64,000 nt of DNA. Origin: Janthinobacterium sp. 344 (GTDB lineage: Bacteria; Pseudomonadota; Gammaproteobacteria; Burkholderiales; Burkholderiaceae_D). The position numbers and the translations under genes were made by a program. The notes under the pieces were generated by a model, which was not told where the DNA came from, did no database searches, and was given only the letters and a program-made list of their open reading frames with translations. Shown one piece after another: positions 1 to 64,000 of this stretch. The stretch is from NCBI RefSeq assembly GCF_900112025.1, contig NZ_FOKL01000015.1:1-64000 (forward strand), written 5' to 3'. Every line of letters begins with the position of its first letter. The first letter of the stretch is position 1.

Positions 1-217
1 TCAAAAACAACTGACAGGCCACTTCTTGCGAAGCGTCCTATTTCATTTATTTCTTCGTGAACATTTGATATTTTAAGTTAGACGCCAATCCGAAGATCGG
101 CGCTGCACTTGCATCAAATGTCCACACTTATCGACTGTTAATTGTTAAAGAACTGTATTCGGTACTGCTTTCGCGCTATCGACAAAGCGTTGTGTTTGTC
201 AGCTGCGAAGAAGGAAG
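1..217 (-). other. rRNA operon leader region (16S rRNA gene lies just outside the window)
   Basis: Read on the minus strand, this is a typical rrn leader. A boxA antitermination element, GTTCTTTAACAAT, occupies 153 down to 141 and would load the Nus antitermination complex. Further down, 113-125 and 57-69 form a 12-of-13 inverted repeat enclosing a small hairpin (84-101) capped by a UUCG tetraloop. No 16S sequence is reached before base 1, so the rRNA genes must begin to the left of the window. No protein-coding gene is credible in 1-329. Confidence 0.72.
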
Positions 218-246
218 AGTATGAAGCGTTTCGGCTATTTCGTCAA
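218..246 (-). promoter_or_regulatory. Strong rrn P1-type promoter
   Basis: On the minus strand, -35 TTGACG (246-241), a 17-bp spacer and -10 CATACT (223-218) lie about 65 bp upstream of boxA. An A-rich stretch immediately upstream of the -35 resembles an UP element. The position, spacing and following boxA fit an rRNA operon promoter transcribing leftwards. It sits just beyond the stop codon of the enoyl-CoA hydratase gene, which reads in the same direction. Confidence 0.72.
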
Positions 247-329
247 CCTTCTTTTTTGCCGTTTGCTACTGCATCCGGCTCCCTCTGTTTCGCTAAAACC
301 ACTGCGTTGCATCGGGGAGGCGAATCATA

Positions 330-1106
330 TCAAAGACCGTCGAAGTTTGGCAAGCGCTTTTCCAGGAAAGCGTGCATGCCTTCCTTTTGTGCCGGCGTGC
401 CGAAGGCCGCCTGGAATAAACGGCGCTCGTAGGCGACACCATCGGTCAAAGTGGTTTCAAAGGCGCGGTTGACGCAATCCTTGATCATCATGGCCACCGA
501 GGTCGGCATGGCGGCGATGGTCTTGGCGGCGGCCAGGGTTTCTTCCAGCAACTTATCGGCGGGCACCACGCGCGATACCAGGCCGATGCGTTCCGCCTCG
601 GCCGCGTCGATGGTGCGCGCCGTCAACAACAGATCCATGGCCTTGGCCTTGCCGATGGCGCGCGGCAAGCGCTGCGTACCGCCCGCACCTGGCGTGACGC
701 CAACCTTGATTTCCGGCTGGCCAAACTTGGCGCTGTCAGCGGCGATCAGGAAATCGCACATCATGGCCAGCTCGCAGCCGCCGCCCAATGCATAGCCCGC
801 CACCGCACCGACCACGGGTTTGCGCACGCGCAGGATATGTTCCCAGTTGCGGCTGATGTAACCCTGGGTAAAGGTGTCGGGATAAGTATAGTCGGCCATG
901 GCGGCGATATCGGCGCCGGCGGCAAAGGCTTTTTCGCTACCGGTGAGCACGATGCAGCCGATATTCTCGTCGGCATCGAACTTGAGCAAGGCATCGCCCA
1001 GCTCATTCATCATGTTGTCGTTCAAGGCGTTGAGCGCCTTCGGGCGGTTCAGGCGGATGACCGCCACTTTGTCCTGGATATCGATGATCAAGTCTTCGTA
1101 TTGCAT
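330..1106 (-). CDS. Enoyl-CoA hydratase (crotonase family)
   Basis: A 258-residue crotonase-fold enzyme, the usual length for a monofunctional enoyl-CoA hydratase that hydrates trans-2-enoyl-CoA in fatty acid or aromatic acid beta-oxidation. The oxyanion-hole segment AAGADI is at about residues 62-67. Both catalytic glutamates of active hydratases are present: E112 in GGGCELAM and E132 in GQPEIKVG. The C-terminal end, EKRLPNF, is also typical. The ATG at 1106 follows a good AGGAGA ribosome site. It is transcribed towards the rRNA promoter and is divergent from the MFS gene. PaaF/EchA-type substrate specificity cannot be told from sequence alone. Confidence 0.9.
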
Positions 1107-1280
1107 AGTGTCTCCTCTGGATGAACGCGGTAGCGACGATTGTAGCGGCTAACGGCAGCGGCGCGACAGGCGCGCTGTTATTATTCTGAGCCTGATTACT
1201 TTCTTATCGAGCAGCAAATTTCCTCCCCTCGTCTCCAGTCACTGGCCAGCCGCCTGCGCGGCGATGGCAGCGCCGCCAGC

Positions 1281-2489
1281 GTGAATTTCCGCCGCCTGTG
1301 GTTCAGCAATGGCCTCAATTGCTTCGGCGCCCAGATCACCTCGCTGGCCCTGCCCCTGTGCGCCGTGCTCTTGCTGCACGCCACGCCGGAACAGATGGGC
1401 CTGCTCGTCGCTTTGCAGGCGCTGCCGTTTGCCCTCTTCGGCTTGCCTGTCGGCGTGCTGCTGGACCGGCGCAGCAAGCACCCGATCATGCTGTTCAGCG
1501 AAAGCATGTCCGGCCTGGCCCTGGCCAGCGTGGCCGTCGCCTGGTGGTGCGGCGTGCTGTCGATGCCATGGTTATATATAGTGGGCTTCATCATCGGCAC
1601 GGGCTTTGTCGTGGGCGGCGGCGCCGAGCAAGTGTTTCTGACCTTCCTCGTGGGCCGCGACGGCTTGATCGATGCGCAGTCAAAATTCGCCGCCACGGAA
1701 TCGGCTTCGCGCCTGATCGGCCCCGGCCTGGCCGGCGTGCTGGTGCAAGTGCTGTCGGCGCCCGTCGCCATCCTGTGCACGGCCTGCGGTTATTTGATTT
1801 CCGTGTTCAATCTGCGCGCCATGAGCGTGCGCGATCCGCGCCCTGCTCCGTCCGACAAGCACGCCTTGCGCGACATCGCCGATGGCTTGCTGTTCGTCTG
1901 GCGCGAACCGCTGCTGCGCGCGCTGGCCTGGGGCGCGGGCATCTGGCACTTCCTGTTTTATGCCAGCATGGCCCTGGCCGTGCTGTTCGCCACGCATGAC
2001 CTGGGCATGAGCCCCGGCGTGCTGGGCATGACGCAGATGCTGGGCGGCGCCGGCGTGCTGCTCAGTGCCTTCATCGTCAAGCCCCTGACCCGGCGCTATG
2101 GCACGGGCCGCACCATTCTCATCGGGCTGGCCTCCACGTCCGTGTGTTTTGCCCTGACGCCAACCATCCCGGCGCTGCTGTTCGGCAGCGCGGCCGCCAG
2201 CGCCGTGGCATATGCGATCTTGATGTTCTTTTTCGATTGCGGCGTGATGCTGTTCTTTATTCCCTACCTGGGCTTGCGCCAGAAGGTCACGCCCGATGCC
2301 ATGCTGGGCCGCATGACGTCGACCATGCGTTTCCTGACGGTGGCCACGGCGCCGCTGGGCGCGCTGGCAGCCGGCTGGGTGGCCGAACATTTTGGCGTGC
2401 GCAATGGCCTGGCGTGCATCGCGGCCGGCAGCATTGCGTTGACGGTCGCCATGGTATGGGGCACGCCGCTGCGTAGCGTGCGCACCTGA
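1281..2489 (+). CDS. MFS transporter (EntS/MFS_3-like exporter)
   Basis: About 402 residues with the hydrophobic pattern of a 12-helix major facilitator. A motif-A loop between helices 2 and 3 (VGVLLDRRSKHP, near residue 50) marks the family. The overall pattern resembles the EntS/MFS_3 group of drug or siderophore exporters, but no substrate can be assigned. The start is doubtful: GTG 1281 is the first in-frame start and has no clear ribosome site. The upstream in-frame codons also look coding-like (LASRLRGDGSAAS) yet contain no ATG, GTG or TTG. A noncanonical start, or an upstream frame error, is possible. It stands alone, divergent from the hydratase gene. Confidence 0.8.
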   Translation: MNFRRLWFSNGLNCFGAQITSLALPLCAVLLLHATPEQMGLLVALQALPFALFGLPVGVLLDRRSKHPIMLFSESMSGLALASVAVAWWCGVLSMPWLYIVGFIIGTGFVVGGGAEQVFLTFLVGRDGLIDAQSKFAATESASRLIGPGLAGVLVQVLSAPVAILCTACGYLISVFNLRAMSVRDPRPAPSDKHALRDIADGLLFVWREPLLRALAWGAGIWHFLFYASMALAVLFATHDLGMSPGVLGMTQMLGGAGVLLSAFIVKPLTRRYGTGRTILIGLASTSVCFALTPTIPALLFGSAAASAVAYAILMFFFDCGVMLFFIPYLGLRQKVTPDAMLGRMTSTMRFLTVATAPLGALAAGWVAEHFGVRNGLACIAAGSIALTVAMVWGTPLRSVRT

Positions 2490-2557
2490 AGCCATGAACG
2501 GGCATACACTGCCAAAGATTGCCTTGGCGACACTATTTTCGGCAAAGCCTGAACGAT

Positions 2558-2571
2558 TTGATTTACATCAA
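2558..2571 (+). promoter_or_regulatory. Perfect FNR/Anr box upstream of the universal stress gene
   Basis: TTGATTTACATCAA matches the TTGAT-N4-ATCAA consensus of FNR/Anr-type oxygen regulators at all ten defined positions. A plausible -10 (CATAAG, 2592-2597) would place the transcription start near 2604-2606. That centres the box about 40-41 bp upstream, the class II activator position. Inference: the downstream Usp gene is induced when oxygen is low. Confidence 0.7.
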
Positions 2572-2625
2572 GGAAGTAATTGACGTAAATCCATAAGCTG
2601 TCTTACATCACTTGAGGAGCACGCC

Positions 2626-3063
2626 ATGTTTAACACCATCTTATTTCCCACCGACGGCTCGCCGTTGTCCGACAAAGCCGCCGAGACGGCCCTCGCCTTC
2701 GCGCAATTGAACAAGGCCAAGCTGGTCGCCATCAGCGTGGTGCAACCGTTCCCGTTCTCGCCGATGGCCGATGGCGGCATCGTGCTCGACGCCGGCCTGT
2801 ACGAGCAGCAGATGCAGGAAGCGTCGCAGCGCGCCATCGACAAGATCGGCGAGGCGGCGCGCGCCGCCGGCGTGCCCTTCGAAGGCGTGGTGGCCGTCTC
2901 GCCCAGCCCGCATGAAGAAATCGTCAATGCGGCGCAAACCTACCAGTGCGACATCATCCTGATGGCCTCGCATGGCCGCAAGGGCTTGAACAAGCTGTTT
3001 GTGGGCAGCGAAACGCAAAAAGTGCTGGCGCACACCCACTTGCCAGTGATGGTTTTACGTTAA
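2626..3063 (+). CDS. Universal stress protein, UspA family
   Basis: A 145-residue single-domain Usp fold protein beginning MFNTILFPTDGS. The C-terminal nucleotide-binding signature is visible in ASHGRKGLNKLFVGSET (G-x2-G-x6-G-S type), so this is probably an ATP-binding Usp. These cytosolic proteins accumulate under starvation, redox and oxygen stress; the molecular target is unknown. The ATG at 2626 follows a clear GAGGAG ribosome site. The gene is monocistronic with a perfect FNR/Anr box 55 bp before the start, which suggests a low-oxygen stress role. Confidence 0.92.
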   Translation: MFNTILFPTDGSPLSDKAAETALAFAQLNKAKLVAISVVQPFPFSPMADGGIVLDAGLYEQQMQEASQRAIDKIGEAARAAGVPFEGVVAVSPSPHEEIVNAAQTYQCDIILMASHGRKGLNKLFVGSETQKVLAHTHLPVMVLR

Positions 3064-3100
3064 GCGACACCACGCACCGCCCGGCGCCGCGCCATTCCCT

Positions 3101-4369
3101 CTAGCGCGCCGGCGCCTGCTTGGGCAGCAACACCCACACCGCGCCGCTCTGCTTCATGCGGCCCGCGTTCTCGGCCGCTTCCGCGCCAAAACCAAAGAAA
3201 TAATCGACACGGATCGGCCCGCGAATGGCGCCGCCCGTATCCTGCGCCATCACCAGGCGCTGCATGGGGATATCGCTATTGGCTTGCGTGGTCGACAGGA
3301 ACACGGGCGCGCCCAGCGGCACATAGCGCGAATCGATGGCCACCGAGCGCTGCGGCGTCAGCGGCACGCCCAGCGCGCCCTTCGGTCCCACTTTCGGATC
3401 GGGCAAGCGCTCTTCCTTGAAGAAGACATAGCTGGGATTGGCATTGAACAACTCATCCTTGCGCGTGGGGTGGCCGGCGATCCACGCCTTGATGCCCTGC
3501 GCCGATGCCTGGCTCATGGTCAGCTCGCCCTTGTCGACCAGATAGCGGCCGATGGATTTATACGGGTGGCCATTCTGGTCCGCGTATGCCACGCGCACGG
3601 TTTCCTGCGTATCCGTCAGCTGCACCCGGCCGCTGCCCTGCACTTGCAGGAAGAATGCCTCGACTTCATCATCGACCCACAGCAATTCCTTGCCCGTCAC
3701 GGACGTGGCGCGCTCGATGTCGGCGCGCGTGGCGTACGGCACCACCTTCTTGCCCACCAGCTTGCCACGCAGGCGCATGTTTTTCAATTCCGGATACACG
3801 CCGGACAGGTCGACGGAAACGAGATCGTCGGGCACCTTGTACAGCGGCGTCTGGTACGGGCCGCCCCGCTTGCGCGCGCCGTGCAGCAGCGGCTCGTAGT
3901 AACCCGTCACCAGCCCCGTGCTGACGCCGTCGGCGGCGACCACCTGGTTCGGCACGAAGAAGGTTTCGAAGAACAGGCGGATGGCCTTGTCGCTGTCGGC
4001 ATTCACCTGGCGCGCAATCGTGCACGACTCTTTCCAGTCCGGGCGCTTGACCAGCACGCCGCACGAAGCCATGAAGGCGGGCCAGGCGGCGCGCATGTCG
4101 TCGCGCGCCCAGCCGGGCAAGGCGGCAAACTTGGCGGGCACGAAAGTGGGCGCGGCCGTATCCGTGGCATCCTTGGCATCGGCGGGCTTGGCCGGCACGG
4201 GCTTGACGACGGTCGGTGCGATGGCCGGCGCCTTGCCGCTGGCGGTGCCGGGCGCCGCCGGTGGCGTGGTGCAGGCGGACAGCGCGAGCGCGACGCCGCC
4301 GATGGAAACGAGTAGACTACCGCGTGTAAAGAGACGACGGTGCAAAAATAAGCTGCGGATAAATAACAT
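3101..4369 (-). CDS. mltA: Membrane-bound lytic murein transglycosylase A (MltA)
   Basis: A 422-residue lipoprotein. MltA cleaves the glycan strands of peptidoglycan, forming 1,6-anhydro-muropeptides at the inner face of the outer membrane. A signal peptide ends in the lipobox LALSAC, followed by an Ala/Pro-rich linker and the MltA plus 3D barrel domains. The conserved acidic end AQDTGGAIRGPIRVDYFFG, near residue 390, carries the catalytic aspartate region. I chose the ATG at 4369 because it gives the signal peptide directly. A longer reading from 4546 only adds residues antisense to a small gene. No strong ribosome site is seen. Only 10 bp separates its start from that of a divergent small membrane protein, so their promoters must lie in each other's coding DNA. 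Confidence 0.87.
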   Translation of the reverse strand: MLFIRSLFLHRRLFTRGSLLVSIGGVALALSACTTPPAAPGTASGKAPAIAPTVVKPVPAKPADAKDATDTAAPTFVPAKFAALPGWARDDMRAAWPAFMASCGVLVKRPDWKESCTIARQVNADSDKAIRLFFETFFVPNQVVAADGVSTGLVTGYYEPLLHGARKRGGPYQTPLYKVPDDLVSVDLSGVYPELKNMRLRGKLVGKKVVPYATRADIERATSVTGKELLWVDDEVEAFFLQVQGSGRVQLTDTQETVRVAYADQNGHPYKSIGRYLVDKGELTMSQASAQGIKAWIAGHPTRKDELFNANPSYVFFKEERLPDPKVGPKGALGVPLTPQRSVAIDSRYVPLGAPVFLSTTQANSDIPMQRLVMAQDTGGAIRGPIRVDYFFGFGAEAAENAGRMKQSGAVWVLLPKQAPAR

Positions 4370-4379
4370 AGGGGTGCGT

Positions 4380-4526
4380 ATGTGGATCTTGATGATAGAG
4401 GCGCTGGTGGCGTTCTTCCTGCTGGCATTTATAGTCTGGTGGACCATGTATTCGGGCAAGAAGCCCGCGCCGCCAGCACGCAAACAACTGCGTGAAAAGC
4501 AGGACGCCACCGAAAAGCTGAAATAA
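4380..4526 (+). CDS. Small single-span membrane protein (48 aa), unknown function
   Basis: A 48-codon gene starting MWILMIEALVAFFLL, with one hydrophobic helix (about residues 1-23), then GKKP and a charged C-terminal tail rich in K, R, E and Q. The topology is probably N-out/C-in by the positive-inside rule. The ATG at 4380 has an AGGGG ribosome site eight bases upstream. It is divergent from mltA with only 10 bp between the starts. I recognise no family. A cell-envelope role is only suggested by the mltA neighbour. Confidence 0.65.
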   Translation: MWILMIEALVAFFLLAFIVWWTMYSGKKPAPPARKQLREKQDATEKLK

Positions 4527-4528
4527 GC

Positions 4529-4544
4529 GGCGCGCATCCGCGCC
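4529..4544. terminator. GC hairpin between convergent genes
   Basis: GGCGCG-CATC-CGCGCC is a perfect 6-bp stem between the stop of the small membrane gene and the stop of apaG. It has no T tract on either side, so it is at best a weak or Rho-assisted terminator. Confidence 0.35.
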
Positions 4545-4550
4545 ATCTGA

Positions 4551-4925
4551 TTAATGCAGGGTGCGCGGCACCGACAGCACGAACTCGGGAATCAACGCTT
4601 CGAACTGGTGGCCATCTTCGGCCACGCAGAAATATTCGCCGCGCATCGAGCCTTGCGGCGTGCCCAGCATGGTGCCGCTCGTGTATTCGAACTGTTCGCC
4701 CGGCTGCAGCAGCGGCTGGTGACCGACGGCGCCCAGGCCGCGCACCTCTTCCACCTTGTTGTTCGCATCCGTGATGACCCAGTGGCGCGAAATCAGCTGC
4801 GCGCCCACGGTGCCCGTGTTCACGACGCGAATCGTGTAGCTGAACACGTGCCGCCCCTGGTCCGGTGCCGATTGCTCGGGCAGGTATTGCGTCTTGACCG
4901 TTACCGTAAATTCATAAGTCGCCAT
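4551..4925 (-). CDS. apaG: ApaG domain protein
   Basis: A 124-residue protein that is nearly all one ApaG (DUF525) domain, a beta-sandwich resembling fibronectin III. Family-typical segments include ISRHWVITDAN, VRGLGAVGHQP, FEYTSGT, GSMRGEYFC and the end SVPRTLH. Mutants in enteric bacteria link it to Co/Mg homeostasis; the biochemical role is unsettled. Two ATGs lie six bases apart. The AGGA ribosome site abuts the first (4931) but has ideal spacing to the second (4925), which I use. It is divergent from rpe. Confidence 0.9.
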   Translation of the reverse strand: MATYEFTVTVKTQYLPEQSAPDQGRHVFSYTIRVVNTGTVGAQLISRHWVITDANNKVEEVRGLGAVGHQPLLQPGEQFEYTSGTMLGTPQGSMRGEYFCVAEDGHQFEALIPEFVLSVPRTLH

Positions 4926-5093
4926 CGTCATTCCTATTCAGACATTGCCAGTCATATATGGTGTGTCGCGCGTGCCCGATTAGCCACGGCGCGCCGCGTA
5001 TTCTGTGTTTTGCTATGCGTCAATAAGGCATGGTAGCGGCGTCAAGCGTAAAATAGCGCATCTTCGCATTTTCTCTCCTTTGGCTACTTCACC

Positions 5094-5768
5094 ATGACAA
5101 CATTCCGTATCGCTCCCAGCATCCTGTCCGCCGACTTTGCCCGCCTGGGCGAGGAAGTGCGCAACGTCGTTACCGCCGGCGCCGACATCATCCACTTCGA
5201 CGTGATGGACAATCACTACGTGCCGAACCTGACCATCGGCCCGCTGGTGTGCGAAGCGATCCGCCCGCACGTGCAAGTGCCCATCGACGTGCATCTGATG
5301 GTCAAGCCTGTCGATCGCATTATCCCGGATTTCGCCAAGGCTGGCGCGAACATCATCACCTTCCACCCGGAAGCGTCGGATCACGTCGACCGTTCGCTGC
5401 AGCTGATCCGCGACAATGGCTGCAAATCGGGCCTGGTTTTCAACCCGGGCACGCCGCTGCACTATCTGGAACACGTGATGGACAAGATCGACATCATCCT
5501 GATCATGTCCGTCAACCCGGGCTTCGGCGGCCAGTCGTTCATCCCGCAAGCGCTGAAGAAAATCGCCGAAGCGCGCCGCATGATCGACGAATCGGGCCGT
5601 GACATCATGCTGGAAGTCGACGGCGGCATCAAGATCGACAACATCGCCGCCGCCGCCGCCGCCGGCGCCGACACCTTTGTCGCCGGCTCGGCCATCTTCG
5701 GCAAGCCTGACTACAAGGCCGTCATCGACGCCATGCGCGCCGAGCTCGCAGCCGTCAAGGGCGCCTGA
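5094..5768 (+). CDS. rpe: Ribulose-phosphate 3-epimerase
   Basis: A 224-residue TIM-barrel enzyme that interconverts ribulose 5-phosphate and xylulose 5-phosphate in the pentose phosphate pathway. Landmarks are [14 protein letters not shown] at the N-terminus, [14 protein letters not shown] with the metal-binding His and catalytic Asp, [16 protein letters not shown], and EVDGGI with the second catalytic Asp. The length is standard. A possible -10 (TAAAAT) lies about 45 bp upstream. The stop overlaps the start of gph (TGATG), so the two are translationally coupled. Confidence 0.96.
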
Positions 5769-6484
5769 TGCAAGCGGGCACGGTGAAAGACCACGTCCTG
5801 GCCGGCGTGCGCGCCGCCATCATCGACCTCGATGGTACGATGCTCGACACCGTGCCCGATTTCCATGTTGCCATCAACGGCATGCGCGCGGAACTGGGGC
5901 TCGCGCCCATCAGCGCCGAGGCCATCAAGCTGATGGTGGGCAAGGGCTCGGAAAACCTGATCCGCACCGTGCTGGCGCTCGACTTCGATGCCACCGGCGT
6001 GGAACAGCGCTTCGAGCAGACGATGGACGCCTACCAGCGCCACTACCTGGCCATCAACGGCCAGTTCAGCACCCTGTATCCGGACGTGGAAGCGGGCCTG
6101 GCGGCGATGCAGGCGGCGGGCCTGCGCCTGGCCTGCGTCACCAACAAGCCGATCGCCTTCGCCCTGCCCCTGCTGAAACAGAAAAAACTCGATGGCTATT
6201 TCGAGATCGTCTACGGCGGCGATTCGCTGCCAAGGAAGAAACCGGACCCGCTGCCGCTGCTGCAGGTGTGCGCGGACTTCGACCTGGCGCCCGCCAGAGT
6301 GGTGGCCATCGGCGACTCCTCAAATGACGCGCAAGCGGCACGGGCTGCGGCTTGCCCCGTCCTGACGGTACCGTATGGCTACAACCACGGACACTCTATA
6401 CACGACACCGATTCCGATGGTATAGTAAATACGCTGCTTGAAGCGGCCCATTTTATTAGCATGCAAAACAGACCAGCATACTGA
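5768..6484 (+). CDS. gph: Phosphoglycolate phosphatase (HAD family)
   Basis: A 238-residue HAD-superfamily phosphatase, subfamily IA. Motif I is IIDLDGTMLDT (residues 18-28, nucleophile Asp), motif II is CVTNKP, and motif IV is IGDSSNDAQAA. Gph clears 2-phosphoglycolate formed from DNA repair and oxygenation side reactions. The ATG overlaps the rpe stop by one base. Adjacency of rpe, gph and trpEGDC is a familiar proteobacterial arrangement and supports the specific name over a generic HAD hydrolase. The promoter for the trp leader probably lies in the 3' end of this gene (TATAGT at 6421-6426). Confidence 0.92.
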   Translation: MQAGTVKDHVLAGVRAAIIDLDGTMLDTVPDFHVAINGMRAELGLAPISAEAIKLMVGKGSENLIRTVLALDFDATGVEQRFEQTMDAYQRHYLAINGQFSTLYPDVEAGLAAMQAAGLRLACVTNKPIAFALPLLKQKKLDGYFEIVYGGDSLPRKKPDPLPLLQVCADFDLAPARVVAIGDSSNDAQAARAAACPVLTVPYGYNHGHSIHDTDSDGIVNTLLEAAHFISMQNRPAY

Positions 6485-6497
6485 CCAACACCACACC

Positions 6498-6590
6498 GTG
6501 AACACGTTTCTCATCAAAAAACACAATGTCACCCAAACCGGCTCGATTGAGGCCTGGCTTTGGCGACGCTGGCAATCCTGGCAGGCCTGA
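6498..6590 (+). CDS. trpL: trp operon leader peptide with four Trp codons
   Basis: A 30-codon reading frame from GTG 6498 to TGA 6590 that ends ...EAWLWRRWQSWQA. Four of its last eleven codons are TGG. It lies 137 bp before trpE and is followed at once by a terminator hairpin with a T run, the standard layout of ribosome-mediated trp attenuation. The start is the weak point: GTG with no obvious ribosome site, and no in-frame ATG nearby. Family knowledge: charged tRNA-Trp scarcity stalls the ribosome on these codons, and an antiterminator then forms. Confidence 0.78.
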   Translation: MNTFLIKKHNVTQTGSIEAWLWRRWQSWQA

Positions 6591-6611
6591 GGGCCGAGCC
6601 GTGTAAGATTG

Positions 6612-6665
6612 CTGTCGGCTGCACGCGCGCATGTTGCGCATCTGGTGTGTACCGGCAGGTTTTTT
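6612..6665 (+). terminator. trp attenuator (intrinsic terminator in the trpE leader)
   Basis: CTGTCGG (6612-6618) pairs with CCGGCAG (6652-6658) with one G-U. The stem continues with UGCAC/GUGUA after a single bulged C, and an inner GCGC hairpin sits at the tip. TTTTTT follows at 6660-6665. AGCCG near 6596-6600 can instead pair with CGGCT in the 5' arm, giving a candidate antiterminator. AGGCCT copies around the Trp codons give a possible 1:2 pairing. Confidence 0.75.
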
Positions 6666-6727
6666 GATAACCCACCGCAGGGCTAGTGCATCGTGCACAC
6701 GCGTCCCCTGGCGGCATGGAGAGAAAC

Positions 6728-8224
6728 ATGACCGAACTCGAATTCAAATCGCTGGCCCAGCAAGGCTACAACCGCATCCCCCTGATCGCGGAAGCCTTCG
6801 CCGACCTGGAAACCCCGCTCACCCTGTACCTGAAACTGGCGCAGACCCAGCAAGGCGGCAAGAACACCTTTTTACTCGAATCCGTCGTCGGCGGCGAGCG
6901 CTTCGGCCGCTATTCCTTCATCGGCTTGCCCGCCACGACCGTGCTGCGCAGCCATGGCAAGCGCACCGAGATCGTCAAGAACGGCGTCGTCATCGAAGAA
7001 CACGAAGGCAATCCGCTCGACTTCATCGAACAGTACCAGTCGCGCTTCCAGGTGGCCCTGCGTCCCGGCATGCCACGCTTCTGCGGCGGCCTGGCCGGCT
7101 ACTTCGGCTACGACACGGTACGCCACATCGAGAAAAAACTCGCCGGCGGCGCGCCCAAAGATGACTTGAACCTGCCCGACATCCAGCTGATGGTGACGGA
7201 GGAACTGGCCGTCATCGACAACCTGTCCGGCAAACTCTACCTGATCGTCTACGCCGACACGACGCAGCCCGAGTCCTTCAGCAAGGCGCGCCAGCGCCTG
7301 AAGGACTTGCGCATGATGCTGCGCCGCGGCGTCGATGCGCCCGTCACGAGCGCCTCCGTGCGCACGGAAACCATCCGCGATTTTTCCAAGGAAGAGTACC
7401 TGAAGGCCGTCGCCAAGGCGCACGAATACGTGATGGCGGGCGACCTGATGCAGGTGCAGATCGGCCAGCGCATCCGCAAGCCGTACGTCGATTCGCCGCT
7501 GACCCTGTACCGCGCACTGCGTTCGCTGAACCCGTCGCCGTATATGTACTTCTATAACTTCGGCGACATGCAGATCATCGGCGCATCGCCCGAGATTTTG
7601 GTGCGCAATGAAAACCTGGGCGACGGCGGCAAGAAAGTGACGTTGCGCCCCATCGCCGGCACCCGGCCGCGCGGCGCCACGCCCGAACGCGACGCCGAAT
7701 TGTCGGCCGAACTGCTGGCCGACCCGAAAGAGATCGCCGAGCACGTGATGCTGATCGACCTGGCGCGCAACGACATCGGCCGTATCGCCGAGACGGGCAG
7801 CGTGCATGTCACCGACCGCATGGTCATCGAAAAATATTCACATGTGCAGCACATCGTCTCGAACGTGGAAGGCAAGCTGAAAGACGGCTTGTCGAACCTG
7901 GACGTGCTGCGCGCCACCTTCCCGGCCGGCACCCTGACGGGCGCGCCGAAAGTGCGCGCCATGGAAGTGATCGACGAACTGGAAATCACCAAACGCGGCA
8001 TCTATGGCGGCGCCTGCGGCTATTTGTCGTTTGGCGGTGAAATGGATGTGGCGATCGCCATCCGCACGGGCGTGATCAAGGACGGCATGCTGTACGTGCA
8101 GGCCGCGGCCGGCATTGTCGCCGACTCGATTCCCGAGATGGAATGGCAGGAAACCGAAAACAAGGCGCGCGCCGTACTGCGTGCCGCCGAACAAGTGCAA
8201 GATGGCCTGGATGGGGAGTTTTAA
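6728..8224 (+). CDS. trpE: Anthranilate synthase component I
   Basis: A 498-residue chorismate-binding enzyme that, with TrpG, converts chorismate and glutamine to anthranilate, the first step of tryptophan synthesis. The Trp feedback-binding LLESV motif is near residue 45. The chorismate-binding half contains [44 protein letters not shown] and IRTGVI. The ATG at 6728 follows GGAGAG. A longer in-frame start at 6686 would run into the attenuator region and lacks support. One base separates it from trpG. Expression should be set by the upstream leader peptide and terminator. Confidence 0.96.
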
Positions 8225-8225
8225 G

Positions 8226-8789
8226 ATGCTGCTGATGATCGATAACTATGACTCCTTCACCTATAACATCGTGCAGTATTTCGGCGAGTTGGGCGAAGAC
8301 GTGCGCGTCTACCGCAATGATGAAATCACGATCGAACAGATCGAGGCGCTGAACCCGGACCGCATCTGCATCTCGCCCGGCCCGAAAGCGCCAGCGCAGG
8401 CGGGCATTTCGGTGGACGTGCTCAAGCACTTCGCCGGCAAGAAGCCTATCCTCGGCGTGTGCCTGGGCCACCAGGCCATCGGCGAAGCGTTTGGCGGAAA
8501 AGTCATCCGCGCCAAGCAGGTCATGCATGGCAAGACTTCCCTCATCGCGCATACGGGCGTGGGCGTCTTTCTAGGCTTGCCCAGCCCCTTCACAGTGATC
8601 CGCTACCACTCTTTGGCGATCGAACGTGCCTCGCTGCCTTCCTGCCTGGAAGTGACGGCGTGGACGGACGACGGCGAAATCATGGGCGTGCGCCACCGGG
8701 AATACGATATCGAGGGCGTGCAGTTCCACCCCGAATCGATCCTCTCGGAGCACGGCCACGCCCTGCTGAAGAATTTCCTCGAGCGCTGA
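8226..8789 (+). CDS. trpG: Anthranilate synthase component II (glutamine amidotransferase)
   Basis: A 187-residue class I glutamine amidotransferase that feeds ammonia to TrpE. In this group the same subunit often also serves PabB. The catalytic triad is visible: Cys in [11 protein letters not shown] (about residue 79), and His and Glu in VQFHPES (about residue 170). The N-terminus [17 protein letters not shown] is family-typical. The ATG at 8226 starts two bases after the trpE stop, and its GGGGAG ribosome site lies inside the end of trpE, so the two are coupled. Confidence 0.95.
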
Positions 8790-8854
8790 TTCCATGCGCA
8801 CGCCACGGCGTGCCATCAGTGTCCTCCTGCGCCATCATTGAAGAAGGAAGCATC

Positions 8855-9898
8855 ATGCCGATCACCCCACAAGAAGCCCTGCTGCGCTGCATCGAACACC
8901 GCGAGATTTTTCACGACGAAATGCTGTACCTGTTCCGCCAGATCATGTCCGGCGAAATGTCGCCCACCATGATCGCCGCGCTGACCATGGGCTTGCGCGT
9001 GAAAAAGGAAACCATCGGCGAAATCGCCGCCGCCGCGCAAGTGATGCGCGAGTTTTCCACCAAGGTGCCCATGGCCGACACCACCAACCTGCTCGACATC
9101 GTCGGCACGGGCGGCGACGGCGCGCACACGTTCAATATTTCCACCGCCTCGATGTTCGTGGCCGCCGCCGCCGGCGCGCGCGTGGCCAAACATGGCGGGC
9201 GCAGCGTGTCCTCCTCGTCCGGCAGCGCCGACGTGCTGGACTCCCTGGGCGTCAATATCAACCTGCAGCCCGAGCAGATCGCCCAGTCGATCGCGCAAAC
9301 GGGCATCGGCTTCATGTACGCGCCGAACCACCACGCGGCCATGAAGCATGCGGCGCCCGTGCGCAAAGAACTCGGCGTGCGCACGATTTTCAATATTCTC
9401 GGCCCGCTGACCAATCCCGCCGGCGCGCCCAACATCCTGATGGGCGTGTTCCACGCCGACCTGGTCGGCATCCAGGTGCGCGTGCTGCAGCGCCTGGGCG
9501 CGCAGCATGCCATCGTCGTGTATGGCCGCGACAACATGGATGAAGTGTCGCTGGGCGCCGGTACCATGGTGGGTGAACTGGTCAACGGCGAAATCCGCGA
9601 GTATGAAATCCACCCGGAAGACTTTGGCTTGCAGATGATCGCCAGCCGCAACCTGAAGGTGGCCGATTCCACCGAGTCGAAAGCGAAAATGATGGAAGCG
9701 CTGCGCGGCGAACCCGGCGCCGCTTCCGATATCGTCGCCCTGAACGCGGGCACGGCGCTGTATGCGGCCGGCGTGGCCAGCTCGATCGAAGATGGCCTGG
9801 CGCGCGCGCGCACCGCCGTCAGCTCGGGCGCCGCGCTGGCGAAACTTGCGCAATTCGTGCAGGTCACGCAGCAGCTGGGCACCCCGGTGCAAGCGTGA
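8855..9898 (+). CDS. trpD: Anthranilate phosphoribosyltransferase
   Basis: A 347-residue enzyme that joins anthranilate to PRPP to give phosphoribosyl-anthranilate. The PRPP/Mg signature [14 protein letters not shown] is near residue 83, [21 protein letters not shown] follows, and NILGPLTNP lies further on. The ATG at 8855 has a purine-rich AGAAGGAAG ribosome site. A much longer in-frame upstream extension overlaps trpG antisense-like sequence and is rejected. It sits 65 bp after trpG and 34 bp before trpC in one operon. Confidence 0.95.
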
Positions 9899-9932
9899 TC
9901 TCCCTGCCCTCATTGATAGAATAGCGAACATC

Positions 9933-10733
9933 ATGTCCGACATACTCGATAAAATCCTGGCCGTGAAAGCCGATGAAGTGGCGAAGGCGAAAGCCCGCCG
10001 CAGCCTGGCCAGCCTGCGCGGCGACGTGGAAAGCGACAGCGCCCTGCGCGCCGGCCTGCGCGGCTTTGAGGCCAGCCTGCGCCAGCACATCGCCGCCGGC
10101 AAGCCCGGCATCATCGCCGAGGTAAAAAAAGCCTCGCCGTCGAAAGGCGTGATCCGCGCCGATTTCCGCCCGGCCGACATTGCCGCCAGCTATGCCCAGC
10201 ATGGCGCGGCCTGCCTGTCCGTGCTGACGGACGAGCAGTTCTTCCAGGGCTCCGTCGAGTACCTGCAGCAGGCGCGCGCCGCCTGCGCCATTCCCGTGCT
10301 GCGCAAGGACTTCATGGTCGACATGTACCAGATCTATGAAGCGCGCGCCATGGGCGCCGACTGCATCCTGCTGATCGTCGCGGCGCTCGACCATGGCCTG
10401 ATGGCGGAGATGGAAGCCTGTGCCCATGAACTGGGCATGGGCGTGCTGATCGAAAGCCACGACGGCGAGGAACTGACGGCGGCACTGAAACTCAAGAGCG
10501 CGCTGATCGGCATCAACAACCGCAACCTGCGCACCTTCGAGACGTCGCTCGATACCACCATCAATCTCTTGCCGCGCATCCCGCAAGACCGCTTGATCAT
10601 CACCGAATCGGGCATCCACAGCACGGCCGACGTGCAGCGCATGCGCGAGGCGAATGTCCACAGCTTCCTGGTGGGCGAAGCGTTCATGCGCGCGCCGGAC
10701 CCCGGCGTGGAACTGGAACGCCTGTTCAGCTAA
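9933..10733 (+). CDS. trpC: Indole-3-glycerol phosphate synthase
   Basis: A 266-residue single-domain IGP synthase, not fused to TrpF as in enterics. It cyclises carboxyphenylamino-deoxyribulose phosphate to indole-glycerol phosphate. The N-terminus [17 protein letters not shown], the substrate loop [10 protein letters not shown] (catalytic Lys, about residue 60), [18 protein letters not shown] and ITESGI are diagnostic. The start at 9933 is chosen by family alignment; its ribosome site is weak. It is the last recognisable trp gene in the window, so trpF, trpB and trpA must be elsewhere. Confidence 0.95.
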
Positions 10734-10753
10734 GAAGTGGTACTCTGGCGGTC

Positions 10754-11224
10754 ATGAGACAGCTGCTGACCGTCCTTGCCGTTGGCGCGCTGCTGGCGGC
10801 ATGCCAGAAAGCGCCGGAACCGCGCGCGCGGACACCCGCCAGTGTCCCTGCCGCGCCGCCGGCGCCGAAAGCCATCGTCCCCGCGGCCACCATCGATGCC
10901 TACAAGCTGCTGGTGGCGCGGCAGATCATGGATGCCAATACGCCATTTACCTTCAGCGGGCGCCTGCCGCCCATGCTGCCGGCCATCGTCGTCCTCGACC
11001 TGAGCGTGGGACGCGATGGCGCCCTGAAAAGCGTGCGCGTGCACCGCTCGCGCGACAACGAAGCCTCCAGCGCGGCGCTGGCCGCCGTGCGGCGCGTCCC
11101 GGACGCCTTCCCGCCGGCGGCGCAATTGATGCGCGGCCGCGACAAGACCCTCGAGTTCTCCGAGACTTTCTTATTCAACGATCAATACCGATTTCAGCTG
11201 CGGACATTGTCCGGACCACAGTAG
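10754..11224 (+). CDS. Lipoprotein with TonB C-terminal-like domain
   Basis: 156 residues. A signal peptide ends in the lipobox LLAAC (Cys17), followed by a Pro/Ala/Arg-rich linker (about 20-45) and a domain with the beta-strand and spacing pattern of TonB or TolA C-termini (VLDLSVGRDGALKSVRVHRS, ALAAVRRV). It may couple or scaffold envelope proteins, but no function is known to me. It starts 20 bp after trpC and may be co-transcribed. Its last 50 bp overlap the 3' end of the convergent diguanylate cyclase gene. Confidence 0.65.
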   Translation: MRQLLTVLAVGALLAACQKAPEPRARTPASVPAAPPAPKAIVPAATIDAYKLLVARQIMDANTPFTFSGRLPPMLPAIVVLDLSVGRDGALKSVRVHRSRDNEASSAALAAVRRVPDAFPPAAQLMRGRDKTLEFSETFLFNDQYRFQLRTLSGPQ

Positions 11225-12380
11225 CCGGTCCTGTCGCATCGACTTCGATGCGGTCGCGGCCATTTTCCTTGGCCAGGTACAGCGCCGCGTCGGCGCGCGA
11301 CAGCAGCTGGTCCAGCTCTTCCTGCACCGACGCCTGGCAAGCCACGCCAATACTCACGGTACAGGGCGGCAATCCGCCGGTATTCGGTTCGCGCAGCAAG
11401 GCGCGGATGCGCTCGGCCACGCCCAGCGCGCTGTGCGGCGCCATGTCGGGCATCAGCACGACAAACTCTTCACCGCCAAAACGCGCCACGCAATCGGACT
11501 CGCGCAGCGCGCCGCCGATGATGGTGGCCACGTGCGCCAGCACCTTGTCGCCCGTCGCGTGGCCGTAGCGGTCATTGATCGACTTGAAGAAATCGAGGTC
11601 GATGCTGAGCAAGGTCAAGGGCTGGCGGTGGCGTGGCAGATTGGCTTTTTCGCGCTCGTACACATCGCCGAAACCGCGCCGGTTCAACACCTGCGTCAGG
11701 GGATCGTGCGTGGAGCGGCGCTCGAGTATCGTCTGCAGGCGCCGCGTCGCCACGGTCATGAAGCCCACCGTCAGCAGCAGCGCCATGAAATTGGCCGCCG
11801 CCAGGTAGATGCTGGCCAGGGTGCCCGCGACCGTCAAATCCACGCTGGCGCCGCCATGCAGCAGGGCGGACGCGCCCCGCACCAGCACCACCAGCGCCTG
11901 CACCAGCATCAGGCTGCCAAAGAAGAGGCTGGAAAAATGCCGTTCGCCATGGCGCAATACCAAGTGCGCCTGGCGCGCATAGAACAGGAACACCACCAGG
12001 GAAAAGACCGCGACGCGGCGCGAGAAGTCGGGCGTGGCCAGCAGCCACCAGGCGATGCCGGCCGTGCCGAGAGCGCAGGCCAGCGCGTAGAAACGCAGGC
12101 TGGGCGCCTGTTCATAGAATTTTTCCGTGCCCAGCATCGACAGGCCGATACCCAGCATCAGGGCGACATTCGCGCCCAGCAGCGCCACCGCGTCGGGCCA
12201 GGCACCGCGCGCGCCAAACAGGAATGACGCGCATACCAGCAACAGCAAGCCTGCCGCCCAATGTCCCAGGCCATGCACTTCGCGCCGGAAACTGCGATAC
12301 ACGGAAAACATGACGATGCTCATGGCCCCGCACATCAGGGTGGTCATCAACATGATGGTGCGGGGATCGAGGGTTTCCAC
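11175..12380 (-). CDS. Membrane-anchored diguanylate cyclase (GGDEF), paralogue 1
   Basis: 401 residues. About six hydrophobic helices (about 8-210) form an MHYT/MASE-like sensor region, followed by a GGDEF domain (about 222-385). The active-site motif is GGEEF (302-306), and an intact inhibitory I-site RESD (293-296) lies five residues before it, so it should make c-di-GMP and be product-inhibited. It is clearly paralogous to the next gene along its whole length. The N-terminus METLDPRTIMLMTTLM aligns with MKLDPATIILMSTLM. The upstream spacer holds a 20-bp tandem repeat that may be a regulator site. Its 3' end overlaps the convergent TonB-like gene by 50 bp. Confidence 0.88.
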   Translation of the reverse strand: METLDPRTIMLMTTLMCGAMSIVMFSVYRSFRREVHGLGHWAAGLLLLVCASFLFGARGAWPDAVALLGANVALMLGIGLSMLGTEKFYEQAPSLRFYALACALGTAGIAWWLLATPDFSRRVAVFSLVVFLFYARQAHLVLRHGERHFSSLFFGSLMLVQALVVLVRGASALLHGGASVDLTVAGTLASIYLAAANFMALLLTVGFMTVATRRLQTILERRSTHDPLTQVLNRRGFGDVYEREKANLPRHRQPLTLLSIDLDFFKSINDRYGHATGDKVLAHVATIIGGALRESDCVARFGGEEFVVLMPDMAPHSALGVAERIRALLREPNTGGLPPCTVSIGVACQASVQEELDQLLSRADAALYLAKENGRDRIEVDATGPATVVRTMSAAEIGIDR

Positions 12381-12416
12381 AGTCGAGTGAAGCCTAAAAA
12401 ATCAATGGAGCAATTT

Positions 12417-12456
12417 TAGTTCAGTTATGGAAAATATAGTTCAGTTCTGGCAAATA
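12417..12456. repeat. Two 20-bp tandem direct repeats between the GGDEF genes
   Basis: Units at 12417-12436 and 12437-12456 share 18 of 20 bases (TAGTTCAGTT-TGG-AAATA). They straddle the stop codon of the upstream GGDEF paralogue and lie 37-76 bp before the start of the downstream one. Two copies about two helical turns apart could bind a dimeric regulator, or could be a chance duplication. Confidence 0.6.
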
Positions 12457-13619
12457 TGCTGCCGGTGTTTCAGCTGAGCAAGTTCCGGCTGCGCCACCTC
12501 GATGCGGTCGCGTCCCAGCTGCTTGGCGCGGTACAAGGCTCGGTCCGATCGCAGCAGCAGGCTGTCGAGCGTTTCGTCATGCGATGCCTGGCAGGCGATG
12601 CCGATGCTCAGCGTATATTTCGGCAGTGCCGGATCGGGCCGCGGTTGGCGCAAGGCATCCTGGATGCGCCGCGCCACCAGTTCGGCGCGCGCCGGCGGCG
12701 CATCGGGCAGCAGGACGACGAATTCCTCGCCGCCGAATCGCGCCACGGCATCGCGCTCGCGCAAGGCGCCGCTGATGACGCCCGCCACATCGACCAGCAC
12801 GCGGTCGCCCATGGCGTGACCGTGGCGGTCGTTGATGGCCTTGAAGAAATCCAGGTCGATGCTCATCAGCGCCAACGGCTGGCGCGCGCTTTCCCTGGCG
12901 TGCCATGCGGCGAAACCGCGCCGGTTCAGCACGGCCGTCAGCGGATCGCGGTTGGAGCGCTGCTCCAGCAACGACTGCAGGCGGCGCGTGGCCACGGTCA
13001 TGAAACCGACGGGCAGCAGCAAGGTCATGAATGCCGTGACGGCCAGATACAGGCTGTGATACGGACCGCCGTGCAGGATGTCGCTGCCGGCGCCGCCATC
13101 CTGCAGGGCCGAGATGGCGCGGTGCAAGACCGACAGCGATTGCACCAGGGTCAGCATGCCGAAAAACAGGGTCGACACATGCCGTTCGCCATGCCGCGCG
13201 ATCACGAGGAATTGCGTAGCGTTCAACACCAGCATCAACAAGGAAAACATCGCCACGCGCATGGCGAAGTCGGGCCACAGATACAGCCAGCACAGCATGA
13301 CCAGCAGCCCCAGCAGCCAGACCCCATGAAACAGGTGCCAGGCGGGCCGCACGCCATAGAAGCGCTGGGTGCCGATCAGCAGCATGCCGGCGCCGCACAG
13401 GAACACGGAATTGGCCACCGGCAAGAGGATGCCGGGTGGGACCATGTCGCGCAAGCCGAACAGAACACTGGAAACCACGAGGCCCAGCATGCCGAACACC
13501 CATTCGCGCAAGCCCTGCACCGTCGAGGGAAAGCTGCGCTGGGCGGCGAACAGCACCACGCACATGGCCACCCCCATCAAGGTGGACATCAGGATAATGG
13601 TGGCGGGATCAAGTTTCAC
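12441..13619 (-). CDS. Membrane-anchored diguanylate cyclase (GGDEF), paralogue 2
   Basis: 392 residues from GTG 13619, with the same architecture as its neighbour: about six N-terminal hydrophobic helices, then GGDEF with active-site GGEEF (296-300) and I-site RERD (287-290). I chose 13619 because it aligns with the paralogue's start. GTG 13628 is nearly as good, and neither has a clear ribosome site. The pair is a tandem duplication that has diverged mainly in the sensor half. Both are predicted active and product-inhibited; different input signals are an inference. Confidence 0.85.
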   Translation of the reverse strand: MKLDPATIILMSTLMGVAMCVVLFAAQRSFPSTVQGLREWVFGMLGLVVSSVLFGLRDMVPPGILLPVANSVFLCGAGMLLIGTQRFYGVRPAWHLFHGVWLLGLLVMLCWLYLWPDFAMRVAMFSLLMLVLNATQFLVIARHGERHVSTLFFGMLTLVQSLSVLHRAISALQDGGAGSDILHGGPYHSLYLAVTAFMTLLLPVGFMTVATRRLQSLLEQRSNRDPLTAVLNRRGFAAWHARESARQPLALMSIDLDFFKAINDRHGHAMGDRVLVDVAGVISGALRERDAVARFGGEEFVVLLPDAPPARAELVARRIQDALRQPRPDPALPKYTLSIGIACQASHDETLDSLLLRSDRALYRAKQLGRDRIEVAQPELAQLKHRQHICQN

Positions 13620-13785
13620 GAGGGACACGGTACGGTGAGCGGGCACATCGCGCTGTACATGCTGACAAGCACAAAAAATTTCGTGCGAGAAATTGTACCG
13701 TGAAACATGGCGTGGCAACCGCCGGCAGGGGAAATCTTGTGCATGGCACAAGCCGCCCTGCCGGCGGCGGCAACAACCGTGTGCC

Positions 13786-15633
13786 TTACATGGCGCTAGG
13801 GCGCTTCGGTCCCGTGGCTTTCTTCGGCGCCGGCAAGATGGCCAGGCTGACGCCCGGCGCGCGGTCGCCTTGCAGCACGGCGCTGAACGTCATCAGCTCG
13901 TCGCGGCGGAAGGCGTGGATCGCCACCGTGGCGCCGACCGCGTAACGGCCCAGCAAGGAGTCCAGGTTGGCCGGGTTGCCAGCCACGCGCAAGCCATCGA
14001 CGGCCACCAGCACGTCACCCGCGGACAAGCCTGCCAGGTGGGCGGCGCCGCCCTGGTGCACCTGCGCCAGCTTGGCGTCGTTGCCGTCGCGGCCCAGGTT
14101 GACGTCCAGGCTGGGCTTGTGCGCCTTGCGCGCATCGCTGTATTTCACGCCGAACGGCGCCAGCAGGCGCGCCAGCGGCACGTCGTCCGTGCCGCGGATG
14201 TAGCGCTCGAAGAAGGGCTTCATGCGCGTGCCGGCAATCTCGTCGAACAGGGCTTCGACTTCGGCCGGCGTCACGCCGCGGCCTTTGCCTTCCCCCTTGC
14301 CCTTGTAGAAATCGCGGCCATAGCGTTGCCACAAGGCCTGCATCACGTCGTCCAGCGATTTTTCGCCATTCGTCTTGCTGCGCAATGTCAGGTCGAACGC
14401 CAGCGCGATCAGCGAACCCTTGGTGTAGTAGCTGACGATGGCGTTCGGCGCGTTTTCATCCTGGCGATAGTATTTGCCCCAGGCGTCGAAGCTGGAATCG
14501 GCCACGCTCTGCTTGGTGCGGCCGCTGCCGCGCAAGACGCTGTTGACGGTCTTGCCCAGCAGCTTGAAGTACGCTTCCTCGTCGATCAAACCCGCCCGCA
14601 CCAGCATCAGGTCGTCGTAGTAGCTGGTGAAGCCTTCGAATAGCCACAGCAGCGGCGAGTAGCTTTCCGCCTGCAGGTTGTATGGCGCGAACGCGGCCGG
14701 CTTGATGCGCTTGACGTTCCAGGTATGGAAGTACTCGTGGCTGCACAGGCCCAGGAATTTCAGGTAGCCGTCGCCGATCTCCGTGCTGCTCGATGCCGTC
14801 GTCGGCAGGTCGGCGCGCGCGCAGATCAATGCCGTCGAGGCGCGGTGTTCCAGGCCGCCGTAGCCGTCGCCGACGGCCATGGTCATGAACACGTAGCGGT
14901 CCATCGGCGCTTTCTTGGTCTTCGGCTCGAAGAAGGCGATCTGCGTTTCGCAGATGGCTTTCAGGTCGCGCGACAAGCGCTCCAGGTCCAGGTTCGGCAC
15001 CTTGCCCGTGACGACGATATCGTGCGGCACGCCGTGCGCCTTGAAGGTGGCCAGCGCGAAGTCGCCCATCTCCACCGGGTGGTCGATCAGCTCATCGTAG
15101 TTGGCCGCCTGGTAGCTGCCGAAGCCATAGCGCTTGGCTTTCAGTTCCGGCAGGGTGGTAGCCACGCGCCAGGTCTTGCAGGCCGCATCCTTCGGCTGCA
15201 CGATATGCACTTCATGGGCGTCGGACTCCTGCCCCAGCACGCGCAGGAACACGCTGGTGCCGTTGAAGAAACCATGGTTCTGGTCCAGGTGGGCGGCGCG
15301 CACGGACAAGTCCCAGGCATACACCTCGTACTCCACCGTCAAGGGGCCCTTGCAGGGCGCGGCCTGCCACGAGTGCTTGTCCAGCTTGGCCAGGGCCACT
15401 GCCTTGCCCTCGGATTCGGCGCGGATGCTGACGATGTTGCGCGAAAATTCGCGGATCATGTAGCTGCCCGGGATCCAGGCCGGCAAGGCAAAGACCTGGC
15501 CGATGGCGGCCGGCGCCTTGACGGTCAACGTCACCTTGAACATATGGCCAGCCAGATCAAGGGCGGCGATGCTGTAGATGATGCCGGCGGCGGGCGCCTT
15601 GGCGATGCTTTTTTTAATGACTGCTTTCTTCAT
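13786..15633 (-). CDS. M61-family aminopeptidase with PDZ domain
   Basis: 615 residues matching the glycyl aminopeptidase (M61) family. The zinc site is HEYFH (299-303), with the third-ligand glutamate in LFEGFTSYY (E333). A C-terminal PDZ domain (about 490-580) contains the carboxylate-binding-like segment and GDVLVAVDGLRV. There is no signal peptide, so the protein is probably cytoplasmic. Known members trim N-terminal Gly or Ala from peptides. The ATG at 15633 follows a GAGGA ribosome site. It lies 27 bp downstream of the MocA-like gene in the same direction and may be the tail of that operon. Confidence 0.88.
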   Translation of the reverse strand: MKKAVIKKSIAKAPAAGIIYSIAALDLAGHMFKVTLTVKAPAAIGQVFALPAWIPGSYMIREFSRNIVSIRAESEGKAVALAKLDKHSWQAAPCKGPLTVEYEVYAWDLSVRAAHLDQNHGFFNGTSVFLRVLGQESDAHEVHIVQPKDAACKTWRVATTLPELKAKRYGFGSYQAANYDELIDHPVEMGDFALATFKAHGVPHDIVVTGKVPNLDLERLSRDLKAICETQIAFFEPKTKKAPMDRYVFMTMAVGDGYGGLEHRASTALICARADLPTTASSSTEIGDGYLKFLGLCSHEYFHTWNVKRIKPAAFAPYNLQAESYSPLLWLFEGFTSYYDDLMLVRAGLIDEEAYFKLLGKTVNSVLRGSGRTKQSVADSSFDAWGKYYRQDENAPNAIVSYYTKGSLIALAFDLTLRSKTNGEKSLDDVMQALWQRYGRDFYKGKGEGKGRGVTPAEVEALFDEIAGTRMKPFFERYIRGTDDVPLARLLAPFGVKYSDARKAHKPSLDVNLGRDGNDAKLAQVHQGGAAHLAGLSAGDVLVAVDGLRVAGNPANLDSLLGRYAVGATVAIHAFRRDELMTFSAVLQGDRAPGVSLAILPAPKKATGPKRPSAM

Positions 15634-15660
15634 GTTTTCCTCGTGTCTGGCATGGATGTT

Positions 15661-16269
15661 CTAAAGTCGCCCGGTCGCGCCATGCACCGGCGACAAATCG
15701 TCCGGAGTGTCGATGTCGCGCAGGATGCCGCCGTCATCGACGGACACCTCGCGCACCGCATGGCTTTGCACGATGCTGCGCGCACCCTGGTCGCCGTCCA
15801 GCGCCAGCAGCAGCGGCAGGTGGACGGCGCTGAACGCGACAGGATTGCCGCGCCGGCCCTGGAAGACGGGCACCGCGATGCGCGCGCCATCGGCAATGGC
15901 GTGCGACAAGGCGGCGATTGTAGCCGGTTCCACGCCAGGCATGTCGCCCAGGGCGATCAGCCAGCCCGGCGCGCCGCGCACATGATTGATGCCGCAGGTC
16001 AGCGAGGCGGCCATGCCCGTGTCCGCGTCGTGGCAGACGCGCACTTCGCAGCCCAGCGCGCCGAGTGCGCGCGCCACCTGCGTGTCGTCGGCGCGCACCA
16101 CGGCCAGCACGCGCGGCAAGGCGGCCAGCATGTTCGTCGCTGCGGCCACCACCACCGGCAAACCCGCATGCGGGCCTTCGGCCAGTGGCTGCAGTAATTT
16201 GTTCTGTACGCCGGAAGGGTCGAACCTGCGTCCCCTTCCGGCTGCCAGCAAGATGCCGACCGTACTCAC
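15661..16269 (-). CDS. MocA-like molybdopterin nucleotidyltransferase
   Basis: 202 residues of the MobA-like NTP transferase fold. The N-terminal nucleotide loop is GILLAAGRGRRFDPSG-QNKLL, with LGDMPG at about residue 105 for the metal-binding Asp. MocA attaches CMP to molybdopterin for xanthine-oxidase-family enzymes. The adjacent downstream position relative to iorB (13-bp gap) strongly supports a role in maturing that enzyme. CTP rather than GTP use is inferred from context. Ends in GATGRL just before the M61 gene. Confidence 0.82.
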   Translation of the reverse strand: MSTVGILLAAGRGRRFDPSGVQNKLLQPLAEGPHAGLPVVVAAATNMLAALPRVLAVVRADDTQVARALGALGCEVRVCHDADTGMAASLTCGINHVRGAPGWLIALGDMPGVEPATIAALSHAIADGARIAVPVFQGRRGNPVAFSAVHLPLLLALDGDQGARSIVQSHAVREVSVDDGGILRDIDTPDDLSPVHGATGRL

Positions 16270-16282
16270 AACACCACTGCCG

Positions 16283-18547
16283 TCATGCGGCCGCCAGGTC
16301 GAACGGCAGCTTGCGCAGGCGCTTGCCCGTCAGGGCAAACAGCGCATTGGCAAAGGCGGGCGCCAGCGGCGGCACGCCCGGTTCGCCCATGCCCGTCGGC
16401 GCGTCGCCCGATGGCACCAGGTGCACCTCGATCACCGGCATGTCGGGCATGCGCGGCACGGGGTAGTCGCCGAAGTTCTGCTGCTCCACCACGCCATCCT
16501 TGAGCGTGATGGCCGCGCCGGGAATGGTCATGCCCAGCGCCATCAGCGCGGCGCCTTGCACCTGCGCCTCGATCGTCAGCGGATTGACAGCCAGGTTGCA
16601 ATGCACGCCCGCCCATACCTGGTGCAGCCTGGGGGCGCCTTCCACCACCGACGCCGTCACCACGTAGGCGACCACGGAGTTGAACGATTCATGCATGGCC
16701 ACGCCCCAGGCCTGCCCTTTCGGCAGCTTCTTCCTGCCATAGCCGGACTTGGCCACGGCCAGGTCCAGCGCGGCGATGTGGCGCGTGTGCTTGGCGTCGA
16801 TCAGCTGCTTGCGGTAGGCGACGGGGTCCATCTTCGCCACGTGCGCCGCTTCGTCGATCAGGGTTTCCATGACGAAGGCCGTATGCGTCGAGCCGACGGA
16901 GCGCCACCACAGCACGGGCACGTTCGCCTTGGCCGCGTGCACGGACAGTTTCATCGGCAGGGTGTACGGCTCGCCCATGCCTTCGACCATGGTGCCATCG
17001 ACGCCATTTTTCACCATGAAGGCCTCAAAGGGCGTGCCGGCCATGATGGACTGGCCCACGATGGTATGGTCCCAGGCGAGGATCTTGCCCTTGGCATCGA
17101 GACCGATCTGCGCGCGGTGCACATGCGACGGCCGGTAGTAGCCGCCCTTGATGTCATCCTCGCGGCTCCACATCAGTTTCAGCGGCCCGCTCTTGCCCGC
17201 AGCACGGTACGCCTTGGCCACGTTGACGGCTTCGACCACGTAATCCGACGAGGGCACGGCGCGCCGGCCGAAGCCGCCGCCGGCCATCATCGTGTGCAGG
17301 GTCACCTGCTCGGGTTTCAGGCCGGAGGTGGCGGCAATGGCCGCCTGGTCGCCCGTCTGGAATTGCGAGCCGACCCACATCGTGCATTTGTCGGCCTGCA
17401 GGTCGACGACGCAATTGAGCGGCTCCATCGGCGCGTGCGCCAGATAGGGGAATTCGTAGACGGCTTCGATCTTCTTCGGCGCCTTGGCCAGCGCGGCGAC
17501 GTCGTATGCGCGCGCCACCGTGCCCGGCGTCCTGGCCAGCGCCTTGAAGGCCGCCAGCTGCTTGTCGCTGCTGACCTTTTCCACGGCGCTGCTGTCCCAC
17601 TCGATCACCAGCGCATCGCGCCCCTGCTTGGCGGGCCAGTAGCCGTCGGCGATGACGGCCACGCCGCTGCCGCCACGGTCGGTTTTGACTTCCAGCACTT
17701 CCAGCACGCCCTGGATGGCCTTCGCCTTGCTGGCGTCGAATTTCGCCACCTTCGCGCCAAACACGGGCGGGCGCGCCACCATCGCCACTTTCGCGCCGGG
17801 CGGCTTGAAGTCGATGCCGAACTGCTGTTTTCCCGTGGACTTGGCGGCCGCATCCAGGCGTTTCACGGGTTTGCCGATGATGGCAAACTCGCGCGGGTCC
17901 TTCAGCTTGACCGTGGCGGGCACGCTCTGGCGCATGGCCGCGTCGGCAAACTCGCCATACGTCGCCTTTTGTCCGCCGGGGCCATACAGCACGCCCTTGG
18001 CGGCGCGTACCTGGTCAGGGTTCACTTTCCACTGCGCGGCGGCGGCGCCCACCAGCATGGCGCGCGCCTTGGCGCCGATTTCGCGGTACTGCGTAAACGA
18101 ATGGGCGATGCTGCCCGAGCCGCCCGTCATCTGCATGCCGTAGGCGGCATCCTTGTACTGCTCGCCGGCCGGCGCCAGCGCCCCGTGCACCAGGCTCCAG
18201 TCGGCGTCGAGTTCCTCGGCGATCAGCATGGGCAGGCTGGTTTGCACGCCCTGGCCGAATTCCAGCCGGTTCACCTGCACCGTCACCGTGTTATCGGGGG
18301 CGATGTGCAGGAAGGCGTTCGGCGCGTACGCGGGCTTGGCGGGGGCGGCATCGGCCGCCTGCGCCAGCTTGCCCGCGCCGGGCAGGAAAAAGCCCAGCAT
18401 CAAGCCGCCGCCGGCCACCGCGCCGGCCTTCATGAAACCGCGCCGCGAGACGCCATCGGCGACAGCCGCCGGCGTCGAAGCGAGGGCCGCGCCCAAGGTC
18501 ACGCCACCGTGCTGCAATGCTTCCTGATTCAACCATTCGATACGCAT
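16283..18547 (-). CDS. iorB: Molybdenum hydroxylase large subunit (IorB-type)
   Basis: 754 residues of the aldehyde/isoquinoline oxidoreductase beta-subunit family that holds the molybdenum-cytosine-dinucleotide cofactor. A twin-arginine motif SRRGFMK (34-40) precedes a hydrophobic stretch, so export by Tat is likely despite 33 preceding residues. MAGGGFGRRA and GMGEPGVPPLAPAFANA near the C-terminus contain the cofactor-binding and catalytic Glu regions. It pairs with the 2Fe-2S subunit 10 bp upstream. The physiological substrate may be an aldehyde or N-heterocycle; the gene name reflects family only. No dedicated cytochrome subunit is adjacent. Confidence 0.83.
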   Translation of the reverse strand: MRIEWLNQEALQHGGVTLGAALASTPAAVADGVSRRGFMKAGAVAGGGLMLGFFLPGAGKLAQAADAAPAKPAYAPNAFLHIAPDNTVTVQVNRLEFGQGVQTSLPMLIAEELDADWSLVHGALAPAGEQYKDAAYGMQMTGGSGSIAHSFTQYREIGAKARAMLVGAAAAQWKVNPDQVRAAKGVLYGPGGQKATYGEFADAAMRQSVPATVKLKDPREFAIIGKPVKRLDAAAKSTGKQQFGIDFKPPGAKVAMVARPPVFGAKVAKFDASKAKAIQGVLEVLEVKTDRGGSGVAVIADGYWPAKQGRDALVIEWDSSAVEKVSSDKQLAAFKALARTPGTVARAYDVAALAKAPKKIEAVYEFPYLAHAPMEPLNCVVDLQADKCTMWVGSQFQTGDQAAIAATSGLKPEQVTLHTMMAGGGFGRRAVPSSDYVVEAVNVAKAYRAAGKSGPLKLMWSREDDIKGGYYRPSHVHRAQIGLDAKGKILAWDHTIVGQSIMAGTPFEAFMVKNGVDGTMVEGMGEPYTLPMKLSVHAAKANVPVLWWRSVGSTHTAFVMETLIDEAAHVAKMDPVAYRKQLIDAKHTRHIAALDLAVAKSGYGRKKLPKGQAWGVAMHESFNSVVAYVVTASVVEGAPRLHQVWAGVHCNLAVNPLTIEAQVQGAALMALGMTIPGAAITLKDGVVEQQNFGDYPVPRMPDMPVIEVHLVPSGDAPTGMGEPGVPPLAPAFANALFALTGKRLRKLPFDLAAA

Positions 18548-18557
18548 GTCGCTCTCC

Positions 18558-19016
18558 TCAGGCCAGGGTCTTGGCCGCGTCCTTGATGGCCGCGCGGATC
18601 CGTTGATAGGTGCCGCAGCGGCAGATATTGCCGCTCATGGCGCCGTCGATGTCGGCATCGCTGGGCGACTTGTTGGTGCGCAGCAGCGCCGTGGCGCTCA
18701 TCACCTGGCCGCTTTGACAGTAGCCGCATTGCGGCACGTCGTGCAGCACCCACGCCGCCTGCACTGCCTTGCCCACCTGGTCGTTTTCCATCGCTTCGAT
18801 GGTGGTGATCTTTTGCGCGCCGACGGAGGAAATCGGCGTGATGCACGAGCGGATGGCCTGGCCGTCGAGGTGCACCGTGCAGGCGCCGCACAGGGCCGCG
18901 CCGCAGCCGAATTTGGTGCCCGTCATGTTCAGGTTATCGCGCAACGCCCACAGGACGGGCGTGGAAGGATCGGCGTCGACCTGCGTGTCGCGTCCGTTGA
19001 TGTTCAAGGTAATCAT
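18558..19016 (-). CDS. iorA: Molybdenum hydroxylase [2Fe-2S] subunit (IorA-type)
   Basis: 152 residues carrying two 2Fe-2S clusters. The plant-ferredoxin-type ligands are C38, C43, C46 and C58, and the helical-domain ligands are C97, C100, C132 and C134 (CGYCQSG and CRCG). All eight cysteines are present. It passes electrons from the molybdenum site in IorB. It has no signal peptide of its own, so it would be co-exported by IorB's Tat signal. It is the first gene of the iorA-iorB-mocA operon. Confidence 0.9.
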
Positions 19017-19091
19017 CTGCTGCTTCCCCTTTTTTGGATTGTTATTGAATCTACAAACAACACTTGATGATACGACAGCGGAAAAAAATGC

Positions 19092-19120
19092 AAAAAAAAG
19101 CGCGCCTTGCGAGGGCGCGC
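19092..19120 (-). terminator. Intrinsic terminator of dsbC
   Basis: On the minus strand, GCGCGCC (19120-19114), a 7-base loop and GGCGCGC (19106-19100) are followed by eight Ts (19099-19092). It lies 29 bp past the dsbC stop and before the iorA operon. Confidence 0.85.
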
Positions 19121-19148
19121 CGTCCTATCCTCCTGGCGACAGCCCGGA

Positions 19149-19877
19149 TTACTTGATGGTCGAGAGTTTCTGTTCCAGCGTCTTGGTATCGATGGCGCCC
19201 GGAATGCGGCTGCCATCGGTAAAGAAGATGGCCGGCGTGCCCGATACGCGCAGCTGCTGGCCCAGCGCCAGGATTTTTTCATGCGGGTTGGCGCAATTGG
19301 CGGCTACCGTGGCCGGCACTTTACCGTTCAGCATCCAGTCGTCCCAGGCCTTGTTGCGGTCTGGCGCGCACCACACATTGCGCGACTTGACGATGGAATC
19401 GGGCGACAGGATGTTGTACATGAAGGTGTAGACGGTGACATTGTCGATTTCCTTCAGCGCGGTCTGGCGGAAACGCTTGCAGTAGCCGCAGTTCGGGTCT
19501 TCGAACACGGCGATCACGCGCTTGCCATTGCCCTTGACGGTTTTCATGGCCGAATCGAGCGGCAGATCGGAGAACTTGATGCGGTTGACTTCGTCCAGGC
19601 GCACCTTGGTCAGGTCTTGCGAGGTCTTGGCGTCGAAGACGTGGCCAACGAACAGATATTGCGCATTCTTGTCCGTGTACAGGATGTCGCCACCCGTGCG
19701 CACTTCATACAGGCCGCCATACGGGGTTTCCTTGACCGAGTCCACCTTGGCGCCTTCGCCCAGGCGCGGCTCGATCAGCTTCTTGATGCTCGCTTCCGTC
19801 GGCGTTTCCGCGCCGGCGCACGACATCATCAGGCCCGAGGCCATCAGCAAGGCGATTTTGCTCATGCTTCCGTTCAT
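19149..19877 (-). CDS. dsbC: Thiol:disulfide interchange protein DsbC
   Basis: About 242 residues. A signal peptide ends near SCAGA-ETP, followed by an N-terminal dimerisation domain (about 25-90) and a thioredoxin fold with active site CGYC and cis-Pro segment SGTPAIFF. DsbC isomerises wrong disulfides in the periplasm. ATG 19877 is used. GTG 19886 has better spacing to a GGAG ribosome site and is a real alternative, while ATG 19865 is also possible. It lies downstream of a UbiH-like gene in the same direction, separated by a hairpin. Confidence 0.9.
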   Translation of the reverse strand: MNGSMSKIALLMASGLMMSCAGAETPTEASIKKLIEPRLGEGAKVDSVKETPYGGLYEVRTGGDILYTDKNAQYLFVGHVFDAKTSQDLTKVRLDEVNRIKFSDLPLDSAMKTVKGNGKRVIAVFEDPNCGYCKRFRQTALKEIDNVTVYTFMYNILSPDSIVKSRNVWCAPDRNKAWDDWMLNGKVPATVAANCANPHEKILALGQQLRVSGTPAIFFTDGSRIPGAIDTKTLEQKLSTIK

Positions 19878-19959
19878 TGTTATCACTATCACTTCTCCAC
19901 TTGAAACGCCCGGCGGAACTGGCATGGAGCCCGGCGCCGTTACCTCTTTAACAAAACGA

Positions 19960-19982
19960 TCGCCGCAGACGAGCTGCGGCGA
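19960..19982 (-). terminator. Hairpin downstream of the UbiH-like gene
   Basis: TCGCCGCAG and CTGCGGCGA form a perfect 9-bp stem with a 5-base loop. On the minus strand TCGTTTTGTT follows, a loose T tract. It probably ends transcription of the monooxygenase gene before dsbC. Confidence 0.55.
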
Positions 19983-20026
19983 CCTTGAATTTTCACTGCT
20001 GCCATTATCCGGTGATATCTTAAGAT

Positions 20027-21265
20027 CTACTGATTTCCCAGCGCATGCGAAATCATTTTTCGCTTCAGCGCCGGTAATTTATCCAGCAAGTTTAATCCCA
20101 AATTGCGAACCACGCGCAACGGCTCCAGATCGGCGCCAAACAGCCGCGCCAAACCATCGGTCGCCAGCTGCATCAGCAGCACGTCTTCCTTGCGCGCGCG
20201 GGCGTAGCGGGCCAGCACGCGCTCGTCGCCGATGCCGCGGTGCGCTTCGCGCTCGGTAATCGTCTTGACCAGCTGCGCCACGTCGGCAAAGCCCAGGTTC
20301 ATGCCGTGGCCGGCCATCGGGTGCACCACGTGGGCGGCATCGCCCACCAGGGCCACGCGCGGCGCCACCATGGCGTGCGGGCGCATCAGGGTCAGCGGAA
20401 ACGCGCGCACCAGCTCCGGCTGCAAAGGCGTCAGCTTGCCCAGTTTGTCGTGACAGTAGGCGGCCAGGCGCGCGGCCAGGGCGTCGGCCGGTTCGGACAT
20501 CAGGGTATCGGCCAGGGCATCGGGCGCCGACCAGACGAGAGAGACGCGCTCGCCCGGCAGCGGCAACAGCGCGACGATGCCTTCGCTGCCCGTGAACCAC
20601 TGGTGCGCCGCGCCATGGTGCGGCTTTTCACAGGCGAAGTTGCTGACCACGCCGCGCTGGCCATAGGGCCGGTAATCGAGGCCGATGTCGCACTGGCCGC
20701 GCACCCACGACTGGGCGCCGTCCGCGCCCACCACCAGGGCGCAGGTGATGGTGTCGCCGCCATCGAGGTGCACGATGGCCGCGTCATTCGTCCATTCCAG
20801 GCGGCTGGCGCGGCCCGTCACCACGTTGACGTTCTGCGCGAATTTCAGGGCGGCGTCGAGCGCCTGGCCCAGGTTGCGGTCTTCGACGATCCACGCCAGG
20901 GTACCCACATGCGCACCGAAGGAGTCAAATCCCAAGCCGCCCGCGTGCGCGCCGTCGCCGTTGACCAGCATGGCGTCGACGGGCGCCACCCGCTCCGCCG
21001 CCAAGGCGCCCCACACCTTCAGGGACGACAGCAGCTGGTGCGCCGTGTGATTGAGCGCATACACGCGCACATCCCAGCTCGGCTCGACCGGCCTGGCGGC
21101 CGACGTGGACGCGGGCGGGCTGGCCGGGCATAACAGGGTGACGCTTTGTCCTGCCTGGGCAAACGCCAGCGCCGTGGTTTTCGCGATGGCGCCGTTGCCG
21201 ACGATGCAAACGTCGCTATGGCTATGCATGAAGCGCCGCATGGTGGGGGAAGAGGGACTGTTCAT
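20027..21265 (-). CDS. UbiH/UbiF-family FAD-dependent monooxygenase
   Basis: 412 residues of the aromatic-hydroxylase FAD family that includes the ubiquinone ring hydroxylases. The Rossmann dinucleotide loop is VCIVGNGAIAKTTALAFAQAG. The DG motif VVGADGAQSWVRG sits near 185-197. The GD motif GDAAHVVHPMAGHGMNLG (about 310) is typical of UbiH/UbiF/UbiI. Which ring carbon it hydroxylates cannot be read from sequence. A perfect TATAAT ends seven bases before the ATG at 21265, so either the mRNA is leaderless or a downstream ATG (M10 or M13) is used. Confidence 0.82.
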   Translation of the reverse strand: MNSPSSPTMRRFMHSHSDVCIVGNGAIAKTTALAFAQAGQSVTLLCPASPPASTSAARPVEPSWDVRVYALNHTAHQLLSSLKVWGALAAERVAPVDAMLVNGDGAHAGGLGFDSFGAHVGTLAWIVEDRNLGQALDAALKFAQNVNVVTGRASRLEWTNDAAIVHLDGGDTITCALVVGADGAQSWVRGQCDIGLDYRPYGQRGVVSNFACEKPHHGAAHQWFTGSEGIVALLPLPGERVSLVWSAPDALADTLMSEPADALAARLAAYCHDKLGKLTPLQPELVRAFPLTLMRPHAMVAPRVALVGDAAHVVHPMAGHGMNLGFADVAQLVKTITEREAHRGIGDERVLARYARARKEDVLLMQLATDGLARLFGADLEPLRVVRNLGLNLLDKLPALKRKMISHALGNQ

Positions 21266-21271
21266 GCGGCC

Positions 21272-21277
21272 ATTATA
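21272..21277 (-). promoter_or_regulatory. Consensus -10 element at the UbiH-like gene start
   Basis: TATAAT on the minus strand with no good -35 match. The predicted start point coincides with the A of the annotated ATG, predicting a leaderless or near-leaderless message. Confidence 0.5.
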
Positions 21278-21331
21278 GCGTTTGCCCCACCCTTTTCAGA
21301 TAGTCCGGAAGTACAGGACGCATGCCCCAGG

Positions 21332-22270
21332 TCAAGCGGCGCCATGAAACACGGGCAGCACATATTCCGCGATTTCCTGCATGCTCTCGGCCAGCGGACG
21401 GCGGTTCTGCCGCAGCTGCAAGCCGATGTGCCGCACGCCGGCCTCGCGCATGGCCGCCAGCTCGGCGACCAGGCCAGCGCGCCCCGTGCGCCCGCCGAAG
21501 CGGAAGCGCTGCAGCGGCAGCGATGGATCGTCGTCCAGGTCCAGGTGAATGAAACTGACGTAGGGCTTGTCGTTTCCGGCCACGGCGCGCCACTGTGCCG
21601 CGCGCCGCGCATGGTCTTCCGGCGTGCCCGGATAGGCGAGCCAGCCATCCATCTGCGCGCCGATCCACGCGGGCGACTGCTGCGCCAGGCCCGCCACCAG
21701 CAGCGGCAACGGCGCGGCCGGCTTGGGCAGCAAACGGATGCCCGATGGCAGGCGCGTCTCGCCCCAGTCGCGCAGCATGGCCACCTGCTCGCGGAAGACG
21801 GCGCCGCGCTGCGCGAAATCGCGCCCGAACACGGGATACTCGACGGGCCGGTCGCCGCTGGCCACGCCCAGCAACAGGCGCCCTCCACTCAACTGGTCGA
21901 CGCTGGCCGCCGCCTTCAGGGTCAATACCGGCTCGCGCAGCGGCAGCACCACGGCGGCCGTGCCCAGCAAGATGTCTTGCGTGATGCCGGCCAGGTAGCC
22001 CAGATACGTAAACACCTCGAAGACCTGGGCCGCATCGCCGAACGACGGGTCGTACAAGGGCACGTCGCGCAGCCACAGTGCGCGAAAACCCAGGCGGTCG
22101 GCCAGCCTTGCCAGCGCCGCATGCTGTTGCATGTCCGGCTCGCCCGGTACGCGGCCGGACGCCGCATTCGCCTGGCGGCCCAGGGACGACCAGTCATTAT
22201 CGAGCGGCAGTTCCAGGCCGATGCTCAATCCCTGCTGCCCCAGCTTTTGCATCGCAGTCATGGTCCGCAC
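21332..22270 (-). CDS. Luciferase-like (LLM) flavin-dependent oxidoreductase
   Basis: 312 residues of the bacterial luciferase-like fold, closest in pattern to the small group called luciferase-type oxidoreductase BA3436 family. Landmarks are LADRLGFRALWLRDVPLYDPSFGDAAQVFE, LGTAAVVLPLREP and GRLLLGVASGDRP, the usual F420/FMN barrel strands. The substrate is unknown. It lies one base after the dkgB stop (both minus strand), so the two form an operon and may share a redox-detoxification role. Confidence 0.8.
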   Translation of the reverse strand: MRTMTAMQKLGQQGLSIGLELPLDNDWSSLGRQANAASGRVPGEPDMQQHAALARLADRLGFRALWLRDVPLYDPSFGDAAQVFEVFTYLGYLAGITQDILLGTAAVVLPLREPVLTLKAAASVDQLSGGRLLLGVASGDRPVEYPVFGRDFAQRGAVFREQVAMLRDWGETRLPSGIRLLPKPAAPLPLLVAGLAQQSPAWIGAQMDGWLAYPGTPEDHARRAAQWRAVAGNDKPYVSFIHLDLDDDPSLPLQRFRFGGRTGRAGLVAELAAMREAGVRHIGLQLRQNRRPLAESMQEIAEYVLPVFHGAA

Positions 22271-22271
22271 C

Positions 22272-23096
22272 TCAATCCCACTGCGGCGCCAGGCCGTCCG
22301 GATTGGCCAGGCGCTCGCCCCGCTCCAGGGTGGCCATCTGCGCCATCTCGTCCGGCGACAGGGTGATGCGCTGGAAATGCAGGTTCGCTTCCAGGTTGGC
22401 GCGCTTGGTGGACGAGGGAATCACGGCAAAGCCCTGCTGCAACGACCAGCTGAGCGCCACTTGCGCCGGCGTCACGCCATGTTTGGCGGCAATGGCCGCG
22501 ATCACGGGATCGGCCATCACCTTGCCATACGCGAGCGGCATGTAGGCCGTGATGTGGATGCCCTGGCTGCGCGCGAACTCGACGACCTTGCGGTTTTGCA
22601 GGAAGGGGTGGATCTCGACCTGCTGCGTGGCGATTTCCGACGCACCCACCGTATCGATGGCTTGCCGCAGCTGCGCATTCGTAAAATTTGACACGCCGAT
22701 GGCGCGGGTCAGCCCCTGCGCCTTGGCCTGCGCCAGCGCCGCCATGGTCTCGGCCACGGGAATGGCGTCCTGCGGCGACGGCCAGTGGATCAGCGTTAAA
22801 TCCAGCTGCTCCAGCCGCAGCTTGTGCAGGCTGTCTTTTAAACTGGGAATCAGCTTGTCGCGCTGCAGATTGTCGATCCAGATCTTGGTGGTGACAAACA
22901 GCTCGCCGCGCGGGACGGCGCTGGCGGCGATCGCCTGCCCCACGTCGGCTTCATTGCCGTAGATTTGCGCCGTGTCGATATGGCGGTAGCCGACGTCGAG
23001 GCCCGTCGTGACGGAATCGATGACGACCTGGCCCTGCAGGCGGAAAGTGCCCAGGCCGATTTCAGGGATGGCGGTGTGTCGGGTAGTGGCGTGCAT
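22272..23096 (-). CDS. dkgB: 2,5-diketo-D-gluconate reductase B (aldo/keto reductase)
   Basis: 274 residues of the AKR barrel family, co-linear with E. coli DkgB (methylglyoxal and diketo-gluconate reductase). Landmarks are [36 protein letters not shown] (catalytic Asp and Tyr), [18 protein letters not shown] (Lys), TLIHWPSP (His), [14 protein letters not shown] for NADPH, and the end GLAPQWD. It is first in a two-gene operon with the LLM oxidoreductase. Confidence 0.92.
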
Positions 23097-23244
23097 GCGG
23101 TAATCCTCTCAAGTCAGTAACGATGGCCACACTATGCGCCCATCCTTTGTTGAGAAAAATACCGTTTATCTCAAATCATATTTGACCCACGCGCAAGTAA
23201 TGGAATATGAATCCTGGAAATGCAGGAAAAGTCGCAGCCAGCTC

Positions 23245-23272
23245 TTGCATTCGCGTTTCGGTCTGCTATAAT
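23245..23272 (+). promoter_or_regulatory. Promoter of tRNA-Phe copy 1
   Basis: -35 TTGCAT (23245-23250), 16-bp spacer, -10 TATAAT (23267-23272), placing the start a few bases before the mature tRNA. Confidence 0.65.
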
Positions 23273-23365
23273 TCGCCACCTTGGCCTGGTAGCTCAGTCG
23301 GTAGAGCAGAGGATTGAAAATCCTTGTGTCGGTGGTTCGATTCCGCCCCGGGCCACCAAGAATTC
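23262..23365 (+). repeat. 104-bp direct repeat containing tRNA-Phe (copy 1)
   Basis: Identical to 34040-34143 except for one base (23278 A versus 34056 G). It covers the -10 region, the whole tRNA and seven bases beyond. Confidence 0.9.
23283..23358 (+). tRNA. tRNA-Phe (GAA), copy 1
   Basis: 76 nt with encoded CCA. The acceptor stem GGCCTGG pairs with CCGGGCC, the D-loop is AGCTCAGTCGGTAGAGC, the anticodon loop is TTGAAAA (anticodon GAA) and the T-arm contains GGTTCGATTCC. It has its own promoter and terminator. It is the immediate left neighbour of an AT-richer toxin-antitoxin-like pair. Confidence 0.97.
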
Positions 23366-23380
23366 GTTTCACGTTCAAAA

Positions 23381-23405
23381 ACGCCACCTTCGGGTGGCGT
23401 TTTTG
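23381..23405 (+). terminator. Intrinsic terminator of tRNA-Phe copy 1
   Basis: ACGCCACC-TTCG-GGTGGCGT (23381-23400) followed by a T run: an 8-bp stem with a UUCG tetraloop. Confidence 0.9.
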
Positions 23406-23598
23406 TTTGTGGGCGCTGAAATTTCAACTGAAGCCTGACCTACCTCTGATACCTATACGGCACGCGCGCCTATGATGCAGCGGTACGCCTTAACTCTTGT
23501 TGGCTCAAAATACCATACGGCCATCAACTTCGAGAAAACACCACGAGCGGGACGATACGGGAGAGCACAGACGGCCGGACACCGCACTGACATATATG

Positions 23599-23604
23599 TA
23601 TAAT
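23599..23604 (+). promoter_or_regulatory. Consensus -10 directly before the ImmA/IrrE gene
   Basis: TATAAT, with a weak -35 CGGACA 17 bp upstream. The predicted transcription start (about 23611) is three bases before the ATG at 23614, implying a leaderless transcript. Confidence 0.45.
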
Positions 23605-23613
23605 TTGCCCACA

Positions 23614-24759
23614 ATGGAACGACTTCATTCGATCAATGCGTCCCGAATAGCTTGGTGCTGCGCTGACCACGGCATGTCTACTGACGAACTTGCGGCTGAG
23701 GTCAATATCACGCCAAATAGCATGGATCGTCTCATGAATGGCGAAGGCTTGACATTCGCTCAGCTGAGTAAAATTGCTGAATATTTCGGACGAGGGGTAT
23801 TATTTTTTCTCGAACCAGGCCCCGCAATTGAAGAGCAAGTACACACCCTGGCTTTCCGCACACTTGCGAACCAAAAGCCTGAGCTGACAACAAAGCTAAA
23901 AAAATTCATTGAACGCGTGGAACGTCAGCGTTCGGTTTACTTAAGCTTGCGTGACGAACTGAGCAATCAAGATTTGCCAATTTTCGCACCGCCAGATATT
24001 CCCCTCGACAACCCGCGTGAAGCGGCAAAAATTGCAAGAAAGTGGTTGCAATTAAACGCCACCAATACGTTTGATACCTATCGCGATGCTGTCGAAGCAC
24101 GGGGAGTTCTCGTGTTCCTTAGCAATGGATACAACGGGAAGTGGCAAATTGCGAAAGAAAATCCAATTCTCGGTTTTACGCTATACGATCCCGAGTGCCC
24201 AGTCATTGTCGTCAAGAAGCAGCAATGGCATCCGCAGCAGTCATTTACGCTCATGCATGAACTGGGGCATCTGCTGCTACACAAAGCAAGTTCAATCGAT
24301 GATGAAGATGATATGCATTCGCACCGCGGCCTCGAACGTGATGCGAACGCATTTGCAGGTCATATGCTGGTGCCGGACGAATTTTTGGCCAGAATCCAGG
24401 ATGCGACTCGCCCAGCCAATGCGGCAGAATTCGATGTCTGGTTGTCGCGGGAGCGCAAAGCATGGGGAGTCAGTGCCGAAGTTATTTTACGGCGATTGCT
24501 TGATAGCGGACGACTACAACAACACCAATATACGGCTTACCGTGAATGGCGATCCAATTTGGTTTTTCCAGAGGGCGACGGTGGATCGCGGGCCTATCGA
24601 CATCGAGAACCCAAACATATCTTCGGAGACACATTTGTCCGAACGGTATTAAATGCCCTCAGCGGCCGCCATATTACCCTTTCGAAAGCTAGCAGCTATC
24701 TCGACGGTCTAAAACTTAACGATCTGCATCAACTGGAACGTTACTATGCAGGTGTTTGA
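23614..24759 (+). CDS. XRE-type HTH + ImmA/IrrE metallopeptidase (antitoxin-like)
   Basis: 381 residues. An N-terminal helix-turn-helix (about 8-60) is followed by a linker and a zinc peptidase domain (about 150-270) with HELGH at 215-219 and third ligand E241 in ERDANAFAGHML. Such Xre-COG2856 proteins act as regulators or antitoxins that cleave or release partner proteins. Base composition is visibly AT-richer than the flanks. The start at 23614 is chosen because relatives begin MERxxSINxxRIAWCC; no ribosome site is seen and the -10 abuts it. Its last 14 bases overlap the PIN-like gene, so the pair is coupled. Confidence 0.82.
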   Translation: MERLHSINASRIAWCCADHGMSTDELAAEVNITPNSMDRLMNGEGLTFAQLSKIAEYFGRGVLFFLEPGPAIEEQVHTLAFRTLANQKPELTTKLKKFIERVERQRSVYLSLRDELSNQDLPIFAPPDIPLDNPREAAKIARKWLQLNATNTFDTYRDAVEARGVLVFLSNGYNGKWQIAKENPILGFTLYDPECPVIVVKKQQWHPQQSFTLMHELGHLLLHKASSIDDEDDMHSHRGLERDANAFAGHMLVPDEFLARIQDATRPANAAEFDVWLSRERKAWGVSAEVILRRLLDSGRLQQHQYTAYREWRSNLVFPEGDGGSRAYRHREPKHIFGDTFVRTVLNALSGRHITLSKASSYLDGLKLNDLHQLERYYAGV

Positions 24760-25225
24760 CGCATCCGCTATTGTCTATGCTTGGGACAACTATCCCTTGG
24801 TCCAATTTCCTGGCATGTGGCGATGGATGGCAGATAGATTAGTCGATCACACTATCACAATGCCTCATGTGGCATTGTCTGAAGTGGGACATGTAGCACC
24901 TGAGTGCGCACGGTGGCTCGAAGGCAACAGCATAGGCAAGCTTCCCATGAGCGATGCCATTCTTCAAGATGCCATACGCATTAAAAATTTACTTGGGATC
25001 ATCGGCGATCAATACGGTGGTGGGGTAGACGAGAATGATCTAATGATTATCGCCACCGCGCGCGCCGCTCAAGCACGCCTGATTTCCAATGAGGCGGCGC
25101 AGCCTGGTCGCCCTAAATTAATGGCAAATTATAAAATTCCAGCAGTATGCGCACTGCCAGAAGTTAGGGTGAACTGCATCACCTTTGTGGAATTCGTCAA
25201 GCAATCCCAAGTCGTATTCGGCTAA
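24746..25225 (+). CDS. DUF4411 PIN-like protein (putative toxin)
   Basis: 159 residues resembling the DUF4411 family, a PIN-like nuclease fold. Candidate metal ligands are D5 in VFDASAIVYAW, a Glu in ALSEVGHV near residue 46, and the acidic pair in VDENDLMIIATA near residues 93-100. DUF4411 genes usually follow an Xre-ImmA gene, as here with a 14-bp overlap. That predicts a type II toxin-antitoxin or phage-defence module in which this is the RNase-like toxin. The AT-rich composition and tRNA-adjacent position point to horizontal acquisition. Confidence 0.75.
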   Translation: MQVFDASAIVYAWDNYPLVQFPGMWRWMADRLVDHTITMPHVALSEVGHVAPECARWLEGNSIGKLPMSDAILQDAIRIKNLLGIIGDQYGGGVDENDLMIIATARAAQARLISNEAAQPGRPKLMANYKIPAVCALPEVRVNCITFVEFVKQSQVVFG

Positions 25226-25274
25226 CAATCACTCTAACACCCGCTTTCGCGCTCCAGAACTGCGGCGCCTTTCC

Positions 25275-25814
25275 TTACCACATCAAATCATCAGGAATCT
25301 GGAACGCCGCGTACGGATCATCCTCGTCCACCTGCGTGCTGGCCTGCTTGACGCGCACGACGATGGCCGGGTCGCGTTCGGCGATCTTGTCGGCGATGAT
25401 GCGCGGCACCAGTTCCACGGCGCCGCCCAGGCAGACGATCACCAGACGCCCCGCCACCAGGTGGGCCTGCACGGCGGCCGTCACGTAGATGCGCTCGATC
25501 TTGTTGTTGAACGTGAAGTTATACGGCACGTCGCCGTTGTTGCCCTTGCTCTGGCGATTCTTTTGCACCATTTGCGCGATCTGCGCCACGATGGCTTTCT
25601 GGTTGGCGGCCGCGTCGCGCTGGGCGTTCAGCTCACGCGCCCGCTCGGCGTTCTTGCGCTGGGTCTCGAGCGCGGCCAGGCGCACTTCGTCGACACTTTG
25701 CGTGCCGCTCTTGCGCTCGTCCTTCTTTTGCTTGCTCTTGTCCTGGTTGGCCAATTTGACCTTTTTCTTGTCGACCAGGCCGGCCTTTAAAAACTGCTCT
25801 TGCAACGAGACCAT
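25275..25814 (-). CDS. DUF2058 (YaiL-like) protein
   Basis: 179 residues. SLQEQFLKAGLVDKKKV opens a highly charged, probably coiled-coil Lys/Glu/Ala/Gln region (about 15-85), followed by the conserved C-terminal domain with DVPYNFTFNNKIERIYV, GRLVIV and the end DDPYAAFQIPDDLMW, co-linear with E. coli YaiL. It is described as a nucleoprotein or polynucleotide-associated protein; the function is unproven. ATG 25814 follows CGGAG. A longer reading upstream adds unrelated hydrophobic sequence and is rejected. Confidence 0.88.
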   Translation of the reverse strand: MVSLQEQFLKAGLVDKKKVKLANQDKSKQKKDERKSGTQSVDEVRLAALETQRKNAERARELNAQRDAAANQKAIVAQIAQMVQKNRQSKGNNGDVPYNFTFNNKIERIYVTAAVQAHLVAGRLVIVCLGGAVELVPRIIADKIAERDPAIVVRVKQASTQVDEDDPYAAFQIPDDLMW

Positions 25815-26080
25815 AACTACTCCGTATTGAGGGTGCGCCGGCCAAGGCAGCGGCATCGGCCGGTGGAAAGTCGCTAGCATAGCAAAAAACAGGGCCGCTG
25901 CCGCCGCAACATGGCTGCCCGGGCCGGCCGACAGGCGCTGCGCGTCAGGCAGTAACAAAAAGACACACTCGAGTGGAAATTTTGTTGATAAATGTCATAT
26001 AGTTAGTTACGTTTTGCATATCGGCAGTTGTCTGCCGGTTGCACGTCCCCTTCCACTGACTGCGTCTACAAGGATTTGCC

Positions 26081-26386
26081 ATGAAACAATTAATCGCCCT
26101 CTGCATCGCCGCCGCGTTTGCCGGCTCCGCCTTTGCCGCCGCACCGGAAGCGGCGCCCGCCGCCAAGACGGCGCAGCAATCGAAAATGACCACCTGCAAT
26201 GCCGATGCCGCCGGCAAGAAGGGCGATGAACGCAAGGCCTTCATGAAGGAATGCCTGAGCGCCAAGCCGGCGCCGGCCATGACGCAGCAAAACAAGATGA
26301 AGGCCTGCAATGCCGACGCCAAGGACATGAAGGGCGATGCCCGCAAGGCTTTCATGAAAGAATGCCTGAGCGCGCCAAAGAAATAA
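26081..26386 (+). CDS. PsiF-repeat periplasmic protein
   Basis: 101 residues: a signal peptide (cleavage near AFA-AAPEA), then two tandem PsiF repeats. Each has the pattern KM-x-x-CNADA-x5-GD-x-RKAFMKECLS, giving two Cys pairs in the periplasm. E. coli PsiF is phosphate-starvation inducible; the role is unknown. The ribosome site AAGGA precedes ATG 26081, and an intrinsic terminator follows at 26427. No Pho box was recognised upstream. Confidence 0.85.
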   Translation: MKQLIALCIAAAFAGSAFAAAPEAAPAAKTAQQSKMTTCNADAAGKKGDERKAFMKECLSAKPAPAMTQQNKMKACNADAKDMKGDARKAFMKECLSAPKK

Positions 26387-26426
26387 GCGCCGCTTCGACG
26401 CGCCAGCGTGCGCTTCACTGCACGAC

Positions 26427-26452
26427 GCCAGCCGACAGGCTGGCTTTTTTTT
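26427..26452 (+). terminator. Intrinsic terminator after the PsiF gene
   Basis: GCCAGCC-GACA-GGCTGGC (26427-26444) followed by eight Ts. Confidence 0.9.
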
Positions 26453-26645
26453 GCTCCCGCAAACGGCGCGGCGCCCTGGGCAGGGTGTCCTTGCCCCGCC
26501 AACGGACCGGTGAATGCGGCAGCAACGCTGAAGCGTGACAATCATGATGAATGATCAAGATGACAAGAGGATTGATAGCGCGTAATATTTACTCAGCAGT
26601 AATGCACGGCGCGGCGGCAGCTTACCCCAGGGGAAGGATGGCAGC

Positions 26646-28916
26646 GTGGCGATATCGAGCGATCTCGCGCACTGGCGCGGCCTGGTCTTTACCCGCCTGT
26701 TGCAGGTGGTGCTGCTGCTTGGCATCGTCACGGCCATTCCCAGCGCGCTGCTGGCCGCGAGCGAAGCCATCTGGTCCATCGTCGCCCTCGACTTGCTGGC
26801 CATCGGCTGGATCGGCGTCATCTGGCATAGTCGCGCCATGCCCTACCGCTGGCGCGTCTGGCAATTCCTGATCGTCGCTTACCTGGTGGGCGTGGGCCTG
26901 CTGCTGAAAATCGGTCCCGTCAGCCAGATCTACATGATGCTCATGCCCGTACTGGCGGCACTGCTGCTGGGCATGCGGCCGGCCTTGTCCACCCTGGTCC
27001 TGACCTCGCTGACCATCTTTTTCCTCGGCCTGCATCCCGACGTCGCCCTGCGCCTGCCGGGCACGCCCGACTCTCCCGTGCTGCGCGCGCTGATCGTGGC
27101 CCTGAACTTCCTGTTTATCGCCGCCGTGCTGACCCTGTCCTGCGCCTTCCTGCTGCGCCACCTGGAAGACAGTAGCCAGGCCTTGTCGCAGCTCAACGCC
27201 GAGCTGCGCCTGACGGCGACGGCGCTGGCCCGCCTGAACGACATGGTGATGATCGCCGACGTGCTCGATGTCCCGTCCGGCCCCGGCGCGGTGCCCGCCA
27301 CGCGCATCATCTTCGTCAACGACGCCTTCGAGCGCAGCAGCGGCTATGCGCGCGCCGAGGTGCTGGGCCGCAGCCTGCTGTTCCAGCAAGGTCCCGCCAC
27401 CGATGCGGACGAACTGGCGCGCATCGCCGCCGCCATGGCCCGCGCCCAGCCGGCCAGGGCGGAATTGCTGAACTACAACAAGGCCGGCAAGGCGTACTGG
27501 GTCGAGGCGGAACTGGTGCCGTTCACGGATGCGGATGGCAGGCAGACGCACTGGGTGGCTGTCGAGCGCGAAATCGACGAGCGCAAGAAATCGGAAGCGG
27601 ACATCCACCGCCTGGCCTTCTACGACGTGCTGACGGGCTTGCCCAACCGACGCCTGCTGATGGACCGCATCAGCCACCTGCTGGCCGCCGCGCCGCGCGA
27701 CCATACGATCAGCGCGCTGATGTTCATCGACCTCGACCACTTCAAGCACATCAACGACGCGCGCGGCCATGCCACGGGCGACGCGCTGCTGCGCCTGGCG
27801 GGCGAACGGCTGGCGCAGCTGATGCGCAAGGCCGACACGGTGGCGCGCATCGGCGGCGACGAATTCGTCGTGCTGCTGGCGCACCTGGCCGATGACCTGG
27901 ACAACGCCGCCCGCGCGGCGGCCCAGGTGGCCGAAAAAATCCGCGCGGCCATCGCGCGCGACTTCGACATCGGCGCCCAGTCCTATCATTGCAGCGCCAG
28001 CATCGGCGTGACCCTGCTGCCGAAAGCGGGCCAGCAGGCGCACGACCTGCTGCGCGAAGCCGACATCGCCATGTACCGCGCCAAGGCGGAAGGGCGCAAC
28101 GGCATCGCCTTCTTTGAAGCGGCCATGCAGGCGGGCCTGGAGCGCCGCCTGACCCTGGAACGGGCGCTGGCGCGCGCCCTCGACGTGGGGCAATTGTGCA
28201 TGCACGTGCAGCCGCAGGTCGACCGCCACGGCCGGATGACGGGGGCCGAATTGCTGATGCGCTGGCCGCAGGCGGACGGCAGCTTTATCGCACCCGACAT
28301 ATTCATCCCCATCGCCGAGGAATCGGGGCTCATCATCAGGCTCGGGCACTGGGCCCTGCGCGAAGCGTGCCGCGCCGCCAGCCTGCTGGCACAGGCCCAG
28401 CCTGGCCACCCCATCCCCCTGTCCGTGAATGTCAGTCCGGCCCAGTTCCGCCAGCCCGACTTCGCCACCCGCGTGCAGGCGGCGCTGGCCGAACACGGCA
28501 CGCCGGCCGCCGCCCTGATCCTGGAGCTGACGGAAGGCTTGCTGATCGACCAGCGCGACGCCTCGCTGGCGCGCATGCGCGACCTGGCGAACCTGGGCAT
28601 CCGCTTTTCCATCGACGATTTCGGCACCGGTTATTCCAGCCTCGCCTACCTGACCTCGATGCCGCTGTACGAACTCAAAATCGACAAGCGCTTCATCGAC
28701 GACACGCCGCGCGAAGCGCGCGACACGGCCATCGTGCAGGCGATCCTGGCCATGGCGCGCCACTTGGGCTTGCGCGTCGTGGCCGAAGGCGTGGAAACGC
28801 AGGAGCAGGCCGACTTCCTGATCGCCCACGATTGCGACGGCTTGCAGGGCTACCTGTATGCGTCGCCGATGCCGCTCGATGACCTTCTCGCCTGGCGGGC
28901 CCGGCATCAAGCTTAG
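26646..28916 (+). CDS. PAS-GGDEF-EAL c-di-GMP signalling protein
   Basis: 756 residues. Five to six membrane helices (about 15-170) precede a PAS domain (about 190-312). A GGDEF domain follows with GGDEF at 403-407 and I-site RKAD at 394-397. The EAL domain has motif ELL at 535-537 and IDDFGTGYSSL near 656-665. Cyclase residues are intact. In the phosphodiesterase half the EAL motif reads ELL but the acidic loop 6 pair is present, so both activities are plausible. The start is GTG 26646 with AAGGA eight bases upstream; an ATG at 26638 is out of frame. Confidence 0.88.
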   Translation: MAISSDLAHWRGLVFTRLLQVVLLLGIVTAIPSALLAASEAIWSIVALDLLAIGWIGVIWHSRAMPYRWRVWQFLIVAYLVGVGLLLKIGPVSQIYMMLMPVLAALLLGMRPALSTLVLTSLTIFFLGLHPDVALRLPGTPDSPVLRALIVALNFLFIAAVLTLSCAFLLRHLEDSSQALSQLNAELRLTATALARLNDMVMIADVLDVPSGPGAVPATRIIFVNDAFERSSGYARAEVLGRSLLFQQGPATDADELARIAAAMARAQPARAELLNYNKAGKAYWVEAELVPFTDADGRQTHWVAVEREIDERKKSEADIHRLAFYDVLTGLPNRRLLMDRISHLLAAAPRDHTISALMFIDLDHFKHINDARGHATGDALLRLAGERLAQLMRKADTVARIGGDEFVVLLAHLADDLDNAARAAAQVAEKIRAAIARDFDIGAQSYHCSASIGVTLLPKAGQQAHDLLREADIAMYRAKAEGRNGIAFFEAAMQAGLERRLTLERALARALDVGQLCMHVQPQVDRHGRMTGAELLMRWPQADGSFIAPDIFIPIAEESGLIIRLGHWALREACRAASLLAQAQPGHPIPLSVNVSPAQFRQPDFATRVQAALAEHGTPAAALILELTEGLLIDQRDASLARMRDLANLGIRFSIDDFGTGYSSLAYLTSMPLYELKIDKRFIDDTPREARDTAIVQAILAMARHLGLRVVAEGVETQEQADFLIAHDCDGLQGYLYASPMPLDDLLAWRARHQA

Positions 28917-29009
28917 CTTTCCGACATTTCCTGCATGAAACTCCTCCGCTAGAATACCGGCCTCATAGTCCTGCACCTTCACCGCTCTTTCTTGTTAAAG
29001 TGATCTCCG

Positions 29010-31415
29010 ATGCGTCTGGTTCTCCCCCTGTTGGCCCGCCCACTACTGCTGACCTTGCTCGCAGCCGCCCTGCCCGCCGCCCATGCGGCCCCCGCCACCA
29101 CCACTGCCCCTACGCCGATCAGCCTGGACCAGGCCATGGCCGATCCCGACTGGATCGGCACGCCCGTCGAAGCGGCCTGGTGGGGCTGGAATGGCCAGCT
29201 GTATTACAAGCAAAAGCGCCTCGGCTCGCCCCTGCGCGACACCTACCAATTGCCCGGCGCGAACGCCGCGCTGAATAGCGGCAAGAAGGTCGATGACGCG
29301 CAGCTGGCGAACCTCGATGGCCAGCAGATGGTCGTCAACCGGGCCGGCACGCGCGCCATCCTGCTGCGCAACGGCGACTTGTTCGAGCGCGACCTGAAAA
29401 GCGGCGCCCTGGTGCAGATCACGCGCGGCGTGTCGGCCATCAGCGATCCGCAATATTCCGCCGACGGCGGCGCCGTGCAATACCGCAGCGGCACCGACTG
29501 GTTCAGCTGGAGCCGCGCGGATCGCCTGAGCGCGCCCGTGGCCCTGCTGCGCGCCGCCAAGGACCCGGACGCCAAGCCCGACGCCGATGCCCAGCGCGAC
29601 CTGCAATTGCGCCTGATCGTCAACCTGGCGCGCCAGAAGGAAGAGCGCGACACGAGCCGCGAACGCCGCCACGAAGAGCGCCGCCTGGATGCCACGCGCG
29701 CGCCGGCTCCGATCTACCTGGGCGACAAGGTCACGATTTCCGGCAGCGCCCTGTCGCCGGATGGCCGCTGGCTGCTGTTCGTCACGCAAGACAAGGCGGC
29801 GGAAAAAGGCAAGCTGGGCAAACTGGCGCGCTACATCACGGAAACGGGCTACCCGGACGTGGATGACGAACGCACGCGCGTGGGCCGCAACATGCCCATC
29901 GCGCAAAGCCTGAAACTGGCAGACCTGCGCACGGGCACGGTGCGCGAGATCGGTTTCGACAGCCTGCCCGGCATCGCCACCGACCCGCTGGCGGCCTTGC
30001 GCGCGGAACAGAAACTGCCGCCGCTGAAAGGCAACCGTCCCGTGCGCGTCGACGCCCAGCGCGATGGCATCGCCTGGACCGACGACGGCAGCAAGGTGAG
30101 CGTGCGCGTGCGCGCCATCGACAACAAGGACCGCTGGATCGCCAATGTCGACCTGGCCAATGGCGCCCTGCTGCCCGTGCACCGCATCAGCGACGCGGCC
30201 TGGGTCAACCGCCGCGCCGACGAATTCGGCTGGTTGCCCGACAACGCCACCCTGTGGTATCTGTCCGAGGAAAGCGGCTACGCCCACCTGTACACGAAAA
30301 CGGGCGCCGCGCCCGCGCGCGCGCTGACCAGCGGCCAGTGGGAAGTGAGCAATGTCGAATGGAGCCGCGACGGCAAGAACGCCTACTTTATCTGCAACCC
30401 GCAAGCGCCCGGCACGTATGAAGTGTGCGCCAGCACGGCGAAAGATGGCGGCGCGCGCGAAATCACCAGCTTGAAAGGCGTGGAAAACTTCGGCCTGTCG
30501 CCCGATGGCGGCAAGCTGCTGCTGCGCTATTCCACCAGCTATGTGCCGGCCCAGCTGGCCACCGTGTCCGTGGCGGGCGGCAAGGCGAATATCCTGACGG
30601 ACACGCGCAGCGACGCCTTCAAGGCGCGCAACTGGGTCATGCCGCAACTGGTGCAAGTACCGTCCACGCATGGCGCGGCGCCCATCTGGGCCAAGCTGTA
30701 CCGCCCCGCAACACTGGAAGCAGGCAAACACTATCCGATCGTCATGTTCGCCCACGGCGCCGGCTACCTGCAGAACGTGACGCAGCGCTATCCGGTCTAT
30801 TTCCGCGAGCAAATGTTCCACAATCTGCTGGTGCAGCAAGGTTTCATTGTGCTCGACGTCGATTACCGCGCCTCGCTCGGTTACGGCAGCGCCTGGCGCA
30901 CTGCCATCTACCGCCAGATGGGCCACCCTGAACTGGAAGATTTCATCGACGGCGCCAACTGGCTGGCGCAGCAGCACCAGGGCGACATCAAGAACGTGGG
31001 CATCTATGGCGGCAGCTATGGCGGCTTCATGAGCCTGATGGCCCTGATGCGCGCGCCGGACGTCTTCAAATCGGGCGCGGCCCTGCGCCCCGTGACGGAC
31101 TGGACGACCTACAACCACGAGTACACGGCGAACATCCTGAACACGCCGGAACTCGATCCGCAAGCGTATAAAATTTCCTCGCCGATCGAATACGCGGACA
31201 AGCTGACGGGCAACCTGCTGATCGCCCACGGCATGATCGACGACAACGTGTTTTACCAGGACTCCGTGCGCCTGTCGCAGCGCCTGATCGAGCTGAAAAA
31301 GGATAACTGGGAAATGGCCAGCTACCCGATGGAACGCCACGGCTTCGTGCAGCCGGAAGCGTGGTATGACGAGTACCGCCGCATTTATCAGTTATTCCAG
31401 CGCACGCTGAAGTAA
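29010..31415 (+). CDS. Secreted S9 prolyl oligopeptidase-family peptidase (DPP-IV-like)
   Basis: 801 residues. A signal peptide ends near AHA-APAT, followed by an N-terminal beta-propeller (about 90-520) and a C-terminal alpha/beta hydrolase. The catalytic triad is Ser669 in GGSYGGF, Asp744 in HGMIDDNV and His777 in MERHGF. The layout and the DDNV segment fit the dipeptidyl peptidase IV or acylaminoacyl peptidase groups, which release N-terminal dipeptides from peptides in the periplasm. Codon use is like the flanks. A -10-like TAGAAT at 28950 lies 60 bp upstream. Monocistronic. Confidence 0.88.
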   Translation: MRLVLPLLARPLLLTLLAAALPAAHAAPATTTAPTPISLDQAMADPDWIGTPVEAAWWGWNGQLYYKQKRLGSPLRDTYQLPGANAALNSGKKVDDAQLANLDGQQMVVNRAGTRAILLRNGDLFERDLKSGALVQITRGVSAISDPQYSADGGAVQYRSGTDWFSWSRADRLSAPVALLRAAKDPDAKPDADAQRDLQLRLIVNLARQKEERDTSRERRHEERRLDATRAPAPIYLGDKVTISGSALSPDGRWLLFVTQDKAAEKGKLGKLARYITETGYPDVDDERTRVGRNMPIAQSLKLADLRTGTVREIGFDSLPGIATDPLAALRAEQKLPPLKGNRPVRVDAQRDGIAWTDDGSKVSVRVRAIDNKDRWIANVDLANGALLPVHRISDAAWVNRRADEFGWLPDNATLWYLSEESGYAHLYTKTGAAPARALTSGQWEVSNVEWSRDGKNAYFICNPQAPGTYEVCASTAKDGGAREITSLKGVENFGLSPDGGKLLLRYSTSYVPAQLATVSVAGGKANILTDTRSDAFKARNWVMPQLVQVPSTHGAAPIWAKLYRPATLEAGKHYPIVMFAHGAGYLQNVTQRYPVYFREQMFHNLLVQQGFIVLDVDYRASLGYGSAWRTAIYRQMGHPELEDFIDGANWLAQQHQGDIKNVGIYGGSYGGFMSLMALMRAPDVFKSGAALRPVTDWTTYNHEYTANILNTPELDPQAYKISSPIEYADKLTGNLLIAHGMIDDNVFYQDSVRLSQRLIELKKDNWEMASYPMERHGFVQPEAWYDEYRRIYQLFQRTLK

Positions 31416-31494
31416 AGGCTGGGGTCGGCCCCCCGCCTGCGCCAGCGTCAAGCGTTGCGTTAACTAGGTTGCGGGGCTGCCCCCAAACAAGCAC

Positions 31495-32490
31495 TCAGTC
31501 AAACGGCAGGGGCCGCGGCGTCGTGTCGCTCGATGGCGGCAGGATCGGCAGCACGATGTGCGGCTGCTTGCCCGTCAGGGTTTTCAAAAAGGCCACCAGT
31601 TTCGCGTTTTCATCGGGCGTGAAAGTGCGGCCCAGCTGCAAACGGCCCATCACGTCGACGGCCTGCGCCAGGGTCGCCGCCTCGCCATCGTGGAAATAGG
31701 GGTAGGTCAATTCCACGTTGCGCAGGGTCGGCACCTTGAAGTTGAAGCGGTCCGCATCCTTGCCCGTCACGGCCGCGCGCCCTTGCGTCGTCATGGCCGT
31801 CTTGTACGGCTCGACGATGCCCATCTTCTGGAAGCTGTTGCCGCCCACGGCGGGGCCGTGATGACAGGCGATGCAGCCGCTCGTCTTGAACAGCTGGTAG
31901 CCGGCCAGTTCATCTTTCGTCAGCGCGCTTTTTTTGCCCGTCAACCATTGATCGAAGCGCGAATCGGGCGTCACCAGCACCTCTTCGAAGGCGGCGATGG
32001 CGCGCGTGACTTGCTCGATGGTCAGCTTGTCCTGGCCAAACACGTGCTGGAATTCCTGGCGGTAGGCGGGAATCGAGGCCAGCACGTCGATGGCCAGCTC
32101 GTGCGTAAAAGCCATCTCGCCCGGATTGGCGATGGGGCCGCCCGCCTGCTCCTGCAAATCCTTGGCGCGGCCATCCCAGAATTGCGCCACGTTCATGCTG
32201 GAATTGAGCACCGTGGGTGAATTGATGGGTCCCCGCTGCCAATTGTGGCCGATCGAGGTCTTGATGTTATCCGTGCCGCCCATGCTCAGGTTGTGACAGC
32301 TATTGCAGGAAATAAAGCCCGAACGCGACAGCCGCGGATCGAAAAACAGCTTTTTACCCAGTTCCACCATGGCCGGATTGGCCACCTTGGCGGCAATGAT
32401 GGGCTGGATCGGCTCTTTCTCGGCGGCATGGACGATGCCGCCAAAGGCCAGGCTGGTGATGAAGAGAAAAGGTGAGAGGGTGCGGCGCAT
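31495..32490 (-). CDS. Di-heme cytochrome c peroxidase
   Basis: 331 residues with a signal peptide (cleavage near VHA-AEKEP) and two c-type heme motifs, CNSCH (about residue 61) and CIACH (about 208). This is the layout of bacterial CcpA/MauG-family peroxidases that reduce H2O2 in the periplasm with electrons from cytochrome c. The segments KLFFDPRLSRSG, RGPINSPTVLN and VPTLRNVELTYPYFHDG are family-typical. An FNR/Anr-like site lies about 100 bp upstream, but no good -10 is placed correctly for it on this strand. Confidence 0.9.
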   Translation of the reverse strand: MRRTLSPFLFITSLAFGGIVHAAEKEPIQPIIAAKVANPAMVELGKKLFFDPRLSRSGFISCNSCHNLSMGGTDNIKTSIGHNWQRGPINSPTVLNSSMNVAQFWDGRAKDLQEQAGGPIANPGEMAFTHELAIDVLASIPAYRQEFQHVFGQDKLTIEQVTRAIAAFEEVLVTPDSRFDQWLTGKKSALTKDELAGYQLFKTSGCIACHHGPAVGGNSFQKMGIVEPYKTAMTTQGRAAVTGKDADRFNFKVPTLRNVELTYPYFHDGEAATLAQAVDVMGRLQLGRTFTPDENAKLVAFLKTLTGKQPHIVLPILPPSSDTTPRPLPFD

Positions 32491-32588
32491 AGTCTAACTC
32501 CTGGAAACATTCCCGAATCGGCGGTGCACGCCGGCGCGGGAATGCGGCGCGCCGGCCCGGTCGCCACCCGACCATCGCTGATTGGATG

Positions 32589-32602
32589 TTGATTTATATT
32601 AA
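32589..32602. promoter_or_regulatory. Near-consensus FNR/Anr site in a divergent intergenic region
   Basis: TTGATTTATATTAA matches nine of ten defined FNR positions. It sits between the peroxidase gene and a lipoprotein gene. A GAAAAT -10-like hexamer (32621-32626) is better placed for the lipoprotein than anything on the peroxidase strand. Confidence 0.4.
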
Positions 32603-32698
32603 CTTTGACTGGTTGGCAATGAAAATGACCGGGGTCAAGGTTCTGCCACCACGCGAATTGCGCTTGCCATTTCAGCAAGCGTGGCACATGATGAAGGC

Positions 32699-33130
32699 AT
32701 GACGACCTCCACCACCTCCGCCCTGCTGCGCGCCGCCTGCGCCAGCCTCCTGTTGCTGACCGCCAGCGCCTGCGGCAGCGCCCCTACGCAAGATGATGCG
32801 TCGCCCGCACCGGGCAATGCCGGCTTGCTGGCGCAGATCCAGGCGGAAGTGGGTCCCGCCGCCTGTGATTCCACCCAGCAATGCCAAACCGTCGCCATCG
32901 GCGCCAAGGCTTGCGGCGGGCCCGAACGCTACCTGGCGTGGTCCAGCAAGGACAATGACGGCAAGAAACTCAAGGCCCTGGCCCAGGCGCATGCGGAAGC
33001 GAGCCGCAAGCAGCAGCAGGCGGACGGCATGATGTCGACCTGCTCCATCGTCACGGACCCGGGCGCCACCTGCGAAGCGGGGCGCTGCGTGCTGCAAAAG
33101 AGCGGCATGGGCGGCAGCTCGGCGCTATAA
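32699..33130 (+). CDS. Small Cys-rich lipoprotein, unknown function
   Basis: 143 residues. A signal peptide ends in a lipobox-like LTASAC (Cys about 25). The mature part has five further cysteines (in AACDSTQQC, GAKACGG, STCSIV, ATCEAGRC), suggesting two disulfides in the envelope. The pattern is one I associate with unnamed Burkholderiales proteins; I can assign no function. ATG 32699 has GAAGG upstream. It shares a bidirectional terminator with the convergent gene. Confidence 0.6.
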   Translation: MTTSTTSALLRAACASLLLLTASACGSAPTQDDASPAPGNAGLLAQIQAEVGPAACDSTQQCQTVAIGAKACGGPERYLAWSSKDNDGKKLKALAQAHAEASRKQQQADGMMSTCSIVTDPGATCEAGRCVLQKSGMGGSSAL

Positions 33131-33155
33131 AAAAGCCGCTGGATCAGCGGCTTTT
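33131..33155. terminator. Bidirectional intrinsic terminator
   Basis: AAAAGCCGCT-GGATC-AGCGGCTTTT is a perfect inverted repeat between two convergent stops, with T runs on both strands. Confidence 0.85.
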
Positions 33156-33171
33156 GGGGTTCTGCAAGGCA

Positions 33172-33942
33172 TCAAGGCTGCAGCTGCAAGGTCTTGACGA
33201 TCTTGCTCTCCACCTTCTCGCCCGCGCCCGAGGTGGCATTCCTGCTTTCCTTGCGCAGCAACAATAAGTGGTCGCCGCTGACGCCATACTGGCGCGTCTC
33301 GTCCGTCTTTTGCGTAAAGCTGACGACAACGAAAGCGCGCCCGCTCACGTCAAAGTGAAAACGGCTGGCCAGCGGCGTGCCGTCCGCCGCGATCCACACC
33401 TCGATGCCGCCGTCGAACTTCTTCACATACTTGCGGTCTTTCTCAGGCACCTTGTCGAGCGACAAGGTAAAACTCAGCAAGCGTGCCGGCTTGCCCTTGT
33501 AGCTATCGACCTTTTCGGCGCTGAACACGGCTTCCTCGATCTCGCGCGACAGGGCGTCCGCCGCCGACACCATGGAACGCAATTCCGTCGCCTTCATTTC
33601 TCCCAGCGCAAAGCCGATCGGCGTCCTGGCCTTCGGGTCTTTCACCTTGGCGCGCTGCTCGGCCTCCACTTTCGCCAGCAAATCCTTGCCATAGAGCACC
33701 TGCAAGCCCGCCGGTCCGCCCTCGACAGTCACCGTGGCCTGGCCGCTATCTTCTTCCGCCTCCTTGCCCTCGCCCTCACGGCGCCAGCTTTTCGATTCCA
33801 CCTGCGCCTTGATCGGCGTTTGCCCCTGCAGCCGCGCCAGTGCCGCATTCAGGTCGGCCAAGCCATCGGCCCGCGCCGTCCCGCAAAACAAACCGAACAA
33901 GCCGGCCAGCGCCAGCCATTGCATGCCATTACGTCGCTGCAT
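33172..33942 (-). CDS. Periplasmic protein of unknown function
   Basis: 256 residues with a signal peptide (MQRRNGMQWLALAGLFGLFCGTARA, cut before DGLADL). The mature protein is soluble, charged and rich in beta-prone segments: ATVTVEGGPAGLQVLYG, RLLSFTLSL, GGIEVWIAADGTPLASRFHF, FVVVSFTQK. The scheme resembles LolA-like or outer-membrane-sorting folds that read out a sugar or lipid, but I cannot name the family. ATG 33942 is chosen for its AAGGGA ribosome site and because it starts the signal peptide; a longer in-frame start exists. Confidence 0.6.
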   Translation of the reverse strand: MQRRNGMQWLALAGLFGLFCGTARADGLADLNAALARLQGQTPIKAQVESKSWRREGEGKEAEEDSGQATVTVEGGPAGLQVLYGKDLLAKVEAEQRAKVKDPKARTPIGFALGEMKATELRSMVSAADALSREIEEAVFSAEKVDSYKGKPARLLSFTLSLDKVPEKDRKYVKKFDGGIEVWIAADGTPLASRFHFDVSGRAFVVVSFTQKTDETRQYGVSGDHLLLLRKESRNATSGAGEKVESKIVKTLQLQP

Positions 33943-34039
33943 CGCACATCCCTTCAAGTCATACAAGGATGCCAAAACACCATGTTTTGGCCATCTGTTG
34001 CATTTGAACACAGCTAACTCTGGTCAGGTGGAAAGTCTT

Positions 34040-34143
34040 TCTGCTATAATTCGCCGCCTTGGCCTGGTAGCTCAGTCGGTAGAGCAGAGGATTGAAAATC
34101 CTTGTGTCGGTGGTTCGATTCCGCCCCGGGCCACCAAGAATTC
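34040..34143 (+). repeat. 104-bp direct repeat containing tRNA-Phe (copy 2)
   Basis: Matches 23262-23365 with one substitution. The copies are 10,778 bp apart in direct orientation. Confidence 0.9.
34061..34136 (+). tRNA. tRNA-Phe (GAA), copy 2
   Basis: 76 nt, identical to copy 1 at every position including CCA. Its -10 is TATAAT at 34045-34050 and its own terminator is at 34161. The upstream -35 region differs from copy 1 (TGGTCA, 18-bp spacing), so the two copies could be expressed at different strength. Confidence 0.97.
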
Positions 34144-34160
34144 AGCAGTACATAGCAAAA

Positions 34161-34185
34161 AGCCAACCTTCGGGTTGGCTTTTTT
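34161..34185 (+). terminator. Intrinsic terminator of tRNA-Phe copy 2
   Basis: AGCCAACC-TTCG-GGTTGGCT plus six Ts. It has the same UUCG design as copy 1 but unrelated stem sequence. Confidence 0.9.
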
Positions 34186-34419
34186 GTTTTCCCCGGAAAA
34201 AACCTGCCATCCCGTCGCTGTGTACGCAAACGAACGGACTGCAGCCGCCCAAGCGCCCATGCTGCAGGCAGACCACTCCTCCTTCCCGCCGCTAGCGCCC
34301 TGCGCGACACGGCAGACGGGTCGGCTGGTCAGTTCTCCCCGCCACACCGCCATGCGAAACTCGCGCCCGACGCCGTCGAGCCGTTCCGTACATAACGGCT
34401 CACTGCCAAAGGATGCACC

Positions 34420-34752
34420 ATGAAACCTACCCTGATACTGCTCGCGCTCGCCTCTACCCTCGCCCTGACTGCTTGCCAGCGCGAAGCGCCACCCGCGCCC
34501 ACCGTCGTGCAAGTCGTCCCTGGCGCGCCTGGCCCTGCCGGTGCCACCGGCGCCACGGGCGCCACGGGGGCGGAAGCGCCTGCCGGCGCGACCGGCGCCA
34601 CCGGTGCCACGGGCCAGACTGGCGACAGCGGCGCGCAAGGCAATGATGGCGCCAAGGGCGAAATGGGCGCTACCGGCGATGAAGGTGCCAAAGGCGACAC
34701 GGGCGCCAAGGGTAAAACCGGCGACACCGTGATTGTCGTTCCACAGCGCTGA
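34420..34752 (+). CDS. Collagen-like repeat lipoprotein
   Basis: 110 residues. A signal peptide ends in lipobox ALTAC (Cys19), followed by a short spacer and then about 22 Gly-X-Y triplets (residues 35-103), including runs of GAT. One triplet is broken (APA at about 53). The later triplets are charged, with Lys and Asp/Glu (GAKGEM, GDTGAK), the pattern that stabilises bacterial collagen triple helices. It is probably a trimeric rod anchored in the outer or inner membrane. ATG 34420 follows AAAGGA. GC-rich repeats make it prone to length change. Confidence 0.85.
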
Positions 34753-34788
34753 TCCCGCCACCATCGGGGGCACCGCCCCCGTACTTCC

Positions 34789-34823
34789 CGCACAACGCCA
34801 ACCCATCCGGTTGGCGTTGTGCG
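34789..34823. terminator. Long perfect hairpin after the collagen-like gene
   Basis: A 15-bp uninterrupted stem (arms 34789-34803 and 34809-34823, loop CATCC). No T tract follows, so it is either a Rho-type or processing hairpin or a small repeat element. Confidence 0.5.
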
Positions 34824-34893
34824 TATGCGCACTACCGCACAGTAACATCGGCCGCATGCGCCTACCCTGTCCCTATTCAATGGGAGATATCGC

Positions 34894-37350
34894 ATGCTGA
34901 TGATGATACTGGTGGCAGCCTTGCTCTGCCTGATCGTAGTGTTCGCGCCCGGCCCCGTGCGCCGCGCCCTGATTACCCCGCATCTGCTGGCTTTGTTCAA
35001 GCGCATCTTGCCAAGCATGTCCGACACGGAGCGCGACGCGCTTGAGGCGGGCACCACGTGGTGGGATGCGGAACTGTTTTCCGGCCAGCCGGACTGGTCC
35101 AAGCTGCTGGCGTATGCGCCCCCCACGCTGAGCGCCGAAGAGCGCCACTTTCTCGACCACGACGTCGAGCGCTTGTGTGCACTGGTCAATGACTGGGACA
35201 CGCAGCAGTTGCTGGATTTGCCGCCGCCAGCCTGGGCCTACATGAAAAGCCAGGGCTTCCTCGGCATGATCATTCCCAAGCAATATGGCGGCAGGCAGTT
35301 TTCCGCCTACATGCACTCGCAGGTGGTGATGAAGCTGTCGACGCGCTGCTCGGCGCTGGCCGTCAGCGTGATGGTGCCCAACTCATTGGGGCCGGCCGAA
35401 CTGCTGCTGCACTACGGCACCGAAGAACAGAAAAACCATTATCTGCCGCGCCTGGCGGCCGGCACCGAGATTCCCTGCTTTGCCCTCACCAGTCCGTATG
35501 CGGGTTCCGATGCGGCCGCCATCCCCGACCTGGGCGTGGTCTGCATGGGCATGCATGAGGAGCGAGCTACCCTGGGTTTCCGCATCACCTGGAACAAGCG
35601 CTACATCACCCTGGCGCCCGTGGCGACGTTACTGGGGCTGGCATTCCAGACCAGCGATCCCGAGCACTTGCTGTCCGACAACGACGCGCCCGGCATCACC
35701 TGCGCGCTGATTCCCGCCAGCCACGATGGCGTGGTGATCGGCCGGCGCCACCATCCCTTGAACGCCGTCTTCCAGAACGGCCCCACGTCAGGCAAGGATG
35801 TCTTCATCCCCATGGAGTGGGTCATCGGCGGCCAGGCGCAGGTGGGCAAGGGCTGGCGCATGCTGATGGAGTGCCTGGCGGCCGGGCGCGCCATTTCGCT
35901 GCCTTCGTCCAGCGTGGGCATGGGCAAGATGGCCGTGCGCGGCACCAGCGCGTACGCGGCCGTGCGGCGCCAGTTCAACATGCCGATCGGCAAGTTCGAA
36001 GGGGTGCAGGAAGCGCTGGCGCGCATGGGCGCCAATCTGTACCTGATGGATGCGGCGCGCACCTTGTCGGCGCTGGGCGTGGACCTGGGCGAAAAGCCGG
36101 CCGTCATTTCCGCCATCGTCAAATACCACGTCACGGAACGGGGCCGCGCGCTCGTCAATGACGGCATGGATATTCTCGGCGGCAAGGGCATATGTAGCGG
36201 GCCAAACAACTTCCTCGCCAGCGCCTACCAGCAGATTCCCATCGCCATCACCGTCGAGGGCGCCAACATCCTCACGCGCAGCCTGATCATCTTCGGCCAG
36301 GGCGCCATCCGCGCCCATCCGTATGTACTCAGGGAAATGGCCGCCGTCGGCGAAAGCGACGGCCGCAAGGCCTTGCGCGATTTCGACGCGGCCTTCTTCG
36401 GCCACGTCGGCTTTGTGCTGGGCAACCTGGCACGGGGCCTGTGGTACGGGCTGGGCGGCGCGCGCCTGGCCGCCGTGCCGCAGGCGGGCGCGCCCGAGCT
36501 GGCGCCCTACTACCGCGCCCTCACGCGGCTGTCGACGGCGTTTGCCGTCATGACGGATATGTCGATGTTCGTGCTCGGCGGCGAACTCAAGCGCCGCGAG
36601 CGGCTGTCCGCGCGCCTCGGCGACGTGGTCTCGCAACTGTATTTATGCTCGTCCGTGCTGAAGCGCTACGAGGATGACGGGCGGCCGCCAGCCGATTTGC
36701 CGTATGTGCACTGGTCGCTGCAGGATGCGCTGGTGAAAGCCCAGCAGGGCTTGACGGGCGTGCTGGAGAATTTCCCCGCGCGCGGGCTGGCCGTACTGCT
36801 GCGCACGCTGCTGTTCCCGTTCGGCTTGCCGCACCGCCTACCTTCGGACGAGCTGGGCAGCGACGTGACGCACGCCATGCAGACGGCCGGCGCCGACCGC
36901 GAGCGCCTGCTGGCCGATTGCTACGTGGCCAGCGAGGGTAGCCAAGGCAACGACCCGCTGGCCAGTGCCGAACGGGCCTTGATTTTGCTGCCGCAAGTCA
37001 CGGCCATCGAAAAGCGCCTGAAAGACATGCCGGAAGGCGCGGGCCTCAAGCACATGCCGCAAAGCCTGCCTGCCATGCAAACATGGCTGTCCGCCGCGAA
37101 AGCGGCAGGCGCCGTCAACTGCCAGGAGCACAATACCCTGCTGGAATTTGCGCGCCTGGTCGACGGCTTGATCCAGGTCGACGATTTTGCGCCCGCCGCG
37201 ACGCAGGCAGCGCAGGACGCCTATCCGCGCGATGACGCCGGCGTCGTCGCGGCCAGCGACAAGCCCAGCACGAGCGGCACCAGCGCCGCGTACACGACGA
37301 TGACGGAAAGCCAGACGGCGCCGGGCCAGTACGCCCTGACGCCAAAATAA
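34894..37350 (+). CDS. fadE: Acyl-CoA dehydrogenase, FadE type
   Basis: 818 residues, similar in length and layout to E. coli FadE (about 814). An N-terminal membrane-associated stretch (LMMILVAALLCLIVVFAP) is followed by the acyl-CoA dehydrogenase domain (about 80-480) with CFALTSPYAGSDA, GRAISLPSSS, FEGVQEALARMG and DGMDILGGKGICSGP, then a FadE-specific C-terminal domain. It catalyses the first FAD-linked oxidation of beta-oxidation. The last 43 codons (from about 37221) are antisense to the MFS gene and look unlike FadE ends, which normally stop near VDDFAPA. The gene may have lost its original stop codon. Confidence 0.88.
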   Translation: MLMMILVAALLCLIVVFAPGPVRRALITPHLLALFKRILPSMSDTERDALEAGTTWWDAELFSGQPDWSKLLAYAPPTLSAEERHFLDHDVERLCALVNDWDTQQLLDLPPPAWAYMKSQGFLGMIIPKQYGGRQFSAYMHSQVVMKLSTRCSALAVSVMVPNSLGPAELLLHYGTEEQKNHYLPRLAAGTEIPCFALTSPYAGSDAAAIPDLGVVCMGMHEERATLGFRITWNKRYITLAPVATLLGLAFQTSDPEHLLSDNDAPGITCALIPASHDGVVIGRRHHPLNAVFQNGPTSGKDVFIPMEWVIGGQAQVGKGWRMLMECLAAGRAISLPSSSVGMGKMAVRGTSAYAAVRRQFNMPIGKFEGVQEALARMGANLYLMDAARTLSALGVDLGEKPAVISAIVKYHVTERGRALVNDGMDILGGKGICSGPNNFLASAYQQIPIAITVEGANILTRSLIIFGQGAIRAHPYVLREMAAVGESDGRKALRDFDAAFFGHVGFVLGNLARGLWYGLGGARLAAVPQAGAPELAPYYRALTRLSTAFAVMTDMSMFVLGGELKRRERLSARLGDVVSQLYLCSSVLKRYEDDGRPPADLPYVHWSLQDALVKAQQGLTGVLENFPARGLAVLLRTLLFPFGLPHRLPSDELGSDVTHAMQTAGADRERLLADCYVASEGSQGNDPLASAERALILLPQVTAIEKRLKDMPEGAGLKHMPQSLPAMQTWLSAAKAAGAVNCQEHNTLLEFARLVDGLIQVDDFAPAATQAAQDAYPRDDAGVVAASDKPSTSGTSAAYTTMTESQTAPGQYALTPK

Positions 37351-38444
37351 ATGCTGGAAAACACCAGCGGGCACAGCACGGACGCCAGGCTCACGGCCGA
37401 GGCCAGCACGCCCTGGAACTGGCCTTGCCGGTCCTCGGACACTTGCCGCGTCGCCAGCGACTGCAGGGCTGGCGCGCCGATGCCGCCCAGGGCGAAGACG
37501 GGCATGATGGCGAAGATCATCCAGCTGCGCGTGGCGAACGCCATGACGACCAGGGCCAGGCAGGCGCAAGCGATGCCCGCCAGGATGGTGGCCCGCTCGC
37601 CCAGCAGCCTGACGGCGGGGCCGGGCAGAAAAGCCTGCGCCAGCGCCTGGCATACGCCGAAGGCGCCCAGCGACAGGCCGATCCACAAGCCATTCCACTC
37701 GAACGCATCGTGGCCCCACAGCGCCCAGCACACGCCATACACTTCACCGGCGGCACTGAAGGCAAAGAAGATGGCGGTGATCGGCAGCAAGCTTTTCTGG
37801 GAAAACACCCAGCGCAGCGGATGCAGGGGGTTCAATGCCGCCAGATCGATTTTCGCGCCCGCAGGCGGGCGTAGGGACGGGCGCGACTCGGGCAGCGTCA
37901 ACAACGCCAGCAACAGGTTGCCAGCATTCAAGATGGCCGCCGCCATGAACGGCAGGCGCAGCCCGTAATCGCCGAGCGCGCCCCCCAGCACGGGGCCGAT
38001 GATGAAGCCGGCACCGAACATGGCGTTGAGCAAGCCGAAACGGCGCGCCCGCGTTTCTTCGGGAGAAATATCGGTGATGTAGGCCGTGGCCACGGACACA
38101 TTGGCGCTCGTCAACCCGGCAATGGCGCGTCCCAGCAGCAGCATCCACAGGCTGGGGGCAAAGGCCAGGAACAGGTAGTTGACGGCCGCGCCGGCCAGCG
38201 ACAGCAACAGCACGGGGCGCCGCCCCAGGCGGTCGCTCAGAGAACCCAGCACGGGGGCAAAAATAAACTGCATCAGCGCGTACAGGGCCGTCATGACGCC
38301 GATGTACGGCGCCACGTTGGCTGCATGCGTGACCTCTTGCAACAGCGCCGGCAGGATGGGGAAGATCAGGCCGATGCCGACAGCGTCGAGCACGACGGTG
38401 GCGAAGATGACGGGCAGCGCTGCCACGGGGGCGGATAATTTCAT
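37221..38444 (-). CDS. TetA-like MFS efflux transporter
   Basis: 407 residues of the 12-helix drug:H+ antiporter group. The diagnostic motif A, LGSLSDRLGRRPVLLLSL, is near residue 67, and motif C-like GFIIGPVLGGALGDYGLRLPF follows helix 5. It most resembles TCR/Tet-type exporters. The drug is unknown and tetracycline resistance should not be assumed. It is divergent from a TetR regulator with two shared operator palindromes, the classic layout of ligand-induced efflux. Its 3' end overlaps the convergent fadE by 130 bp. Confidence 0.85.
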   Translation of the reverse strand: MKLSAPVAALPVIFATVVLDAVGIGLIFPILPALLQEVTHAANVAPYIGVMTALYALMQFIFAPVLGSLSDRLGRRPVLLLSLAGAAVNYLFLAFAPSLWMLLLGRAIAGLTSANVSVATAYITDISPEETRARRFGLLNAMFGAGFIIGPVLGGALGDYGLRLPFMAAAILNAGNLLLALLTLPESRPSLRPPAGAKIDLAALNPLHPLRWVFSQKSLLPITAIFFAFSAAGEVYGVCWALWGHDAFEWNGLWIGLSLGAFGVCQALAQAFLPGPAVRLLGERATILAGIACACLALVVMAFATRSWMIFAIMPVFALGGIGAPALQSLATRQVSEDRQGQFQGVLASAVSLASVLCPLVFSSIYFGVRAYWPGAVWLSVIVVYAALVPLVLGLSLAATTPASSRG

Positions 38445-38460
38445 ATACTCAATCCAAATA

Positions 38461-38473
38461 TATACTCAGTACA
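38461..38473. promoter_or_regulatory. TetR-type operator O1 (imperfect)
   Basis: TATACTCAGTACA, a 13-bp palindrome with one mismatch around a central C, 17 bp upstream of the MFS start. It shares the ACTCAGTACA core with O2. Confidence 0.65.
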
Positions 38474-38513
38474 TAAATAGTACGCCCAGCAAGGCTGCGC
38501 CATCAAGCGATAT

Positions 38514-38528
38514 GTGTACTCAGTACAC
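38514..38528. promoter_or_regulatory. TetR-type operator O2 (perfect)
   Basis: GTGTACTCAGTACAC, a 15-bp perfect palindrome around a central C. It lies just before the TATGAT -10 (38535-38540) of the TetR gene, so binding would block its own promoter. It is centred 54 bp from O1. Confidence 0.7.
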
Positions 38529-38549
38529 TTCGTGTATGATCGGGGCAAC

Positions 38550-39188
38550 ATGACCATTCCTACCGACCTCCGCTCCCGCAAACGCCTGGCCACCCGGCAA
38601 GCCATTTCCAATGCCGCCACGCGCCTGTTCTTCGTGCGCGGCTTCGAGCAGGTGACGGTGGACGACATCGCGGCGGCGGCCAATGTGGGGCGCATGACCG
38701 TGTTCAACCATTTCCCCCGCAAGGAAGACATGTTCTTCGACCGCGAGGAAGAGGGCCGCGAACTGCTGCGCGCCGCCTTGCGCCAGCGCGATCCCGCAGT
38801 GTCCCCCGTGGAAACCCTGCGCCTGCTGGCGCACCGCCTGGTGGCCGAGGACAGTCCCTACATCACGTTTTCCGCCGCTGGCCAGGGTTTCATTGCCACC
38901 ATTGAGGCCAGCGAGACCCTGAAAGCGCGGGCGCGGGCCATCCGCGACGAGCTGGCGCAAGTGGTGGCAACGGCGTTGACCGACGGCGCGGGGCGCGACG
39001 CCCACGATCCCCAGGCCCGCCTGGCGGCCAGCCTGCTGCTGGCGACCTGGAGCGTGGCCCTGATCGAGGCGCACCGCGCATTCCGCCAGCATGGCGACGC
39101 ACAGCGGGCCAAGGCCGGCTTTCTCGCCCTGCTGGACCAGGGCCATGCCGGCGTCAAGGCGGCGCTGGCCGGCACGCCCTACGCCTGA
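38550..39188 (+). CDS. TetR/AcrR-family repressor
   Basis: 212 residues. The N-terminal helix-turn-helix (about 14-60) reads TRQAISNAATRLFFVRGFEQVTVDDIAAAANVGRMTVFNHFPRKEDMF. The C-terminal part is a helical ligand and dimer domain (about 80-205). It is divergent from the Tet-like exporter and flanked by two operator palindromes, one in its own promoter, so autoregulation and control of the exporter are likely. ATG 38550 is preceded by CGGGGC; an upstream in-frame ATG at 38514 lies inside O2 and is rejected. Confidence 0.88.
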   Translation: MTIPTDLRSRKRLATRQAISNAATRLFFVRGFEQVTVDDIAAAANVGRMTVFNHFPRKEDMFFDREEEGRELLRAALRQRDPAVSPVETLRLLAHRLVAEDSPYITFSAAGQGFIATIEASETLKARARAIRDELAQVVATALTDGAGRDAHDPQARLAASLLLATWSVALIEAHRAFRQHGDAQRAKAGFLALLDQGHAGVKAALAGTPYA

Positions 39189-39421
39189 GCGATACCTCCC
39201 GGCTACCTCGCGGCCGCCTCCGCGCATCGCGCTTGCAGCCTGGCGCAGCGCAAATCCTCCCCATCTTTCCCCGCCATTGAGCGGCGCCTGTGCTTGCGTG
39301 AGCGCGTGCCGGCTTCCTATCATGAAGCCACGCGCCGGCCAGCGCTGCATGCAGGCCGGCACGGCGGATTTGTCTCCATAGTCAGTCACACTGCCCATCA
39401 CCGTATCCAGGGAGGTAGATG

Positions 39422-40810
39422 ATGAATACCTTGACGAATGGCCAGTTCAATGAGCTGCAAGCCTCATTGAGAGGGCAACTTTTACATGCGAACGACGCTG
39501 GCTACGACGGCGCCCGCGCCGTCTGGAATGCCATGATCGACCGGCATCCGGCCCTCATCGCGCGCTGCGCCGGCACGGCGGACGTGCGCGCCGCGCTGTC
39601 CTGGGCGCGCGACCACGGCCTGCCCCTTGCCGTGCGCGGCGGCGGCCACAATATCGCCGGCAGCGCCCTGTGCGACGATGGCCTGGTGATCGACCTGTCA
39701 GCCATGCGCTCGGTGCATATCGATCCGCAACGGCGCCGCGCCCAGGTCGAAGGCGGAGCCACGCTGCACGACTTCGATCACGAGGCGCAGGCGTTTGGCC
39801 TGGCCACGCCGCTGGGCATCAATTCCACGACGGGCGTGGCAGGGCTGGCCCTGGGCGGCGGCTTTGGCTGGCTCAGCCGGACACTGGGCCTGGCGGCCGA
39901 CAATCTGCTGGCGGCCGACATGGTCATGGCCGACGGACAGTACCTGCATGCCAGCGCAACGCAACACCCCGACCTGTTCTGGGCCATCCGGGGCGGCGGC
40001 GGCAATTTCGGCGTGGTCACGCGCTTCGAATTCCAGCTGCATCCGGTCGGGCCGGAGGTCACCGCGGGACTCGTCGTCTTCCCCTACGCGCAAGCGAAGG
40101 CGGTGCTCACCAAGTACCGCGATTATGTCGATGCCATGCCCGATGAGCTGACGATCTGGGCCGTCCTGCGCAAGGCGCCGCCGCTGCCTTTTTTGGCGCA
40201 GGAGGTCCATGGCCAGGACGTGCTCGTCCTGCCCGTCTTTTCCACAGTGCCATCGGCGGCCATGCAGGAGGCGATCGGCCGCATCGGCCGCTTCGGCCAG
40301 CCGCTGGGCATGCACCTGGGCCCCGTGCCTTACGCGGCCTGGCAGCAGGCATTCGATCCCCTGCTCACGCCAGGCGCGCGCAACTACTGGAAATCGCATA
40401 ATTTCACGCAGCTCAGCGACGCGGCCATCGATACCGTCATCCGCCATGCGGGCCGTCTGCCGACGCCGCAATGCGAGATCTTCCTCGGCCTGCTTGGCGG
40501 GCAGGCGAGCCGCCCGGCGCCGCAGGCGACGGCCTATCCGCACCGCGACGCCCTGTATGTGATGAACGTGCACACGCGCTGGGACGACCCGGCCGACGAC
40601 GTGCGCTGCATAGCCTGGGCGCGCGACTTCTTCCAGGACGCGGCGCCCTATGCGACGGGCAGCGTGTATGTCAATTTCCTGACCGAGGATGAAAGCGAGC
40701 GCACGGCCGACGCGTATGGGGTGAACTATCCGCGCCTGGCGCGTATCAAGAAACAGTATGATCCCGCCAACCTGTTCCACGCCAACCAGAACATCCGGCC
40801 GGCCGCCTGA
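39422..40810 (+). CDS. FAD-linked oxidase, berberine-bridge-enzyme type
   Basis: 462 residues. A PCMH FAD-binding domain (about 40-210) has RGGGHNIAG, whose His is the site of 8-alpha-histidyl FAD linkage. TTGVAGLALGGGFGWLSR and GGGGNFGVVTRFEF follow, and the C-terminal BBE motif is NYPRLARIKKQYDPANLFHANQNI. The cysteine that gives a second covalent FAD bond in bicovalent relatives is absent (INS at that place), so single linkage is predicted. Probably an oligosaccharide or alkaloid-type oxidase; the substrate is unknown. Start at the second ATG, which is ideally spaced from GGAGG; ATG 39419 is the alternative. The 39189-39421 spacer shows no clear promoter. Confidence 0.85.
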   Translation: MNTLTNGQFNELQASLRGQLLHANDAGYDGARAVWNAMIDRHPALIARCAGTADVRAALSWARDHGLPLAVRGGGHNIAGSALCDDGLVIDLSAMRSVHIDPQRRRAQVEGGATLHDFDHEAQAFGLATPLGINSTTGVAGLALGGGFGWLSRTLGLAADNLLAADMVMADGQYLHASATQHPDLFWAIRGGGGNFGVVTRFEFQLHPVGPEVTAGLVVFPYAQAKAVLTKYRDYVDAMPDELTIWAVLRKAPPLPFLAQEVHGQDVLVLPVFSTVPSAAMQEAIGRIGRFGQPLGMHLGPVPYAAWQQAFDPLLTPGARNYWKSHNFTQLSDAAIDTVIRHAGRLPTPQCEIFLGLLGGQASRPAPQATAYPHRDALYVMNVHTRWDDPADDVRCIAWARDFFQDAAPYATGSVYVNFLTEDESERTADAYGVNYPRLARIKKQYDPANLFHANQNIRPAA

Positions 40811-40935
40811 CAGGCCACGCCGCGACGCCAGCACGGGCAGGCTGGCGTCGCGTCGCGGCATGCGGCAATCCCTTGATCCAGGGCAATGCAATGCCACGCT
40901 CTTGCGCCTACAATCGCCGGCTTTGCCCCTCGCCC

Positions 40936-42297
40936 ATGCGCCACGCTCCCGAACTCCTCCTGCCTGCCGGCTCCCTGGCCAAGATGCATGCCGCCTTCGA
41001 CTATGGCGCCGACGCCGTCTACGCGGGCCAGCCGCGCTACAGTTTGCGCGTGCGCAATAACGACTTTTCGACCTTGCACGCCTTGCAGGAAGGCATTGAT
41101 GGCGCGCATGCGCGCGGCAAGCAGTTCTTTGTGGCCAGCAATATCTTCGCCCACAACGCCAAGCTGAAAACGTATCTGCGCGACATGGAGCCGGTGATCG
41201 CCATGCGCCCCGACGCGCTGATCATGGCCGATCCGGGCCTGATCATGATGGTGCGCGACAAGTGGCCGGAGATTCCCGTGCACTTGTCGGTGCAGGCGAA
41301 TGCCGTCAACTGGGCCGACGTGAAATTCTGGCACCGCATGGGCCTGACGCGCGTGATCCTGTCGCGCGAACTGTCGCTCGACGAGATCGAGGAAATCCGC
41401 CAGCGCTGCCCGGAAATGGAACTCGAGGTGTTCGTCCACGGCGCCCTGTGCATCGCCTATTCGGGCCGCTGCCTGCTGTCCGGCTACTTCAACCACCGCG
41501 ACCCGAACCAGGGCACGTGCACGAATTCCTGCCGCTGGGATTACAAGGTGAAAAACGCGGCGGAAGACGCCAGCGGCGACCTGGGCGCCATGCAGGTGGT
41601 GCCGCTCCAATTCCACCAGGCGCTGGCCGAGGCCGACAACAACGCGTTTTCCGCCCTGCACCAGCAGCCGCGCCACCCGCTGGCCGACCAGCCCTATCTC
41701 ATCGAAGAAGCGCAGCGCCCGGGCCAGCTGATGCCCATCCTCGAAGACGAGCACGGCACCTACATCATGAATTCGAAGGACTTGCGCGCCGTCGAGCACA
41801 TCGAGCGCCTGGTCAAGATCGGCGTCGATTCGCTGAAGGTCGAGGGCCGCACCAAGTCGCTGTACTACGCGGCGCGCACGGCGCAAGTCTACCGCCAGGC
41901 CATCGACGACGCCGTGGCGGGCCGCCCCTTCGATATCAGCCTGCTGGGCCAGCTGCAAGGCCTGGCCAACCGCGGCTACACGGACGGCTTTTACCAGCGC
42001 CATCACACGCAGGCGCACCAGAACTACATGCGCGGCGCGTCCGAGGCGGACCGCAGCCAGTACGTGGGCGACGTGCTGGACGTGACCGATGGCTGGGCCA
42101 GGGTGGAAGTGAAAAACCGCTTCGCCGTGGGCGACCGCATCGAAGCCCTGCATCCGGGCGGCAACCGCGACTTCACCATCGCCCGCATGCTGGCCGATGA
42201 TGGCAGCGAGCTCCAGGTGGCGCCCGGCAGCGGCCACTTCGTGCGCATCGAACTCGACGGCGCGCTGAATAAAGCCTTGCTGGCGCGCTATTTGTAA
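40936..42297 (+). CDS. trhP: tRNA U34 hydroxylase, U32 peptidase-like (TrhP/YegQ)
   Basis: 453 residues, the same length as E. coli TrhP (YegQ). Landmarks are APELLLPAGSLAKMHAAFDYGADAVYAG, the U32 signature EVFVHGALCIAYSGRCLLSGY with NQGTCTNSCRW (conserved Cys residues that bind the Fe-S cluster), and SLKVEGRTKS. TrhP makes 5-hydroxyuridine at tRNA position 34 using prephenate-derived chemistry, despite the peptidase family name. ATG 40936 gives the family length; longer readings are rejected. A TACAAT -10 lies 22 bp upstream. Confidence 0.9.
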   Translation: MRHAPELLLPAGSLAKMHAAFDYGADAVYAGQPRYSLRVRNNDFSTLHALQEGIDGAHARGKQFFVASNIFAHNAKLKTYLRDMEPVIAMRPDALIMADPGLIMMVRDKWPEIPVHLSVQANAVNWADVKFWHRMGLTRVILSRELSLDEIEEIRQRCPEMELEVFVHGALCIAYSGRCLLSGYFNHRDPNQGTCTNSCRWDYKVKNAAEDASGDLGAMQVVPLQFHQALAEADNNAFSALHQQPRHPLADQPYLIEEAQRPGQLMPILEDEHGTYIMNSKDLRAVEHIERLVKIGVDSLKVEGRTKSLYYAARTAQVYRQAIDDAVAGRPFDISLLGQLQGLANRGYTDGFYQRHHTQAHQNYMRGASEADRSQYVGDVLDVTDGWARVEVKNRFAVGDRIEALHPGGNRDFTIARMLADDGSELQVAPGSGHFVRIELDGALNKALLARYL

Positions 42298-42372
42298 CCG
42301 CCAGTCTGGCGGCGGCATCGGCAAACCAGTCCGCAAGTGTTTGATTTGACAAGAGAAGTTTCGATTGCTAGC

Positions 42373-42412
42373 GCCTAAATAATTTGTTTAGGCTTCAACA
42401 TTGCTATACGAT
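42373..42412 (+). promoter_or_regulatory. Promoter with overlapping operator palindrome for DUF819
   Basis: The perfect inverted repeat GCCTAAA/TTTAGGC (42373-42379 and 42387-42393) overlaps the -35 TTGTTT (42384-42389) of a promoter with a 17-bp spacer and -10 TACGAT (42407-42412). That suggests repression by an unknown dimeric regulator. The surrounding spacer is AT-rich. Confidence 0.5.
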
Positions 42413-42481
42413 ACGGCCACCCTGCGCCCGGGGGCCTGATCGGCATCCCGGGCATCCCTGACACGTTCACCGGAATCCCCG

Positions 42482-43729
42482 ATGCCACCTGCCACCTCTG
42501 CCCTGATCACCAATGACGCCGTCGTCCTCGGCCTGCTCGCCATCACTCTGGGGGCCGTCTTCTGGACCGCCTCGCGCGCGGACGGCTTCTGGAAAAAGTT
42601 TTACACGTATATCCCTTCCTTGCTGATGTGCTATCTGATCCCGGCGCTGCTCAATACCTTCGGCATCATCGACGGCAACGCCTCCGGCCTGTACGCCGTG
42701 GCGCGCGACTACCTGCTGCCCAGCGCGCTGGTCCTGCTGTGCGTGGCCATCGATTTCGGCGGCATTATCCGCCTCGGGCCCAAGGCCATCATCATGTTCC
42801 TCACGGGAACGCTGGGCGTCATGCTGGGCGCGCTCGTCTCGTTCGAGGCCCTGCGGCTGATCCACCCGGAAACGGTGGCGGGCGACACGTGGCGCGGCAT
42901 GACGACTGTCGCCGGCTCGTGGATAGGCGGCGGCGCCAACCAGGCGGCCATGAAGGAAGTGTTTGAAGTGGACGCCACCCTGTTTGGCCAGTTCGTCGCC
43001 GTCGATGTGCTGGTGGCCAACGTCTGGACGGCCGTGCTGCTGTTCCTGGCCGGCCGCGCGGGCGCCTTCGACCGCTGGACCGGCGCGGATCTGTCCGCCA
43101 TCAACGCGCTCAAGGACAGCATCGAAAGTTACCGTGCGCAGCATGCGCGCATCGCCACCCTGACCGACATCATGATCATCCTCGGCGTGGGCCTGGGCGT
43201 GACGGGCCTGTCACACTTCCTGGCCGGCCCCATCATCGGCTGGATCACCACCCTGCCGGCCGCATGGCGCCTGCAGGATTACAGCCTGACGTCGAACTTC
43301 TTCTGGATCGTCGTGCTCGCCACCACGTTCGGCCTGCTGCTGAGCTTTACCCGGGCGCGCAGCCTGGAAGGCGCGGGCGCCTCGACCATCGGCTCGGCCA
43401 TGCTGTACGTGCTGGTGGCCACCATCGGTATGCACATGGACTTGAAGGCCCTGTTCGACAAGCCCTTTTTGTTCCTGCTGGGCCTGATCTGGATCGCCGT
43501 GCATGGCGGCCTGATGCTGCTCGTCGCCAAGCTGATCCGCGCGCCCCTGTTCTTCATGGCCGTGGGATCACAGGCGAACATCGGCGGCGCCGCCTCGGCC
43601 CCCGTCATCGCCAGCGCCTTCCACCCTTCGCTGGCGCCCGTCGGCGTGCTGCTGGCCGTGCTCGGCTACGCGCTGGGCACCTACGGCGCCTACATCACGG
43701 GCTTGATCCTGCGCGGCATGGCGGGGTGA
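42482..43729 (+). CDS. DUF819-family integral membrane protein
   Basis: 415 residues with about 11 hydrophobic helices, matching the DUF819 (YjcL-like) family of uncharacterised permeases. Conserved features visible are TVAGSWIGGGANQAAMKEV (about 140-160) and GSQANIGGAASAPVIASAFHPSLAPVGVLLAVLGYALGTY near the C-terminus, likely paired substrate-binding loops. The substrate is unknown; amino-acid or dipeptide uptake has been guessed for relatives. ATG 42482 has a weak ribosome site. A terminator-like hairpin follows. Confidence 0.82.
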   Translation: MPPATSALITNDAVVLGLLAITLGAVFWTASRADGFWKKFYTYIPSLLMCYLIPALLNTFGIIDGNASGLYAVARDYLLPSALVLLCVAIDFGGIIRLGPKAIIMFLTGTLGVMLGALVSFEALRLIHPETVAGDTWRGMTTVAGSWIGGGANQAAMKEVFEVDATLFGQFVAVDVLVANVWTAVLLFLAGRAGAFDRWTGADLSAINALKDSIESYRAQHARIATLTDIMIILGVGLGVTGLSHFLAGPIIGWITTLPAAWRLQDYSLTSNFFWIVVLATTFGLLLSFTRARSLEGAGASTIGSAMLYVLVATIGMHMDLKALFDKPFLFLLGLIWIAVHGGLMLLVAKLIRAPLFFMAVGSQANIGGAASAPVIASAFHPSLAPVGVLLAVLGYALGTYGAYITGLILRGMAG

Positions 43730-43739
43730 CGGTGCTGCC

Positions 43740-43775
43740 GGCAAGGTCAGGCGACCTGCAGTGCCTGACTTTGCC
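43740..43775. terminator. Hairpin after DUF819
   Basis: A 13-bp stem (GGCAAGGTCAGGC with GCCTGACTTTGCC, one G-U) and a 10-base loop. AAAAG follows rather than Ts, so it is a stronger fit as a terminator on the minus strand or a Rho-type site. The 43776-43968 spacer is AT-rich, without a confident promoter. Confidence 0.45.
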
Positions 43776-43968
43776 AAAAGCCACCGATAGTTGTTGTAGT
43801 GAGACACATGACAATATACATGGCAAAAAATGCAACTTCCTTCCTCTAGTGAGCTGAAGTAAGATAATATTTTAAAGCAACATCAATTCGATAAAAAACA
43901 GCTTATCGCTTTACTCTAAAAATGGCCTTGCACAAACAGCAAGGCACAGTCGGCCAAGTCCTCTACTC

Positions 43969-44766
43969 ATGGATCACCTTCCCCAAACTTTGCTGACGGA
44001 TGTCAGGTCAGCGTGGACCGGCACCCACCGCCCTACGCCCGCTGAAATGCGCGCGTCCCCTTACGATACAAGGTCACCGGCGCAAGCCACTAAAAAACTG
44101 CTGGTGTGCGCCGCGCCGCGCGCATCGAGCAAGCGGCTCGCACGATTGTTGCTCGGTGCAGGCATGGGCGTGCCGCTGGAGTATTTCAATATCAATAGCA
44201 TCGAGCCGCTGACGCAGCGCTGGCAGATCAAAAAACAGGATTACCTGCAGAATATCTATGCCAGGCGTTCCGCAAATGGCATATTCGCCGCGAATATCCA
44301 GTTCCCGCAAATGCAAAAATGGCCCTTTGCACAAGACTTTGCCGCCTTGTTCGAGGGAGCGACGGTCATTCATTTGATCCGCGACAACAAGGTCGCCCAG
44401 GCAGCATCGCTGGCGACTTGCATGCTCACGGGACGCTGGAGTTTCGAAGAGAGCACGGTGACAAAAAATTTCTCGACCTGGCGCCTCAAGTTAGCGGCGC
44501 GCAAGGCAATGCAATTAATTGCAGAGGACGAACAGCTCTGGCAGGGCTGGTTCAGGCAACGGGACATCCAGCCGTTCGTCATCAGTACCGAACGTGTCAA
44601 CCGGGAAGACCTGATGCTGATCAATGAAATCGCCGGCTTCCTTGGTACGGATATCGATGCCGCCAGCGCCCAGCGCATGCTGGGCGTGGATAGGGGAGCC
44701 TATCCGGGCGACCTGGAATTGAAAGCACGCCTGAACGCACTGATCGAAGAATTGTCGCTGCGGTGA
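43969..44766 (+). CDS. Stf0-like sulfotransferase
   Basis: 265 residues. The 5'-phosphosulfate loop is LLVCAAPRASSKRLARLL (about 44-61), in the place of the PRSGST loop, and VIHLIRDNKVAQAAS (about 132-146) supplies the 3'-phosphate Arg and Ser. ANIQFPQMQKW and the EDEQLWQGWF pattern also fit Stf0, which transfers sulfate from PAPS to sugars such as trehalose. Soluble, no signal peptide. It is first of a four-gene same-strand set. No ribosome site is clear at ATG 43969; M27 is an alternative. The acceptor is unknown. Confidence 0.75.
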   Translation: MDHLPQTLLTDVRSAWTGTHRPTPAEMRASPYDTRSPAQATKKLLVCAAPRASSKRLARLLLGAGMGVPLEYFNINSIEPLTQRWQIKKQDYLQNIYARRSANGIFAANIQFPQMQKWPFAQDFAALFEGATVIHLIRDNKVAQAASLATCMLTGRWSFEESTVTKNFSTWRLKLAARKAMQLIAEDEQLWQGWFRQRDIQPFVISTERVNREDLMLINEIAGFLGTDIDAASAQRMLGVDRGAYPGDLELKARLNALIEELSLR

Positions 44767-44829
44767 CATGCAACGGCGACCCATTTATCATATTTCCATC
44801 CAATCTACTGCAACAATACAGGATCCACA

Positions 44830-45876
44830 TTGAATATCTTTATGGTGCGGCCGACCACGCGCAATATCGGCAACGATCTCATTGGCTACGCCACGGCGGA
44901 ATTGTTGTACGAAGTCTTCGGACCATCAACGAACGTCGTCAGCATTCCCGCCTTGAAGGGACCACAGTTTGGCGGTCTGGTGCCGCGCCAGATCTATGAC
45001 ATGAACCGCCTCGCCGATGCCGTCATCGTCGGAGGCGGCAATTTGTTCGAGAACGGCCAGCTGTCCTACGATATGCAAGCGGTCAATGCCTTGCGCCGGC
45101 CGATGATGCTGATGGGCCTATCCCATGGCCGCATCACGGGCCGCGACGGGCAGATGGAAGACCGCACCGATGCGCTCAACCCCGCTGCGATACGGCACCT
45201 GGTCGAACACGCCAAGGTAGCCATGGTGCGCGACACGGGTTCGCAGGAAATCCTCGCCGACCTTGGTGCCAAGGTAACGGTCGGTGGCTGTCCCACCTTG
45301 TACCTGCCGCCAAATGCCGGCGGCGAGGCCGCCAAGGGTGGCGTGATCATTTCCGTTCGCCATCCCATGCGCATGAGCGTTCCTGCCACCTTGCAGTGGC
45401 GTATCGCTGAAGACCTGCGCCGCCTGATAGCGGCCCTGCGCGCCGAATATGCGCAACCGATCTATCTGGCCTGCCACGACTACATCGATCTCGAATTTGC
45501 GGCCGGATTCCCCGACGCGGCTCCCTTGTATTTTGACGAGGTCGGCCGCTACATCGAAGCGTTGCGCACCTGCACGCTGCACGTCAGCTACCGTCTGCAT
45601 GGTTTCCTGCCCTGCCTGGCCATGGGCTCGCACAGCATCAATCTGTCGTATGACGAGCGGGGCAGCTCGATGCTCTCCACCATCGGCATGGCATCGTGGG
45701 ATGTTGACCTGCTGCAAAACGGCGACTGCGTCGACGCCATCATGGATCGCGCGCGATCGATCGAGCACTATCGCCGCGCGCGCCAGGACGCCCTGCCATT
45801 GATCCAGGAATTGCGCCAGATCACGGTGCGCGGCCTGCAGGCATTGCGCGCCCTGGCCCAGGAGCAACCAGCATGA
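44830..45876 (+). CDS. Polysaccharide pyruvyl transferase-like protein
   Basis: 348 residues with the CsaB/ExoV-like double Rossmann layout. FMVRPTTRNIGNDLIGYATAELL opens the fold. ADAVIVGGGNLFE (about 62-74), VRDTGSQEILADLG, VIISVRHPM and LHVSYRLHGFLPCLAMG (the conserved HGxxP-like His) follow. Such enzymes add ketal-linked pyruvate from PEP to a sugar, or act as related sugar transferases. The start is TTG 44830 with AGGA six bases upstream. The stop overlaps the next ATG by four bases. Confidence 0.75.
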   Translation: MNIFMVRPTTRNIGNDLIGYATAELLYEVFGPSTNVVSIPALKGPQFGGLVPRQIYDMNRLADAVIVGGGNLFENGQLSYDMQAVNALRRPMMLMGLSHGRITGRDGQMEDRTDALNPAAIRHLVEHAKVAMVRDTGSQEILADLGAKVTVGGCPTLYLPPNAGGEAAKGGVIISVRHPMRMSVPATLQWRIAEDLRRLIAALRAEYAQPIYLACHDYIDLEFAAGFPDAAPLYFDEVGRYIEALRTCTLHVSYRLHGFLPCLAMGSHSINLSYDERGSSMLSTIGMASWDVDLLQNGDCVDAIMDRARSIEHYRRARQDALPLIQELRQITVRGLQALRALAQEQPA

Positions 45877-47177
45877 CTTCGCTTGCCCCCTCCGCCGCCT
45901 CGCAGGGCGTCTGGCTGAAATACCATGCACGCGATCTCGCCGCGTGGGAAAACATGACCGGGCGCGTGCTTGAAGAGATCATTTCGACGGTCGGGCAAAT
46001 GAAAGGGGCTGCGGCTGCCCAATTGCTGCGCGAGCAGGGTATCGAGCGGCTGCATGAGGTCATCGATACCGAGGATGTGACGGCGCTGCGCAACCAGGTG
46101 CTCGAACAATTGCGCCAGCCCTTGCTGGCCATGGCGGCGGCGGTGGGGCGCCAGATCCTGGGCTGGGATGGCGATTTTTATGTGGATGATTATTTGATCC
46201 TGCGCATTAACTTCCCTTACGAAGTTGCCCGCAAAACCAATCCGGCGAGTGAAAACCCCGGCATTGGCCGCCTCAGCGCGAACGTCCGCGATCAGTTTCA
46301 GGCCCGCAAGGTCATCGATCCCGTGTATGCCCCGAAAGATTATCACCGCGGCCACCCGCCAGCGGCCTGGGCACATGGTCCGCATATCGACAGCTGGGCA
46401 GGTCATTCCCGCGATGGACGCAATATCTGGTGGGCCATCGGCGACGTGCCGGCCGAAGCGGGCATGGTCCTGTATCCGGAATTGGCCGATGTCCCGCTGC
46501 CCTGCGAACGCCGCACGCTCTACCTGCAAGCGGGCTACCGCCTGCCGGTGCCGACCTACTTGCCACTGCAGGCGGGCGAGATGCTGGTCTTCGACCCCGA
46601 AGTGCTGCACGGCACGCATCTCAATACGACGGACGCGACGCGCGTGGCCATCTCCATGCGCCTCAATGCTTCCCGGCCCACCTTCGATCCTGCCTGCTTT
46701 TATTCACGCGAATTCTGGCGCCGGGCGGCCGATATCGAGCGGGGACATGACGAAGTCCTGCACCTGCGACGCGAAGACAACTTCGGCGCACCGGTTACGC
46801 CAGCACCCGTGCAAACGCCCCCTGCCGTTCCCGTCATCGCCGGCACCCTGGACCAGGCAGCCGGCCTCATACATGGCCGGCTGCCTGCGACTTTGCCTGA
46901 CACAGGGCGCGTCATCGTCGATGCCGCCCCCTATCGCATCATGCTGGTACGAACCGGCGACGGCACCCGCGCCTACGACGCGGCTTGTCCTCATTATGGC
47001 GTGGATCTGGCCGATGGAGGATGCGACGCGGATAAGGTGTATTGCCCCGCATGTGCGATTGCGTTCGATTTACAAACAGGAAAGTCATCCTGTCCTTCAC
47101 TGACGCTGCAATCGTATGACGTCAGGCAAGATGGAACCGGCGTGCACATAGGTGTAGCGCCCGCGGTAGCCACATGA
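45873..47177 (+). CDS. Phytanoyl-CoA-dioxygenase-like / Rieske domain fusion protein
   Basis: 434 residues. The N-terminal half (about 100-280) resembles non-heme Fe(II)/2-oxoglutarate oxygenases: H171-I-D173, a distal His in HGTH (246-249) and R257. A linker (about 300-320) leads to a small Rieske-like domain (about 320-430) with C372-P-H374 and C391-P-A-C394. The normal second pair is C-x-x-H, so His is replaced by Cys, giving a possible three-Cys one-His cluster. It may hydroxylate a sugar or lipid with its own electron-transfer module. It is coupled by 4-bp overlaps to both neighbours. Confidence 0.7.
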   Translation: MTSLAPSAASQGVWLKYHARDLAAWENMTGRVLEEIISTVGQMKGAAAAQLLREQGIERLHEVIDTEDVTALRNQVLEQLRQPLLAMAAAVGRQILGWDGDFYVDDYLILRINFPYEVARKTNPASENPGIGRLSANVRDQFQARKVIDPVYAPKDYHRGHPPAAWAHGPHIDSWAGHSRDGRNIWWAIGDVPAEAGMVLYPELADVPLPCERRTLYLQAGYRLPVPTYLPLQAGEMLVFDPEVLHGTHLNTTDATRVAISMRLNASRPTFDPACFYSREFWRRAADIERGHDEVLHLRREDNFGAPVTPAPVQTPPAVPVIAGTLDQAAGLIHGRLPATLPDTGRVIVDAAPYRIMLVRTGDGTRAYDAACPHYGVDLADGGCDADKVYCPACAIAFDLQTGKSSCPSLTLQSYDVRQDGTGVHIGVAPAVAT

Positions 47178-48232
47178 CGGCAAGCACGCCAGGCCTGTCC
47201 GCCGGACCGGAAACCGTGACGGCGACGGCGAGTGTCGTTATTTGCACCCGGAACGGCTGGACCAGAGGTTTTCTTGACGAAACCTTAAGATCCGTATTGA
47301 TGCAGACCTGGCCTGCCAGCCAGATCTTGCTGGTCGATGATGCCAGCAGCGACGGCACAGCCGCCTATGTCCAGCATGCCTACCCCCAGGTGACCGTCCT
47401 GCAAAATGCGGGCACCGGGCTGGCCGCGGCCAGGAACACGGGAGTCGCCGCAGCCCGCTTTGCGTGGGTCGCGTTCATCGACGATGACGACGTCTGGCAC
47501 CCCGAAAAACTGGCGCAGCAACTGGCACAGGCAAACGCCTGCGCCACGCCTGACGCGGTCATCTGGGCATCGCAGGTAGCCACGCTCAATAGCCATGGCG
47601 GCATGCCCGTACCCCGGGCGACGCCACGACAGTTTGCCACCTGGCCCGCCTGCCTGCTGGGCTCGCCGATTCAGCCATCGAGTGTGCTGCTCAGTAAAAA
47701 TCTGCTTTCCCGCATGGGGCCGTTCAACGAGCAGATACCGGAAGGCGCCGCCTACGATTACTGGATACGCTGTCTGAGCAGTGGCATATCCATACGCTAC
47801 AGCACCAATCCGTTGCTTTATTATCGACAACATCACCCACAAATGACGGCTGCGGTGCGCAAGCTCGAGCATTTCCTGCGTATTGACGCCCTTGTTGCCC
47901 CCCACCTTGCGCGGCTGGCGGCAGCGCAGGCGGACAGAATCCGTTTGGCACGCTGGCTGCACAACCTGCGTTCCCTGATGGCCCATTCCGGCGTGCGTGC
48001 AGCGCTACGCTACTGGAACACCAGCGTGCCGCTTCCGGCCCTGCGCCTGGGCCTGGGCCTGCGGATCATTTTCTATTTTTTGCTCGATACGCTGGGCTGC
48101 AGGTCGCCCCATCGGATACGCCACGTGCTACGCCAAAAAGCCATGCGCATACTCATCGGCGCGGATAGATCCCTCCCGCAGACGCAAGACGACATTTCCA
48201 GGCATCGCAGCCAGGGAACGCTGGTGGATTAA
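47174..48232 (+). CDS. Glycosyltransferase family 2
   Basis: 352 residues of GT-A fold. ASVVICTRNGWTRGFLDETLRSVLMQTWPASQILLVDDASSDG opens the nucleotide-sugar site, and the metal-binding FIDDDDVWHPEKL is at about residue 95. The C-terminal part (about 230-330) is basic and contains one hydrophobic segment near residue 290, so it may be membrane-associated. It probably adds a sugar to the locus product. It starts inside the previous stop (ATGA), and its stop overlaps that of the convergent ABC exporter by four bases. Confidence 0.82.
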   Translation: MTASTPGLSAGPETVTATASVVICTRNGWTRGFLDETLRSVLMQTWPASQILLVDDASSDGTAAYVQHAYPQVTVLQNAGTGLAAARNTGVAAARFAWVAFIDDDDVWHPEKLAQQLAQANACATPDAVIWASQVATLNSHGGMPVPRATPRQFATWPACLLGSPIQPSSVLLSKNLLSRMGPFNEQIPEGAAYDYWIRCLSSGISIRYSTNPLLYYRQHHPQMTAAVRKLEHFLRIDALVAPHLARLAAAQADRIRLARWLHNLRSLMAHSGVRAALRYWNTSVPLPALRLGLGLRIIFYFLLDTLGCRSPHRIRHVLRQKAMRILIGADRSLPQTQDDISRHRSQGTLVD

Positions 48233-50079
48233 GCCAGGAAACCGTTGCAGGCAGGTTGCGGATGGTCACTGGCAGGTGCCGCATCCTGCGGCGCGCCGTG
48301 CTCCACCAAACGCCCCCGCTCGAGCACCAGCACCTGATCGGCATTTCGCACCTTGGCGAGGTCGTGCACAATCATGACGATGGTCATCGTGCCACGCAAG
48401 TTTTCGATCGCCCGGTAGACTGCACGCGCATTCGCAGGATCCAGTGCACTGGCGGGCTCGTCCAGCACCAGCACGCTGGGCTGGCGTAGCAAGGCCCGCG
48501 CCAGCGCCAGGCGCTGCCGCTCACCGCCCGACAGCTGCCGGCCATGATCACCAATCAGGGCGTCCAGCCCACCCGGGCGACGGGAGACAAAGTCCAGGGC
48601 TTGCGCTTGCTCCAGCGCGGCAAGCAAGGTTGCGTCCGTGACCGACTGCGCCGTCCATGTCAGATTTTCACGAATGGAGGCATTCAAAAAAAAGGAGTCT
48701 TGCGGAACATACGCCACCGAGCGGCGCCATGCGTGCACGGACTCGCCTGTGATCGGGATGCCATCCACCGTCATGCAGCCGCTGTCGGGCTGCAACAAGC
48801 CAAGTATCATATCGGCCAAGGTCGTCTTTCCGGCACCGGACTCGCCCACCAGCGCCACCATGCTGCCCGCCTCGATAACGACATTGATACCGTCAATGGC
48901 GTTCGGAGCAGCCGGACTGTAGCGGTAGGTCACGTCCTGCAATTGCAATTGATGACGCAGCACGATCGCCGCCACGCAATTCGGCTTCGCCTCCGCATGC
49001 AAGGTACATTGCGCCGTCACCGCTTCGATTTCGGCATATGCGGGCAAGCTGTTGGCGATGGTCTGGAGACCATGATACATGTCCCGCAGGATCGGTACCA
49101 TGCGCGCAAAGACAAGCGCCAGCAGTATCATTTCCGGGAAAGCAAGCAGGTTGCCGCCTTGCGCCATCATCACCAGCACGCTCACGGCAATTGCCGCGCT
49201 GAGCTGCAACATGGCGCGCACCGTGGCGCCCGCCGTTTTATGTCGCCGCGTGGCCTGGTGCAATCCGGCCGAGCTGACATTGAAGGCATCGACGTGCTTG
49301 CCTTCGGCGCTCATGCTTTTCACCAGCTTCAAACCATTGACGAAGTCTGCCGTTTCGCGCTGTATGCTGCGCTGATGGCGCTCAAACTGCCGGCCAGACG
49401 CCTGGGCACGCCTGACAAGATTACGGGCAACCAGTGCAAGGATCAAGCCGATTGCCACTGCCGCCACCGTGAGTATCGGCGAAATCATTATCGCCACGAC
49501 GACATTCGTCATCAGCAAGATGCCTTGTACCGCCAACTGCAAGCTTTGCACGGCACTCTGCCGCAAGGCTTCGACATCGCGGCAAAGAATGGCATGCAGA
49601 TAGGCATGGGATTGGCTGCCCAGATAGTGCCACGATGCGCCAGCCACGGCCGCCATAGTGCGCTGGCGCAGCGCGGCGACAAAACGCAGTTGTACGTCCG
49701 CCGCCATGATGTCGCGGCACCATTCAATCAATGAACGACAAGCGATCACCGCCACCATCAATACCAGCAAGGTCGACAATGACAATGGCAGGCCCAGCAT
49801 CTGCAAATGTTCACTGAGAAATTTACTGACAGCATCCTGGGGCGAGGTCCGGCTGCTGCCCAGCCGGAGTATAGGCAGCAGCAGCATGAGTCCCACGCCT
49901 TCGGTGGCGCCAGCCAGCAGCAGCAGCCCCATGGTCAAGGCGATGCGTCGTCGGCCTGCCGACTTGACGAGTTGCGCCACGAAATATGCGAACTCGCGCC
50001 GAAAACCCGATGGGCGAGCGGGCAAGGAGGATGTTTCCAACGTTTCCGTGGACGAGGGATTGGATGGATGGTGGTACAC
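48229..50079 (-). CDS. ABC exporter, fused permease-ATPase (MsbA-like)
   Basis: 616 residues. Six hydrophobic helices (about 45-340) form a type I ABC exporter half, followed by a nucleotide-binding domain (about 385-600) with Walker A GESGAGKTT, Q-loop VPQDSFF, signature QLSGGERQRLALARALL, Walker B VLVLDEPAS and H-loop VMIVHD. It would work as a homodimer. It is convergent with the sulfotransferase/pyruvyltransferase/GT set and a reasonable exporter for its product, though this link is only positional. A terminator between them is not visible. Confidence 0.85.
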   Translation of the reverse strand: MYHHPSNPSSTETLETSSLPARPSGFRREFAYFVAQLVKSAGRRRIALTMGLLLLAGATEGVGLMLLLPILRLGSSRTSPQDAVSKFLSEHLQMLGLPLSLSTLLVLMVAVIACRSLIEWCRDIMAADVQLRFVAALRQRTMAAVAGASWHYLGSQSHAYLHAILCRDVEALRQSAVQSLQLAVQGILLMTNVVVAIMISPILTVAAVAIGLILALVARNLVRRAQASGRQFERHQRSIQRETADFVNGLKLVKSMSAEGKHVDAFNVSSAGLHQATRRHKTAGATVRAMLQLSAAIAVSVLVMMAQGGNLLAFPEMILLALVFARMVPILRDMYHGLQTIANSLPAYAEIEAVTAQCTLHAEAKPNCVAAIVLRHQLQLQDVTYRYSPAAPNAIDGINVVIEAGSMVALVGESGAGKTTLADMILGLLQPDSGCMTVDGIPITGESVHAWRRSVAYVPQDSFFLNASIRENLTWTAQSVTDATLLAALEQAQALDFVSRRPGGLDALIGDHGRQLSGGERQRLALARALLRQPSVLVLDEPASALDPANARAVYRAIENLRGTMTIVMIVHDLAKVRNADQVLVLERGRLVEHGAPQDAAPASDHPQPACNGFLA

Positions 50080-50624
50080 GGTAAGAAACGCTCCTGCAAT
50101 TGGAAATGATATGAATTCGCCCCTTCCCTGCGAACAGGATGAGCCTTATCCCCGTGCCGCCCGGCATCCCGCGATGAGATTTTGATGCGTCGAAAATAGT
50201 AACATGGCTATGGCCTGGGCCAAAACGGTCCCCGCGAAATAGCGCACAGCTTGCGACACGAGGCCCGCTAAGGGAGCACCCGCGCTTTCATGCCGTGCAT
50301 GTTGGCGAAGACCATGGCGGCCATCGGCGACGCGCAGGAAAGTGACCAGCGGTATGAGGTGAGCCGCATGCAGGCGCGCTTGCGCGAGCAAAGACAGGAC
50401 ATGGCTGCGTTGCCAGGCATGCCGGCAGGCCGCTCCGTCGCCAGGCGCTGTTGTTTGTCGGTCGTCATTCACACCGGACCACTGCCCGTTTTTGCGACGA
50501 AATTTCCCTTCCAAAATGCGCAACGATGTAGCAGAAACCCCTCAAAACCAAATTTCTGCACCATTTTCGTGCAAAATCTGCGATGATAGTTGCCCAAATA
50601 ACCGATCACCTCCATGGAATTCTG
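50080..50624. other. 545-bp intergenic region before gdhA
   Basis: Two overlapping reading frames (50146-50523 minus; 50290-50586 plus) lack ribosome sites, family patterns or a consistent codon bias, so I call no gene. The left part is GC-rich and unremarkable. The last 100 bp contain an NtrC-like palindrome and presumably the gdhA promoter. No terminator for the ABC gene is expected here because that gene starts at this end. Confidence 0.5.
50557..50573 (+). promoter_or_regulatory. NtrC-like binding site upstream of gdhA
   Basis: TGCACCATTTTCGTGCA fits the 17-bp NtrC pattern TGCAC-N7-GTGCA, with intact 5-bp arms. It lies 52 bp before the gdhA ATG. No -24/-12 sigma-54 promoter is obvious, so repression by NtrC, as reported for P. 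putida gdhA, is more likely than activation. Confidence 0.5.
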
Positions 50625-51968
<1,344 letters not shown>

Positions 51969-51979
51969 GCGGCCTAACG

Positions 51980-52097
51980 ACACCTGACAAAACCGTAGCG
52001 AGCGGAAGAAAGAGGTGGCTGAGAAGCGCAACCGTACTGAAGTACGGTGAGCATCGCAGGCCGCCTATATCGACGCGCAGTAGGTTTGGTCAGGTGT
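51980..52097. repeat. 118-bp imperfect palindromic repeat between convergent genes
   Basis: The ends ACACCTGAC-AAACC and GGTTTGGTCAGGTGT pair over 15 bases with one mismatch. The centre CCGTACT-GA-AGTACGG is a perfect 7-bp hairpin, and the arms between match imperfectly along most of their length. It fills the space between the gdhA and flavin reductase stops and would fold into one long hairpin on either strand, as a REP/BIME-like element or an unusual bidirectional terminator. Confidence 0.7.
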
Positions 52098-52655
52098 TTA
52101 CAATATCTCAGGCTTCATCAGACTCTTGCGGCTGATGGTGCGGCCCGATACCATGAACTCGCCATTGCCCCGGTAGTGCAGGGTTTCGGGCAGCTTCGGC
52201 GACGTCGCCACGTGGGCTTTCACGCACTCGAAGATGAAGAAGCCGCCCTTCGGGTTGCCCGCCACCTGCGCCAGCTTGCATTCGAAGTTGGCGTAGCACT
52301 CGGCGATCAGCGGCGCGTCCACCTGCTCGGCCGGCTGCGCCGTCAAGCCGAAGGCCGTAAATTTGTCCGTGTCTTCGCCGCTGCAATTGCCGATCGCCAC
52401 CACCTGGTCGACCATGTCGGCCGTGGGCAGGTTGATCACGCATGCCATGCTGCGCTTGATCATTTCATAGCTGTGGTTGGCGTCGGAAATAAAGCAGCCC
52501 AGCAGCGATGGCGACAATTCCATCAGCATGTGCCAGCCCATGGTCATGACGTTGCTCTCGCCCTTCCACGTTGAACTGACCAGCACGACCGGCCCCGGCT
52601 CGAGGAAACGGCGGATGTCGGCGACGGGATAATCTTCTTTGTGGTAATTTTTCAT
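52098..52655 (-). CDS. Flavin reductase-like FMN-binding protein
   Basis: 185 residues with the split-barrel flavin reductase fold. LEPGPVVLVSSTWKGESNVMTMGWHMLMELSP (about 18-49) contains the FMN-binding Ser/Thr, FISDANHSYEMIKRS and CVINLPTADMV follow, and the C-terminus contains GRTISRKSLMKPEIL. It is probably an NAD(P)H:FMN reductase or a flavoprotein of unknown partner. The ATG at 52655 has AGGAGAGCAG upstream. It converges on gdhA, separated by a long palindrome. Confidence 0.8.
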   Translation of the reverse strand: MKNYHKEDYPVADIRRFLEPGPVVLVSSTWKGESNVMTMGWHMLMELSPSLLGCFISDANHSYEMIKRSMACVINLPTADMVDQVVAIGNCSGEDTDKFTAFGLTAQPAEQVDAPLIAECYANFECKLAQVAGNPKGGFFIFECVKAHVATSPKLPETLHYRGNGEFMVSGRTISRKSLMKPEIL

Positions 52656-52834
52656 CTGCTCTCCTGGACGCGGTACGCCATAGCATAGCCGAACAGCGCC
52701 CTCGCGGGCGCGCGGCTCGCCGGCGGCGGCGTATCGCCGTCCATGCCGCGATTTGTGCAGTGCATCGCAACTTTCTCCCTTTTTCGAGAGCTTCCACCCT
52801 AGAATACATGGATCAACTACTCAAGGAAACTGCC

Positions 52835-53464
52835 ATGCGTCCTCTGTTCCTGTTGCCAGCCCTGTCCCTCGCCTGCCTCGCCAGCCTCGCGCATGCCGAC
52901 GAGCAGGCGCGCACCGTCGGCGCCTTCAATGCCATCGATATCCGCGGTCCCATCAGCCTCGAAGTCGAATCGGGCAAGGAACAGAGCGTGCTGCTGCGCG
53001 GCGACCAGAAGTTCCTCGGCAACGTTGTCATGGACGTGGTCGATGGCGAGCTGAAAATCTCGCTGAAGGACAAGAGCGTCAAGAAAACGGACGGCGATCC
53101 GCGCATCATCATCACCATGCCCACCTTGCGCAAGCTGATCGCCGAAGGCGCGGGCGAGAAGATCCTGACCAAGCTCAATGGCCCCAGGGTCGACATCAGC
53201 TACAAGGGCGCGGGCCGCCTGGCCGCCGACGGCAATGTCGACTGGCTGCGCCTGAAGGCGCAGGGCGTGGGCGACGTCGATACGAAAGCCTTGTTGGCGA
53301 GAAATGTCGACGTCAATTTCGATGGCATCGGCAACGTCAAGGTGTATTCCTCGGGTGAATTGAACGCCGTGGTGCGCGGCATGGGCGAACTGACCTATTA
53401 CGGCAAGCCCAAGCTCGTGCACAAGTCGATCGCCGGCATCGGCAGCGTCAACGCCGCCAAGTAA
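52835..53464 (+). CDS. DUF2807 (GIN-domain) periplasmic protein
   Basis: 209 residues. A signal peptide (cut near AHA-DEQ) precedes a right-handed beta-solenoid-like DUF2807 domain, with repeated beta turns (VGAFNAIDIRGPISLEVESG, GNVVMDVVDGELKISLK, GAGRLAADGNVDWLRL, GIGNVKVYSSGELNAVVRGMGELTYYGKP). The family is often described as a putative autotransporter-adhesin head domain. ATG 52835 has AAGGA seven bases before it. A -10-like TAGAAT at 52800 is the likely promoter. Confidence 0.82.
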   Translation: MRPLFLLPALSLACLASLAHADEQARTVGAFNAIDIRGPISLEVESGKEQSVLLRGDQKFLGNVVMDVVDGELKISLKDKSVKKTDGDPRIIITMPTLRKLIAEGAGEKILTKLNGPRVDISYKGAGRLAADGNVDWLRLKAQGVGDVDTKALLARNVDVNFDGIGNVKVYSSGELNAVVRGMGELTYYGKPKLVHKSIAGIGSVNAAK

Positions 53465-53507
53465 GATTTCCTGAAAAAAACAAGGCCATCAGGCCACTGG
53501 AGACCGC

Positions 53508-54302
53508 ATGACCGCAACAGCCGATACGGGCGCGCCGCTGGTGCTGCGCGAGGAGCACGATGGCCTCGTCACCCTGCGCCTGAACCGCCCCCTGCAATTC
53601 AATGCCCTGTCCGAAGCCATGCTGGCGGCCCTGCAAGAAGCGTTCGACGCCATCGCGCGCCAGCCGCACGTGCGCTGCGTGGTGCTGGCCGCCGAAGGCA
53701 AGGCCTTTTGCGCGGGCCACGACTTGCGCCAGATGCAGGCCACGCGCCGCCTCGATTACTATCAAACCCTGTTCGCGCAATGCTCGCGCGTGATGCAAGC
53801 CATCCAGGCCCTGCCCGTGCCCGTGATTGCCCGCGTGCACGGCATCGCCACGGCGGCCGGCTGCCAGCTGGTGGCCAGCTGCGACCTGGCTGTGGCGGGC
53901 ACGTCCGCCCGCTTTGCCGTCTCCGGCATCAACGTGGGCCTGTTCTGCGCCACGCCGTCGGTGGCCCTGTCGCGCAATGTCTCGCCCAAGCGGGCCTTCG
54001 ACATGCTGGTCACGGGCCGCTTCATCGACGCCGACACGGCCGCTGCCTGGGGGCTGGTCAACGAGGCCGTGGCGGACGACGCCCTCGACGCCGCCGTGGC
54101 GGGCCTGGCGCAGCAGATCATGGCAAAGAGCCCGGCAGCCATCCGCTATGGCAAGCAACTGTTTTACAAACAGCGCCAGCTGCCGCTGGAGGAAGCGTAT
54201 GCCTGCGCTGGCGACGTCATGGCACGCAACATGATGGAAGACGACGCGCACGAAGGCGTTGCCGCCTTCCTGGAAAAGCGCGCACCACGCTGGCAGACAT
54301 AG
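53508..54302 (+). CDS. ECHDC3-like crotonase lacking catalytic glutamates
   Basis: 264 residues of crotonase fold. The oxyanion loop FCAGHDLRQM is present, but the two positions that are glutamate in hydratases are not: GCQLVASCD has Gln, and FAVSGINVGLF has no Glu. The whole stretch to CATPSVALSR matches the ECHDC3 group, whose chemistry is not settled. So it binds acyl-CoA but is probably not a classical hydratase. It lies 43 bp after DUF2807 in the same direction. Confidence 0.85.
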   Translation: MTATADTGAPLVLREEHDGLVTLRLNRPLQFNALSEAMLAALQEAFDAIARQPHVRCVVLAAEGKAFCAGHDLRQMQATRRLDYYQTLFAQCSRVMQAIQALPVPVIARVHGIATAAGCQLVASCDLAVAGTSARFAVSGINVGLFCATPSVALSRNVSPKRAFDMLVTGRFIDADTAAAWGLVNEAVADDALDAAVAGLAQQIMAKSPAAIRYGKQLFYKQRQLPLEEAYACAGDVMARNMMEDDAHEGVAAFLEKRAPRWQT

Positions 54303-54392
54303 GGCCCCTTATCCGCCGCGGACATGATCTAGTTCCGCATGCGCGCGCGGCAATGGCCTAGAGTGAAAGCTCCCTGACTGACGGAGCCTGCC

Positions 54393-55349
54393 ATGCGCAT
54401 CCTGCACCGCACTTTCACCCGCGCCCTCGCCGCGGCCACCCTGCTCGCACTGTCCGGCCTGGCCCTGGCGGCGGGCGCTGCACGTGCCCCTGCCACGGCG
54501 GCACTCTCGCCGCCGCTGCCCGGTTTCAGCGACAAATTTATTCACGTCAATGGCGTGCGCCTGCATTATCGCGTCGGCGGCTGGGGCAAGCCCGTGGTCT
54601 TGCTGCACGGTTATGCCCAGACGGGCCACATGTGGGGGCCGGCCATGCTGGCGCTGGCCCGCACGCACACGGTGATCGTGCCGGACCTGCGCGGCGCGGG
54701 CGCTTCCGAACGGCCGCCGGGCGGCTACGACAAGGTGACCATGGCCAGCGATATCCATGCCCTGGTGCGCCAGGTATCGACGCAGCCTGCCGCGCTGGTG
54801 GGCCACGACATCGGCATGATGGTGGCCTACGCCTACGCGGCGCAATTTCCGGCCGATACGGAAAGAGTGGTGCTGATGGATGCCTTCCTGCCCGGCATCG
54901 GCGACTGGCGCAACGCGTTTCCCGCACAGGCCGTCTGGCATTTTCATTTCTATGGCGACACGCCGCTGGCCCTCGTCAAGGGGCGCGAGCGCCTGTATTT
55001 CGAGCATTTCTGGAACGATATGTCAGCCAACCGCAACAAGTCCGTCAAGGAAGCGGACCGGCGCATCTACACGGCCGCGTATGCGCAACCGGGCGGCATG
55101 CGCGCGGGGTTTTCCTATTTCAGCGATTTCGACAACGATGCGCGCGACTTCATCCGCCTGGCCGACACCAGCCTGCCCATGCCCGTGCTGACCATTGCCG
55201 GCGAAAAGTCAGCCAACACCTTCCTCGGCCGCCAGGTGGCGCTGGTGGCCACCGATGTGCACAGCGTCATCATTCCCGACACGGGACACTGGCTGATCGA
55301 CGAGGCGCCAGAGCAGGTGCTGGCGGCGCTGGACGACTTTTTGCGTTAG
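54393..55349 (+). CDS. Secreted alpha/beta hydrolase, epoxide-hydrolase/dehalogenase-like
   Basis: 318 residues. A signal peptide (cut near LALA-AGAA) precedes an alpha/beta hydrolase domain with HGYAQT at the oxyanion hole (about residue 71), nucleophile Asp in VGHDIGMMV (about 136) and catalytic His in DTGHWLIDEAP (about 298). An Asp nucleophile marks the epoxide hydrolase or dehalogenase branch rather than esterases. Its last four bases overlap the convergent AIM24 gene. Confidence 0.82.
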   Translation: MRILHRTFTRALAAATLLALSGLALAAGAARAPATAALSPPLPGFSDKFIHVNGVRLHYRVGGWGKPVVLLHGYAQTGHMWGPAMLALARTHTVIVPDLRGAGASERPPGGYDKVTMASDIHALVRQVSTQPAALVGHDIGMMVAYAYAAQFPADTERVVLMDAFLPGIGDWRNAFPAQAVWHFHFYGDTPLALVKGRERLYFEHFWNDMSANRNKSVKEADRRIYTAAYAQPGGMRAGFSYFSDFDNDARDFIRLADTSLPMPVLTIAGEKSANTFLGRQVALVATDVHSVIIPDTGHWLIDEAPEQVLAALDDFLR

Positions 55350-56083
55350 CGGCTGTCCTTCATCTGCTGCTGCACGGACAGGCTCAGCTTGCCCAAGTCT
55401 TCCCTGCCCAGCAGCGGCAATTGCGCCAGCAGATTGGCCAGGGCCGAGCTGCCCGTCACGTCCAGCTCGGACGACTGCACCAGCACCGTGCCGGCGCCCG
55501 TGAAGTCGATCTGCTTTTCCTCGCCCGACAGGGTAAACCCCGTCAGGGCGCCGGCGGCCGAGGCCCAGCCCTGCACATGGGCGTAATCGTAGTGATAGGA
55601 GGGACTGGGGCAGTCGGCCCAGCCCAGCACGGCCTGCTCGTCGACCCGGCATGGCAATTCCAGGAAATGCACGGGGCCGTTCGACGAGGCGATGACTTTC
55701 CCGCTGCCGATCATGGTCAGATAGCCGGGCAAGGTGGATTCCTGGCAAATCACATCCTTGGTAAAACCCAGCAGGTTTTTCGCGCGGATGGTCATGTTGG
55801 CGTTGTCCAGGTCGTAGCACGCCAGGTCGTTGCCGTTGTCGCCCAGGATCAACTGGCCCTGTCCTTGCGCCACGACAAAGTGGTGCACGTATTTCGGCGC
55901 GTTGAAGGCGTTGCGCACGATCAGGTCGAGCACGCTGCTGCCCATGGCTTCGAAGCGCAGCTCGCCATAAAAGGCGATCATCTTGCCCTTGCGAATGAAG
56001 ATCTGCTCCTTGACGTCGATGACATACGAAAAACGGTTCAGGTTATCGTTCTTCGGCAAGGTCTCTGGGTGATAAATCGTCAT
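55346..56083 (-). CDS. AIM24-family protein (third of three)
   Basis: 245 residues, the most divergent of the three AIM24 (DUF124) beta-sandwich proteins here. FIRKGKMIAFYGELRFE and VICQESTLPGYLTMIGSGKVIAS carry the glycine-rich strand pattern. It has an extra C-terminal segment after VLVQSSEL (about 210-245) not present in the others. There is no signal peptide. The function of bacterial AIM24 is unknown; the yeast member is mitochondrial. It starts four bases after its neighbour's stop. Confidence 0.8.
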   Translation of the reverse strand: MTIYHPETLPKNDNLNRFSYVIDVKEQIFIRKGKMIAFYGELRFEAMGSSVLDLIVRNAFNAPKYVHHFVVAQGQGQLILGDNGNDLACYDLDNANMTIRAKNLLGFTKDVICQESTLPGYLTMIGSGKVIASSNGPVHFLELPCRVDEQAVLGWADCPSPSYHYDYAHVQGWASAAGALTGFTLSGEEKQIDFTGAGTVLVQSSELDVTGSSALANLLAQLPLLGREDLGKLSLSVQQQMKDSR

Positions 56084-56086
56084 GGC

Positions 56087-56728
56087 TTACCTTTCGCTCG
56101 CTTGAATGTAGACCGTGCCCTGGCCCGTGAACTTCACCTGGTACGACTCGCCCGAGGTCTGGCCGACGAAGGTTTTCCAGTTCAGGTCCGTGACGATGGC
56201 CGAACTGAGCTGGCCCGTGTGGCCGATATACGCCTGCGGGTCGACAAAGACGGGCACGTCCGGCGTGACGGGCAAGCCGATGGCATTGCCGTCGGACAAA
56301 ATCGCCACCTCGCCCGTGCCTTGCAGGGTGGTGGTAAACAGCCCTTGGCCGGAAGCCATGCCGCGCACCACGCCCTGCACGCCGCCCTGGTTGCCGAGGA
56401 ACATGGTGCCGGCCGTCAGGCGCGCGTCGAAGGCCAGCAAGGAGTCGCTTTCCACGTAAAACGTTTCGCCGCGCACGGGGACGATGCTGACGAACAGGCC
56501 CGCGTGCGCATAAAACACGCTGCCGCTGCCGCGCGCCGACATCATCGCGTAGCCTTCGTTCGTGACGGCGCGCATGGCCAGGCTTTGCACGCCCTGGCCC
56601 GCCAGGAACGAGCGGCTGAACGCCACATCGCCCTGGTAGGCCACCATGGAACCCTTGCGGGCGAAGACTTCTTCATTGCCGAGCTTAACCTCGAGCATCT
56701 TTTCATTGATTTGCTGATAGACGGGCAT
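56087..56728 (-). CDS. AIM24-family protein (second of three)
   Basis: 213 residues of a single AIM24 domain. EVFARKGSMVAYQGDVAFSRSF, ASGQGLFTTTLQGTGEVAILSDG and the end SGESYQVKFTGQGTVYIQASER are repeated almost word for word in the first gene of the set, showing tandem duplication. ATG 56728 follows AGGAGCGCG. Cytosolic. The function is unknown. Confidence 0.83.
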   Translation of the reverse strand: MPVYQQINEKMLEVKLGNEEVFARKGSMVAYQGDVAFSRSFLAGQGVQSLAMRAVTNEGYAMMSARGSGSVFYAHAGLFVSIVPVRGETFYVESDSLLAFDARLTAGTMFLGNQGGVQGVVRGMASGQGLFTTTLQGTGEVAILSDGNAIGLPVTPDVPVFVDPQAYIGHTGQLSSAIVTDLNWKTFVGQTSGESYQVKFTGQGTVYIQASER

Positions 56729-56737
56729 CGCGCGCTC

Positions 56738-57355
56738 CTAGCGTTCGGCGGGCTGGATGAACACCACGCCCTGGCCTGTGAATTTGTGCTGGTACGACTC
56801 GCCCGAGCTTTCGCCGATCATCGTGCGCCAGTTGACGTCGAAGACAAATTCCTGGCGGATATCGCCCTTGAAGCCGACAAAGGCGTCCGGGTCCACGCGC
56901 AGCGGGTGCGCTGGCGTCACTTCCAGCATGATCAGGTTGCCGCGCGAAATGACGGCCAGGTTGCCGTGGCCTTCGACGGTGGTGGAGAACAGGCCCTGGC
57001 CCGAGCTGGCGCCGCGCAGGCCGGCAAAGCTGGTGCCCGTCTTCAGGCTCGTGTCGTAGGCCAGCAGGCTGCTGCTTTCGATGGTCAGCTTTTCGCCCGT
57101 CAACGCCATGACGGTGATCTCGGCCGCATTCTGCGCAAAAAACACCGTTCCCGTGCCAGCGGCCTGCATCACCTGCATGCCTTCGTTCGTCACCTTGCGC
57201 TTGAGCGCGCCAAACAGGCCCTCGCCCCCCAGCAGGGATTTTTCAAATTTGATGCTGCCCGTGTAGGCGACCATGGCGCCAGCGATGGCCAGCACTTTTT
57301 CATCCTGCAGGCGCACTTCCAGCAGGCGGTCGGTATTGGTGCGGAAACTGGTCAC
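56738..57355 (-). CDS. AIM24-family protein (first of three)
   Basis: 205 residues from GTG 57355. This start has GGGGAG six bases upstream and is preferred over ATG 57391, which has none. It is closely related to the second gene: SSGESYQHKFTGQGVVFIQPAER versus TSGESYQVKFTGQGTVYIQASER. Gaps of nine and three bases bind the three genes into one operon that converges on the hydrolase. Confidence 0.82.
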   Translation of the reverse strand: MTSFRTNTDRLLEVRLQDEKVLAIAGAMVAYTGSIKFEKSLLGGEGLFGALKRKVTNEGMQVMQAAGTGTVFFAQNAAEITVMALTGEKLTIESSSLLAYDTSLKTGTSFAGLRGASSGQGLFSTTVEGHGNLAVISRGNLIMLEVTPAHPLRVDPDAFVGFKGDIRQEFVFDVNWRTMIGESSGESYQHKFTGQGVVFIQPAER

Positions 57356-57472
57356 GCGCGACTCCCCAAGAATGCCAGGACACAAAGCCATGGCTGTGCG
57401 ACAAGATACCGGTGCCTTTGCCGCCGCGCAAGCGCTATTCCTGGCGAACGCGCCGGGATGGGCCAGGCGCGC

Positions 57473-57499
57473 AAAAAAAAAGCGTGCCCGAAGGCACGC
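57473..57499 (-). terminator. Intrinsic terminator of the S8 protease gene
   Basis: On the minus strand, GCGTGCC-TTCG-GGCACGC followed by nine Ts, 24 bp past the stop codon. Confidence 0.92.
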
Positions 57500-57522
57500 C
57501 CTGTAGTCAGCCAGGAAACAGC

Positions 57523-60500
57523 TTAATCGGCCAGCACCGGCTTGTCGCCGCGCGCGTCCTGCGCCAGCGGCACGGGATCATCGGTATTGACCTCGACCAC
57601 CGTGATGCCCTGCACCACGCCAGCGACCTGGTAGCCGACGGCGCCCAGGTGGCGCTTGCCTTCGGCCAGGTTCGACCAGCTCAGCGCCACGGAAGCGGTC
57701 CCGCCCATGAAGGCCGTGCCCGGCATCAGCGCCTTGAAGCCGCCATTGCTCAAGCCCGGCGCCAGCACCCACGACGACAGGGTGTAGTTGGCCTGGCCAT
57801 TTTGCGGCGCGTAGCCGATCAGGCACACCTTGTACGTGCCGGCGGCCGGCAAGCGCAGTTCGACTTGCTCATTCGAACTTTGGTTGCCGCTGCTGCCGAC
57901 CAGCACATTGGCGGCGTTGTAGACCTCCATGTCCATGTCGGTATTCGCGCCGCCCGTGGTTTCCGCGTCATAGGTGGCAAAGCGCGCCGCCAGGGTGCCG
58001 GCAGGAATCACCACGTTGTGCACATTCACCCCCGTGGCGCCACCGGCCTTGCAGCTGGCCGACGCCGTGGAGTTGTTGGCCTGGCCGATCGTGCGCGTTT
58101 CACGCACGGCTTCGATCAGGCCCGACTTGACGCCCACCAATGGTCCCGCAAAGCCCGTGCCCAGGGTCACGACCTTGCTGCCCGTGGCCGCCTCGCTCTT
58201 CACCAGCGGCGTGGCCACGAGAATGCTGCCGCGCGCCGTCAGCGGGCTGCGCACCGTATGCGTGCCATCCGTCCAGGAAAGCGCGCCATACACCCAGGTG
58301 TCGAGCGGTGCCGTGGTGCGCGTCAGCTTGACCTGGAACTGCGCCTTCGCACCCGGTGCCAGGCTCAGGCTGGACGGTGTCACGGCCACCGTGTAGCCGG
58401 GCAGACTGGCCGAGGCGTTGTACACGGCGCTGCTGCTGCCCACGTTCGTCACCGTGCGCGTCAGGGTCTGCGTGCCCAGCACGTTGGCCGCCGTCAGCGA
58501 CGCCAGGTTCAGGTTATAGGCGGCGATGCTGCCGGTGGTGGCGCAATTGGCGGAATATTGCGTACGGATATTCAAGCCGCACAGGAAGCGCGCATAGTCG
58601 ATTTCCGACAGGTCGTACACCAGGCCCGGATCGGCCGCGCTGTTCGGCGCGATGTGGCCGGCGCCCTGGCCCCATGGCAGCTGACCCGAGTTCTTCGCCG
58701 TGGCATCCCACGACACGGAACCGTTCAAGCCATCGGGCAAGGTGCTGAAGGCCGTCGTCATCAGCGCCGACTTGATGGCCGCGGGCGACCAGTCAGGATG
58801 CTGTTGCCGCAACAGCGCCGCCACGCCAGCCACATGCGGGCTGGCCATCGAGGTGCCGGAATAGAAATCCCATTCCGCCGTCGGCGCCACGCCGCCCGCC
58901 GCCACGGCATCGCGCTGCGCCGGCGTCAGGTCGGCCGTCACGCCAGCGAGGATGTTGGTGCCCGGTGCCGAGAGGTCGGGTTTCAGGATGTTCGCGTTGG
59001 CCACGTTCGGCCCGCGCGAGGAGCGGTCGCTGACGATCGGCGCCTGCACCGTCGTGTCGGCAACGGTATGGATCTCGCCCAATGCCGCCTTGCCGTCCGG
59101 ACTGGAGGCCATGAAGGCTTTCAGCGCGTCGCCCTGCGCCTGCGCCAGGTGCACGGTCGACAGCACGTGCGCCTGGTTGACGATGGTGTTGGCGCCGCCG
59201 GCCACGTTGGCGATGACCACGCCTGCCGCGCCGGCCGTCTTGGCGTTAGCGCTCTTGTTGACCAGCACGTTGCCGCCGCGGTCGCACACCAGCACCTTGC
59301 CCGCCACTTTCGCCGGATCGAGGTAGGCCGGGGTGGCGTCGGCCGCGCCGTAGCAGCGCAGCAGGTTGACGTCCGTCGGCGAAATGCCGGCCAGGCCCGC
59401 GTCGCGCGAGCGGATCAGCGGCAGCGCCGGCGTGTTGGCATTGCTCGATGCGCCTTCCAGGCGGGTGCCGTTGCTAAGGATGACATTGCCCGCGTACAGG
59501 CGGTTGTGGGTGGAATTGGCCACCGTCGCCAGCCAGGGACTGATGTGCGACACGGGTGCCGGCACGCTTGGCGCCGGCGTGGATGGGCCGGAATTGCCGC
59601 CGGAAGTGGCGACGAAGACGCCCGCGTTGGCGGCGCCCAGGAAAGCCTGTTCCGTCGCTTCGTCAAACGCGCCGCCGCCCGCGTTCGGGCCGATGGAGAA
59701 GTTGATGACGTTGACGCCATCCTTGACGGCCTGGTCGATGGCCGCCACGCTGTCGGCCGTGGCGCAGCCATTCTTGCCCGTCGCCCCGTCTGTCCAGCAG
59801 ACTTTGTAGGCGGCGATGCGCGCGCGTGGCGCCATGCCCGACGCCTTGCCCAGCGACACCCCGTTCGAGGTGGCCAGGGCGCCATGGTTGCCGCCAGCCG
59901 TCGATGCCGTGTGCGTGCCATGGCCGCCATGGCCCGTCAGGCCGGCCACGGAGTCCCGCGGCGAACGGAATTCCGTCCAGTGCAGGGCGGCCGACGAGGC
60001 GCGGTAATAGCGCGCGCCGATCAGTTTATTGTTGCAATTGTCGGCGGAAAAACCTTCACCGGTCTGGCACTCCCCATGCCAGCTGGCTGGCGGCGCGCCG
60101 TACACGACGTTGTTGCCGCTGTGGCTAGGCACGCCGCTCTCGTCGAGGCGGTCGGCAAACGCCGTGTTTTCCGGCCAGATGCCGCTGTCGACGATGCCGA
60201 GGATGACGTCTTCACCGGCATGCGCCGTGCCGCCCAGCTGTTCCCAGATGCCGCCCGGCTTGTCCAGGCCCAGGAAGGTCGGCGTATAGCTGGTGTCGAG
60301 TTGCAGGATGGAATCGGCGCTGATGTTGGCCACGCCGCTGTTTTTCTTCAGGGCCCGCACTTCATCGTCCGTCAGCAAGGCCGAAAAGCCGTTGAAGACG
60401 ACGTTGTACTGATGCGTGATTTGCGCGGCGCTGACGGTGCCGGCCACGGCGGCCTGCTTGGTGTCAAGGTAGGTCAGGTAAGCCTGCACATCGGCGGCGC

Positions 60501-60690
60501 CCACATTGATGCGCGCGCCCGGCGCCGGCTTGGTGGCGGCCAGGCCATCGATCTGCCCCGTGTAGGCGGCGGCCGGCTTGTCGACCAGTTGCACGATGTA
60601 GGAACGGCGCTCTTGCGCCTGGGCCGATTGGGCGACGCTGGCGGCCAGCAGCAGGATGGCGAGGGAGACGGGACGAAGTTTCATTCTCAC
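57523..60690 (-). CDS. Secreted S8 subtilisin-like protease with PA insert
   Basis: 1055 residues. A signal peptide (cut near AQA-QERR) and an inhibitor I9 propeptide (about 28-130) precede the catalytic domain with Asp168 (VDSGIWPE), His257 (GHGTHTAS) and Ser614 (GTSMASPHVAG). A protease-associated insert lies between His and Ser (VLVCDRGGNVLVNKSANAKTAGAAGVVIANVAGG region). After about residue 690 there are fibronectin-like and pre-peptidase C-terminal-type beta domains. The layout is that of cucumisin-like secreted proteases. It has no C-terminal sorting signal. Its start overlaps the PEP-CTERM gene's stop by four bases. Confidence 0.9.
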   Translation of the reverse strand: MRMKLRPVSLAILLLAASVAQSAQAQERRSYIVQLVDKPAAAYTGQIDGLAATKPAPGARINVGAADVQAYLTYLDTKQAAVAGTVSAAQITHQYNVVFNGFSALLTDDEVRALKKNSGVANISADSILQLDTSYTPTFLGLDKPGGIWEQLGGTAHAGEDVILGIVDSGIWPENTAFADRLDESGVPSHSGNNVVYGAPPASWHGECQTGEGFSADNCNNKLIGARYYRASSAALHWTEFRSPRDSVAGLTGHGGHGTHTASTAGGNHGALATSNGVSLGKASGMAPRARIAAYKVCWTDGATGKNGCATADSVAAIDQAVKDGVNVINFSIGPNAGGGAFDEATEQAFLGAANAGVFVATSGGNSGPSTPAPSVPAPVSHISPWLATVANSTHNRLYAGNVILSNGTRLEGASSNANTPALPLIRSRDAGLAGISPTDVNLLRCYGAADATPAYLDPAKVAGKVLVCDRGGNVLVNKSANAKTAGAAGVVIANVAGGANTIVNQAHVLSTVHLAQAQGDALKAFMASSPDGKAALGEIHTVADTTVQAPIVSDRSSRGPNVANANILKPDLSAPGTNILAGVTADLTPAQRDAVAAGGVAPTAEWDFYSGTSMASPHVAGVAALLRQQHPDWSPAAIKSALMTTAFSTLPDGLNGSVSWDATAKNSGQLPWGQGAGHIAPNSAADPGLVYDLSEIDYARFLCGLNIRTQYSANCATTGSIAAYNLNLASLTAANVLGTQTLTRTVTNVGSSSAVYNASASLPGYTVAVTPSSLSLAPGAKAQFQVKLTRTTAPLDTWVYGALSWTDGTHTVRSPLTARGSILVATPLVKSEAATGSKVVTLGTGFAGPLVGVKSGLIEAVRETRTIGQANNSTASASCKAGGATGVNVHNVVIPAGTLAARFATYDAETTGGANTDMDMEVYNAANVLVGSSGNQSSNEQVELRLPAAGTYKVCLIGYAPQNGQANYTLSSWVLAPGLSNGGFKALMPGTAFMGGTASVALSWSNLAEGKRHLGAVGYQVAGVVQGITVVEVNTDDPVPLAQDARGDKPVLAD

Positions 60691-61520
60691 GCTCCTTGCA
60701 CGCTGGCGTTGCCGACGATCTTGCCGGCACGGCGGCGCGACAGCATGCCGATGGCGCCCAGGCCGGCCAGCAGCAGCATGTAGGTCGACGGTTCCGGCAC
60801 GGCGCTGATGTTGATATTGTCGAGCGCGAACTGGCCCTGGTTAAAGGCGGGGAAATCGAGGGAATTGCTGCACATGCCGCTCTCATTGAAGATGCAGGCA
60901 TTGAAGGTCAGGCCGGTGAAAACATAGTTGCTGAAACCGCCCAGCAGCGAAGCCGTCCGGAAAGCGTAATTGCCATCGCTGCCCTGGCCCGGAAACGCCA
61001 GCGAAGTGGTCACGACCTGGCCATTGCTCAGGGTGCCGCTCAGCTGCAGCTGGCCCCAATTCTGGTCCGGCAAGCCGGAGACGGGGGCGATGAAGGAATA
61101 GTCGAAGCCGCCCAGGGTAAATGCCTGGTGATCGGCGCGCGAGAAATTCACGCCGCCGTCGTTGAGGATGGCCAGGTAGTTGCCGGTGGCGCCTTGCGGG
61201 CAGGCGGCGATGTCGCACGAGGAACCCGCGCGGCCATCGAGGATGGCGCCCACGCCGCTCACGCCGCCGCCGGCGGCGGTGGTCGGATCGGCCAGGAACA
61301 GCAGGTTGTAGCTCGACGTATTGAGGGTCTGGCCGCTTTCATACACGTCGGGCAGCAGGTTGTCGAAGTGCAGGACATCGGCCATGGCCGGCGCCGCAGC
61401 CAGCATGGACAAGGTGGCCAAGGCGGAGAACACGCTTGTGCGCAAGGTTGTGCGACCGCGGGTAGCGGGTGGATTGACGGTGGCGGGCGATACCCGCGCT
61501 GGATGCGATAGACGATTCAT
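60687..61520 (-). CDS. PEP-CTERM sorted exoprotein
   Basis: 277 residues with an N-terminal signal sequence (cut near AMA-DVLHF) and a C-terminal VPEPSTYMLLLAGLGAIGML-SRRRAG block: a PEP motif, one transmembrane helix and an Arg cluster. Exosortase/XrtA-type systems recognise such tails and release or anchor the mature protein, often with exopolysaccharide. A further 13 residues follow the RRR, longer than usual. The internal part is beta-rich with one Cys pair or two. It shares a 4-bp ATGA overlap with the protease downstream. Confidence 0.85.
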   Translation of the reverse strand: MNRLSHPARVSPATVNPPATRGRTTLRTSVFSALATLSMLAAAPAMADVLHFDNLLPDVYESGQTLNTSSYNLLFLADPTTAAGGGVSGVGAILDGRAGSSCDIAACPQGATGNYLAILNDGGVNFSRADHQAFTLGGFDYSFIAPVSGLPDQNWGQLQLSGTLSNGQVVTTSLAFPGQGSDGNYAFRTASLLGGFSNYVFTGLTFNACIFNESGMCSNSLDFPAFNQGQFALDNINISAVPEPSTYMLLLAGLGAIGMLSRRRAGKIVGNASVQGA

Positions 61521-61814
61521 TCTGTTCCCTTGATTGTTGTGGGTAGAGAGGTCGGCAGGTCTGTGCCCGCTTTCAGCTTTTTCACAAAAGTGTCAATGAA
61601 TATAGCAAACCGCACAAAACAAATATCATTTTTTTATTATTATTTATTTATTTTTCCTCTAGCTTTCCAAACTTTTATTTTGTTTTAGCTATGACATCTG
61701 AGAAATCTCAACGTTTCATTTGCACAACAACCTGCGCTGTTTCCAGCCGTGCGCCACAGCACACCTGAGCGACTTCGGCTATGCTCGAAAACCGCGCCTG
61801 GCGCATCGCCCGCG
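61521..61814. other. AT-rich intergenic region upstream of the PEP-CTERM gene
   Basis: Contains a markedly AT-rich stretch (about 61600-61700, with long T and A runs). On the minus strand AAGGGA precedes the PEP-CTERM ATG, and a TATATT hexamer near 61600 is a possible -10 without a good -35. AT-rich curved DNA may bind nucleoid proteins. No gene is seen. Confidence 0.45.
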
Positions 61815-62276
61815 TCAACGCTGCAGCGGCAGATAGCTCTGCTTGAGCTGGCGCAGCACAAAACTCGATTTGCTGTGGCGGATGCCGGGAATCTTGTACA
61901 GACGCTCGCGCAGCAGGCGCTCGTAGTCGCGCGTGTCGCTCACGGCGATGCGCAGGTAATAGTCGTAGTCGCCCGACACGAGGAACGCTTCCAGCACTTC
62001 CGGGATCAGCGCCAGCGCGTGGCCGAATTCAAACAGCGCCTGGTCGGAATGGTCATCCAGCGTCACCTGCACGATGACGGTATCGGCCAGCCCCACCTTG
62101 GCCGCGTTCACATGCACCGTATAGCCTTCGATGACGCCGTCGTCTTCCATGCGCTTGATGCGCGCCCAGCAAGGCGACGAGGTCAGGCCCACCTGCGCGC
62201 TCAAGTCGTGCAGGCTGATACGGGCGTCCTGCTGCAGGGCCGTCAGGATGGCAAGGTCGAATTTATCCAGCTTCAT
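61815..62276 (-). CDS. Lrp/AsnC-family transcriptional regulator
   Basis: 153 residues. An N-terminal helix-turn-helix (about 5-55: LTALQQDARISLHDLSAQVGLTSSPCWARIKRME) precedes a RAM/effector-binding domain (about 65-145) with VSGDYDYYLRIAVSDTRDYERLL. Such regulators sense amino acids, often leucine, and wrap DNA as octamers. A perfect Lrp consensus lies 21 bp before this gene and 65 bp before the divergent acetolactate synthase gene, so autoregulation and control of that gene are likely. Confidence 0.9.
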   Translation of the reverse strand: MKLDKFDLAILTALQQDARISLHDLSAQVGLTSSPCWARIKRMEDDGVIEGYTVHVNAAKVGLADTVIVQVTLDDHSDQALFEFGHALALIPEVLEAFLVSGDYDYYLRIAVSDTRDYERLLRERLYKIPGIRHSKSSFVLRQLKQSYLPLQR

Positions 62277-62296
62277 TCTTTATTTTCCTCGTTTTA

Positions 62297-62311
62297 CAGC
62301 AAATTTTGCTG
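62297..62311. promoter_or_regulatory. Perfect Lrp-consensus palindrome
   Basis: CAGCAAATTTTGCTG satisfies the E. coli Lrp consensus YAGHAWATTWTDCTR at all 15 positions and is a perfect palindrome. It lies in the divergent intergenic region of an Lrp-family gene. Confidence 0.78.
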
Positions 62312-62344
62312 AATATCGCATCTTACGCGAGAAAGGCAGCAGCC

Positions 62345-62368
62345 TTTTCTGCGACATCAGGCAGAAAA
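62345..62368. promoter_or_regulatory. Second inverted repeat in the Lrp/ALS intergenic region
   Basis: TTTTCTGC-GACATCAG-GCAGAAAA, a perfect 8-bp inverted repeat eight bases before the acetolactate synthase start, containing its probable ribosome-site region. It is an extra operator or an RNA hairpin. Confidence 0.5.
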
Positions 62369-62375
62369 TAGGGCC

Positions 62376-64000
62376 ATGAAAAATGATCCCGCTCCCCTCC
62401 TCGCCGCGCCCGCCGGCTCACCTGCTCCGAGCAACGGCGCCAGCGTCCTCATCGACACCCTGCTGGCGCTGGGCGTCGACACCGTCTTCGGCTACCCCGG
62501 TGGCGCCGTGCTGCCCTTGTATGACGCGCTGCACGCCGAGCCCCGCCTGCGCCACGTGCTGGTGCGCCACGAACAGGCCGCCGTGCATGCGGCCGAAGGC
62601 TATGCGCGCAGCACGGGCCGGCCCGGCGTGGTCTTCGTCACGTCCGGCCCCGGCATGAGCAATACCACCACGGGCTTGCTCGACGCCCTGTGCGATTCGG
62701 TTCCCGTGATCTGCATCAGCGGCCAGGTGGCCACCGGCAGCATCGGCACCGACGCCTTCCAGGAATGCGACGCGCTGGGCATTTCGCGTCCCGTCACCAA
62801 GTGGAACCGGCAAATCCGCGCGGCCGATGAAACGGCGGACGTGCTGCGCCAGGCGTACGCGCAAGCCACGCAAGGCCGGCCCGGTCCCGTGCTGGTCGAT
62901 TTCCCCAAGGACTTGCAACTGGCGCAGGTCATCGACACCGCGCCCCTGCCGCCCGCCTCTGGCGTCGCCGCAGCGCTGCCCGACAGCGCAGACCTGGACC
63001 TGGCCGCCGGCCTGATCGCGTCCGCGCGCCAGCCCGTGTTTTACGGCGGCGGCGGCCTCGTCAATTCCGGCCCGGCCGCCTGCGCCGCTTTGCAACAGTT
63101 GGTGACACTGGCGGGCGCGCCGTGCACCCTGACCTTGTTGGGCCTGGGCGCGTTTCCCGCCTCGCACCCGGCCTTCCTCGGCATGCTGGGCATGCACGGC
63201 ACCCTGGAAGCGAACCTGGCCATGCACCATGCGGACCTCATCGTCTGCGTCGGTGCCCGCTTCGACGACCGGGTGACAGGCAGACTGGACGCCTTCAGTC
63301 CCGGCGCCAAGGTCATCCATATCGACATCGACCCGGCGTCCATCGGCAAGGTGGTGCATGCCGACGTGGCCCTGCGCGGCGATTGCGCTCCCGTGCTCAA
63401 TGCCTTGCTGGCGCAGCTGCGCGGGCGATTGCTGGCGGACCGCCAGCCATGGTGGTCGCGCATCGATGGCTGGCGCGCGCAGCAGTCGCTGGCCTTCGAC
63501 GACACGCCGGAGGTGATCGCGCCGCAGGCGCTGATGTGCCGGCTGCAGGCGGCGCTGGACAGCATGGATGGCGGCGACGCCATCGTTTCCACCGACGTGG
63601 GCCAGCACCAGATGTGGGCCGCGCAGCATTTGCGCTTCGAGCAGCCGCGCCGCTGGCTGACGTCGGGCGGCGCCGGCACCATGGGCTATGGCTTGCCGGC
63701 AGCCATCGGCGCGCAGATCGCCCATGCGCAAAAAACCGTGGTGTGCGTCAGCGGCGACGCCTCGATCCTGATGAACATCCAGGAACTGGCCACGGCCGTG
63801 CAGCACCGCCTGCCCGTGAAGGTGGTGCTGTCGAACAATGGCTACATGGGCATGGTGCGCCAGTGGCAGGAACTCAATCACGGCGGGCGCTACAGCCACA
63901 GCTACACGGAAGCGCTGCCCGACTTCGTCGCCCTGGCGCGCGCCTTCGGCTGGCAGGCGCACACGGTGAGCCGGCGCGAAGAGCTCGACGCGGCGCTGGC
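62376..64000 (+). CDS. Acetolactate synthase-like thiamine diphosphate enzyme (3' end outside window)
   Basis: At least 541 codons, open to the window end. The TPP-binding Glu is in [17 protein letters not shown], then [58 protein letters not shown] and, near the end, [16 protein letters not shown] (the GDG-type metal motif, here GDA), all ALS-type. ALS condenses two pyruvates (or pyruvate plus 2-oxobutyrate) for valine, leucine or isoleucine synthesis, or acetoin. Lrp control fits. It may be IlvB-like or catabolic; a small subunit is not in view. Confidence 0.85.

Follow-up and report, generated by a model that had tools for sequence, protein, structure and literature searches.

The window, by which we mean the whole stretch of 64,000 nucleotides analysed here, contains a gene from Janthinobacterium sp. 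344 whose predicted product joins a PhyH-type Fe/2OG oxygenase to a C-terminal Rieske-fold domain. This gene, its parts and its neighbours are as follows.

43969..44766, + strand: Stf0-type sulfotransferase gene of the same island (Pfam Sulphotransf, 49.1 bits; same order in four genomes)
44830..45876, + strand: polysaccharide pyruvyl transferase family gene (PS_pyruv_trans, 77.9 bits; last 4 bases shared with the start of the fusion; same order in four genomes)
45873..47177, + strand: fusion gene for a PhyH-type Fe/2OG oxygenase followed by a Rieske-fold domain at the C-terminus (434 aa, ATG start; assigned from the ORF, Pfam and orthologues that are 87-88% identical)
46269..46646, + strand: Pfam PhyH match (PF05721), residues 133-258 (26.6 bits, cut-off 22)
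46383..46391, + strand: H171-x-D173 of the putative iron facial triad (both residues invariant in nine aligned proteins)
46608..46643, + strand: putative distal H246 and 2OG-binding R257 (+11), invariant in the same nine proteins
46773..46877, + strand: Pro/Ala-rich linker, residues ~301-335 (seen in the sequence; dN/dS above that of either domain)
46914..47087, + strand: Pfam Rieske match (PF00355), residues 348-405 (29.2 bits, cut-off 20.3)
46986..46994, + strand: box I, C372-P-H374, the same in four Janthinobacterium genomes
47043..47054, + strand: box II, C391-P-A-C394, with Cys where the second His ligand is expected, the same in four Janthinobacterium genomes
47174..48232, + strand: GT2 glycosyltransferase gene (Glycos_transf_2, 92 bits; first 4 bases shared with the end of the fusion; same order in four genomes)
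48229..50079, - strand: MsbA/HepA-like ABC exporter gene (Pfam/NCBIfam), in the island of the window's genome only

The initial annotation of this locus had the reading frame, its coordinates and the motif spacing right: residues 375-390 form the 16 between H374 and C391, and the complete motif reads C372-P-H374-x16-C391-P-A-C394. Its assignment of the two halves to PhyH/2OG and Rieske families agrees with the profile searches, in which both matches exceed their Pfam gathering scores, and the cysteine that it placed at the second histidine position (C394, codon TGT at 47052-47054) is read in the window and in three further Janthinobacterium genomes. The 4-base overlaps with both neighbouring genes in the window suggest coupled translation.

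The first half looks like an intact PhyH-type oxygenase, supported both by the Pfam match and by the invariant set H171-x-D173...H246...R257. We take H171-x-D173 to be iron facial triad residues, as in PhyH enzymes, H246 to be the distal histidine and R257, 11 residues further on as in PhyH, to be the 2OG-binding arginine. A Rieske-oxygenase catalytic domain was absent from the Pfam and NCBIfam matches of the fusion up to an E-value of 1, with PhyH found instead. The 2OG oxygenases of NCBIfam TIGR04324 ('sporadic carbohydrate cluster') resemble the fusion in the oxygenase half and in their polysaccharide gene context; the first half scored 39.1 bits against this model, far under the cut-off of 150, and falls outside it. 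Since the model is 248 positions long, it is unlikely to take in a Rieske part. In the full-length AF2 model, built from two sequences, pLDDT was below 50 at residues 90-317 and likewise in the box-II loop (392-395).

The second half was modelled in isolation (residues 330-434, AF2 with two sequences, mean pLDDT 68.6). The top Foldseek matches of this model were the Rieske ferredoxins 5bok (TM 0.78/0.80) and 2qpz (0.79/0.80), and nitrite reductase small subunits (e.g. 3c0d, 4aiv) also matched, at lower TM values of 0.66-0.70. The Rieske fold proposed at the outset is thus supported by TM values of up to ~0.8 to Rieske ferredoxins, for a model of moderate confidence of the isolated domain. NCBIfam matched this half to Rieske ferredoxin subunits, with scores far under the cut-off. 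The ferredoxins it resembles in fold and sequence are those of ring-hydroxylating dioxygenases (5bok, 3gce, 2qpz), which are separate proteins with a C-x-H..C-x2-H motif; in 5bok and 3gce a histidine is aligned where the fusion has C394. The available text of one source gives the Rieske motif as C-x-H-x15-47-C-x2-H and describes one iron of the cluster as held by the two box cysteines and the other by the two histidines (PMC11138216). The four Janthinobacterium genomes with the gene read C-x-H-x16-C-x2-C instead, and because this ligand set departs from the defining motif we describe the domain as Rieske-derived and do not class it as a canonical Rieske centre. No CDGSH domain was among the Pfam and NCBIfam matches of the fusion up to an E-value of 1. 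A further cysteine, C407 (codon 407, 47091-47093), lies in the loop past box II. The aligned Janthinobacterium copies all have it, as does the more distant homologue L084 (SSC); it may act near the cluster and might even serve as an alternative ligand. A PF00355 search of the window's own genome matched three places, the fusion and two others.

We searched 40 Janthinobacterium genomes and found matches in six, of which four were full-length (G000, G004, G005 and G010) and two were weak and partial. CPAC was present in all four full-length carriers. The window copy differs from each of the three others by 211-222 bases; a fifth aligned copy, from Janthinobacterium sp. LM6 (L007, NZ_CP019510.1), is identical to L003/G004 and is not independent. 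For the window copy against the three others, dN/dS was 0.096-0.104 over the whole gene, 0.085-0.092 in the oxygenase part and 0.100-0.102 in the Rieske part, where dS was 0.92-0.96, and reached 0.14-0.25 in the linker. The three comparisons among the other carriers gave 0.07-0.17 for the Rieske part. Positions 372, 374, 391 and 394 were invariant in the four genomes, and the non-ligand C384 was replaced by Ser in one; a change from His to Cys takes two base changes. Judged from the alignment, C394 is no local error or degeneration, because it is kept in four genomes and because the Rieske part is under purifying selection (dN/dS ~0.10).

Relatives outside the genus were sought in 245 genomes of the family, in 399 of the order, by profile in 321 of the class, and in two draws from the phylum, one of 398 genomes with the oxygenase half alone as query and one of 329 genomes by profile with E-values up to 1e-8. 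Some genomes recur between draws, and scoring covered the best 4 to 7 candidates of each genome, so that members may have escaped. Among these best candidates, only G773 (in both phylum draws) and G1159 (in the class search) matched over both halves, and the phylum search with the oxygenase half also gave two genomes with the oxygenase alone. In the family of G773 (f53), 6 of 147 genomes matched and four had the fusion; for two of the four the assembly is less complete (81 and 87%). The family of G1159 consists of two genomes, and the second is without the fusion. The G1159 protein, L084, is a full-length homologue, 31% identical across 446 columns; its Rieske half is complete, and its box II reads CPGH. 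Box II of the four f53 genomes reads CP[AS]H, and the C-x-H..C-x2-H motif is thus found in f53 and in L084. The f53 chains end 10-11 residues past the box-II histidine, with two extra cysteines in that stretch (CP[AS]H-R-x-C-x5-C). These short-ended fusions are:

L069, 1183-2493, - strand
L080, 5512-6675
L081, 6751-7959, - strand
L082, 6863-8050, - strand

The Rieske part of the f53 proteins is without the last strands of the fold and may form a different metal site; as four of the five other fusions end soon after box II, the family as a whole has not retained a complete Rieske fold. A MAFFT placement of C394 against the cysteine three residues past the f53 histidine was rejected, since L084 aligns its histidine to C394 without gaps.

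These relatives alter two points of the initial annotation. It had known of no such natural fusion, and the same architecture is found in two other lineages, with His (L084 and the four f53 genomes). It had also held that CPxH in homologues, with Cys at this locus only, would point to a local error or degeneration: an alignment at position 394 gives His in the homologues outside the genus and Cys throughout the Janthinobacterium carriers, so that the distribution is as it described, but error or degeneration is countered by the agreement of four genomes and the low dN/dS. Because the full-length homologue L084 has CPGH, the fusion is most likely older than the exchange, which presumably ran from His to Cys in the Janthinobacterium lineage.

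We then looked at box II in other Rieske loci. Over two scans, 165 of 192 loci read C-x-H..C-x2-H and none ended in Cys in the Rieske frame. The first scan, which omitted 25 loci (the fusion family, its neighbourhood and the Embleya relative described below), covered 164 loci: 138 had C-x-H-x(12-24)-C-x2-H, representing 135 distinct peptides and hence not all distinct genes, none had C-x2-C only, and 26 were without such a motif near the match. Of these last, 24 had been picked up through the oxygenase or linker part; L042 was off-centre and shows His elsewhere in the analysis, and L119 is another Rieske hit of the window's own genome without a motif in that spacing. The second scan added 28 loci, 27 with His, none with Cys in the Rieske frame and one without the motif. 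Among the loci surveyed, Cys at the box-II His position was seen only in the Janthinobacterium clade; the loci were drawn from similarity or Pfam searches as the best of the matches listed, and strongly altered domains could escape such searches.

The Rieske half itself is not universal among relatives of the oxygenase. On a plasmid of Embleya sp. NBC_00896, a PhyH relative with 30% identity (L072, 7791-8759) is without it, which makes the domain dispensable in at least one relative. Searches of plasmid records returned, among the matches listed, hits to the Rieske part and one oxygenase that has no Rieske half. Phage records gave no tblastn match, and two scans of viral contigs yielded no confirmed relative.

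The gene order Stf0 sulfotransferase, pyruvyl transferase, fusion, GT2 is the same in four Janthinobacterium genomes, and in all four the island is flanked by a DUF819-like membrane gene and a glutamate dehydrogenase gene, both named from the appearance of their sequences. The ABC exporter gene had no match between the GT2 and dehydrogenase genes in the islands of the three other carriers. We examined eight genus mates that do not carry the fusion gene, with 1.5 kb flanks. In six of the eight, 155-349 bases separate the DUF819-like gene from the dehydrogenase gene and no island gene was matched; in G008 the upstream DUF819-like gene was weakly matched, again with no island genes, and in G002 a distant dehydrogenase paralogue was the sole flank match. 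The empty flank site in the mates indicates that the cassette is an accessory island. GC content at 43500-45000, the sulfotransferase end of the island, is 0.56-0.57 against ~0.64-0.65 just upstream. A scan for promoters and terminators gave 2 promoter-like sites against 2.6 expected and 10 terminator-like sites against 6.2 expected (sd 2.4). The island has no gene for a reductase or a ferredoxin partner.

Related genes accompany the fusion elsewhere. In f53, a sulfotransferase and a flippase adjoin the fusion of L080, and L081 looks alike by eye; L082 has sulfotransferase, PS_pyruv_trans and GT2 genes (Pfam) and a flippase-like gene (by eye) beside it; and the L079 fusion has just a flippase-like gene next to it, its other side being occupied by chemotaxis-type genes (by eye). 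Also by eye, the L084 contig has FAD oxidoreductase-like and GT2-like genes downstream of the fusion, and the Embleya homologue is followed by glycosyltransferase- and sulfotransferase-like genes. A predicted role of the fusion in glycan modification is well supported by these sulfotransferase, pyruvyl transferase, glycosyltransferase and flippase neighbours in several lineages.

We propose that the N-terminal PhyH-type Fe(II)/2-oxoglutarate oxygenase would hydroxylate or oxidise one sugar of a glycan that is exported or sits at the cell surface, and which would be made jointly with the adjacent sulfotransferase, pyruvyl transferase and GT2. The C-terminal half would be a tethered Rieske-type ferredoxin domain with a [2Fe-2S] cluster, in which C372 and C391 would hold the inner iron and H374 and C394 the outer iron, a 3Cys:1His ligand set like that of mitoNEET or IscR, yet on a Rieske scaffold. 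Known 2OG oxygenases need no outside electron donor in their main cycle, but when turnover is uncoupled the iron is left in the ferric state, a fault that ascorbate repairs in vitro. The tethered domain could deliver electrons one at a time to the iron of the oxygenase, in all likelihood to rescue ferric iron of this origin, and the exchange of the box-II His for Cys in Janthinobacterium should lower the potential, making the domain a stronger reductant. We infer the cluster type, its potential, the direction of electron flow and the substrate, and we give the reading as a whole, a glycan-modifying PhyH 2OG oxygenase with a tethered [2Fe-2S] reductant whose box II has been retuned by Cys in Janthinobacterium, a probability of about 0.45, somewhat short of even. 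Points against it are that the main 2OG cycle does without a donor, that the Embleya relative has no Rieske half, that the island has no gene for a redox partner, that four of the five other fusions end soon after box II, and that zinc could occupy a C3H site. We are more doubtful of the narrower and only tentatively held proposal that the Janthinobacterium domain would be a natural, selected 3Cys:1His [2Fe-2S] centre of the Rieske fold, serving as the low-potential donor of a self-reducing 2OG enzyme and lying one exchange away from a His-bearing fusion.

The closest known case is the H64C variant of the Sulfolobus solfataricus archaeal Rieske ferredoxin (ARF), which reportedly goes back to Kounosu et al. 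2004. It shares the Rieske scaffold with the fusion and likewise has the box-II His replaced by Cys, giving 3Cys:1His; according to the available text, the change of His64 to Cys produced a new low-potential 3Cys:1His [2Fe-2S] cluster, whereas that of His44 failed (PMC2946596). Residue order makes His64 the box-II ligand and His44 that of box I. The window protein thus has its exchange at the position that worked in ARF, which is the strongest argument for a working cluster; by this analogy the fusion would hold a 3Cys:1His cluster of lower potential. ARF H64C is an engineered, single-domain archaeal ferredoxin, whereas the fusion is natural, bacterial and oxygenase-linked, and is known here from sequence. 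The 3Cys:1His set that the fusion is predicted to share with mitoNEET (CDGSH) and IscR occurs there in folds and motifs other than Rieske. In mitoNEET the ligands are Cys72, Cys74, Cys83 and His87 (PMC9737848, available text); the same source puts gav at 1.945 for mitoNEET and at 1.91 for Rieske clusters. Rieske oxygenases combine a Rieske domain with a mononuclear iron site in a single polypeptide, as predicted for the fusion, but with a 2Cys:2His cluster and a different catalytic domain, whereas the fusion has PhyH first and the Rieske part last; a 2025 review states, in its available text, that no self-sufficient Rieske oxygenase has been identified (PMC12445004). Nor is the fusion one, because its catalytic half belongs to another family. 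Among the papers listed from the literature searched, with subscription journals mostly outside it, we found no report of a PhyH-Rieske fusion or of a natural 3Cys:1His Rieske site, and those listed on the glycan context offered nothing specific. The component families are known, and in these texts a 3Cys:1His site on a Rieske domain was otherwise met only as an engineering result.

The main rival, which we consider unlikely, is that the Cys3His site binds zinc (or mononuclear iron) and that the domain, its Fe-S cluster lost, is a structural or protein-docking module. Rieske cluster loops share their geometry with rubredoxin and zinc-ribbon sites, and a triple variant of ARF was turned into a mononuclear Fe site (PMC2946596, available text); the Cys-rich short ends of the f53 fusions also hint at altered metal sites. 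However, the single exchange that fits the fusion sequence kept [2Fe-2S] in ARF (same source), and the fusion has kept box I and the remaining Rieske fold.

A redox or oxygen/iron sensor, in which a labile 3Cys:1His cluster would gate the oxygenase or its partners and not feed electrons to it, strikes us as less probable again. The His ligand of IscR is said to raise signal sensitivity and lability, and mitoNEET can release its cluster when the His is protonated (available texts of PMC11138216 and PMC9737848). The dispensability of the domain in the Embleya relative would agree with a sensor. On the other hand, the fusions elsewhere have the ordinary 2His set, which usually carries electrons, and no regulatory output is known.

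Decay, with the Rieske half an inert remnant that lost its cluster after the exchange, seems improbable. Cluster-less Rieske-fold proteins exist (NirD), nitrite reductase small subunits were among the Foldseek matches and one ligand has changed. Against this, the window comparisons give the Rieske part a dN/dS close to that of the oxygenase part, none of the four ligand positions changes in the four genomes and the exchange needs two base changes; decay thus appears disfavoured by dN/dS and the unchanged ligands. A sequencing or assembly error or a chance fusion of reading frames is ruled out, as the four genomes, one of them a complete chromosome (NZ_CP019510.1), agree in the reading and the architecture recurs in other families.

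If the reading of a tethered [2Fe-2S] reductant is true, a self-reducing enzyme of this kind would be a new kind of 2OG enzyme. The fusion raises the question of whether a built-in reductant takes the place of ascorbate in some 2OG oxygenases. The clade that keeps the Cys, set beside His-bearing relatives of the same architecture, offers a direct test of how ligand choice affects potential, proton coupling and stability. Outside this clade we came across the ligand swap only in an engineered protein, and nature may thus have a use for it.
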